Shown: positions 1-38,879 of the stretch, piece after piece | Layout of the letters: each line of letters starts with the position of its first letter | Numbering within the stretch: the stretch's first letter is position 1 | NCBI GenBank assembly: GCA_030372965.1 | Contig: JAUCQC010000229.1 | Location: forward strand, 1-38,879 | Direction of reading: 5' to 3' | From: a bacterium | Lineage (GTDB): Bacteria; Zhuqueibacterota; QNDG01; DTFT01 | Length of the DNA: 38,879 bases | Notes under the pieces: generated by a model | What the model was told of the DNA's origin: nothing | Seen by the model: the letters and a program-made list of their open reading frames with translations, nothing else | Database searches by the model: none | Position numbers and translations under genes: made by a program

Positions 1-23
1 CCCCCCCCCCCCCCCCCGCGCCG

Positions 24-821
24 GTGATTTTCGTCTGCCACAACGTTCTGCCGCACGAGACGAACGCCGTCCTGGAGCGGATCGCCCGTTCCGCGCTCGG
101 AACGGCCGACGGCTTTGTCGTGCACAGCGAGGCGGACCGCGGCCGCCTGCTCGGCCTGCGGCCCGGCGCGGCCGTGATCCGCTGTCCCATCGCGCCGCAT
201 CCCAGCCTGCCCCCGTACCGCGGGAGCCGGCGCCAGGCGCGGGCCGAACTGGATATCGGCGGCCGCGCGCCGGTTTTCCTGTTTTTCGGATTCGTCCGGC
301 CCTACAAGGGGCTCGACCTCCTGCTGGACGCCATGACGGCCGTCGCGGCCCGGCGGCCCGGCGCGGTCCTGCTCGTGGTGGGTGAATTCTGGGAGCCGGT
401 CGGGAAAACCCGCGAGAGAATCCGGGAGCTGAAACTCGAAAACGCCGTGCGCATCGTGGACCGGTACGTGGGCAATGAGGAGGTCGGCGTCTACTTCGCG
501 GCCTGCGACGCGGTCGTCCTGCCCTACCGGAGCGCCACGCAGAGCGGCGTGCCCCAGATGGCCGCGGCCCTGGGACGGCCGGCCGTGGTCACGGACGTCG
601 GCGGTCTCGCGGAGAACGTGAAGCGGACCGGCCTGGGCCGCGTCGTTCCGCCCGGGGATCCCGGGGCCCTGGCCCGCGCCATGCTGTCCGTCGCCGCGGG
701 TCCGGAACCGGCGCGTCCGAGGGGGCCGGACCCGGCCTGGTCGGACATCGTGGCCGCCATCGAGACGCTCGGCCGGCGGCGGCCGGCCGGGAAAGGCGCC
801 GGATTAAGGGGACCCGGGTGA
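24..821 (+). CDS. Glycosyltransferase family 4 (GT-B), 5'-truncated at window edge
   Basis: Translation has VFLFFGFVRPYKGLDLLLDA, VVGEFWEP and a C-terminal E-rich donor-site region (SGVPQMAAALGRPAVVTDVGGLAE) typical of GT4. The frame is open to the left edge and GTG at 24 is probably not the real start. Confidence 0.85.
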   Translation: MIFVCHNVLPHETNAVLERIARSALGTADGFVVHSEADRGRLLGLRPGAAVIRCPIAPHPSLPPYRGSRRQARAELDIGGRAPVFLFFGFVRPYKGLDLLLDAMTAVAARRPGAVLLVVGEFWEPVGKTRERIRELKLENAVRIVDRYVGNEEVGVYFAACDAVVLPYRSATQSGVPQMAAALGRPAVVTDVGGLAENVKRTGLGRVVPPGDPGALARAMLSVAAGPEPARPRGPDPAWSDIVAAIETLGRRRPAGKGAGLRGPG

Positions 822-1786
822 AAAAGGACCCCCTGAAGACGGCGCGCCGCGTTACGCGGCCGGGAAAACCGGACGTGTCCGTGGTCATCCCCTCGTACAA
901 GCCCGGCGACTCCGTGCTCCGCTGCCTGGACGCGGTCAAACGGCAGTCGGCGCGCCTCTCGGCTGAAGTGATCGTGGTCGACAGTTCGCCCGAGCCCGTG
1001 GACGAAATGATCCACCGCCGCCATCCGGACGTGACCGTGGTTCAGCTCGCGAAGCGGACCCTGCCCGGCCGGGCCCGGTCCATCGGCGGCCGCATGGCCC
1101 GGGGCCGGGTGGTGTGTTTCACGGACACCGACTGCGTGCCGGACGAAGGGTGGCTGGACCGGCTGTGGAAAACCGTGAACGGCGGAACCCGGGTGGCGGG
1201 CGGCAGTGTCGTCAACGGCACGCCCCGCAGCGCCGTCGGCACGGCCGAATACCTGCTGGAATTCAACGAGATCAACCCCGGCATGCCCGGCCGGGAGATC
1301 GGCGCCCTGCCCTCATGCAATCTCGCCGTGGAGCGGCCGGTGTTCGACGCGGTCGGCGGGTTCCCCGATTTCATGAAGGGCGAGGACACCATATTCTGCG
1401 ACCGGGCCCTGGCCCTGGGGAACCGCATCCGGTTCGTGCCGGAAGCGCGGATCACGCACATGAACCGGACCGGATTCGCGCACTTCCTCAGGAACCAGAC
1501 CGCCCTGGGCGAGGGCGCGGCCGAGACGCGGCGGCGGACGCGGCGGCACGGCCATTTCCTGATCCGATGGCCCGTTCTGGTCGTCCTGATCCCGGCATTC
1601 CGGACCGCGGCCATCGGACTGCGTTTGCTGAAATCGGACCGCGGTCTGTTCCTGCGGTACCTCGGCCTGTACCCCCTGATTTTCCTGGGGCTCCTGTGGT
1701 ACACCTGGGGATTCATCCGGGGCCCGCACCGCTCCGGGCTGAGCACCGAGAACCCGGGCGCATCCAAAGAGGGACATATCAAATGA
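818..1786 (+). CDS. Glycosyltransferase family 2 (GT-A)
   Basis: VSVVIPSYKPGDSVLRCLDAVKRQ, CFTDTDCVPDEGWL; C-terminal TM segment. GTGA overlap with the upstream stop. Confidence 0.88.
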   Translation: MKKDPLKTARRVTRPGKPDVSVVIPSYKPGDSVLRCLDAVKRQSARLSAEVIVVDSSPEPVDEMIHRRHPDVTVVQLAKRTLPGRARSIGGRMARGRVVCFTDTDCVPDEGWLDRLWKTVNGGTRVAGGSVVNGTPRSAVGTAEYLLEFNEINPGMPGREIGALPSCNLAVERPVFDAVGGFPDFMKGEDTIFCDRALALGNRIRFVPEARITHMNRTGFAHFLRNQTALGEGAAETRRRTRRHGHFLIRWPVLVVLIPAFRTAAIGLRLLKSDRGLFLRYLGLYPLIFLGLLWYTWGFIRGPHRSGLSTENPGASKEGHIK

Positions 1787-3429
1787 CCCCATCCGTCCGA
1801 TGGACAACGGAGAACCGGACGCTCCGCGTCCTGATTCTGGCCGGTCTGCTCGCGGCCGGCGGCTTTCTCCGCCTGTGGAACCTGGGCGCGGCCAGCCTCT
1901 GGGTCGACGAGCTCAACACCCACTACTCGGCCCGGTCGTGGAACGAGGCGGGGAAGGATCTCTTTCCCTCGGGCAAGCAGGACGGACGCGCCCAGGCGTT
2001 GACCCTGACCACGGCCCTTTCCTACCGCCTGTTCGGGATGAACGAGGCGGCGACGCGGCTCCCGTCGGCCCTGTTCGGCATCCTGTCCATCTGCGCCGCG
2101 TACGGCCTGGCCCGCCGGCTCTTCGGGACGAACGCCGGACTGATGACCGCGTTTTTCACGGCATTCTCGCATTTCGAAGTCGGATGGTCCCGCACCGCCC
2201 GCATGTACACCCTCCTGCAGGCGTTGACGCTTTGCCTCGCGTGGATGTTCCTGAACGGCTTCGAACGGCCGACAAGCCCGGAGCGTCCCGCCGCGTCCGG
2301 CCTGCTGAAGCGGATCTCCGGCCAGGGCGTTTCCCTGCCATGGCTGGCGGGATTCGCGGCCGTGACCGCGGCCGCGTTCTTCTGGGTCCATCCGCTGGTC
2401 GCGCTTCTCCTGCCCGGCGTCTGGCTGTACTGGCTCGGCTCGGCCGCGGCCGAAGGATCGGCCGGCCGGGGCCGGAACCGGCTGAGGAACAAGTACGCGA
2501 CCGCGGCCGCCCTCTCCGTCCTCGCGGCCGCGGCCCTGCTCCTGCTCCCGGGCGTCCGGTCGACCGCGTCGTATTTCCTGTTTTACACGCCGCCGTGGGC
2601 GGCCGGCGAATCCGCGGCCCGAATCCGGACGCTCCTGCTCGACTTTCTCGTCTCCGGACAGCGCTTTCCCCTGGCGGCCCTGTTCTTCATCGGCACGCTG
2701 ATGCTCATCTCCAGGCCGATCCGCGGCGGCTGGCTGGTCTGGTGCATGTTCGCCGCGCCGCTGGCCATGCTGACGCTGGTGTTCAGCCACCGCGAGCCGA
2801 CGTACCTGTTTTTCGTGTATCCGTTCTTTCTCATGATCGCGGCCTTCGGATTCGTCCGCCTGATCGAAGGCGAGATGGACCGCATCGGGAAAGGGTTCCG
2901 GCGTCTCCTGCTGGCCGCGGCCGCAGCCTCGGTGTTTGTCGTGTCCCCCTGGCTGCGCATCACGGCGCACATCCCCTTTCTGCCGGACGGCGTCACCAAC
3001 ACGGCGGTCACGCCGGAGGAATGGCGCGAGGCGTCCGCGGCCGCGCGGGCCGCGATGCGGGAGGGCGACTGCGTGATCACCAGCCTGCCGCAGGCCGCGC
3101 TCTACTACGGCCTCCGCTCCGACTGGTGCCTGAACCGGGCCGTGGCCGAGCAGTCCGTCATGGAAAACTTTCCGAGGGACGGCCAGGGCCGCATCCTGGA
3201 CGTGTACGCGGGCGTGCCCTGCGTGACGTCGCTCGATTCGCTCCGGGCCCTGGTGGAGGGCCGTGACCGCGGGTGGATACTCGTCACGTCCTTCCACTTC
3301 GAGAACACGGCGCATGTCACGCCCGACATCCGCGCTTTTCTGACGGAGCGTCTCGGACCGCCGGCGGCCACGGCGCACGGCACCGTGCTGACCTTCCGGT
3401 GGCCCAGGGACGCGGAGGGCCGGCCGTGA
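1783..3429 (+). CDS. GT39/PMT (ArnT-like) multi-TM glycosyltransferase
   Basis: Start trimmed inside ORF 1114..3429 to MTPSVRWTTENRTLRVLILAGLLAAGGFLRLWNLGAASLWVDELNTHYSAR; W-x-DE-x motif after TM1; many TM helices; ATGA overlap with the previous gene. Confidence 0.85.
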   Translation: MTPSVRWTTENRTLRVLILAGLLAAGGFLRLWNLGAASLWVDELNTHYSARSWNEAGKDLFPSGKQDGRAQALTLTTALSYRLFGMNEAATRLPSALFGILSICAAYGLARRLFGTNAGLMTAFFTAFSHFEVGWSRTARMYTLLQALTLCLAWMFLNGFERPTSPERPAASGLLKRISGQGVSLPWLAGFAAVTAAAFFWVHPLVALLLPGVWLYWLGSAAAEGSAGRGRNRLRNKYATAAALSVLAAAALLLLPGVRSTASYFLFYTPPWAAGESAARIRTLLLDFLVSGQRFPLAALFFIGTLMLISRPIRGGWLVWCMFAAPLAMLTLVFSHREPTYLFFVYPFFLMIAAFGFVRLIEGEMDRIGKGFRRLLLAAAAASVFVVSPWLRITAHIPFLPDGVTNTAVTPEEWREASAAARAAMREGDCVITSLPQAALYYGLRSDWCLNRAVAEQSVMENFPRDGQGRILDVYAGVPCVTSLDSLRALVEGRDRGWILVTSFHFENTAHVTPDIRAFLTERLGPPAATAHGTVLTFRWPRDAEGRP

Positions 3430-4868
3430 GCCTGAAGCGGGGCGCCCTGTACCTGATGGCCGGATGGTTCGCCATTCTCGTCACCGGATACGGCCTCAAT
3501 CTCGTTCTCGCGCGCTGGTTCCCCCTGGGGTCCTTCGGCGATTACGGCACCGTGATGACCGTCCTGCTCTGGATCGAGATTCTGGTCATCACCGGACTGC
3601 CGTTCGCCGTGCAGAAGTACGCGTCCGCGCACGGGGGCGAATCCCGCTCCATTCTCCAGGCCGCGCTGCGCATCCAGGCCGCCGTGACCGCCGGCCTGAC
3701 GGCTCTGCTCGTCCTCGCCGCGCCGCTCTTCGCCGGTTTTTTCAGGGATCCGCACCTGACGCCGTATTTCCGGCTGGCTTTCCTGAACCTGCCGTTCTAC
3801 GGCTTTTTCCACCTGGTCGTCGCGTATCACAACGGCCGGCGCGCGTTCGGCAGGCAGGGCGCCTGTTACGTGTTCTACGGCCTGGCCAAGCTCGGGTCGG
3901 TTCTGCTGCTGTGCCGGCTGCGTCCGGCGCTGGATTCCGCGTTCACGGGCAACATTCTCGGATCGGCCCTCTCGCTGGCCTTCGCCTGGGCGCTGATGGA
4001 CGACCGGAAATCCCGGCCGCCGCGTTACGGCCGCGAACTGGTCCGTTTCGCCCTGCCCGCGCTCCTGTATTCGCTGATGACCCAGCTGCTCATGTCCGTC
4101 GATCTCTGGTCGGTCCGGGCGCTTCTCGGGGACGCCGCCAGCGGACATTACTACGTGGCCGCGACCCTGTCCCGCATTCCGTATTACGGCCTGGCCGGGC
4201 TTTCGGCCGTGCTCATGCCGGTCGTTTCGGAGGCGCTCGCCTCGGGCGCGGTCGAACGGGCGGGCCGGACCATGGCCAACGCCATCCGGTTCGCGGCGTT
4301 CATGCTCATTCCCCTCTGCCTGATGATCACCGTGTTCAGAGGGGAGATCGTGCTTCTTCTGTTTCCGGAGGCGTATCTTCCGGCGGCGCCCCTGCTCGGC
4401 ATACTGGCCTGGGCCATGACGGCCATGGCCGTGCTGAACATGCTCCTGACCCTGATCAGCGCGGACGGACGGCCCCGCCAGTCCTCCAGAATCGCGGCCG
4501 CTTCGGTGGCCGCCGATCTGGTCCTCATCGCGGTTCTGGCGCCCCGGTTCGGCGCCCGGGGCGCGGCCTGGGCGTCGCTGGTCTCCATCGGACTCGCCTG
4601 CGTCTGGGGCGCGGCCGACGTGCTGGCCAAATACGCGGCCCTTCCCGGCGGTGCCTCGATCGGCCGCATCGGCATGGCGACGGCCGGGCTTCTGGCCTGC
4701 CTGGTTCTTCCGCCCGTCCGCGGGCCGTGGTTCATGGCGGCGGCGGCCGCGGGAACCGCCGTCTTCGCCGGCATTCTGCTGGCCACGGGCGAACTGCGGC
4801 GCGACGACCTGAAGGTTTTTACACGGTCTCCGGGTCCGGCGCCGTCCCCGCCGCCGGAATCGGCATAG
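3426..4868 (+). CDS. Flippase / polysaccharide biosynthesis protein (Wzx/MATE-like)
   Basis: Start trimmed to GTG at 3426 inside ORF 3273..4868; about 12-14 TM pattern, central LLYSLMTQLLMSVDLWSVRALLGDAASGHYYVAATLSRIPYY typical of Wzx proteins; start/stop overlap. Confidence 0.85.
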   Translation: MSLKRGALYLMAGWFAILVTGYGLNLVLARWFPLGSFGDYGTVMTVLLWIEILVITGLPFAVQKYASAHGGESRSILQAALRIQAAVTAGLTALLVLAAPLFAGFFRDPHLTPYFRLAFLNLPFYGFFHLVVAYHNGRRAFGRQGACYVFYGLAKLGSVLLLCRLRPALDSAFTGNILGSALSLAFAWALMDDRKSRPPRYGRELVRFALPALLYSLMTQLLMSVDLWSVRALLGDAASGHYYVAATLSRIPYYGLAGLSAVLMPVVSEALASGAVERAGRTMANAIRFAAFMLIPLCLMITVFRGEIVLLLFPEAYLPAAPLLGILAWAMTAMAVLNMLLTLISADGRPRQSSRIAAASVAADLVLIAVLAPRFGARGAAWASLVSIGLACVWGAADVLAKYAALPGGASIGRIGMATAGLLACLVLPPVRGPWFMAAAAAGTAVFAGILLATGELRRDDLKVFTRSPGPAPSPPPESA

Positions 4869-4879
4869 GAGGCCGCCGC

Positions 4880-5980
4880 ATGCGCATCGCCATTCTCGGC
4901 ACCCGGGGCATACCGGCGAATTACGGCGGGTTCGAGACCTTCGCGGAGCAGCTGTCCGTGCGCCTGGCCGAACGCGGGCACGACGTCACGGTGTACGGCC
5001 GCTCGAATTACATCCGGACGCGGGCCCGGCGGTACCGCGGCGTCCGGCTCGTGCTTCTGCCGACGATCATGCACAAGTACCTCGACACGCCCGTGCACAC
5101 CGCCCTGTCCGCGGGCCACGTCATGTGGCGGCGGTACGACGCCCTGCTGTTCTGCAACAGCGCGAACGCGATCTGCACGATCGGGCCGCGCCTGACCGGC
5201 CACCGGGTGGCCCTCAATGTCGACGGCCTGGAATGGCAGAGGGGCAAGTGGAATTCCTTCGGCCGCGCGGTGTACCGCATGTCCGAATACCTGTCAACGC
5301 TTCTGCCGCACGCGGTGGTGACGGACGCGGAAGTGGTGCGGCGGTACTACCTGAGCCGGTTCGGCCGCGAAAGCGTTTTCATCCCCTACGGCGCGCAGGC
5401 CGAACGGGTCCGGACCACCGAAGCGCTCGACCGTTTCGGGGTGCGGCCGGGACGGTATTTTCTGTACGTCAGCCGGCTCGAGCCGGAGAACAACGCCCTG
5501 GCCGTGGTCCGCGCCTTTGAGCGCCTGGAGACGGACCGCCGCCTGGTGATCGTGGGCGACGCGCCCTTCAGTTCCGCCTACATCCGCGAGCTGAAGGCCA
5601 CGGCGGACAAACGGATCGTGTTCACGGGATACGTGTTCGGCCGGGGCTACCACGAGTTTCAGTCGCACGCCTACGCGTACATCCAGGCCACCGAGGTCGG
5701 GGGCACGCATCCGGCCCTGCTCGAGGCCATGGCGCACGGCAACTGCATTCTCGCGAACGACGTGCCCGAGCACCGCGAGGTGCTGGGGGACGCCGGCGTC
5801 TATTTCCGCGCGTCCGACATCCGCACCCTGACGGAGAAAATGCGGAGCCTGCTGGCCCGGCCGGCCCGGGTGCGGACTCTGGGCCGGGTGGCGAAACGGC
5901 GCGCGGAGGAGCGGTATTCGTGGGACGGCGTGGCCGGACGGTACGAGCGGCTGTTCCGCTCCCTGGCGGGGAGGCGATGA
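4880..5980 (+). CDS. Glycosyltransferase, DUF1972/GT4 (rhamnosyltransferase-like)
   Basis: MRIAILGTRGIPANYGGFETFAEQLSVRLAERGHDVTVYGR is the signature DUF1972 N-terminus; GGTHPALLEAMAHGNCILANDVPEHREVLGDAG donor-site motif. Confidence 0.92.
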   Translation: MRIAILGTRGIPANYGGFETFAEQLSVRLAERGHDVTVYGRSNYIRTRARRYRGVRLVLLPTIMHKYLDTPVHTALSAGHVMWRRYDALLFCNSANAICTIGPRLTGHRVALNVDGLEWQRGKWNSFGRAVYRMSEYLSTLLPHAVVTDAEVVRRYYLSRFGRESVFIPYGAQAERVRTTEALDRFGVRPGRYFLYVSRLEPENNALAVVRAFERLETDRRLVIVGDAPFSSAYIRELKATADKRIVFTGYVFGRGYHEFQSHAYAYIQATEVGGTHPALLEAMAHGNCILANDVPEHREVLGDAGVYFRASDIRTLTEKMRSLLARPARVRTLGRVAKRRAEERYSWDGVAGRYERLFRSLAGRR

Positions 5981-6891
5981 AGACGCTGGCCGTCACGGGC
6001 GGAAACGGACTGCTGGGCCTGAAGGTGCTGGAAGCGGCCGCGTCCCGGTTCCGCACGGTTTCCCTGGACATTCAGGAAGGCCCGGCCGCCGGGTCCTCCG
6101 CCGAAGCCTACGCCCGGTGCGACGTGACGTCCGCGGAACAGGTCGCGGCCGTTCTGGGGCGGGCGCGGCCGGACGCGGTGATCCACACGGCCGCTTTCAC
6201 GGACGTGGACGGATGCGAAACGCGGCGCGAGGAATCCCTCGCCGTCAACGCGGGCGGCGCGCGCCACGTCGCGGCCGCGTGCCGGAGGCTGGGCGCGCGG
6301 ATGGCGCACATCTCCACGGATTACGTGTTCGACGGAACCGCGGGGCCGTACACGGAGACGGACGAACCGAATCCGATCAGCCATTACGGCCGGACCAAGC
6401 TCGAAGGCGAGCGGGCCGTCCGCGAGGAGCTTCCGGACGCGGTGATCGCGAGGACCATGGTGCTGTTCGGCTTCGCCCCGGGGAGTCGGGATAATTTCGT
6501 CACCTGGCTGGTCCGAAAACTCTCGGCGGGAGAGCCGGTCTCGATCGTCACCGACCAGTTCGGCCACCCGACGCTCGCGGACGACCTGGCGAGGGCCGTA
6601 CTTTTGCTGGTCGAGCGCGGCGCGTCGGGCCTGTACCACGCGGCCGGTTCGGAGTGGCTGAACCGTTTCGATTTCGCGGTCAAGACCGCGTCCGTGTTCG
6701 GCCTGGACGCGTCGCTGATACGGCCGACCACCAGCGCCGCTTTCCGCCAGCCCGCGCCCCGTCCGCTCCGCTCCGGCCTGGATTCCGGAAAGCTGAAAGC
6801 CGAATTCGGCTTCACCCTGTCCTCCGCGGAGGAGGCGCTGAAAACCCTTCGCGGCCAGATGGAAGCCGCGGGACAATGGAGACCCCTTTGA
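5977..6891 (+). CDS. rfbD: dTDP-4-dehydrorhamnose reductase / RmlD-type SDR
   Basis: MKTLAVTGGNGLLGLKVLE Rossmann motif; ISTDYVFDGTAGPYTETDEPNPISHYGRTKLEGE (YxxxK); DQFGHPTLADDLARA. ATGA overlap. Confidence 0.88.
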   Translation: MKTLAVTGGNGLLGLKVLEAAASRFRTVSLDIQEGPAAGSSAEAYARCDVTSAEQVAAVLGRARPDAVIHTAAFTDVDGCETRREESLAVNAGGARHVAAACRRLGARMAHISTDYVFDGTAGPYTETDEPNPISHYGRTKLEGERAVREELPDAVIARTMVLFGFAPGSRDNFVTWLVRKLSAGEPVSIVTDQFGHPTLADDLARAVLLLVERGASGLYHAAGSEWLNRFDFAVKTASVFGLDASLIRPTTSAAFRQPAPRPLRSGLDSGKLKAEFGFTLSSAEEALKTLRGQMEAAGQWRPL

Positions 6892-8729
6892 TGAAATCCA
6901 CAGGCCGGAAAAAGACCGGGGCGAAAAGCGGCCGGCGGCCGCTCCGTCCGGTCCCTGCCGCGAAGCGGGACGCGGCGGTCCCGACCCGGCCGGGCGGCGG
7001 CATCGACGCCAGGCCCGCGGCCATTCTGATCGGCGCCGCGATTGTCCGCGTCGTGCTCATCCTCGCGTTCCGGCAGGCGGTGAGCTTCGACGAGCCCCAT
7101 TACCTCCGGCTGGCCGGGTCCTTTCTCGAACGCGGATTCACCGGGCTCCTGCACCCGTACTGGCCGCCCTTCTTTCCGCTGGTCATCGCGTTATTCAAGC
7201 CGTTGACCGGGAATCTGGAAACCGCGGGCCGGCTGGTGAACCTGCTGTCCGCGTGCGTCACGGTGTGGCTGGTGTTCCGCATGTCCGGCGCCCTGTTCGG
7301 GAAAAGGGAATCGCTGATCGCCGCCGGATTCGCGGCGTTTTACCCTCCCCTGGCATTCGCCTCCACCAATGTCATGCCGGAAACCCTGTTTTCGGCCCTG
7401 GGACTTGGAGGGATCTGGATCGCGTGGAAAGCCCTGACCGCGTCCATTCAAGCCGGACCCGGGTGGAAATCCGGACTCAGCGCAACTGCCGCCGGTCTCC
7501 TCTGGGGCGCGGCGTATCTCGTGCGGCCCGAAGGCATCGGATTTCTCCTGGTCTTTCTGGCGGCCGCGGTTCTCGTCTTCCTCTTCAGCCGGACGGACCG
7601 GAGACGCGCGGCCGCGGCCGCGGCGTGCGCGTCCGCGGGATTCCTGATTCTGGCGGCGCCGTACTGGGTTTATCTGCGGACCGAGACCGGCGCCTGGACG
7701 CTTTCGACCAAGGGTTCGGTGAACCAGCAATTCGAGTCCGCGGTCTATTTTCAGGATGAATCCAACCCGGATCCCTTCTATCACCTGACCCCGGACAACC
7801 GGCACCTGCCGGTCGACATGGCCTATCATTCCGGCACGCTCCGGGAACTGGCCGCGGTCGAGGGGGGCCGCGAACGCGTTGCGGAGATTCCCCTCTCGCG
7901 GACCGCGGTCAAGTTCGCGAGGAATTACTACCGCGTTCTCAAGCAGTACATCCCCCAGGTTTTTTCGGCCCTTCTGCTGGCGCTGTTCGGGGCAGGCCTG
8001 GCCGGCGGACTCACCGCGCCCGGGCGCTGGGGCTTCGCGGCGTACCTGCTGGCCTTTCCGGCTTTTTTCTGGCTGGCCGTGATCCCGATGTTCCACGTGA
8101 ACGAACGGTATTTTCTGCCCCTGTTCCCGCTCATGCTGCCGTGGATCGGACGGGGCGCGGTCTTCCTGTCGGAAAGGACGGCCCTTTTCCTGTCCGAATC
8201 CTTTCCGGTGCGTTTCGGCCGGAAGCCTGGACGGATCGCCGGACCGCGCGCCGCGGGGAGAATCGCGGCCGCGGTGACGACGGCCGGGATTGTCGTGTTC
8301 GGACTCCTTCCCGAAACCGCGCGCCTGGCGGGCATCCGGTCCGATTCCGCGGGCGCCTGGGCGGACCCGGTCGAATTGAAGGAGGCGGGCCGCTGGCTCC
8401 GCGCCGCGAACGGCCGGCCGCCGGTGCTGATGAGCCTCAACAAGGCCGTGGACTTTTACGCCGGACAGTACGACATGCGCAAGGGCGCGTCCTTTTCCTA
8501 TGACGACGTTTCGCGGAACCTGGCCTACGCCCGGTACCGGGGGGTGGAATACGTGGTGTTCAGCTCCAGAACCCTGTTCTGGTTCCCCAATCTCGCGCCG
8601 CTTCTCACGGAGGGCGCGCCGCCCGAGGGGCTCCGTCTCGTGTACGCGTCCGACCGGCCGCGGGGAGTCCGCACGGTGGTGTACCGCGTCGAGCCGGTCG
8701 AATCCGAAGCGGCGGGGGAGGGGCGATGA
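6891..8729 (+). CDS. GT39/PMT-like multi-TM glycosyltransferase
   Basis: FRQAVSFDEPHYLRLAGSFLERGFTGLLHPYWPPFFPLVIALFKPLTG with DE/H luminal motif and many TMs; ATG at 6876 is an alternative start. Confidence 0.85.
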   Translation: MKSTGRKKTGAKSGRRPLRPVPAAKRDAAVPTRPGGGIDARPAAILIGAAIVRVVLILAFRQAVSFDEPHYLRLAGSFLERGFTGLLHPYWPPFFPLVIALFKPLTGNLETAGRLVNLLSACVTVWLVFRMSGALFGKRESLIAAGFAAFYPPLAFASTNVMPETLFSALGLGGIWIAWKALTASIQAGPGWKSGLSATAAGLLWGAAYLVRPEGIGFLLVFLAAAVLVFLFSRTDRRRAAAAAACASAGFLILAAPYWVYLRTETGAWTLSTKGSVNQQFESAVYFQDESNPDPFYHLTPDNRHLPVDMAYHSGTLRELAAVEGGRERVAEIPLSRTAVKFARNYYRVLKQYIPQVFSALLLALFGAGLAGGLTAPGRWGFAAYLLAFPAFFWLAVIPMFHVNERYFLPLFPLMLPWIGRGAVFLSERTALFLSESFPVRFGRKPGRIAGPRAAGRIAAAVTTAGIVVFGLLPETARLAGIRSDSAGAWADPVELKEAGRWLRAANGRPPVLMSLNKAVDFYAGQYDMRKGASFSYDDVSRNLAYARYRGVEYVVFSSRTLFWFPNLAPLLTEGAPPEGLRLVYASDRPRGVRTVVYRVEPVESEAAGEGR

Positions 8730-9448
8730 CGCGGAAAAAAGCGTCCCCGTCCGTGCTGGCCGTGGTCCCCGCCTTCAATGAGGCCGGCGGCGTCGCGGGC
8801 GTGGTGGCCGAGATTCTGGCCGTGCGGCCGAAAGTCGACGTGCTGGTGGTGGACGACGGATCCTCGGACCGGACCGCGGAGAAGGCGGCCGCCGCGGGCG
8901 CGACCGTGGTGCGCCTGCCCTACAATCTCGGCATCGGCGGCGCGGTGCAGACGGGATTCCGCTACGCGGTCCGCAACGGGTACGACGCGGCCGTGCAGGT
9001 CGACGGCGACGGACAGCACGTGCCGTCCGACATCCCGGCCCTGCTCGCCGCGCTGGGGCCGGGCGGAGCGGACGTCGCGATCGGCTCGCGGTTCCTGAGC
9101 GCCGGGGGCTACACGACCACGCGGCTGAGGCGGGTGGGCACGCGCGTTTTCGAGCGCGTCAACTCGTGGGTGCTGGGCCAGACCATCACGGACAACACGT
9201 CGGGGTTCCGGGCCTACAACCGCAGGGCCCTCGGCTTTCTGGCGGAGAATTACCCGCAGGACTATCCCGAGCCGGAGTCCGTGGTGCTGCTCGGCCGCAA
9301 CGGGTTCCGAATACGGGAGGTGCCGATCCGCATGCGCGAGCGCGGGCACGGCCGCTCCTCCATCTCCTCGTTCCGCTCGGTCTATTACATGATCAAGGTG
9401 CTGCTCGCGATATTCGTGGACTGTTTCAAGGCCAGAACCAACCGATAG
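8726..9448 (+). CDS. Glycosyltransferase family 2 (dolichyl-phosphate mannose synthase-like)
   Basis: VLAVVPAFNEAGGVAGVVAEIL, VLVVDDGSSDRTAEKA, VQVDGDGQHVPSDIPALL, SGFRAYNRRAL. Confidence 0.93.
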   Translation: MTRKKASPSVLAVVPAFNEAGGVAGVVAEILAVRPKVDVLVVDDGSSDRTAEKAAAAGATVVRLPYNLGIGGAVQTGFRYAVRNGYDAAVQVDGDGQHVPSDIPALLAALGPGGADVAIGSRFLSAGGYTTTRLRRVGTRVFERVNSWVLGQTITDNTSGFRAYNRRALGFLAENYPQDYPEPESVVLLGRNGFRIREVPIRMRERGHGRSSISSFRSVYYMIKVLLAIFVDCFKARTNR

Positions 9449-9455
9449 AGGGATT

Positions 9456-9854
9456 ATGCAGACCCGCATGACGATCGCCGCCGTGGGCCTCGGGCTCATT
9501 CTCCTGGCCGTGATCTTCCAGCTCATCCGCAAGAACCGGCTCCAGGAAAAGTATTCCATCCTCTGGATCGCCTCGGCGGTGCTGATGTTGGCGCTCTCGG
9601 TGTGGACGCAGCTGCTGAAGAGTTTCGCGGCGTGGATCGGGATTTTCTATCCGCCTTCGGCCCTGTTCGCGGCCGCGGTTTTCTGCGGCCTGGTCATCGC
9701 CCTCCACTATTCGGTGGTGCTTTCGACCCTGACCAGCCAGAACAAGACGCTCGCGCAGGATCTCGCCCTGCTGCGCGAGGAGGTGGACCGACTGCGGCTG
9801 GAACGCTCCGGCGGCCGGAAGAGGCCGGCCGGCAGGCGCGGAGCCCGCCGATGA
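9456..9854 (+). CDS. DUF2304 family small membrane protein
   Basis: 132 aa with N-terminal TMs, RKNRLQEKYSILWIASAVLMLALSVW motif and C-terminal coiled-coil; placed directly after a GT2 gene, the usual DUF2304 context. Confidence 0.85.
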   Translation: MQTRMTIAAVGLGLILLAVIFQLIRKNRLQEKYSILWIASAVLMLALSVWTQLLKSFAAWIGIFYPPSALFAAAVFCGLVIALHYSVVLSTLTSQNKTLAQDLALLREEVDRLRLERSGGRKRPAGRRGARR

Positions 9855-11122
9855 CGCGGATTTCCGAACGGCGGGAAACGGACCGGACCCTCCGCGCGCT
9901 GGCGTGGATCGTCCTGGCGGCCGTGCTGATCCGGCTGGCCTTCGTCCTGTTTTTCTCCGGTTTCACGGAACAGAACCTCGGCGATTCGGTGCGCTACAAC
10001 CGGGTCGCGAAGTTCCTGCTGGAGAGGCACGCGTTCTGGGAGTACGTCCGGAAGCCCACGGCCTTCGTGCCGCCGCTCTATCCCGCGTTCCTGGCCGGCG
10101 TGTACGGCCTTTTCGGATTCCACGCGATCGCGGTCAAGGTCATCCAGGCCCTGATCGGCGGACTGCTCCCGTGGGTCGTTTTCAAGGCCGCCCGGCGCAA
10201 CCTGGACGGCCGCACGGCCCTGGTCGCCGCGGCCTGGACCGCGGTCTATCCCGAACTGATCGTGATGACCGGTTACCTGTACACGGAAACCCTGTTCATC
10301 CTCGCGCAGGCGCTCGCGTTCGTCTTCCTGCTCGCGGCGTTCCGGGACGACCGGAGGCGCGATTGGATCGTCGCGGGCCTGCTGCTGGGCGTCAGCGTCC
10401 TGATCCGGAACATCCTCCTGATGTTCCCGGTTTTTCTGCTCCTGATCTGCCTCGCGGACGCGGAACTCCGGAAGCGCTGGAAGCGCGTCGTTCTGTCCGC
10501 GGCGGTCATGGCGGCGGTCGTCCTGCCCTGGACGGTGCGGAACGCCCTGGCTTTTCACGAATTCATACCGGTCACCACGGGCGCGGGGAACGAGTTCTGG
10601 ATCGGGAGCGACGTCAGCCGGGGCGGGCGGCACCGCCACGGCGAGTCCCTGGAGGCCATCCGGGCGCTGACCAAGGGCGCCAGGACGGAGACCGAGAAGG
10701 ACCGCATGCTCATCGCGGACGCGATCCGCAACATCCGGAGCCGGCCGCTCGGGTACGTGAAGGTGTGTCTCGGAAAGGCTTTCCGCGCCTTCTTTCAGGT
10801 CTACGAGAACGTCCCGACGGGCAGGAGCCGGCGGACCAACCCGCTCCTGCTGCTGATGCTCGGACTTTCCTACTATCCGGTGCTCGTGCTGGGCGCCGCC
10901 GGCGTATGGATCACGTCCGGCCGGTGGCGGCAGTGGCTGCCCCTGACCGCCCTGCTCGCGTACTCGGTTCTGCTGTTCACGGCGGTTCACTTCGTTCCGA
11001 GGTACCGCATTCCGCTGATTCCGTTCTGCATCGTGTTCGCGTCGGTGGCGGCCGTCCGCGCCGCGGACCGCCTCTCCGGACGGGCCGCATCCCAAGGGGG
11101 TTCATGGATCTCTCGAAAATAA
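9851..11122 (+). CDS. GT39/PMT-like multi-TM glycosyltransferase
   Basis: MTRISERRETDRTLRALAWIVLAAVLIRLAFVLFFSG, GDSVRYNRVAKFLLERHAFWEYVRKPTAFVPPLYPAFLAGVYGLFG; start trimmed inside ORF 9602..11122. Confidence 0.82.
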   Translation: MTRISERRETDRTLRALAWIVLAAVLIRLAFVLFFSGFTEQNLGDSVRYNRVAKFLLERHAFWEYVRKPTAFVPPLYPAFLAGVYGLFGFHAIAVKVIQALIGGLLPWVVFKAARRNLDGRTALVAAAWTAVYPELIVMTGYLYTETLFILAQALAFVFLLAAFRDDRRRDWIVAGLLLGVSVLIRNILLMFPVFLLLICLADAELRKRWKRVVLSAAVMAAVVLPWTVRNALAFHEFIPVTTGAGNEFWIGSDVSRGGRHRHGESLEAIRALTKGARTETEKDRMLIADAIRNIRSRPLGYVKVCLGKAFRAFFQVYENVPTGRSRRTNPLLLLMLGLSYYPVLVLGAAGVWITSGRWRQWLPLTALLAYSVLLFTAVHFVPRYRIPLIPFCIVFASVAAVRAADRLSGRAASQGGSWISRK

Positions 11123-12489
11123 TATTCATCGCCCTGTCCCTCGTCTTTTTCGCGGTCGTTCCGGCTTTCCTCCGGGATGTGCGCCGGTACTACCTGGGGA
11201 TGGCTTCCTTCATGTACGTCTTCACGTCGGGATGGGTCTTCTACCATTACACCGGCCTGATGCTGGCGGACCTGCCCATTCTGGCCCTGCTGGCCGTCAG
11301 CGTGTTCTCCGGCCGACGGATCCGTTTTTCCCAGCCGCCCGTCGGAGGGTTTCTGCTGGCCATCATCGCGCTCGGCCTGGCGTCGGCCGCCTGGAGCAAA
11401 CAGCCGGGATGGGCCATCGCGGAAATCTCCAAGTACATGCGCGGCTACCTGCTCATGGTGGTGCTCGTCCACAACATCCGCGACGTCCGGGACCTGCGGC
11501 TCGTCGTGAACGGAACCCTGGCCGGACTGCTCATCGAGTCCCTGCTCGGCATCTACCAGTGGAAATTCGGGGCGCTCGGCGTCTGGTTCCTCGGGGAAAG
11601 GCCCGCCTGGCGCGTGGACTGGAGGACGTTCGGCACGTTCTTCGTGCCCGCCTTTTACGCGAATTACGTGGCCATGGCGCTGAGCCTCTCGCTGCGCATG
11701 TTCCTCTACTACCGGCCGTCCAAGGTCGGCACGGCGGTCTACTACGGAGCCGTCTCGGTGTTCGGCCTGATCGCGCTGTACACCACGTATGCGCGGGGAC
11801 CCTGGATCGGCGCGGTGACCGGCATTCTCCTCGTGTCTCTCCTCAGCATGACCCGCGCCCGGTTCCGGCCCCGGGCGAACTGGACATTCGCGGTATTCGG
11901 AATCTTTCTGGCGGTTTTTCTGCTGCGGTACAACCAGCACATCGTCGATCAGTTCGGCGCGGGACGGAAGAAAGCGTACGAATCCCGGTTCTCCCAGGCG
12001 AACGTCGCGTACCGCATCATCGCCAAAAATCCGCTTCACGGCGTCGGGCTGGGCAATTACCAGGAAGTCTCGTGGGACTACCTGACGCCCGAGGAGAAAT
12101 CGCTGGACAGCGCGTACGTGGTGGCCTGGATGGTGCACAATTCCTACCTGCTGCTCGCGTCCGAACTGGGGATTCCGGGAGGGATCCTCTTCGTCTGCTG
12201 GTTCCTCAGCATTTTGTCCCTCGCCTGGAGGGTGCTGAATCACAGGATGCAGCATCCTTTCGTCACCCAGGTCTCGATGGGAATCCTGGGAGGGATCCTG
12301 TCCCTGATGGTTTTTCTGATTCCGGGGCCGGACATCCACGAGTACTCGCTCATGTACCAGATCTGCCTTTACAGCGGCATGCTCCTGGCCGCGAAGAACA
12401 TACTCGACCGGGCCGAGCGGACCCGGGCGCTTCGCGCCAGGTCCGGCCCGGACGGGACCTCCCCTGTCCGGGACCCATCACAATCCTGA
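11104..12489 (+). CDS. O-antigen ligase/polymerase-like (Wzy/WaaL) membrane protein
   Basis: Multi-TM, YTTYARGPWIGAVTGILLVSLL plus NPLHGVGLGNYQEVSWDYL and VHNSYLLLASELGIPGGILF, the classic O-antigen ligase motifs. 19-nt overlap with the upstream gene. Confidence 0.9.
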   Translation: MDLSKIIFIALSLVFFAVVPAFLRDVRRYYLGMASFMYVFTSGWVFYHYTGLMLADLPILALLAVSVFSGRRIRFSQPPVGGFLLAIIALGLASAAWSKQPGWAIAEISKYMRGYLLMVVLVHNIRDVRDLRLVVNGTLAGLLIESLLGIYQWKFGALGVWFLGERPAWRVDWRTFGTFFVPAFYANYVAMALSLSLRMFLYYRPSKVGTAVYYGAVSVFGLIALYTTYARGPWIGAVTGILLVSLLSMTRARFRPRANWTFAVFGIFLAVFLLRYNQHIVDQFGAGRKKAYESRFSQANVAYRIIAKNPLHGVGLGNYQEVSWDYLTPEEKSLDSAYVVAWMVHNSYLLLASELGIPGGILFVCWFLSILSLAWRVLNHRMQHPFVTQVSMGILGGILSLMVFLIPGPDIHEYSLMYQICLYSGMLLAAKNILDRAERTRALRARSGPDGTSPVRDPSQS

Positions 12490-12550
12490 CATCCCCTCCT
12501 TTTTCCGAAAATCTGGCAGGAAAATTGCATCATAATTAAAAGGTTATCCT

Positions 12551-13249
12551 ATGCTGAAATTGATACACGACAAATTGACCCAGGCGATTTGCCGGCTGAA
12601 AAGGGGCCGTCAAATTCAACCCGATCAAGGGGTTGTAAAAGTCAACCTCGGGGCGGGTCTGCATGTCGCTCCGGGCTGGTACAACGTGGACGGCCACCTG
12701 CGGGCATTTTTTTCCACATGGCCTGATTTTGTGATCCACTGGCTGTACCGGGTCATCCAGACCTCGAATCAGGAGTTCACCCGGGAAGCGTACACGCGGA
12801 TCCTGAAGGAAAACCGGTACATCCACCACGATCTGACTTATGGAATACCGTTCCGGGACGGAAGCGTGGATTTCCTGTACGCCTCCCACCTGCTGGAACA
12901 CCTGCACCGGGACGAGGCGGAACGGCTGATACGGGAGGCGGTGCGGGTGCTCAAGCCGGGCGGCGTTTTCCGCGTGGCCGTTCCGGACCTGGCGCACGCC
13001 ATGGATCTTTACCGGAAGGGCGAGAAGCGCCTCTCCCTCGGGTATTTCTTCAATGAATCGAAACAGGACAACTACACCTATCACCGTTACCTGTACGACG
13101 AGGAACTCCTGACGGACGCGCTGATCCAGGGCGGATTCGCCTCGGTGAAACGCTGCGCGTACCGGCAGGGAGTCACCCCCGACGCCGGAACTCTGGACAA
13201 CCGGCCCGAGGAATCGCTCTATGTGGAGGCGTTCAAACAGTCCCCATGA
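12551..13249 (+). CDS. SAM-dependent class I methyltransferase
   Basis: VNLGAGLHVAPGWYNVDGHL, FLYASHLLEHLHRDEAERLIREAVRVLKPGGVFRVAVPDL. Confidence 0.88.
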   Translation: MLKLIHDKLTQAICRLKRGRQIQPDQGVVKVNLGAGLHVAPGWYNVDGHLRAFFSTWPDFVIHWLYRVIQTSNQEFTREAYTRILKENRYIHHDLTYGIPFRDGSVDFLYASHLLEHLHRDEAERLIREAVRVLKPGGVFRVAVPDLAHAMDLYRKGEKRLSLGYFFNESKQDNYTYHRYLYDEELLTDALIQGGFASVKRCAYRQGVTPDAGTLDNRPEESLYVEAFKQSP

Positions 13250-14526
13250 AGGTGCTCCTGTCCGACAAATATTATTTCGTCCGGGGGGGAGCCGAACGGT
13301 ATTTCTTCGACCTGAAGGCCGTGCTGGAGGCGAACGGCCACACGGTCATCCCTTTTTCGATGCGGCACCCGGACAACTTTCCGACGCCGTACGACCGGTA
13401 TTTCGTGGACCGCATCGAATTCGACGCGCGGGGTCCGGCGCAGAAGGCGCGGGTCGGCCTGCAGTCCATCGGCCGGATCTTCTGGTCGACCCAGGCCGCG
13501 GACCGGCTGGGCCGCCTGGTGCGCGACACCCGGCCGGACATCGCGCACCTGCACATGATCGATCACCAGATTTCGCCCTCCATACTCCCGGTCCTGCGGA
13601 GGGCGGGCGTTCCCGTGGTGCAGACGGTTCACACGTACAAGCTGGTGTGCCCGACCTACCGACTCTACCACATGGGCCGGAACCGCGTCTGCGAGAAGTG
13701 CCTCGGCGGATTCTACTGCCGCGCGCTCGCGGAGCGGTGCCACAAGGATTCGTTCTGGGCGACGCTTCTGCTCGCGGCTGAAACGTCGTTCCACAAGGCG
13801 GGCCGGTTCTATGAGCGCGGCATCGACCGTTTTCTCGTGCCGAGCCGGTTCATGGGCCGCAAGCTCGAGGAGGGCGGCATCCGGCCCGACCGGATCCGGC
13901 ACCTGCCCTACACGATCGATCTCTCCGCGTACCGCCCTTCGTTCCGCGCCGGCCGCTACGGCCTGTACATGGGGCGGCTCTCCGCGGAAAAGGGGATCAA
14001 AACCCTTCTACGGGCCGCGGCGGCCGGGTTCGAATGGCCGCTCGTCATCGCCGGCGAAGGGCCGCAGCGGGCCGAACTCGAAGCGTTCGCGTCCGAACGG
14101 GGCCTCACGCGGGTGCGTTTCGCGGGCCGGCTCGACGGCGAAAAACTGAGGAATACGATCGACGGCGCGGGCTTCGTGGTGGTTCCGTCCGAGTGGCACG
14201 AGAACTCGCCGCTGGTCGTCTATGAATCGTTCGCCATGGGCAAGCCGGTCATCGGCGCGGCCATGGGCGGCATTCCCGAGCTCATCTCGGACGGCGTGGA
14301 CGGCGCGCTGTTCCCCGCCGGGGACGCCGAAGCCCTGGCGCGGCGGCTCTCCGAATTCGCCCGCCGGGGGCCGGCCGGCCTGTCCGTCATGGGCCGCGCG
14401 AGCCGGCGCAAGGCCGAGAGGCTCTTCTCGCCGGAACCCCATTACCGGGAACTGTCCGGCATCTACCGGGAACTGGTCGACCGGGCGAAAACACGTCGCC
14501 GGGTGGGCGACCGGAATCACGAATGA
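13246..14526 (+). CDS. Glycosyltransferase family 4
   Basis: MKVLLSDKYYFVRGGAERYFFDLKAVLEANGHTVIPFSM, TVHTYKLVCPTYRLY, GRLSAEKGIKTLLRAA, EWHENSPLVVYESFAMGKPVIGAAMGGIPELI. Confidence 0.95.
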   Translation: MKVLLSDKYYFVRGGAERYFFDLKAVLEANGHTVIPFSMRHPDNFPTPYDRYFVDRIEFDARGPAQKARVGLQSIGRIFWSTQAADRLGRLVRDTRPDIAHLHMIDHQISPSILPVLRRAGVPVVQTVHTYKLVCPTYRLYHMGRNRVCEKCLGGFYCRALAERCHKDSFWATLLLAAETSFHKAGRFYERGIDRFLVPSRFMGRKLEEGGIRPDRIRHLPYTIDLSAYRPSFRAGRYGLYMGRLSAEKGIKTLLRAAAAGFEWPLVIAGEGPQRAELEAFASERGLTRVRFAGRLDGEKLRNTIDGAGFVVVPSEWHENSPLVVYESFAMGKPVIGAAMGGIPELISDGVDGALFPAGDAEALARRLSEFARRGPAGLSVMGRASRRKAERLFSPEPHYRELSGIYRELVDRAKTRRRVGDRNHE

Positions 14527-14547
14527 AAGAGTCAGGCTTTTCATACC

Positions 14548-14566
14548 GCTCCGCCGCCGGCGGAGC
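14548..14566 (+). other. Intercistronic hairpin with perfect 8-bp stem
   Basis: GCTCCGCC-GCC-GGCGGAGC between the GT4 stop (14526) and the ATG at 14591; no T-tract follows. Confidence 0.6.
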
Positions 14567-14590
14567 CGCAACGATCCGGAGGAGACACTC

Positions 14591-16435
14591 ATGAGGACGC
14601 GTCGCACCATCTGGGGGATACTGGCGCTGGGTCTGCTGGCCGCGGCGGGGACCGCTTCGGCCGCGATGACGCAGGAGCAGGTGTTTCAGGCCAAGAAGAG
14701 CCATTACCTCTCCACCGACGGCGAAACCCTGCTCATGTACCACGAGCGCGTCTGGGGGTGGCTCGAGAAGATCCGGAACGGCACCATGAGCCCCTCCCAG
14801 CCGGTGAAGGACGTCGGCGGCGTGTACCGGCCCGTGAGCGAGGTCATCAGCAAGATCATCCGATGCTGGGGCACCACCTGGACGGCCAGCGGCTACCCCA
14901 CCTACGGATATGCGTGGTTTTTCGGGGAATGGTACTCCAATCTCGCGCTGATCTACATGTACCTGGAATACAACGCCGAGTTGACCAGCGCGGACCGGCT
15001 TTTCATCCAGAATGTGTACAACAACGCGATCACCTCCCGGGACTTCGGACCCGGTTCCGAGAACAGCCGGATGTTCGACATGGTGGGGCGGTATCTCTGG
15101 GTGCAGTACTACAAGTCGACCAATGTCACCTATTCGTACAACCCGCCTCCCACGACCAACATTTACGCTTTCAGCTGGGGCGGACGCTCGTACACGCCCG
15201 GCGGCACCTACAACGCCTATCAGCTGGCGACCGACTGGATCTATTACTTCATGGACAAATGGGTGTCCAGCGGAAACGCCGAACTGGACAGCCCGCACTA
15301 CACCTGGTGCCTTTTCTACGCCTACTGGGCGCTCTATGATCACGCGCTGGACGAGACCATGCGGAGGAAGGCCCGGATGATGCTGGACTTTCTGTTCCTG
15401 GAGTCCGGCATGGATTACAGCGCCAACCACTGGGGCGGGGCGCTGGGCCGCGTCTACGGGGTGACGATCGCGGGCGGACGGACGAGGATGTACTGGGACT
15501 TCTTCTTCGAGGGGGCCGCGGCCACGGGGTACGAGCCCAGCTATTCCGTGATCGCGTCCGATTACCGGCTCCCGGACGTGGTCTGGGACGCCATCGATCT
15601 GAACGATGAGCCGGACAATTACTACCACATCAACATGGAGTACAACGGCAGCATCGTGTACGCCTCCGGCACCGGAAAGTGGAACTACGTCACCAAGTAC
15701 TACAATCTCGGGGGCCGGATCGGGGCCGGGTGGCAGCTCTGCGTCAAATCGACGGACACGCCCGGCTCGTTCAACCATCCGGGGACGCCCTTCATCGCCT
15801 GGATCAACACCTACGACACGGGCGGGGGGAGCAGTACGCCCGCCCAGGGCGAGACCTACATCACCCAGGGAGAATCCGGGTTTCAATACCGAAACGCCCT
15901 GTTCAGCTGGGGATACAAGTGGCACGAGGCCATCTCTCCGAACAGCTGGGATCTCAACCAGAAGGAAGGGAACTGGCAGTTCTTCAAGGAAGGCCGGACC
16001 ATGGTGGCCGTGATCCGGGACAGCGTCAACAAGGTGTCGGGCATGGAAGTGGGCATCGAGGGCGTCGATTACGCAACCTGGGACGACTTCAAGCGGGCGA
16101 TCCGCGGAAACGCCGCCCTGGCCGTCTGGAGCTTCACCACGAGCCGCGGCAACAAGATCAGCTGCAAGGCCCTGCCCGGCAGGGTGGACTGGGACGCCGT
16201 GGTCATGAGACCGGGCGACGCCGACTACTCCTTCGTCTGGCCCTACCCCTTCCAGCGCATTCAAACGGTCGACTACCGCAACCAGGCGATCGTGCGCTGG
16301 GAGGGGAACAAGCTGATCGTCAAGAAGCACGGCCGACAGCGCATCTATGACTTCAACTCCTGGACGTGGACGGACTCGGCCGCGGGAGACGACACGACCC
16401 CGCCCGCGGCGCCGGTCGGCGTCAACGTGCGGTAG
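14591..16435 (+). CDS. Secreted protein, possible (alpha/alpha)-toroid polysaccharide lyase/hydrolase
   Basis: Start trimmed to MRTRRTIWGILALGLLAAAGTASAAM signal peptide; helical Trp/Tyr-rich core (SPHYTWCLFYAYWALYDHALDETMRRKARMMLDFLF, SANHWGGALGRVYG). C-terminus ends DTTPPAAPVGVNVR. Family is inferred, not confirmed. Confidence 0.6.
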   Translation: MRTRRTIWGILALGLLAAAGTASAAMTQEQVFQAKKSHYLSTDGETLLMYHERVWGWLEKIRNGTMSPSQPVKDVGGVYRPVSEVISKIIRCWGTTWTASGYPTYGYAWFFGEWYSNLALIYMYLEYNAELTSADRLFIQNVYNNAITSRDFGPGSENSRMFDMVGRYLWVQYYKSTNVTYSYNPPPTTNIYAFSWGGRSYTPGGTYNAYQLATDWIYYFMDKWVSSGNAELDSPHYTWCLFYAYWALYDHALDETMRRKARMMLDFLFLESGMDYSANHWGGALGRVYGVTIAGGRTRMYWDFFFEGAAATGYEPSYSVIASDYRLPDVVWDAIDLNDEPDNYYHINMEYNGSIVYASGTGKWNYVTKYYNLGGRIGAGWQLCVKSTDTPGSFNHPGTPFIAWINTYDTGGGSSTPAQGETYITQGESGFQYRNALFSWGYKWHEAISPNSWDLNQKEGNWQFFKEGRTMVAVIRDSVNKVSGMEVGIEGVDYATWDDFKRAIRGNAALAVWSFTTSRGNKISCKALPGRVDWDAVVMRPGDADYSFVWPYPFQRIQTVDYRNQAIVRWEGNKLIVKKHGRQRIYDFNSWTWTDSAAGDDTTPPAAPVGVNVR

Positions 16436-16513
16436 CCGTCCGCGGCCCGTGGACGGCCGGCAGGTTGTCGCGTTTCACGCGCTGGTGATGGAACTTTTTT
16501 CGTGAGGTGTGAT

Positions 16514-18439
16514 ATGATCCGAATGCCCGCAACCGATCGGTCCTTTCCCGCCCCGCGCCTCCCGCGGAAGGCGGCCGCGCTCCTTGCGGTTCTTCTTCTC
16601 GGAACGGCGCCCGGCCTGCGGGGGCAGGACGTCAACCCCCCCTATCCGCGGCTGGGGATTTTCACCTTCAGCGGGCAGACCTACGCGAGCCTTGACATCC
16701 TGAAGGACTTCGACATCATCGGAATCACGCCCAACAACGAACAGGCCCGCCGGTTCAAGGCGCAGAATCCGAACGTCATCATGCTGGCGGCCGCGGCCAT
16801 GTTCATCAACGAGCGGCTCAGCTACAGCGGCGTCAACAACCTGCCGGAATCGTGGTTCTTTCACGACGTCTCCGGGAAGCGGTTCGAGACGTGGGACAAC
16901 GTGTACCGGATGAACGTGTCGCCCTTCTGCCCGAAGGTGGACATGGGCGACGGTTACGGCCCCAGCCAGTACGCGGATTACGCGCTCCGGTTCGTGCAGT
17001 CCCGCATCGACTTCACCGCGTTTGACGGCATTTTCCACGACTGGTGGTGGAACCAGGTCGGATGGTCGCAGGCCAGGACCGGCGACTTCAACAACAACGG
17101 AATCGCCGACATGGACGAGTGGGGCGGCCCCGATTCCGTGAACGCGGTCTGGTGGCGGTCCATCCACGCCTACCACGACCGGGAATACAGCCTGCCCGGG
17201 CTGAAATACGTGGTGGTGCAGCTGGGCGGCGTGCCCTGGCCCAACGTGAACGGCGGCTGTTACGAGGATTTCCCCATGTACAACGGCCCCTTCGCGTACT
17301 GGCTGTCGCACTACACGGACGACATCACGACGAAGCGGACGCCCTCCCTGACCCTCATGAACGCCTCGCACCGCTTCTACCACCTGTATTTTCCGGTTGA
17401 ACCGTACAAGAACAACTACCGATCCGTGCGTTACAACCTGGCCGCCTGCCTGCTCACGCAGGCGTACTTCTACGTCGACGAGGGGAACGAACTCGGGCAC
17501 CACGGCAACGTGCACATCTACGACGAATTCGAGGCCAAGGGCATGCTCGGCTACCCGAGGTCGGCCCCGATCAAGCTGGAGGGAAAGACGCTCGCGTCCA
17601 CGCCGTGGGCCAGCGGGGTGTGGGTGCGGTTCTTCGACAACGGCGTCAGCATCATCAACGCCACGGGCCTGCCCCAGACGATCACGGCCTCGGAGCTGGC
17701 GATGGTCGATCCGGCCGGCGGACAGCCGTACTACCGTTTCCTCGGGGGCCAGGATCCCGCCACGAACAACGGACAGCAGGTGACCGACGCGAATCCCGTC
17801 TCCCTCTGGGGCGACATCCGGACCACCGCCGTGACCAATCCGGAGGTGTTCGGCGACGGCGCCATGCTGTTCCGGACACGGAGGACCCTGATCACGCCCA
17901 TCGTGGTCGACAACAACGTGAACAACCAGACGTCCCCGGGATCGGATCCCGTGCAGTACTCGGGGAGCTGGGTGCTGAGTTCGGACGGCGACAAGTATTA
18001 CGCGTTCTACACCGGCCGTGATTACGCCGAGTTCCAGCCGAACGGGTTCGCCTGGTGCCCGCCCGGGAGCGGGGAGAACACGGCCGTGTACGTGCCGACG
18101 ATCGGCACGCCCGGCATGTACGAGGTGTCCGAGTGGCACGGCTACCGCGGGAACTCGGAGACGAGTTATCCGCTTTCGTCCGCCGTTCCCGCGCGGATCG
18201 TCTGTTCCGGAAAGGACACTTCGCTCACGATCGATCAGACCAGGAACTTCGGGCAGTGGAACAAACTGGGTGTCTTTCCGTTCGACAAGGGGACTTCGGG
18301 CAGGGTCACGCTGTCGAACAAGACATCCGGCATCGTCCTATCCGACGCCATCCGTTTCACTTACAAGGGCCCCGTTTCTGGGTACGACACCACGCCGCCG
18401 TCTCCGCCCCGGGATGTCCGCGTCGTGCCGCTCCGGTGA
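16514..18439 (+). CDS. Secreted putative glycosyl hydrolase (GHL15-like) with C-terminal Golvesin/Xly-type beta domain
   Basis: Signal-peptide-like N-terminus; TIM-barrel-like FTAFDGIFHDWWWNQVGW; C-terminal GMYEVSEWHGYR...DTSLTIDQTRNFGQWNKLGVFPFDKGTSGRVTLSN...VLSDAIRF resembles Golvesin-type CBD. Ends DTTPPSPPRDVRVVPLR. Confidence 0.7.
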   Translation: MIRMPATDRSFPAPRLPRKAAALLAVLLLGTAPGLRGQDVNPPYPRLGIFTFSGQTYASLDILKDFDIIGITPNNEQARRFKAQNPNVIMLAAAAMFINERLSYSGVNNLPESWFFHDVSGKRFETWDNVYRMNVSPFCPKVDMGDGYGPSQYADYALRFVQSRIDFTAFDGIFHDWWWNQVGWSQARTGDFNNNGIADMDEWGGPDSVNAVWWRSIHAYHDREYSLPGLKYVVVQLGGVPWPNVNGGCYEDFPMYNGPFAYWLSHYTDDITTKRTPSLTLMNASHRFYHLYFPVEPYKNNYRSVRYNLAACLLTQAYFYVDEGNELGHHGNVHIYDEFEAKGMLGYPRSAPIKLEGKTLASTPWASGVWVRFFDNGVSIINATGLPQTITASELAMVDPAGGQPYYRFLGGQDPATNNGQQVTDANPVSLWGDIRTTAVTNPEVFGDGAMLFRTRRTLITPIVVDNNVNNQTSPGSDPVQYSGSWVLSSDGDKYYAFYTGRDYAEFQPNGFAWCPPGSGENTAVYVPTIGTPGMYEVSEWHGYRGNSETSYPLSSAVPARIVCSGKDTSLTIDQTRNFGQWNKLGVFPFDKGTSGRVTLSNKTSGIVLSDAIRFTYKGPVSGYDTTPPSPPRDVRVVPLR

Positions 18440-18472
18440 GGGGCGGACGTGACGGTGTCCGCGTGACCGTGA

Positions 18473-18520
18473 CCGCCCGTCCGGAAAGGATCTCACCCCG
18501 TTCCGGACGGGCGGAATTTT
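18473..18520 (+). terminator. Rho-independent-like terminator
   Basis: Perfect 14-bp stem CCGCCCGTCCGGAA / TTCCGGACGGGCGG, 14-nt loop, then AATTTT; 33 bp after the stop at 18439. Confidence 0.75.
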
Positions 18521-18744
18521 CCGACATCCAAGCATTCGGTGTTGACATTTTGGCTTCCTGTCCCGCCCGCGGATCCGTGACCCTCACGGACCGTATCGGG
18601 AAACGTACCGGCGCCGCGGCCGGCCACCCCGGAAGAACGCGGCGGTCGCGGGGCTTTCGGACAGCCGTCTCACTCAACCGCAATGGGTTCGGTCCTGCCG
18701 CAACGCCGCAGGCATGAACTCCCCCCAGAAGAGGATGAACCGGA

Positions 18745-20703
18745 ATGAGTTATAAGTTCTATTCATTCAAGGACCCGAATGAACACAATCTGGAGCAATG
18801 GTCCCAGAGAACCGTGGAAGGCGAGCTTGGAAGCATCCGGGGCCGGACGCTGGAGGGCATTTTCGGGCGCCATCTCCGCGATCGTTCCGTGAACATTCTC
18901 GAGGCGGGATGCGGGCTCGGCGGATGGGTCATTGACCTGAAGGAAAAGGGGTTCCGGATCACGGGCGTTGATTTCGACCCCCGCATCGTCGAACGCGTCC
19001 GGGCCCACGACAAGCGGATCCCGGTCGAAGTCGGGGACGTCTGCCGTCTTCGTTTCAAGGACGGTTCCTTCGGCGCGTACATCTCCCTGGGCGTTGTCGA
19101 GCATTTTGAAGAGGGGCCGGAACAGGCACTTCGCGAGGCGTACCGCGTGCTTCGGCCGGGCGGCCTGGCGTTCATCACGGTTCCGTATCTGAACGGTTTC
19201 CGCAAACTGTGGGTCCATCCGCTGCGGAACCTGTTTTTCGGCGTGCGCCGGCAGATCCTCGGGAAAAGGGACTATTTCTGGGAATACCGCTACACCCGCA
19301 AGGAATTGGCGGATTTTCTCGCGCAGGCCGGCTTTGAAATACTGGAAACCACGATTGACGATTATGCGGAGGCCGACCGCAGGCACCACATCGGGCTCTA
19401 CGCGGATTTTTTCTTCCTGAGAAAAAAGAAAGGCGGCATCTGGGAGCTGAACGCCCCGGGAAGACTCCTGCTCCGGATCGCGCGTAAATTTTCCCCCTGG
19501 CTTGTCTGTTCGGGCCTGCATATCGTGGCCCGCAAGCCGGTTCAACGGATCGGGCCGGCAGGACCGCAGGCTTCCCGAAGGCGGATACGCGTTTTACAGC
19601 TGGTCGAAGGCTTCAACCTGGGCGGCGCGGAGAAAAAACTGCTTGAGCTGGTCCGGATGATGGATCCCGCCCGCTTCAAAACCGTGGTGTGCAGCCTGGG
19701 TCTCGGCGACCGGATCCGACCGGAGTTTGACCGGCTCGGAAACGCGGGCGTGGATGTGACCGTCCTTCCGCGCAGGAGCCGCGTGGATCCCATTCAGATT
19801 CACCGGTTGATCCGGCTGATCCGGAAACACCGCATCGATGTCATCATGACCACGCTGTTTTACGCGGACGTCATGGGACCCATCGCCGGGAGAATCGCCG
19901 GCGTCAGGGGCATTTTCAGCTGGGAGACGATTTCGGCCCCGGAGTGGCTGATTTCGCGACGGCTCTGGCCGTATCGATTCGTCATCCGTCTGGCCGACGG
20001 TGTCGTGTCCGTTTCCCGGGCCACCGCGGAGTGGCTGCAGGCCAAAAGGGGGGTTCCCGCCGGTAAAATACGGGTCATCCCCTACAGCGTGGACCTGAAC
20101 CGATTCACGACCGGCGAGGGGAAAAGCGTTCGCAAAAGGCTGGGCATCGGTCCTCGGGATGTCGTGGTCGGAATGGTCGGACGGCTTCATCCCCAGAAGG
20201 GGCAGACCTATCTCATCCAGGCGGCGCCGAAAATCATCCAAAGCGAGCCCAGAGTCCGTTTTGTCCTGATCGGCGACGGAGAATCGCGGCCGGAACTCGA
20301 GGCCCGGATCCGAAACGCGGGCCTGGAGAAGCGCTTCCTCCTCCTCGGTTTCCGGCAGGATGTGCATGAAATCCTGCACGCGATCGATATTTTCACGCTT
20401 CCCTCCCTGTATGAGGGGCTTCCGAATGTCATCCTCGAGGCCATGGCCGCCGGCAAACCCGTTGTCGCGACATCCGTCGACGGCACGAAAGAGCTCATTG
20501 AACACGGGAAAACCGGCCTGTTGATCCCCCCCGGGGATCCGGACCGGCTGGCCGAAGCGATCATCCAATTGATCCGGAACAGGGAACGGGCGGCCCGGAT
20601 GGGCCGGGAGGCCAGGAAAAACATCGAGAAAAATCATTCCATCGAAAACCAGATCCGGGCTTTTGAGGAATTGTACGAGAATACCTGCCGGGAAAAACCC
20701 TGA
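18745..20703 (+). CDS. Fusion: SAM methyltransferase (N-term) + GT4 glycosyltransferase (C-term)
   Basis: N-term VNILEAGCGLGGWVIDLKEKGFRITGVDFD...YRVLRPGGLAFITVPY; C-term IRVLQLVEGFNLGGAEKKLLELVRM...GMVGRLHPQKGQTYLIQAAP...PSLYEGLPNVILEAMAAGKPVVATSVDGTKELI. Single uninterrupted ORF. Confidence 0.92.
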   Translation: MSYKFYSFKDPNEHNLEQWSQRTVEGELGSIRGRTLEGIFGRHLRDRSVNILEAGCGLGGWVIDLKEKGFRITGVDFDPRIVERVRAHDKRIPVEVGDVCRLRFKDGSFGAYISLGVVEHFEEGPEQALREAYRVLRPGGLAFITVPYLNGFRKLWVHPLRNLFFGVRRQILGKRDYFWEYRYTRKELADFLAQAGFEILETTIDDYAEADRRHHIGLYADFFFLRKKKGGIWELNAPGRLLLRIARKFSPWLVCSGLHIVARKPVQRIGPAGPQASRRRIRVLQLVEGFNLGGAEKKLLELVRMMDPARFKTVVCSLGLGDRIRPEFDRLGNAGVDVTVLPRRSRVDPIQIHRLIRLIRKHRIDVIMTTLFYADVMGPIAGRIAGVRGIFSWETISAPEWLISRRLWPYRFVIRLADGVVSVSRATAEWLQAKRGVPAGKIRVIPYSVDLNRFTTGEGKSVRKRLGIGPRDVVVGMVGRLHPQKGQTYLIQAAPKIIQSEPRVRFVLIGDGESRPELEARIRNAGLEKRFLLLGFRQDVHEILHAIDIFTLPSLYEGLPNVILEAMAAGKPVVATSVDGTKELIEHGKTGLLIPPGDPDRLAEAIIQLIRNRERAARMGREARKNIEKNHSIENQIRAFEELYENTCREKP

Positions 20704-20720
20704 GGGCTGACCCGTGTCCA

Positions 20721-20770
20721 ATTGACCCCGCGGGCTTTCAAGGTAATTTAATCCGGTCGATTGACCCCGC
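20721..20770. repeat. Short direct repeat ATTGACCCCGC (20721-20731 and 20760-20770)
   Basis: Two identical 11-mers in an ORF-poor intergenic stretch. Confidence 0.6.
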
Positions 20771-21125
20771 TCCGCCGGAGACTCCAGTCTCCGCGCATCA
20801 TGGGATGGAACGCGGATCGGGCGGACGCCGCGGTGGCGGCGCGCGGATTCCCGCGGATAGAGCGAGGGGACAGGGTAATTCTTCGATCGGAACGCCGATC
20901 ATCCGTCCTCCTGTTCCGAAGCGCGAATATGGTGTCCAGTTTGAATCGGAACGGGAATCCTCTGACAGGCCTAAAATCCGCAAAAAATTTTGCTTCGAGC
21001 CCGTTTATTACGTAAATTAAATCTCCCATGACTCATTCCGTCAGGATGCGAACCATTCCGATTCCGAACGCGGAAACGCCCGATCGGCCGGTCCCGCCGG
21101 CTCTTGTCCGGTGAGAGGTCCCGGC

Positions 21126-22535
21126 ATGCCCAGTCTCTTCCGAAACACGTTTTACATTTCCCTGACCCAGGGCTGGCAGATGATCATGGCCCTGATTCTC
21201 TTCAAGACGGCCACGGTGGGGCTGGGCGAGGCGGGATTCGGGGTCTACACGCTGGCCATGACCCTGATGTATTTCGTCCTGCTGTTCGACGACTTCGGCG
21301 TCACCACTCTGGTCACGCGCGACATCGCCCGCAGTCCGTCCCGGAGCGGACCCGTGCTGGCCGGCGCGATGGGCCTCAAGATCCTCCTCGTGCCGGTCAG
21401 CTTCGCCTTTCTCGGCGTCTACACCGCCCTGACCGGGCCCGATTCCGTGACCTGCCGCGTGATCTGGATCACCGCCGTGTACGGGCTGAGCTCGTCCTTC
21501 ACCCAGCTCGTCTTCGCCGTGTTCCGCGGCCACGAGCGCATGCAGTACGAGACGCTGACCGTGCTGGTCGAGAAAACGCTGTCGACCGCCCTCTGCGTGG
21601 CCGCCGTACGCGCCCGCCTGGGCCTCGAGGCATTCGCGCTCGGTTTCACGCTGGCGGGGGCCGTCTCCCTGGGACTCTCGCTCCTGATCCTGCGCAGACG
21701 CTTCCATGCGGCCGGCGTCCGGACGGACATCCGGGAGAGCCGACGCCTGTTCCGGGAATCGCTTCCGTTCGGGCTGGCCCTGTTCGTCACGTATTCGTAC
21801 GGCCAGTTCTCCGTGCCGATTCTACGTCAGATGCGGGGCGACGCGGCCGTGGGCCTGTACGGCGCGGCCCAGAAGCTCATGAGCTTCACCAACCTGATTC
21901 CGATGGTCTTCGCGACCGCCTTTTTCCCGCGTCTCTCGGCCGTGTCCGCGGACCGGGAGGAAACCTCCCGGGTTTTCACCCTGGGCCTGAAGGCGCTCTT
22001 CATGATCGCGGCGCCGCTCGTGCCGGGCGTGCTCCTCACCGGGGACCGGCTGATCCTCCTGCTCGCGGACGCCCGGTACGCGGCCGCATCGGCGGCGCTC
22101 AACGTGCTGGCCTTCGCCGCGGCGCTCAATTTTTTCAACGTCTTTCTGGCGAGCCTGTACAACGCGGTGAACCGCCAGCGCCTGTTTCTCGCCTTCGAGG
22201 CGGGCGCGCTCGCCTGCAACATCGTCTTCAACCTCCTGCTCATCGGCCGGTTCTCCTTCATGGGCGCGGCCTGGACCACCTTGATCACGGAGACGTGCAT
22301 GTTCCTGCCCGCCATGGGGTGGGCGCTGGCGCGGCTGGCGCGGATCACGGAATGGGCCGTCTGGCCCAGAGTGCTGGCCGCGACGGCCGTCATGGCGGTC
22401 TTTCTTGCGGCCACGCCCGGGTGGTCCGTTCTGCTGGCCGTCCCGGCCGCGGTCGCCGTGTACGCCGCGGCCCTGCTGGCTTTCCGGGCGGTGTCGATCA
22501 CCGAAATCAGGACGCAAATGGCGGCGCTGAGATGA
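21126..22535 (+). CDS. Second flippase (Wzx-like oligosaccharide transporter)
   Basis: MPSLFRNTFYISLTQGWQMIMALILFKTATVGLGEAGFGVYTLAMTLMYFVLLFDDFGVTTLVTRDIAR; multi-TM. GTG at 21111 is an alternative start. Confidence 0.88.
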   Translation: MPSLFRNTFYISLTQGWQMIMALILFKTATVGLGEAGFGVYTLAMTLMYFVLLFDDFGVTTLVTRDIARSPSRSGPVLAGAMGLKILLVPVSFAFLGVYTALTGPDSVTCRVIWITAVYGLSSSFTQLVFAVFRGHERMQYETLTVLVEKTLSTALCVAAVRARLGLEAFALGFTLAGAVSLGLSLLILRRRFHAAGVRTDIRESRRLFRESLPFGLALFVTYSYGQFSVPILRQMRGDAAVGLYGAAQKLMSFTNLIPMVFATAFFPRLSAVSADREETSRVFTLGLKALFMIAAPLVPGVLLTGDRLILLLADARYAAASAALNVLAFAAALNFFNVFLASLYNAVNRQRLFLAFEAGALACNIVFNLLLIGRFSFMGAAWTTLITETCMFLPAMGWALARLARITEWAVWPRVLAATAVMAVFLAATPGWSVLLAVPAAVAVYAAALLAFRAVSITEIRTQMAALR

Positions 22536-23680
22536 GGAGACTTCGGGACTGGAAATTGTGGGCCGGCGTTCTGGTCAGCGGCCTGTTCCTCTGGCTGGCC
22601 TTCCGGAAAACGGACCTCGGGGAAGTGGGCCGGGCCTTTTCGGAGGCCCGTTACGTCTGGCTCATCCCGTCCATTGCCGCGAATTTCATCGGGCTCTGGA
22701 TCCGTTGCGTCCGCTGGGGCCTGCTCCTCAGGCCCCTGGCCAAAGTCCGCATGAAGGACCTGTTTCCCTCCACGATCATCGGTTTCATGGCCAACAACCT
22801 GCTTCCGGCGCGCATCGGCGAGTTCGTGCGCGCCCTGGTGCTCGGAAGGAAGACCGGCGTCCGGGTGTCGGCCTCTTTCGCCACCATCGTCCTGGAGCGG
22901 GTGTTCGACGGCGTCACCGTGCTCCTCTTCCTGCTCGTGACGGTCGGACTGCTGGACCTGCCGTTTCCGGACTGGCTCCGCAAGGCGAGCCTGGTTTCGC
23001 TCGGGGCCGTGGCCCTGCTGCTCGTCCTGCTGGTCGCGCTGAAGGCGAAGACCGGCGTCGTGCTCGGGTTTTTCGGGACCCTGCTCGGGCCCTTTCCGCA
23101 GGCGTTCCGGAAACGGGCCCTCGGTTTTCTCGAGTCTTTCGCGGAGGGCCTGCGCATGCTGCGCGACTGGAAGTCCGTGGCCGCCGCGTCCGCGCTCTCC
23201 GTGGCGCTCTGGGTTTTTCCGGCGCTGTCCCTGCATTTCGGCGTCATGGCCGCGGGGATTCACCTGCCCCTGGCGGCCTCGGTGTTCGTGCTGGTGATCC
23301 TGTGCATCGGGGTCGCGGCGCCGTCCGCTCCCGGATTCGTCGGCACCATTCAGTTCGTGTCCGTGCTCGGGCTCGAACTGTTCGGCGTTCCCAGGCCGCA
23401 GGCATTGAGTTTTTCCATCCTCTACCACCTGAGCCAGTACATTCCGGTGACCACGCTCGGCCTGGTCTATTTCTTCTCCGAGGGGCTCTCTTTCTCAAAA
23501 ATACGGTCCGGGGAGGGGGAAGAGAGTGACGGGGTGACGGAGTATCGGAGAAACAGAGAAACGGAGAAGCGGGGAAGCGGAGAAAAAAGTGACGGAGTTA
23601 CAGAGTATCGGAGAAACGGAGAAACGGAGAAGCGGAGAAGCGGAGAAGCGGAGAAAAAGAGTGACGGGGTATCGGATTGA
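22532..23680 (+). CDS. UPF0104/AglD-like (lysylphosphatidylglycerol synthase TM region) membrane protein with repeat-encoded tail
   Basis: NFIGLWIRCVRWGLLLRPLAKVRMKDLFPSTIIGFMANNLLPARIGEFVRALVLGRKTGVRVSASFATIVLERVFDG is signature sequence; ATGA-type coupling. The last ~55 aa come from a tandem repeat. Confidence 0.9.
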   Translation: MRRLRDWKLWAGVLVSGLFLWLAFRKTDLGEVGRAFSEARYVWLIPSIAANFIGLWIRCVRWGLLLRPLAKVRMKDLFPSTIIGFMANNLLPARIGEFVRALVLGRKTGVRVSASFATIVLERVFDGVTVLLFLLVTVGLLDLPFPDWLRKASLVSLGAVALLLVLLVALKAKTGVVLGFFGTLLGPFPQAFRKRALGFLESFAEGLRMLRDWKSVAAASALSVALWVFPALSLHFGVMAAGIHLPLAASVFVLVILCIGVAAPSAPGFVGTIQFVSVLGLELFGVPRPQALSFSILYHLSQYIPVTTLGLVYFFSEGLSFSKIRSGEGEESDGVTEYRRNRETEKRGSGEKSDGVTEYRRNGETEKRRSGEAEKKSDGVSD

Positions 23681-23690
23681 CGGAGAGGAA
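23523..23690 (+). repeat. Nested tandem repeat: ~65-70-bp units built from 8-bp GGAGAA(A/G)C motifs
   Basis: Unit 1 GTGACGGGGTGACGGAGTATCGGAGAAACAGAGAAACGGAGAAGCGGGGAAGCGGAGAAAA; unit 2 GTGACGGAGTTACAGAGTATCGGAGAAACGGAGAAACGGAGAAGCGGAGAAGCGGAGAAGCGGAGAAAAA; partial unit 3 GTGACGGGGTATCGGATTGACGGAGAGG. Confidence 0.9.
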
Positions 23691-23789
23691 TCGGGATCTG
23701 GCGAGGATAAGCTTAATATTTTAAAATATTTGATGTTGATTTCTGTTAAAAATCTTTGTTTTTTATGATTTTTTCCGGAAATTTGGATT

Positions 23790-23834
23790 CCGCAAACGAT
23801 TGCGGTTGATTATACACGATTGAATGATTATATT
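23790..23834 (+). promoter_or_regulatory. LacI-type palindrome plus sigma70-like promoter for symporter-GH130 operon
   Basis: CCGCAAACGATTGCGG (23790-23805, 6-bp perfect arms, central CpG) abuts -35 TTGATT (23806-23811), 17-nt spacer, -10 TATATT (23829-23834). Confidence 0.6.
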
Positions 23835-23911
23835 ATCACTTCAATTCCGGACAACGCGCTTCGTGCGATGAACCATCCGAATCCATCGTCCGTCCAACCG
23901 GGAGAAACATC

Positions 23912-25753
23912 ATGAAACTGGGTGTGATCGACATCGGCATCATCATCGGTTACCTGATTCTGACCGTGTTGATCGGCTTCATTCTGACCAAAAAGGCGTC
24001 CAAGGGACTGAATTCCTACTTTCTGGCGGACAAGGGCCTGCCGTACTGGATTCTCGGCGTGTCGAACGCCTCGGGCATGTTCGACATCACGGGCACCATG
24101 TGGCTGGTCTACATCACCTTCGTCTATGGCCTCAAGTCGGTGTTCATCCCCTGGCTGTGGCCCGTGTTCAACCAGATTTTTCTGATGGTGTTCCTCTCGA
24201 AGTGGATGCGGCGCTCGAACGTCATGACCGGGGCTGAATGGATCAACACCCGGTTCGGACACGGGAGGGGGGCGGTGTTGTCGCATCTCAGCGTGGTGGT
24301 GTTCGCCCTGGTCAGCGTGATCGGTTTCATCGCCTACGATTTCGCGGGTGTGGGCAAGTTCGCCGCCATGTTCCTGCCCTGGCAGTTCTCCGCGGACCCG
24401 GTCGTTAACGGCAACTGGTACGCCGTGGGCCTGATGCTGCTGACGTCCGTGTACGTGGTGGCGGGCGGCATGTACAGCGTGGTGGTCACGGAACTGCTCC
24501 AGTTCGTGGTCATGACCGTGTCGTGCGTGGGCGTGGGCATCGTGGCGATGGTGAGGACGTCGCCCGACGCGGTTTCCGCGGCCGTGCCCGAGGGGTGGAA
24601 GAACGTCTTCTTCGGGTGGCATCTGAACCTCGACTGGTCGAACCTGATCCAGAGCGTGAACACGAAGATCGCGGAGGACGGGTATTCTCTCTTCACCATA
24701 TTCTTCATGATGGTGCTGTTCAAGGGCATACTCGTCAGTCTGGCCGGGCCGGCGCCCAATTACGACATGCAGCGTGTGCTCGCCACCAAGAGCCCGAAAG
24801 AGGCGTCCAAGATGAGCTGGTTCGTCTCCCTCTGCCTGTTCCCAACGCGCTACCTCATGATCACGGGCATCACCCTCCTGGGGCTTGTCTTCTTCAGCCC
24901 CCAGCTCAATTCCATGGGCACCGGCATCGACTTCGAGAAGGTGCTGCCGTACGTGCTGGGGCATTTCATGCCGGCCGGGCTCCTCGGCCTCGTTCTGGCG
25001 GGCCTGCTCGCGGCGTTCATGTCCACGTTCGCGGCCACGGTCAACGCGGCCCCGGCCTACGTGGTGAACGACATCTACAAGCGCTACATCAACCCCAACG
25101 CCCCGCACCGCACCCTGATCTGGATGAGCTACGCCGTGTCGTTCGCGTTCGTCGTCATTGGCATCCTGTTTGGCCTGCACGCCAAGGACATCAACCAGGT
25201 CACGCAGTGGATCGTCTCGGCCCTGTGGGGCGGGTACACGGCGGCCAACATCCTCAAGTGGTACTGGTGGCGGTTCAACGGGTACGGGTATTTCTGGGGC
25301 ATGGCCACGGGCATCGCCGCGGCGCTGGTGCTGTCGAAGTTCCCGGGCCTCTACCTCTGGGTCTACCCGGAGATCGTGCCGAACCTGTACGCCCTGTACT
25401 CCTTCCCGGTCATCCTTTTTCTGTCGACCATCGGATGCGTCCTCGGCACGTTCCTGACCAAACCCGAGGACGACAAGATTCTGATGCAGTTCTACAAGCA
25501 GGTGCGGCCGTGGGGTTTCTGGAAACCCATCCACGACAAGGTCGTGAAGGCCGACCCGAAATTCAAGTCGGACGCGAACTTCAAGCGCGATGCCTTCAAT
25601 GTCGCGGTGGGCATTGTCTGGCAGACCTCGCTGATCCTGATCCCGGTGTACCTGGTGATCCGCAGCAGGGCGCCCTTCTTCGAGGCCGTCGCCGTGCTCG
25701 TCATCACATCCCTGATCCTGAAGAAGACCTGGTGGAACAAGCTCTCGGACTGA
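23912..25753 (+). CDS. Sodium:solute symporter (SSS family) transporter
   Basis: LGVIDIGIIIGYLILTVLIGFILTKKASKGLNSYFLADKGLPYWILGVSNASGMFDITGTMW; GRGAVLSHLSVVVFALVSVIGFIAYDFAGVGKFA; ~14 TM pattern. Confidence 0.93.
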   Translation: MKLGVIDIGIIIGYLILTVLIGFILTKKASKGLNSYFLADKGLPYWILGVSNASGMFDITGTMWLVYITFVYGLKSVFIPWLWPVFNQIFLMVFLSKWMRRSNVMTGAEWINTRFGHGRGAVLSHLSVVVFALVSVIGFIAYDFAGVGKFAAMFLPWQFSADPVVNGNWYAVGLMLLTSVYVVAGGMYSVVVTELLQFVVMTVSCVGVGIVAMVRTSPDAVSAAVPEGWKNVFFGWHLNLDWSNLIQSVNTKIAEDGYSLFTIFFMMVLFKGILVSLAGPAPNYDMQRVLATKSPKEASKMSWFVSLCLFPTRYLMITGITLLGLVFFSPQLNSMGTGIDFEKVLPYVLGHFMPAGLLGLVLAGLLAAFMSTFAATVNAAPAYVVNDIYKRYINPNAPHRTLIWMSYAVSFAFVVIGILFGLHAKDINQVTQWIVSALWGGYTAANILKWYWWRFNGYGYFWGMATGIAAALVLSKFPGLYLWVYPEIVPNLYALYSFPVILFLSTIGCVLGTFLTKPEDDKILMQFYKQVRPWGFWKPIHDKVVKADPKFKSDANFKRDAFNVAVGIVWQTSLILIPVYLVIRSRAPFFEAVAVLVITSLILKKTWWNKLSD

Positions 25754-25786
25754 GGGCCGGGTCCGCGTGACGGGGAGAAGAGAGCC

Positions 25787-26977
25787 ATGAATCGAAAACA
25801 GTTCAAACGGGCGGTGGCCGCCCTCCGGTACAGGCACGAGACCCTGATCCTTCGCCGCAACCCGCCCCTGGCCGGCGGGAACGGCGTGTTCAGGCGGCAC
25901 AAATACCCGGTGCTCACCGCGGAACACACACCGCTGTTCTGGCGGTATGATTTCGACTTCGAGCGCAACCCCCATCTCATGGAGCGCCTGGGCGTCAACG
26001 CTGCGTTCAACTCGGGCGCGGTCGAATTTGACGGCAGGATCGCGCTCGTGGCGCGCGTCGAGGGCGCGGACCGCAAGTCGTTCTTCGCGGTCGCGGAAAG
26101 CCCGAACGGCATTGACCGGTTCCGGTTCAGGGACTATCCGATCACGATGCCCGAAACGGACGACCCGGACGTCAATGTGTACGACATGCGGGTGACCCGG
26201 CACGAGGACGGCTGGATTTACGGTGTGTTCTGCACCGAGCGCAGGGACCCGAAGGCGTCTCCCGGAGACCAGTCGTCCGCGGTCGCCCAGGCGGGCATCG
26301 CGCGGACGCGGGACCTGGAGCGCTGGGAGCGGCTCGACGACCTGAAGAGCCCGTCTCCCCAGCAGAGGAACGTCGTTCTGCACCCGGAATTCGTTGGCGG
26401 CAAGTACGCGTTCTACACGCGGCCCATGGACGAATTCATCAGCACCGGGTCGGGCGGCGGCATCGGATTCGGCCTGTCGGACTCCATCGAGCACGCGGTC
26501 ATCCGCGAAGAGACCATCATCGACCCGAAGCTCTACCACACGGTCAACGAGGTCAAGAACGGACAGGGGCCCGCGCCGATCAAAACTTCCGAGGGCTGGC
26601 TGCACCTGGCGCACGGCGTGCGGAACACGGCCGCGGGGCTCCGGTACGTGCTGTATTTGCTGATGACGGACCTGAACGATCTCACGAAAGTCATCCGCAG
26701 GCCCGGCGGGTATTTTCTCGCGCCGGAGGGAGAGGAGCGGGTGGGGGACGTGTCGAACGTGGTGTTCAGCAACGGGTGGGTGGCGAAGGCGGACGGACGG
26801 GTGTTCATCTATTACGGGTCGTCAGACACCCGCACGCACGTCGCAACGACCACGGTGGAAAAGCTTTTGGACTACTGCCGCAACACGCCCCCGGATCCCC
26901 TGCGCTCCGCGGCCTGCGTCAGCCAGCGGAACGAGATGATTCGCAGGAACCTCGAGATTCTCAAAAAGAAACGGTAG
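25787..26977 (+). CDS. GH130 family, 4-O-beta-D-mannosyl-D-glucose phosphorylase-like
   Basis: [114 protein letters not shown] match the GH130 subfamily 1 pattern. Confidence 0.92.
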
Positions 26978-27042
26978 CCGTCCCTCGACCATCGAGATGG
27001 AAATCGTCAGAAACAGCCGATCCGGATCGCATTATTTACAAG

Positions 27043-27069
27043 GCCCAGGACCGTGTCCCGGGCTTTTTT
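27043..27069 (+). terminator. Rho-independent terminator after GH130 gene
   Basis: GCCCAGGAC-CGT-GTCCCGGGC (one mismatch) followed by TTTTTT. Confidence 0.8.
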
Positions 27070-27168
27070 CATTACGGGGGTCGGGACCGGATCCGTCCAA
27101 AGGGTCGGGCATTGTCATGGAAAGCATCAAGGACCGCCCTTTTCGCCGCTGAAAACCATGGTTATTCC

Positions 27169-27197
27169 TTGATTTATTCTTTTTCGCGTTCTATATT
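27169..27197 (+). promoter_or_regulatory. Sigma70-like promoter
   Basis: TTGATT - 17 nt - TATATT, the same hexamers and spacing as the 23806-23834 promoter. Confidence 0.5.
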
Positions 27198-27253
27198 AAG
27201 ACAACGAATTTATCCACGGTTTTTCATCCTCATGCTCGCAACGGGAGGGATTT

Positions 27254-27589
27254 TTGCCGCTCGATGTCAGAGAATTCCATCATATATTCGGATTGAACCG
27301 GTCCGGAACGAGAGCCTTTTCCGCTTCGATTCCTTCCGCCGGCGAGAGTTCTCGCCTTCTCCTGTCTTTAAGAAATGCCTTTTCTTTCGGTGCGGGTCGG
27401 CCGGGCATCGCGCGTTTTTATGTCGACACGCTCACGGTAAGATGGATCGGGGGTAAGTGGGACCAGGGGATTAAGTATTGTGATGTTAATTCTCTGGGAT
27501 TGGAGAAAAAGAATAGTCGGATAATTCCACTAATAGGAAAACTTTTTTCCTACTATTGGAAAATGGTTGGATCGCGGGGTTCCATCTAA
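27254..27589 (+). CDS. Uncertain ORF (111 aa), possible cassette-encoded product
   Basis: TTG-initiated ORF downstream of a promoter-like sequence, stopping 7 nt before attC-like site A; no recognisable domain. Confidence 0.2.
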   Translation: MPLDVREFHHIFGLNRSGTRAFSASIPSAGESSRLLLSLRNAFSFGAGRPGIARFYVDTLTVRWIGGKWDQGIKYCDVNSLGLEKKNSRIIPLIGKLFSYYWKMVGSRGSI

Positions 27590-27596
27590 TAATAAG

Positions 27597-27702
27597 TTAG
27601 CCGAACCCGCGCATTGAGCGGACGGAAACCTAATTTGCATTGGCTTCTTTGATTTAATGCAAGCCGATGTCTAACGTTGCCCGCCGCTCAATCGCGTTAG
27701 CC
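27597..27702 (+). other. attC-like recombination site A
   Basis: Bounded by TTAGCC at 27597 and 27697. CGCGCATTGAGCGG (27608-27621) pairs with CCGCTCAATCGCG (27684-27696) with one extrahelical C. R'-like box GTTAGCC at 27696-27702. Confidence 0.7.
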
Positions 27703-27716
27703 AATTTAAAAATGAC

Positions 27717-27760
27717 TTGATTATTAACAGAATTATTTATAAACTATTGTACAATTGTAC
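27717..27760 (+). promoter_or_regulatory. Candidate toxin-antitoxin promoter and operator palindrome
   Basis: TTGATT (27717-27722), 17 nt, TAAACT (27740-27745); perfect 12-bp palindrome GTACAATTGTAC at 27749-27760 over the predicted start site. Confidence 0.5.
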
Positions 27761-27780
27761 GAGTTATCGAGAGAGTTAAT

Positions 27781-28173
27781 GTGAAAATTGTAATCGACAC
27801 TTCGGCTATAATTTCAGTAATAACAAATGAGAAGAATAGAAATGCACTAATAAAAATTACGAAGGGAGAATCAATAATTGCCCCCAACTCAATGCACTTT
27901 GAGATAGGAAATGCTTTTTCAGCTATGTTAAAGCGTAATAGAATTTCTATTGATAATGCTTTATTGGCAATAAAATCTTATGAAAAGATACCAATTCAAT
28001 TCTGTCCCATAGATCTCGAAAAATCGATAAAAATATCCTCGAAACTAAATATATATGCTTATGATGCATATTTTATCGAGTGCGCAGAAAGAAACAGATC
28101 GCCAATATTATCATTGGATCAGGGGATGATTGATGCTGCAAAATCATACGGTATAAAAATAATTGAGGTTTGA
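27781..28173 (+). CDS. vapC: PIN-domain (VapC-like) toxin
   Basis: GTG start; MKIVIDTSAIISVIT N-terminal Asp, FEIGNAF, AYDAYFIECAERNRSPILSLDQGM acidic PIN motifs. Confidence 0.85.
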   Translation: MKIVIDTSAIISVITNEKNRNALIKITKGESIIAPNSMHFEIGNAFSAMLKRNRISIDNALLAIKSYEKIPIQFCPIDLEKSIKISSKLNIYAYDAYFIECAERNRSPILSLDQGMIDAAKSYGIKIIEV

Positions 28174-28174
28174 A

Positions 28175-28393
28175 ATGACCACTTTTACCTATTCAAAGGC
28201 ACGACAGAATTTCTCGGATGTTTTGGACCAAGCCTCCAAGAAAGGGGAAATTTTTATCAAACGAAGAGATGGATCTATATTTGTGATAAAACCACTTACA
28301 AAAACAGTATCACCCCTTGATGTCTCATCAGTTGATATCAATATCTCGAAGCGTGAAATTGTTGAATTAATTAGAGAGATACGTGAACGATAG
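28175..28393 (+). CDS. Phd/YefM-type antitoxin
   Basis: TTFTYSKARQNFSDVLDQASKKGEIFIKRRDGSIFVIKPL matches the Phd/YefM N-terminal fold; starts 1 nt after the toxin stop. Confidence 0.82.
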   Translation: MTTFTYSKARQNFSDVLDQASKKGEIFIKRRDGSIFVIKPLTKTVSPLDVSSVDINISKREIVELIREIRER

Positions 28394-28400
28394 TTAATTT

Positions 28401-28506
28401 TTAGCCAACCCTGTCATTCACGGGACGGTGCTGCTCAGTATTAATTCTCTGAACGCTGTGCAAGCCGTAAATGATGTCGCCCGCCCGTGATGACCCATCC
28501 TTAGCC
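28401..28506 (+). other. attC-like recombination site B
   Basis: Bounded by TTAGCC at 28401 and 28501 (same 100-bp offset as site A). GTCATTCACGGG (28413-28424) pairs with CCCGTGATGAC (28484-28494) with one extrahelical T. Shares TGCAAGCCG...TG(T)CGCCCGCC with site A. Confidence 0.68.
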
Positions 28507-28550
28507 GACAATCGATCCAAGACGGATAGAGTCATGAAGGAGGAATATTC

Positions 28551-28991
28551 ATGAAATGGCGTTTTATCATGTCCGGTTTTGCCACTTCTGCAATCAATCT
28601 ATGCCTCAACGCTTTCGCGTACAAAGTCTTATTAAAAGACTTTTATCATTCCCATTCCGCCATATCAGAAGAATGCATGAGACAGCTTCACCGACAACCG
28701 AACGAGTTAATCGTATGGGCGATGGTAATCACTTCATTGTCAATGGGATTTCTGATCACAATGATAATGAAATGGTCAGGCGCGAATGATTTTATGTCAG
28801 GGTTAAAAAAAGGGCTTTTAACCGCGCTTCTTTTCTGGGGCTCTGTCAACTTTGGATTATACGCCTCGTCGAACTTTTTTTCTCAATCCACGGTATTTGT
28901 TGATTATGCCTGCAGCGTAAGCGCAATGACAGTTTCCGCGGCTTTTTCAGCCTGGATGTTGGGCGGAAGAAGGGATGTATCGAAAAGTTAA
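28551..28991 (+). CDS. Small multi-TM membrane protein (about 4 TM), unknown function
   Basis: Strong SD AAGGAGG upstream of ATG 28551; hydrophobic segments; lies between attC-like sites B and C. Confidence 0.7.
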   Translation: MKWRFIMSGFATSAINLCLNAFAYKVLLKDFYHSHSAISEECMRQLHRQPNELIVWAMVITSLSMGFLITMIMKWSGANDFMSGLKKGLLTALLFWGSVNFGLYASSNFFSQSTVFVDYACSVSAMTVSAAFSAWMLGGRRDVSKS

Positions 28992-28999
28992 GTGTCGCC

Positions 29000-29105
29000 C
29001 CAGCTGACCCGTTCATCAAACGGACTGTGCCCTGATCGGTTGTGACTTCCGAAAGACTGTGCGATCGGTAACCGATGCCGCCCGACCAGTGATCAACCCC
29101 GTTCA
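29000..29105 (+). other. Degenerate attC-like site C
   Basis: Aligns with site B over its length (AGCTGACCCG..TTCATCAAACGGAC..CTGTGCGATCGGTAACCGATGCCGCCCGACCAGTGATCAAC vs AGCCAACCC..GTCATTCACGGGAC..CTGTGCAAGCCGTAAATGATGTCGCCCGCCCGTGATGAC); boundary TTAGCC boxes are lost. Confidence 0.5.
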
Positions 29106-29151
29106 TTCCCGTGGTTTGACTATCAATCAAAATACAACAGGAGAAGAAGAC

Positions 29152-30120
29152 ATGAGAAAAATCCCGAATCGTTCAACCCGGCGAACAATCGCGGGGGCAG
29201 GCCATTCCCGTTCGGCAGCCGCTGTTTTCGCGTTGGCCGCCGCGCTCGCGTCCCAGGCCCCGGCGCAGAACGACCGGATGACACCCATCGAAACGCCTTC
29301 GCAGCCGAATGCGATCGAGATCGGCACCGGTCCGCTGCCCGGCGCGACGAACCCGGAGTCGTGGCACATGCAGTACGGCAGTCATTTCGCGAGAAACGTC
29401 ACGGTGGCGACGCTGACCCCGTTTCTTCCGGATCCCGCCAAGGCGAGCGGCGCCGCGGTTGTCGTCGCGCCCGGCGGCGGTTTCATGACCCTGTCCATGG
29501 AAAATGAAGGCTGGAACGTCGCCCGCGGCCTGGCGGAAAAGGGCGTCGCCGCGTTTGTCCTCAAATACCGCCTGAACCAGACACCGGCGGACATGCCGGC
29601 GTTCGAAAAATCCATGCGGGACATGTTCTCTTCCGTGGCGAGGCCGACGAGACCCGACTCCGCCAGGAGAATGGCCGGTCTTGGACCGCAGATCGCGGAC
29701 GCCCGGGCTGCGTTCGCGCTTATCCGGAAACGTTCCGCCGAGTGGCATGTCGACCCCGACCGGATCGGCATGGTCGGCTTTTCCGCGGGCGCGGGGCTGA
29801 CCATGGCAACCGCGCTCGCGGGAGAGGACGCGAAGCCCGCATTCATCGGCAACATCTACGGCCCTCTCGCGGCGGTCACGGTGCCGGCAGACGCGCCGCC
29901 GCTGTTCATCGCCCTGGCCGCGGACGACCCCTTCTTCGCGAACGGCGGCTACGGGCTCATCGACAGTTGGAAAGCCGCGAAGCGCCCAGTTGAATTCCAT
30001 CTCTATGAACAGGGCGGCCACGGCTTCGGGATGTACCCGAAGGAAACGACGAGCACCGGTTGGTTCGACGCCTTCGTGCGCTGGCTCGGAATGCACGGCA
30101 TGCTGAAGCCGAAAGGATGA
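29152..30120 (+). CDS. Secreted alpha/beta hydrolase (esterase-like)
   Basis: VVVAPGGGFMTLSMENEGWNVARGLAEKGVAAFVLKYRL, nucleophile elbow GFSAGAG, acid DDPFF, His GGHGFGMYP; N-terminal signal-peptide-like region. Confidence 0.88.
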   Translation: MRKIPNRSTRRTIAGAGHSRSAAAVFALAAALASQAPAQNDRMTPIETPSQPNAIEIGTGPLPGATNPESWHMQYGSHFARNVTVATLTPFLPDPAKASGAAVVVAPGGGFMTLSMENEGWNVARGLAEKGVAAFVLKYRLNQTPADMPAFEKSMRDMFSSVARPTRPDSARRMAGLGPQIADARAAFALIRKRSAEWHVDPDRIGMVGFSAGAGLTMATALAGEDAKPAFIGNIYGPLAAVTVPADAPPLFIALAADDPFFANGGYGLIDSWKAAKRPVEFHLYEQGGHGFGMYPKETTSTGWFDAFVRWLGMHGMLKPKG

Positions 30121-30135
30121 TCCGGCGGCGGGGCC

Positions 30136-30165
30136 GCGGGCGCCGGCAGGCATGCTGGCGCCCGC
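30136..30165 (+). other. Strong hairpin downstream of esterase gene (possible terminator without T-tract)
   Basis: GCGGGCGCCGGCA-GGCA-TGCTGGCGCCCGC: 13-bp stem with one G-T wobble. Confidence 0.6.
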
Positions 30166-30330
30166 GATCAGGCCTGTCCGATCGATCCTGACGGACAGTT
30201 GAACCGGCCCTGGCCCTGTGGCCACACCTCCGGGGAATTGGGTGATGAGAACAGGCGCTCTTTCCGGCAGGCTCACAGTGCCAGGGTCCGTTCCGGACCG
30301 TATTCCAACACATCAAAGGGGAAAATCCAT

Positions 30331-31794
30331 ATGAGACGCGCAGCAATCCGTTTGGCCCTTGCCGTTCTGGCTATCTTCATGTTCCAGGAAAGCGGCGGGG
30401 CTGTGAAACCGGGCGTGGGCGGGGGGAACCGGCTCTCGGTTTCGGGCGATCAGATCGTCAACGCGAAGGGAGAACCGGTCGTCCTTCGCGGTTTCGGACT
30501 CGGCGGCATGCTGCACATGGAGAATTTCATCAACGGGTATCCCGCCAACGAAGAAGCCATGCGCGAAGGGCTGCTGGAGGCGCTGGGCCGGGAAAAGTAC
30601 GATCTGTACTTCGACGTGCTCCTGAAAAACTATTTCACGGAACCGGACGCGGAATACATACACAGCCTGGGGATGAACCTGGTCCGGATTCCGATCAATT
30701 ACCATCTTTTCGAGGATGACATGAATCCCCGGGTCATCCGCCAAGGCGCGTTCGAACACCTGGACCGGGTGATCGAGCTGTGCGCCAAACATGAAATCTA
30801 CACCATCATCGACCTGCATGCCCTGCCGGGGTTCCAGAATCAGCACTGGCACAGCGACAATCCCACCCACGTGGCCCTGTTCTGGAAGCACAAGGACTTT
30901 CAGGACCGGGCGATCATCCTGTGGGAGGCGATTGCCCGGCGTTACAGGGACCAGCCGTGGGTGGCCGGCTATGATCTGATCAATGAGCCAGCCGATCCCA
31001 CCGGGAAGCTGGTTTTCCCGTATTACAGGCGCCTGGTGGACGCCGTGCGGAAGGTCGATCCGGACCACATTCTGTTCCTGGAAGGCGATCGGTATGCCAG
31101 GGATTTCAGCTCGTTCACGGAAGTGTGGGACAATGTCGTGTATGCCAATCACGATTACGCGAGACCGGGTTTCGGCGGAGAATATCCGGGAGTCATCGAC
31201 GGCCGTTACATGGACAAGGACTCCCTGGAGCGGGATTTCCTCCAGAAGAGCGATTTCATGTTGTCCCGAAAGGTTCCGATCTGGGTCGGTGAATTCGGCC
31301 CGCTCTATACCGGCGATCCGAAGCGGGACGAGACCCGGTACCGGGTGCTGAAGGATCAATTGGCCTATTTCGACAAATACGGAGCGAGCTGGTGCATCTG
31401 GCTGTACAAGGACATGGGGCTTCACGCCATTCTGCATCAGAAAGCGGACACGCCCTACATGAAACTGGTTTCTTCGTTTCTGGCCAAGAAGGATTCTCTG
31501 GGAGCGGACGCCTGGGGATCGAGCGACAGGAATATCCGGTCGATCATGGCGCCGATCGAGGACCTGTTTCAAAGGGAATTTCCAGGATTCGATCCCTACC
31601 CGTCCGGTCCGAACCGGCACATCCGCCAGCTGGTCAGGCACATGCTGATCTCCGAAGCCTTGTTGCCGGAATACTGCGGCCTGTTCAGGGGTCTTTCGGA
31701 AAAGGAGCTGGTCGCTCTGGCCGAGTCCTTCCGGTTCGAGAATTACGTGAAACGGCAGCGTCTGGAGGACATTCTGACAGGCAGGGAAAAGTAA
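30331..31794 (+). CDS. Secreted GH5-like glycoside hydrolase (cellulase/mannanase superfamily)
   Basis: GMNLVRIPINYHLFED, YTIIDLHALPGFQNQHWHS, WVAGYDLINEP (acid/base NEP), VPIWVGEFGP (nucleophile), WCIWLYKDMG; N-terminal signal peptide. Confidence 0.92.
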   Translation: MRRAAIRLALAVLAIFMFQESGGAVKPGVGGGNRLSVSGDQIVNAKGEPVVLRGFGLGGMLHMENFINGYPANEEAMREGLLEALGREKYDLYFDVLLKNYFTEPDAEYIHSLGMNLVRIPINYHLFEDDMNPRVIRQGAFEHLDRVIELCAKHEIYTIIDLHALPGFQNQHWHSDNPTHVALFWKHKDFQDRAIILWEAIARRYRDQPWVAGYDLINEPADPTGKLVFPYYRRLVDAVRKVDPDHILFLEGDRYARDFSSFTEVWDNVVYANHDYARPGFGGEYPGVIDGRYMDKDSLERDFLQKSDFMLSRKVPIWVGEFGPLYTGDPKRDETRYRVLKDQLAYFDKYGASWCIWLYKDMGLHAILHQKADTPYMKLVSSFLAKKDSLGADAWGSSDRNIRSIMAPIEDLFQREFPGFDPYPSGPNRHIRQLVRHMLISEALLPEYCGLFRGLSEKELVALAESFRFENYVKRQRLEDILTGREK

Positions 31795-31993
31795 ACAAAA
31801 AAATAGACCGGGGCCGCGCCCAGATCGGAGGGCCTTCACTTATTCAAGAGTCATCTGCCGGTTTCCTTCAGGGGCGCAGCCCTTCATGATGATACGCACC
31901 GGGGTGGAACCCCAGTGTGCGATCGTGGAAATGTCGGGAGCAATAATCACTGACGGCACAATCAACGGGCTTTAAAAAAAGAGAGACACGAAC

Positions 31994-32473
31994 ATGAAAA
32001 AATCGATCACATTCGGACTTGTCTTGCTCTTCGTGGCAGCGTTTGGGTCATTCGCATCCCAACAGGAAACAGCCCCCGTCGCGGCAAGCCTCACGCCCGC
32101 GGAGCAGGAAATCATCAATCTCTCGAAAGAAAAGTGGCAGTGGATGGCGGACAAGAAAGCGGACACCCTGGCCGGCCTCTTTCACGAGAAAGCCGTGTTC
32201 GTCCACATGGGCGGAACCATGCCCCGGGAGCATGAACTCAACGTCATCCGCACAGGCGGGATCCACTATAAAAAAGCGGACATCCATGAAGTGTCGGTGA
32301 ACATCATCGGCACGACGGCCATCCTGCTGAACCGGATCACCCTGCTGGCCGTGGTCGGCGGCAATGAGGTCACCAATCCCTTCATGGTCACGGAAGTGTA
32401 CGTGCGGCAGGACGAAGCCTGGAAACTGGCGGCAATGACTTTCACCCGTCTGCTCACGCCGCCCGGCCGGTAA
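31994..32473 (+). CDS. Secreted NTF2-like/DUF4440 protein
   Basis: Signal peptide MKKSITFGLVLLFVAAFGSFA; TPAEQEIINLSKEKWQWMADKKADTLAGLFHEKAVFVHMGG...TEVYVRQDEAWKLAAMTFTRL. Confidence 0.85.
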   Translation: MKKSITFGLVLLFVAAFGSFASQQETAPVAASLTPAEQEIINLSKEKWQWMADKKADTLAGLFHEKAVFVHMGGTMPREHELNVIRTGGIHYKKADIHEVSVNIIGTTAILLNRITLLAVVGGNEVTNPFMVTEVYVRQDEAWKLAAMTFTRLLTPPGR

Positions 32474-32491
32474 GCGGTTCGCTGTGGGATC

Positions 32492-32526
32492 GAAGAGCGA
32501 CGCGCCTTGAAGGCGCGCCGCTCTTC
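32492..32526. terminator. Strong hairpin, candidate (possibly bidirectional) terminator
   Basis: GAAGAGCGACGCGCC-TTGAA-GGCGCGCCGCTCTTC: 15-nt arms, one mismatch; no long T-tract on + strand. Confidence 0.6.
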
Positions 32527-32546
32527 AAAACGCGTCGCACTTCCCC

Positions 32547-32575
32547 TTGACATTGATCCCGTATCCCGTTATATT
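32547..32575 (+). promoter_or_regulatory. Near-consensus sigma70 promoter for AraC-family gene (leaderless geometry)
   Basis: TTGACA - 17 nt - TATATT; -10 ends 8 nt before ATG 32584; no SD. Confidence 0.65.
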
Positions 32576-32583
32576 ATCTGCAC

Positions 32584-33714
32584 ATGGAAGGGACCGCGGG
32601 ATATTCCGTCCTCACGCTGATCAGCGGCGCCACCTGGATACAACTGGTGTTCTTCGCCTTTTTCCTCCTGATCCGCAAGACAGAAAATCCGGTGTCGAAC
32701 CGGAGGCTGGCGGCGTTTCTGGCCGCCGAAAGCATTCCGATCGGCAATCTGACCCTTCAGCTTCTGGGAATCTGGAGCCGGCCGCCCTTCATCCAGATCT
32801 TCGGATTCGGGGAATCCTTCGTCTTCCTGTGGGGCCCCCTGCTGTATCTGTACACGAAATCCATCACGCACAAGGAATACCGCCTCCGGCCCTCAGCCGC
32901 GCTTCACGTGATTCCATTCGCGGTCCATCTCTGCCTGATGTCCGCCCGCTTCAACCTCCGCCCCGCCGCCGAGAAACGCGTCCTGACGGAGACCTACGGC
33001 ATCCTCTCACTCAACGAATACCGCATCCAATCCGTCATCATGCAGGGGCTGATCCTCGCCTACATTCTCCTGTGCCTGAGGGAGCTGGCCCGGTACAGGC
33101 GGGACATCCGGGACTCCATGTCCACGATCGACCGGCACAACCTGTCCTGGCTGGTCGTGGTCCTGTTCGGTTACGCGGCGCACTGGACGCTTGACACGGT
33201 CTATTATGTGTATCACAGCCTGACCGGAACCGGTTCGCGCGGGATCGCGATCGCGGCCATGGCCGCGGCGCTGTTCTCCATCCAGATCCTCTTTTTCAAG
33301 AGCATGCGTCAGCCCGCGGTTGAATTCGGAGTTGAGGAAAAACCGAAATATGTGGGTTCCGCGCTGACGGAAGAACAGAAAAAGCGGTATCTGGAACAGC
33401 TCGAACGGGTCATGCGGGAACAGAAGCCGCATCTGGACCCCATGCTGACTCTCCCCGCGCTGGCGGCCAGGGCGCACATCCCGCCGAGATACCTGTCCCA
33501 GATACTGAACGAATCGCTGAACCAGAGCTTTTTCGATTACGTGAACCGGCGGCGCATCGAGGAGTCGAAGCGCATGCTGTTGGCCGGCAAGGAGCAGGGC
33601 AAATCAGTACTCGAAGTGCTCCTGGAGGCGGGTTTCAACTCCAAGTCCGTGTTCAACACCGCGTTCAAGCGGTACACGGGCATGACCCCAACGGATTTTC
33701 TCCGTTCCGGCTGA
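32584..33714 (+). CDS. Membrane-anchored AraC-family transcriptional regulator
   Basis: N-terminal ~7 TM segments; C-terminal HTH_18: LDPMLTLPALAARAHIPPRYLSQILNESLNQSFFDYVNRRRIEESKRML...VLEVLLEAGFNSKSVFNTAFKRYTGMTPTDFLR. Confidence 0.93.
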   Translation: MEGTAGYSVLTLISGATWIQLVFFAFFLLIRKTENPVSNRRLAAFLAAESIPIGNLTLQLLGIWSRPPFIQIFGFGESFVFLWGPLLYLYTKSITHKEYRLRPSAALHVIPFAVHLCLMSARFNLRPAAEKRVLTETYGILSLNEYRIQSVIMQGLILAYILLCLRELARYRRDIRDSMSTIDRHNLSWLVVVLFGYAAHWTLDTVYYVYHSLTGTGSRGIAIAAMAAALFSIQILFFKSMRQPAVEFGVEEKPKYVGSALTEEQKKRYLEQLERVMREQKPHLDPMLTLPALAARAHIPPRYLSQILNESLNQSFFDYVNRRRIEESKRMLLAGKEQGKSVLEVLLEAGFNSKSVFNTAFKRYTGMTPTDFLRSG

Positions 33715-33945
33715 CCGTTTCTTCGCCCCGGCAGGATATCCCGCAAATCATTGGTTTTCAGGTAAGAACGGGCAGAATCGCCGATCCTGCCTTCCGTTTT
33801 CCGCTCTCCAAAGCCGCGGACCCCGCGTTCGACTTCATGCATCCGGACGACAACGGCCTCCCGGTTTTCTATCTTGCAGCCGTTCACGAAGGGCGCGCCC
33901 GACGACGCCCTTCAGGGATTCATTCATCAAGGCTGCGAGGACTTC

Positions 33946-35748
33946 ATGAAACAGATGTTCAAACGGTTCATCCTGGGCGCCTGCCTGGCGCTGCCGGCCC
34001 TGTACGCCTTCTCCGCGGATCCGGTGGCCTGGCGGTTCAAGACCGGTGGGCACGTGTACGCGACCCCGTTCATCCACGAGGGCGTGGTTTACATCGGAAG
34101 CGTGGACAGCGTGTTCTACGCGCTCGACGCGGCAACCGGCGCGGAGCGCTGGCGCTACAAGTCGGGCGACCAGATCTACTCGACCGCCGCGCTGCACGAG
34201 GGAACGCTCTGCTTCGAGAGCGGGAACACTCTGTACGGCCTGGATATGCAGGGCGGCCTGCTGTGGAAAACCCGGCTTTCCGAGGCGCCGGTGGTGGAGC
34301 GCAACGACGACTGGGACGACTTCCACTCCTCCCCGAAAATCGTCGACGGCATCGCCTACATCGGGTCCGAGAACGGCGAAGTGTTCGGAATCGAAGTCGC
34401 GACCGGGAACCAGGTGCTCCACTGCCAGGCGCCGGACGACCGGTCCACAGTCGAGACGACGCCGGCCGTTTACAACGGCAAGATTTATGTCGGCACCTGG
34501 AATGGCGTGCTCCACGTGTTCGACCGCGTCACGGGAGAGCGGCAGTGGTTCTACGACACGCGGCTCGACGGCACCTACAGCTGGGTGAACCTCATCCAGT
34601 GGGAACCGATCATCCATGACGGCAAGGTGCATTTCGCGGGCCGGCACACTTACCTGATCGCCCTGGACGCGGAAACAGGAGAGAAGAAGTGGATGTACCG
34701 CGACCCGGCCGCTCTATGGGCCATGGGCGGGCCGGTCTTGTACGACGGTGTGTTCTATCTGGGCAGTTCGAATCAGAGCTATGTCATCGCAGTCGACGCG
34801 GACAACGGCACGCAGAAGTGGGTCGGGGGCGTTGACGGCCGCGTGTACGGCAGGCCGCTGGCGGCCGGAAATTACGTCTTTGCGGGCACTGGGTGGGAGA
34901 CGAACGAGACCCGGGGATCCTTCTGGGCGCTCGACAAGGCGACCGGAGAAGCGGTGTATAAGATGGACTGCGGCGGCCAGGCGCACTCCTCGCCCGTGCT
35001 CTCGGACGGGAAGGTGTTTTTCGGGTGTTCCAGCGGTTTCGTGTACGCGATCGACCCGGCCGTGTTCACGAGCCAGCAGTCTCCGAAGACGGGCTTCGCG
35101 GACCCGTCCGCCGTCCAGCTCGGCGACATTCCATCGGACAGCGGCATCGTGACCGTGCCGTTCGAGTTCGTCAACCAGGGCTCGGGACCGGATTCCGTGA
35201 CCCTGAGCCTGACCATGGGTTCCGTCCTCGTCAAGGCGAACGCGGTCGTCCTGTCCGAGACCCGTTTCGCGCTGGGGCCCGGCGAGACAAAAACCGTGAC
35301 CGCGGCCATCGACCCCTCCGCCGTTCGCAAGACCCGGTACAGCTTTCTGGTGAACTTCAGCTCCAGATACAACCTCACGGCGGCTTCGGGCACAAAGACC
35401 TTCCAGTTCCGCGTCGTCGACCCGAGCGCGGTGGAATCGGTGGGGAGCGGCGGCCCGGCGTCTTTCGGGCTCCATCCCAATTATCCGAATCCTTTCAATC
35501 CCGAAACGCGCGTCACGTTCTCCCTGGCCGGCCGTTGCGCGGTGCGACTGGAGGTTCTCGACGCGGGAGGCGGCCGCGTGCGGACCCTCGAGGCGGGGAC
35601 GGTCGAAGCGGGCGTTCATTCCGTGGTCTGGGACGGAACCGACGACAGGGGAATTCCCGCGGCCGGCGGAATCTACGTGTGCCGCCTGACCCTGACGGCG
35701 GACGGTGCGCCCCGGATATGGGCGCGAAAAATGACCCTCCTGAAATAG
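33946..35748 (+). CDS. Secreted PQQ-binding-like beta-propeller protein with FlgD/T9SS-like C-terminal domain
   Basis: Repeated GxVYxxPxxxxGVVYIGSxDxxxYALDAxTGxExWRY blades; C-term NYPNPFNPETRVTFSL...VWDGTDDRGIPAAGGIYVCRL...KMTLLK. Confidence 0.92.
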   Translation: MKQMFKRFILGACLALPALYAFSADPVAWRFKTGGHVYATPFIHEGVVYIGSVDSVFYALDAATGAERWRYKSGDQIYSTAALHEGTLCFESGNTLYGLDMQGGLLWKTRLSEAPVVERNDDWDDFHSSPKIVDGIAYIGSENGEVFGIEVATGNQVLHCQAPDDRSTVETTPAVYNGKIYVGTWNGVLHVFDRVTGERQWFYDTRLDGTYSWVNLIQWEPIIHDGKVHFAGRHTYLIALDAETGEKKWMYRDPAALWAMGGPVLYDGVFYLGSSNQSYVIAVDADNGTQKWVGGVDGRVYGRPLAAGNYVFAGTGWETNETRGSFWALDKATGEAVYKMDCGGQAHSSPVLSDGKVFFGCSSGFVYAIDPAVFTSQQSPKTGFADPSAVQLGDIPSDSGIVTVPFEFVNQGSGPDSVTLSLTMGSVLVKANAVVLSETRFALGPGETKTVTAAIDPSAVRKTRYSFLVNFSSRYNLTAASGTKTFQFRVVDPSAVESVGSGGPASFGLHPNYPNPFNPETRVTFSLAGRCAVRLEVLDAGGGRVRTLEAGTVEAGVHSVVWDGTDDRGIPAAGGIYVCRLTLTADGAPRIWARKMTLLK

Positions 35749-35760
35749 GGGGGCTTTAAA

Positions 35761-35819
35761 GCCGGCGCATCCGACAACCGCCTCCCTTCCGGCGGCCCGG
35801 ATGCGCCGGTGCTGTTTTT
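35761..35819 (+). terminator. Rho-independent terminator with nested hairpin
   Basis: GCCGGCGCATCCG / CGGATGCGCCGGT 13-nt arms, inner CCGCC/GGCGG hairpin, then TTTTT. Confidence 0.82.
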
Positions 35820-36150
35820 ACGGTCACTTGATTTCACTGAACGGAGAAAGATGGCCGTCTGACGTTTTAAATTTTTGATGAATCACATTCTGTAGAATTT
35901 TATCAAAATAATGATGATTCCTATTTTCATGTTGTCATTACCTGAAGTTATTAGATCTCGGAGATTTTTCTTCTTATAAGCCTATATTTTACAATGCTTT
36001 TTTTACATTCTTTTACCTTGTTTTCCAAATAAATATCAGTAAATTAAGTCACTCAAGGAGTGACTGGCGGGGAGGGGGTACGGTCCATCCGGACCGGCCG
36101 ACCCCGTCTCAACAGGCCGCCCTGGCTTTCTTCACCACAGGAGGTTTTCA

Positions 36151-38052
36151 ATGAAAAAATTCTTCAAGAATTTGTTCCTTCCGGTTCTCGGACTGTCATC
36201 CCTGGTCTGGTTCCTGATCCGGGTCATCCCCAAGCCAAGTCGCGCGCAGTACCCCTGCATGAAGGCCGCGGCTCCCCTGGCTTCGGCATTCGTCGTGTGG
36301 GTCATGGGCCTTTTCGGCTCCGTTCTTCTCTTTAAAAAATCCCGCCAGTTCATGGTTCAGTCGCGCAAGGTTCTGGCCGGCGTCGCCCTGTCCGCGGCCG
36401 TGGTCCTGGCCCTGGTTTCCCAGCTCTCCAAACCGGCCGAGATCCGCGCGAACCTGACGTCCACTCTGGAGGGCCCGAACCTGCCCATGGGAACCGGCAC
36501 GGGCATCCATCCCGGACGGGTCGCCTGGATCCACAACACCGCGGCCACGGACGAGACCTGCAAGAATTCGAGCGGGGACTACTGGTACCAGGACGACAAC
36601 ACCAACCAGGCGGTTGTCGATCAGATGCTGTCCGACGGCCTGAAGCGGCTGACAGGCGAGGCGAGCGACGCGGCTGCGTGGAACGCCCTTTTCCGCTACT
36701 ATAATCAGCAGCACGGAAAGGGTGATGTCGGATACACGGCGGGCGAAAAGTTCGCGATCAAGATCAATCTCAACGGCCTGAACAACGGCACCCGCAAGGA
36801 CGCCAATATCAATACGTCCCCGCAGGTCTGTCTGGCCCTACTGCGCCAGCTCGTGGATGTCGTGGGCGTGGCCCAGGCCGACATCCACATCGGCGACACG
36901 AATGTCGGGATGAATTCCGCCCTGTACAACAAGCTGCACGCCGCTTACCCGAACGTCAAGTACTGGGGCTCAGGGCCCGGGATGACCGCGGTCACGGCAT
37001 CGAGCAGCCCCGTGCTGTTCGCCAGCGACGGATCCTTCGAAGACAAGGTGCCGAAAGCCTATCAGGACGCGGCCTACCTGATCAATGTGCCGGTCCTCAA
37101 GAAGCACCACAGGGCCGGCATCTCCATCGCGTGCAAGAACCATTTCGGCTCCCTCGGCGCTTTCACGGGCGGCGCCTGGCACCTGCACCCCAGCCTGCCG
37201 GCCACGGAGGGCGGGGGCGAAGTCAACAACGGCGAATACGGGGTTTACAGGAGCTTCGTGGACTTCATGGGACACAAGGACCTGGGACTCAAGACGCTTC
37301 TCATCCTCGTGGACGGACTCTGGAGCTCGGTCAACTGGGGCCATCCCGCGGTCAAGTGGGAAATGACCCCCTTCAACAACGACTGGCCCAATTCGCTCTT
37401 TCTCTCCCAGGACCAGGTCGCGGTCGAATCCGTGTGCTTCGATTTTCTGTACAAGGAATTCGACGAGGACCACCCGACCGAGGGCGCGCCGGCCACGGAC
37501 AGCAAGGGGCCGTTCCCCCATTTCGCGGGCACGGACGATTACCTGCACCAGGCCGCGGATTCCCAAAACTGGCCGTCGGGCCTGACGTACGATCCGGACA
37601 ATGACGGGGTTCCGATGCCCGCCAGCATGGGCACGCACGAGCACTGGAACAACGATGTGGACAAGAAGTACTCCCGGAATCTCGGGCTGAACAAGGGCAT
37701 CGAGCTTTCCACCAACGTGACCAATCCGGTGCTGGAAAGGCCGGAGGGATCCGTGGTCCCGGCCGGATTCAGCCTGGAACCGAATTATCCCAATCCGTTT
37801 AACGCGTCGACCACGATTCAGTACCGCCTGGACGCGCTGTCCCGGGTCCGGCTGACCGTGTACGACGCGGCGGGCCGCAGGGTCCGCACGCTGTTCGACG
37901 GCACGGATGTTCCCGGCGAGCGGTCACGGCAGTGGAACGGCCTGGATGACAATGGCTCCCCGGTTCCCACCGGCGTGTACATCTGCCGGATCACGGCGCG
38001 GGCCGAGGGCCGCTCGTTCAGCGCGGAAAGAAAAATGGTGATGGCGAAATGA
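36151..38052 (+). CDS. DUF362 domain protein with N-terminal TM segments and FlgD/T9SS-like C-terminal domain
   Basis: N-term TMs; KFAIKINLNG, VCLALLRQLVDVVGVAQADIHIGDTN, AYLINVPVLKKHHRAGISIACKNHFG (DUF362-like); C-term NYPNPFNASTTIQYRL...QWNGLDDNGSPVPTGVYICRITA...KMVMAK. Confidence 0.88.
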   Translation: MKKFFKNLFLPVLGLSSLVWFLIRVIPKPSRAQYPCMKAAAPLASAFVVWVMGLFGSVLLFKKSRQFMVQSRKVLAGVALSAAVVLALVSQLSKPAEIRANLTSTLEGPNLPMGTGTGIHPGRVAWIHNTAATDETCKNSSGDYWYQDDNTNQAVVDQMLSDGLKRLTGEASDAAAWNALFRYYNQQHGKGDVGYTAGEKFAIKINLNGLNNGTRKDANINTSPQVCLALLRQLVDVVGVAQADIHIGDTNVGMNSALYNKLHAAYPNVKYWGSGPGMTAVTASSSPVLFASDGSFEDKVPKAYQDAAYLINVPVLKKHHRAGISIACKNHFGSLGAFTGGAWHLHPSLPATEGGGEVNNGEYGVYRSFVDFMGHKDLGLKTLLILVDGLWSSVNWGHPAVKWEMTPFNNDWPNSLFLSQDQVAVESVCFDFLYKEFDEDHPTEGAPATDSKGPFPHFAGTDDYLHQAADSQNWPSGLTYDPDNDGVPMPASMGTHEHWNNDVDKKYSRNLGLNKGIELSTNVTNPVLERPEGSVVPAGFSLEPNYPNPFNASTTIQYRLDALSRVRLTVYDAAGRRVRTLFDGTDVPGERSRQWNGLDDNGSPVPTGVYICRITARAEGRSFSAERKMVMAK

Positions 38053-38066
38053 AGGGGAGCGGCATC

Positions 38067-38756
38067 ATGACTGAAAATCGAATTCGAACATTCAAGGGAG
38101 CGGCGGTTCTGCTCCTGTCCGCCCTGGCCGCCGCGTTTGTCGCCTGCGACAATCCGACGGAATCGAAGGACAAGAAGGGCTCGATCCGGGGATTCATTCT
38201 GAGCGGCGCGACGCAATCGGCGGTCGGCCGTCCCGCGTGGGTGTTCCAGGGGGACAAGCTTCTCGCGACAGCGGATTCGACCGGCGCGTTCAGCATCCCG
38301 TCGCTGGCGCCGGGAACCTACACGCTGACCGGGGCCGCCCTGAACCACCGGGACACCGTGCTGACCGTTGAAGTGGGCAAGGGGAGCGACGTTCTGCTGG
38401 ATTTCACGCTCGGCCCCGACGCCGTGGAGAAACGCGCCATCGGCGAGTTCCAGAACGCGGTCATTTTCCGGTCGAATCCCGCATGGGCCGATTCGAGCGC
38501 CAAGGCGATATACGACGGAGCCACGGGCGCGACGATACAGCAGAAAGAGCCTCTCTGGGATTGGAATGAAAAACAAGTGTTTGTCGGGGACAGCCTGCTG
38601 GACACGGACGACTGGGGCCAGTATGGGTTCAGACTGAAAGCCAACACAATCCCCCTGCGGGCACACTGTCCCGGATACAAGGACCAGGTGATCGTGGTTA
38701 AACTGATACCTGAAAACCGGATCATCGTCAACTTTTTCATGGAACCGGAAGGCTGA
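38067..38756 (+). CDS. Lipoprotein with carboxypeptidase-regulatory-like beta domain
   Basis: Lipobox LAAAFVAC; GSIRGFILSGATQSAVGRPAWVFQGDKLLATADSTGAFSIPSLAPGTYTLTGAA. Alternative start ATG 38049 overlaps the previous stop. Confidence 0.82.
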   Translation: MTENRIRTFKGAAVLLLSALAAAFVACDNPTESKDKKGSIRGFILSGATQSAVGRPAWVFQGDKLLATADSTGAFSIPSLAPGTYTLTGAALNHRDTVLTVEVGKGSDVLLDFTLGPDAVEKRAIGEFQNAVIFRSNPAWADSSAKAIYDGATGATIQQKEPLWDWNEKQVFVGDSLLDTDDWGQYGFRLKANTIPLRAHCPGYKDQVIVVKLIPENRIIVNFFMEPEG

Positions 38757-38786
38757 TCTTTCGGATCCGTACAGGGGTACAATCGG

Positions 38787-38826
38787 GCCACCTCCCAATC
38801 ACAAGTAAATTAGGAGGTGGCTTTTT
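38787..38826 (+). terminator. Rho-independent terminator
   Basis: GCCACCTCC ... GGAGGTGGC 9-bp stem followed by TTTTTA. Confidence 0.8.
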
Positions 38827-38879
38827 ATTAGACGAGGGCTCAAAAACATATTAATAATAAAAAAATGACGGTTATTAAT

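Follow-up and report, generated by a model that had tools for sequence, protein, structure and literature searches.

Gene content of the locus

The window, by which we mean the whole stretch of 38,879 nucleotides that was analyzed, is one entire contig (C229) of a 3.28-Mb MAG of 304 contigs and 84.67% completeness; its phylum-mates are labelled candidate division KSB1. An earlier note on this DNA had read the segment at 27597-29105 as a candidate cluster of attC sites without an integron integrase (CALIN, in the terms of IntegronFinder), with homologous sites bracketing a toxin-antitoxin pair and a membrane protein. Clusters of this kind have already been proposed to be degraded integrons (PMC9024848). 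The features of the locus are given below; G001 (JAFGAX01, isolate Zod_maxbin.0504) is a genome from the same genus.

23912-25753, + strand: sodium:solute symporter-like gene, upstream conserved flank, within 3.6 kb of 86% DNA identity to G001 (L092:6749-10374)
25787-26977, + strand: GH130 glycosidase/phosphorylase (PF04041, E 4e-29), last chromosomal gene before the integron, syntenic with G001
27278-27496, + strand: decayed stretch in place of the G001 intI and 115-aa ORF, ~220 bp without significant similarity to G001
27497-27602, + strand: putative retained attI region with two iterons and crossover GTTAGCC (27596-27602), homologous to G001 3' of intI
27525-27541 (TTCCACTAATAGGAAAA) and 27546-27563 (TTTCCTACTATTGGAAAA), + strand: putative attI iterons; similar iterons precede the first GTTA in other intI-positive loci of the phylum
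27597-27696, + strand: cassette 1, 100 bp, ORF-less, attC only, G^TTAGCC at both ends
27600-27702, + strand: attC site A, R'' GCCGAAC, R' GTTAGCC
27697-28500, + strand: cassette 2, 804 bp, toxin-antitoxin, between the crossover points of A and B
27781-28173, + strand: PIN-domain toxin, 130 aa (PF01850, E 3.9e-9, above cut-off)
28175-28393, + strand: Phd/YefM-type antitoxin, 72 aa (PF02604, E 8.9e-9, above cut-off)
28403-28506, + strand: attC site B, R'' AGCCAAC, R' decayed to CTTAGCC (R1 model 93.6 bits, as a training member)
28501-29101, + strand: cassette 3, 601 bp, membrane protein, between the crossover points of B and C
28551-28991, + strand: predicted membrane protein, 146 aa, no Pfam family above cut-off (DUF1761, 18.5 bits against a cut-off of 31)
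29002-29107, + strand: attC site C, degenerate, array end, R'' AGCTGAC, R' GTTCATT; aligns with A, B, and D (R1 model 91.7 bits, as a training member)
29152-30120, + strand: alpha/beta hydrolase (PF07859/PF20434), first chromosomal gene of high GC beyond the array, where GC climbs to 62-66%

The crossover points lie at 27596 and 27696 (both G^TTAGCC), 28500 (C^TTAGCC), and 29101 (G^TTCATT). The cargo between them agrees with the earlier description, with the PIN and Phd/YefM genes in cassette 2 and the predicted membrane protein in cassette 3, and the segment does have the low GC content ascribed to it (34-43%, against 60-65% in the flanks). When the cassettes were searched for a defence role, PADLOC gave weak matches only. 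Upstream of the symporter gene, a G-rich dip in GC content at 23579-23646 contains short repeats of ~8 bp, which match a CGGAGTAA-unit tract at the same place in G001.

Sites A to D and their boxes

The window has exactly four copies of the motif TTAGCC (at 27597, 27697, 28401, and 28501), always on the + strand and never as its reverse complement, and we reproduced both the 100-bp spacings and the segments of 698 and 493 bp given in the earlier note. Sites A and B had been said to start and end with this motif; the positions are right, but two separate causes lie behind the pattern. The first TTAGCC of site B overlaps its R'' box. Since the predicted attI region is retained directly before the cassettes, the first TTAGCC of site A belongs instead to the attI crossover and lies outside attC. 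An internal block shared by A and B exists as well, although in a looser form than the TGYCGCCCGCC proposed (A has GTTGCCCGCC).

Aligning A and B with the region around 29.0 kb brought out a third, decayed copy, site C. A fourth copy, site D (75% identity to B, E 2e-9), turned up on contig C48 when the genome was searched at the DNA level for further sites of ~106 bp, as the earlier note had proposed. Three attC sites (A, B, and the degenerate C) are therefore clustered within 1.5 kb, two being the minimum for a CALIN. With the attC box consensus applied at the site ends (R'' RYYYAAC, R' GTTRRRY), AAC and GTT are both present in A and in D (AGCTAAC/GTTGAGT); B retains AAC, and C, with GAC in R'', retains GTT. 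The outer box letters of sites A to D deviate in part from the consensus. Because B lacks the GTT of R' and C lacks the AAC of R'' and has also lost its stem, the attC sites appear to be drifting. On C48, a TPR-repeat protein cassette lies between a GTTAGCT at the contig end and site D (L056 3535-4903, G000:C48 end); since D closes this cassette, the genome has at least one further array, which continues off the contig. The flank of this second array matched only an AraC-type gene in G001 and was uninformative.

Hairpin anatomy and covariation

Site A folds with a dG of -39.6 (z -4.35), an energy reached by none of 1000 dinucleotide shuffles. Site D also forms a strong hairpin (z -4.31), that of B is weaker (z -1.97, 37 of 1000 shuffles), and site C alone gives no significant hairpin against dinucleotide shuffles (z +0.56). 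The imperfect inverted repeats reported for A and B are real, except that their left arms carry two extrahelical bases and not one. Counted after AAC in the 5' arm, these are C at +5 and A at +15 in site A, and T at +8 and A at +15 in site B, which has an additional T at +19; the best fold of D has only the T bulge at +19, and that of C has none. Elsewhere in the phylum, six attC sites that adjoin intI, each from a different genome, have bulges at +7 to +9 and +14 to +16, the second of which is always A. Both bulges were seen in 0 of 1000 shuffles of either A or B.

The arms had also been described as diverging while complementarity is kept, and this holds: 10 base pairs are changed on both sides among six sites (A to D and the two homologous ones from relatives), against 4.7 ± 1.6 after shuffling, in an alignment fitted to the model. 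With the same fitted alignment, the covariation score was reached in 0 of 500 shuffles, and sliding controls scored clearly lower. A home-made blind scanner for attC structure ranks site A first in the window; 16 of 60 shuffled windows reach its score, so the blind scan proves nothing on its own. Rfam gave no match. We also tried the pattern GATGNCGCCCG over the MAG itself and discarded it: it had 69 matches, and the 15 plus-strand contexts that were read were coding noise. Overall, sites A and B show the geometry of attC, and sites C and D are members of the same family.

A covariance model of these four sites was run on 12 genomes, the MAG itself and 11 relatives; at E<=0.1, it retrieved only the four sites and three others. 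One of these is in G004 (same order), where a truncated intI stands 315 bp before the site and a Phd/YefM antitoxin-PIN cassette comes after it, the site being 3' of intI. Another, in G007 (L199, G007:C110, 1-1310), follows a cupin cassette, which itself comes after an amidohydrolase gene similar to that upstream of the integron in G004; the G007 genome yielded no intI, and this locus is possibly a second integrase-less integron. The third, in G003, is weak (E 0.02) and has R'' and R' boxes. As to the G004 intI (L198 4030-4808, G004:C35), it appears to be 5'-truncated or frameshifted, with two partial ORFs, and looks like an intermediate stage of integrase decay.

Could the sites be MITE- or REP-like insertions that duplicated a 6-bp TTAGCC target and have no link with integrons? 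Two palindromic copies, each between TTAGCC direct repeats exactly 100 bp apart, would suit such elements. Yet only four copies exist in 3.28 Mb, all of them at cassette boundaries and each bordering a low-GC gene unit; the direct repeat is accounted for by the attI crossover in A and by the R'' box in B, and C and D have no such duplication. The bulge geometry, moreover, equals that of attC, and the relative in G004 adjoins intI. We ruled this possibility out, with a probability that is close to nil.

The integrase gene is missing between conserved flanks

In G001, the symporter and GH130 genes of the same locus are followed by the integrase gene, a 115-aa ORF (348 bp, L092:11659-12003), and an attI region. 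The integrase is intact (324 aa, 975 bp; 443 bits against a TIGR02249 cut-off of 265), and the attI region, of ~130 bp, ends in 'CTAATAATAAgGTTA' / CATACTAATAATAAGGTTA at the contig end; its counterpart in the window reads 'CTAATAATAAGTTAGCC'. The cassettes of G001 are unseen because its contig breaks off after the first 4-5 bases of the crossover. Upstream homology between the two genomes, which includes the GH130 gene, stops at 27277; it resumes at ~27499 and runs to 27599, the partner being the G001 contig end beyond intI (L092:12021-12148), with a score of 52 against a shuffle maximum of 41 (0 of 300 shuffles). In this phylum, arrays are found 3' of intI and share its orientation, so the window shows the order of elements that removal of intI would leave. 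The downstream flank of the window was sought in G001 and not found.

Within 27278-27496, neither tblastn nor an HMM search detected an IntI remnant. A weak trace of the C terminus of the 115-aa ORF (GGKWD...LGLEKK...RII) was seen at 27437-27511, with a tblastn E of 0.002 in a 500-bp search, and the accessory-ORF HMM was not significant on the window; the similarity is suggestive only, and this stretch may be the end of the former ORF. Palindromic AT-rich iterons (about TTTTCTAATAATAGAAAA, in 1-5 copies) stand immediately ahead of the first GTTA crossover in several of the phylum's integrons, being found 3' of intI at L107, L105, L102, L106, and L109, and in the window at 27525-27563. They may be the sites within attI at which IntI or a regulator binds.

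The earlier note had seen no integrase in the window, and we found none there either, with intI present at the same locus in G001. Searching the MAG itself, 84.7% complete, with TIGR02249 returned only two XerC/D-like proteins below the cut-off. Unless the contig is misassembled, there is good support for the absence of intI from its ancestral place; an intI elsewhere in the organism is possible because the MAG is incomplete and split into many contigs.

An assembly or binning artefact would mean that the assembler dropped the stretch with intI and the accessory ORF at a repeat, the integrase being still present in the actual chromosome. Contigs with integrons do break at arrays in this phylum, many intI contigs ending within a few hundred bases, and CALIN counts are known to be inflated by draft genomes (PMC9024848). 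However, simple repeat collapse would not create ~220 bp of nonhomologous sequence between homologous flanks, and no intI fragment is present on any other contig of the bin. We consider such an artefact quite improbable.

It is also conceivable that no integrase was ever lost here and that an integrase acting in trans put the cassettes at an unrelated genomic site. Ectopic CALINs are common away from the integron locus, for example in Xanthomonas (PMC12444791), and this genome has another array, on C48. Against this, the cassettes stand where a same-genus genome has its integron, and the attI with iterons that directly precedes them matches G001 beyond intI and the 115-aa ORF; ectopic insertion would not bring an attI. 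This explanation strikes us as very unlikely.

An unnamed protein encoded beside intI

In many KSB1-type integrons, an unnamed protein of ~115 aa adjoins intI, mostly between intI and attI. Its motif is PGxPGTKKW..YGDxLVCVRY..KTVEL..NK..YGE..LVKAAGGKWN..LWELPY..LGLE. In a search of 83 genomes of the phylum, it was found in 30, and about 20 of its 42 matches adjoin intI, as judged by reading coordinates by eye; IntI itself was found at E<=1e-60 in 41 of the 83. Besides the G001 ORF, examples are at L118-L122, L125, and L126. The protein adjoins intI also in MAGs labelled Neomarinimicrobiota and Spirochaetes. It has no match in Pfam, NCBIfam, or PADLOC. Its structural model is confident (pLDDT 91, pTM 0.50), and comparison of the model with the PDB gave no match below E 0.25. 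We tentatively propose, while leaning slightly against it, that the integrons of this phylum have a third conserved component, namely this protein, usually encoded between intI and the iteron-bearing attI and active in recombination or its control. If that were true, the window would be a natural knock-out that lacks both the integrase and the accessory gene but retains attI and cassettes.

A probable remnant of a chromosomal integron

The CALIN reading put forward in the earlier note stands, given attC geometry in A and B, a homologous site 3' of intI in G004, and no intI beyond the two Xer recombinases. Since the locus is syntenic with the complete integron of a same-genus genome and appears to retain attI, it can be described more exactly as the remnant of a chromosomal integron. 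We put at about 90% the probability that 27497-29107 is such an integrase-less remnant, made up of attI and cassettes, in an uncultured bacterium.

Integron cassettes are inserted when IntI recombines a folded bottom-strand attC with attI. The ancestral locus would have been arranged as GH130, intI, 115-aa ORF, attI, and cassettes, in a single orientation. The cassettes were presumably inserted while the integrase was present, IntI joining the folded bottom-strand attC to attI at G^TTAGCC. We infer that deletion and decay then removed the integrase and almost the entire accessory ORF from the lineage of the window, leaving behind attI, the three cassettes, and their attC sites. Because intI is missing, the cassettes should now be fixed cargo with attC sites that drift, unless an integrase were supplied in trans, in which case they could still move.

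Remnants of this type are already known. The one in Treponema phagedenis has attC sites and cassette genes without intI and is syntenic to the integron of sister species (PMC3607928). As in the window, this is a syntenic loss of intI, and in Treponema integrons too the cassettes share the orientation of intI (PMC3607928); unlike it, the window belongs to another phylum, has a short array of three cassettes, and also lost an accessory ORF between intI and attI. In Xanthomonas integrons at ilvD, intI has been lost repeatedly, being either inactivated or absent (PMC12444791). Both cases involve lineage-specific loss of the integrase at a fixed chromosomal locus where arrays are retained (PMC12444791), whereas the evidence in Xanthomonas comes from many genomes and ours from one MAG against one intI-positive genome, with G007 as a second possible case. 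Compared with CALINs in general (PMC9024848), the window keeps what appears to be attI, and a genome of the same genus has the intact counterpart at this locus, which directly supports an origin by loss of the integrase. Our literature search returned no paper linking integrons with KSB1; judged by title, the four papers containing both words concern Klebsiella or plasmids.

G001 with intI and the window without it form a clear before-and-after pair of integron decay in an uncultured phylum. The comparison indicates that attI and attC can persist after the integrase is gone, and it exposes an integron-linked protein family, without Pfam or NCBIfam match, that is open to direct testing.
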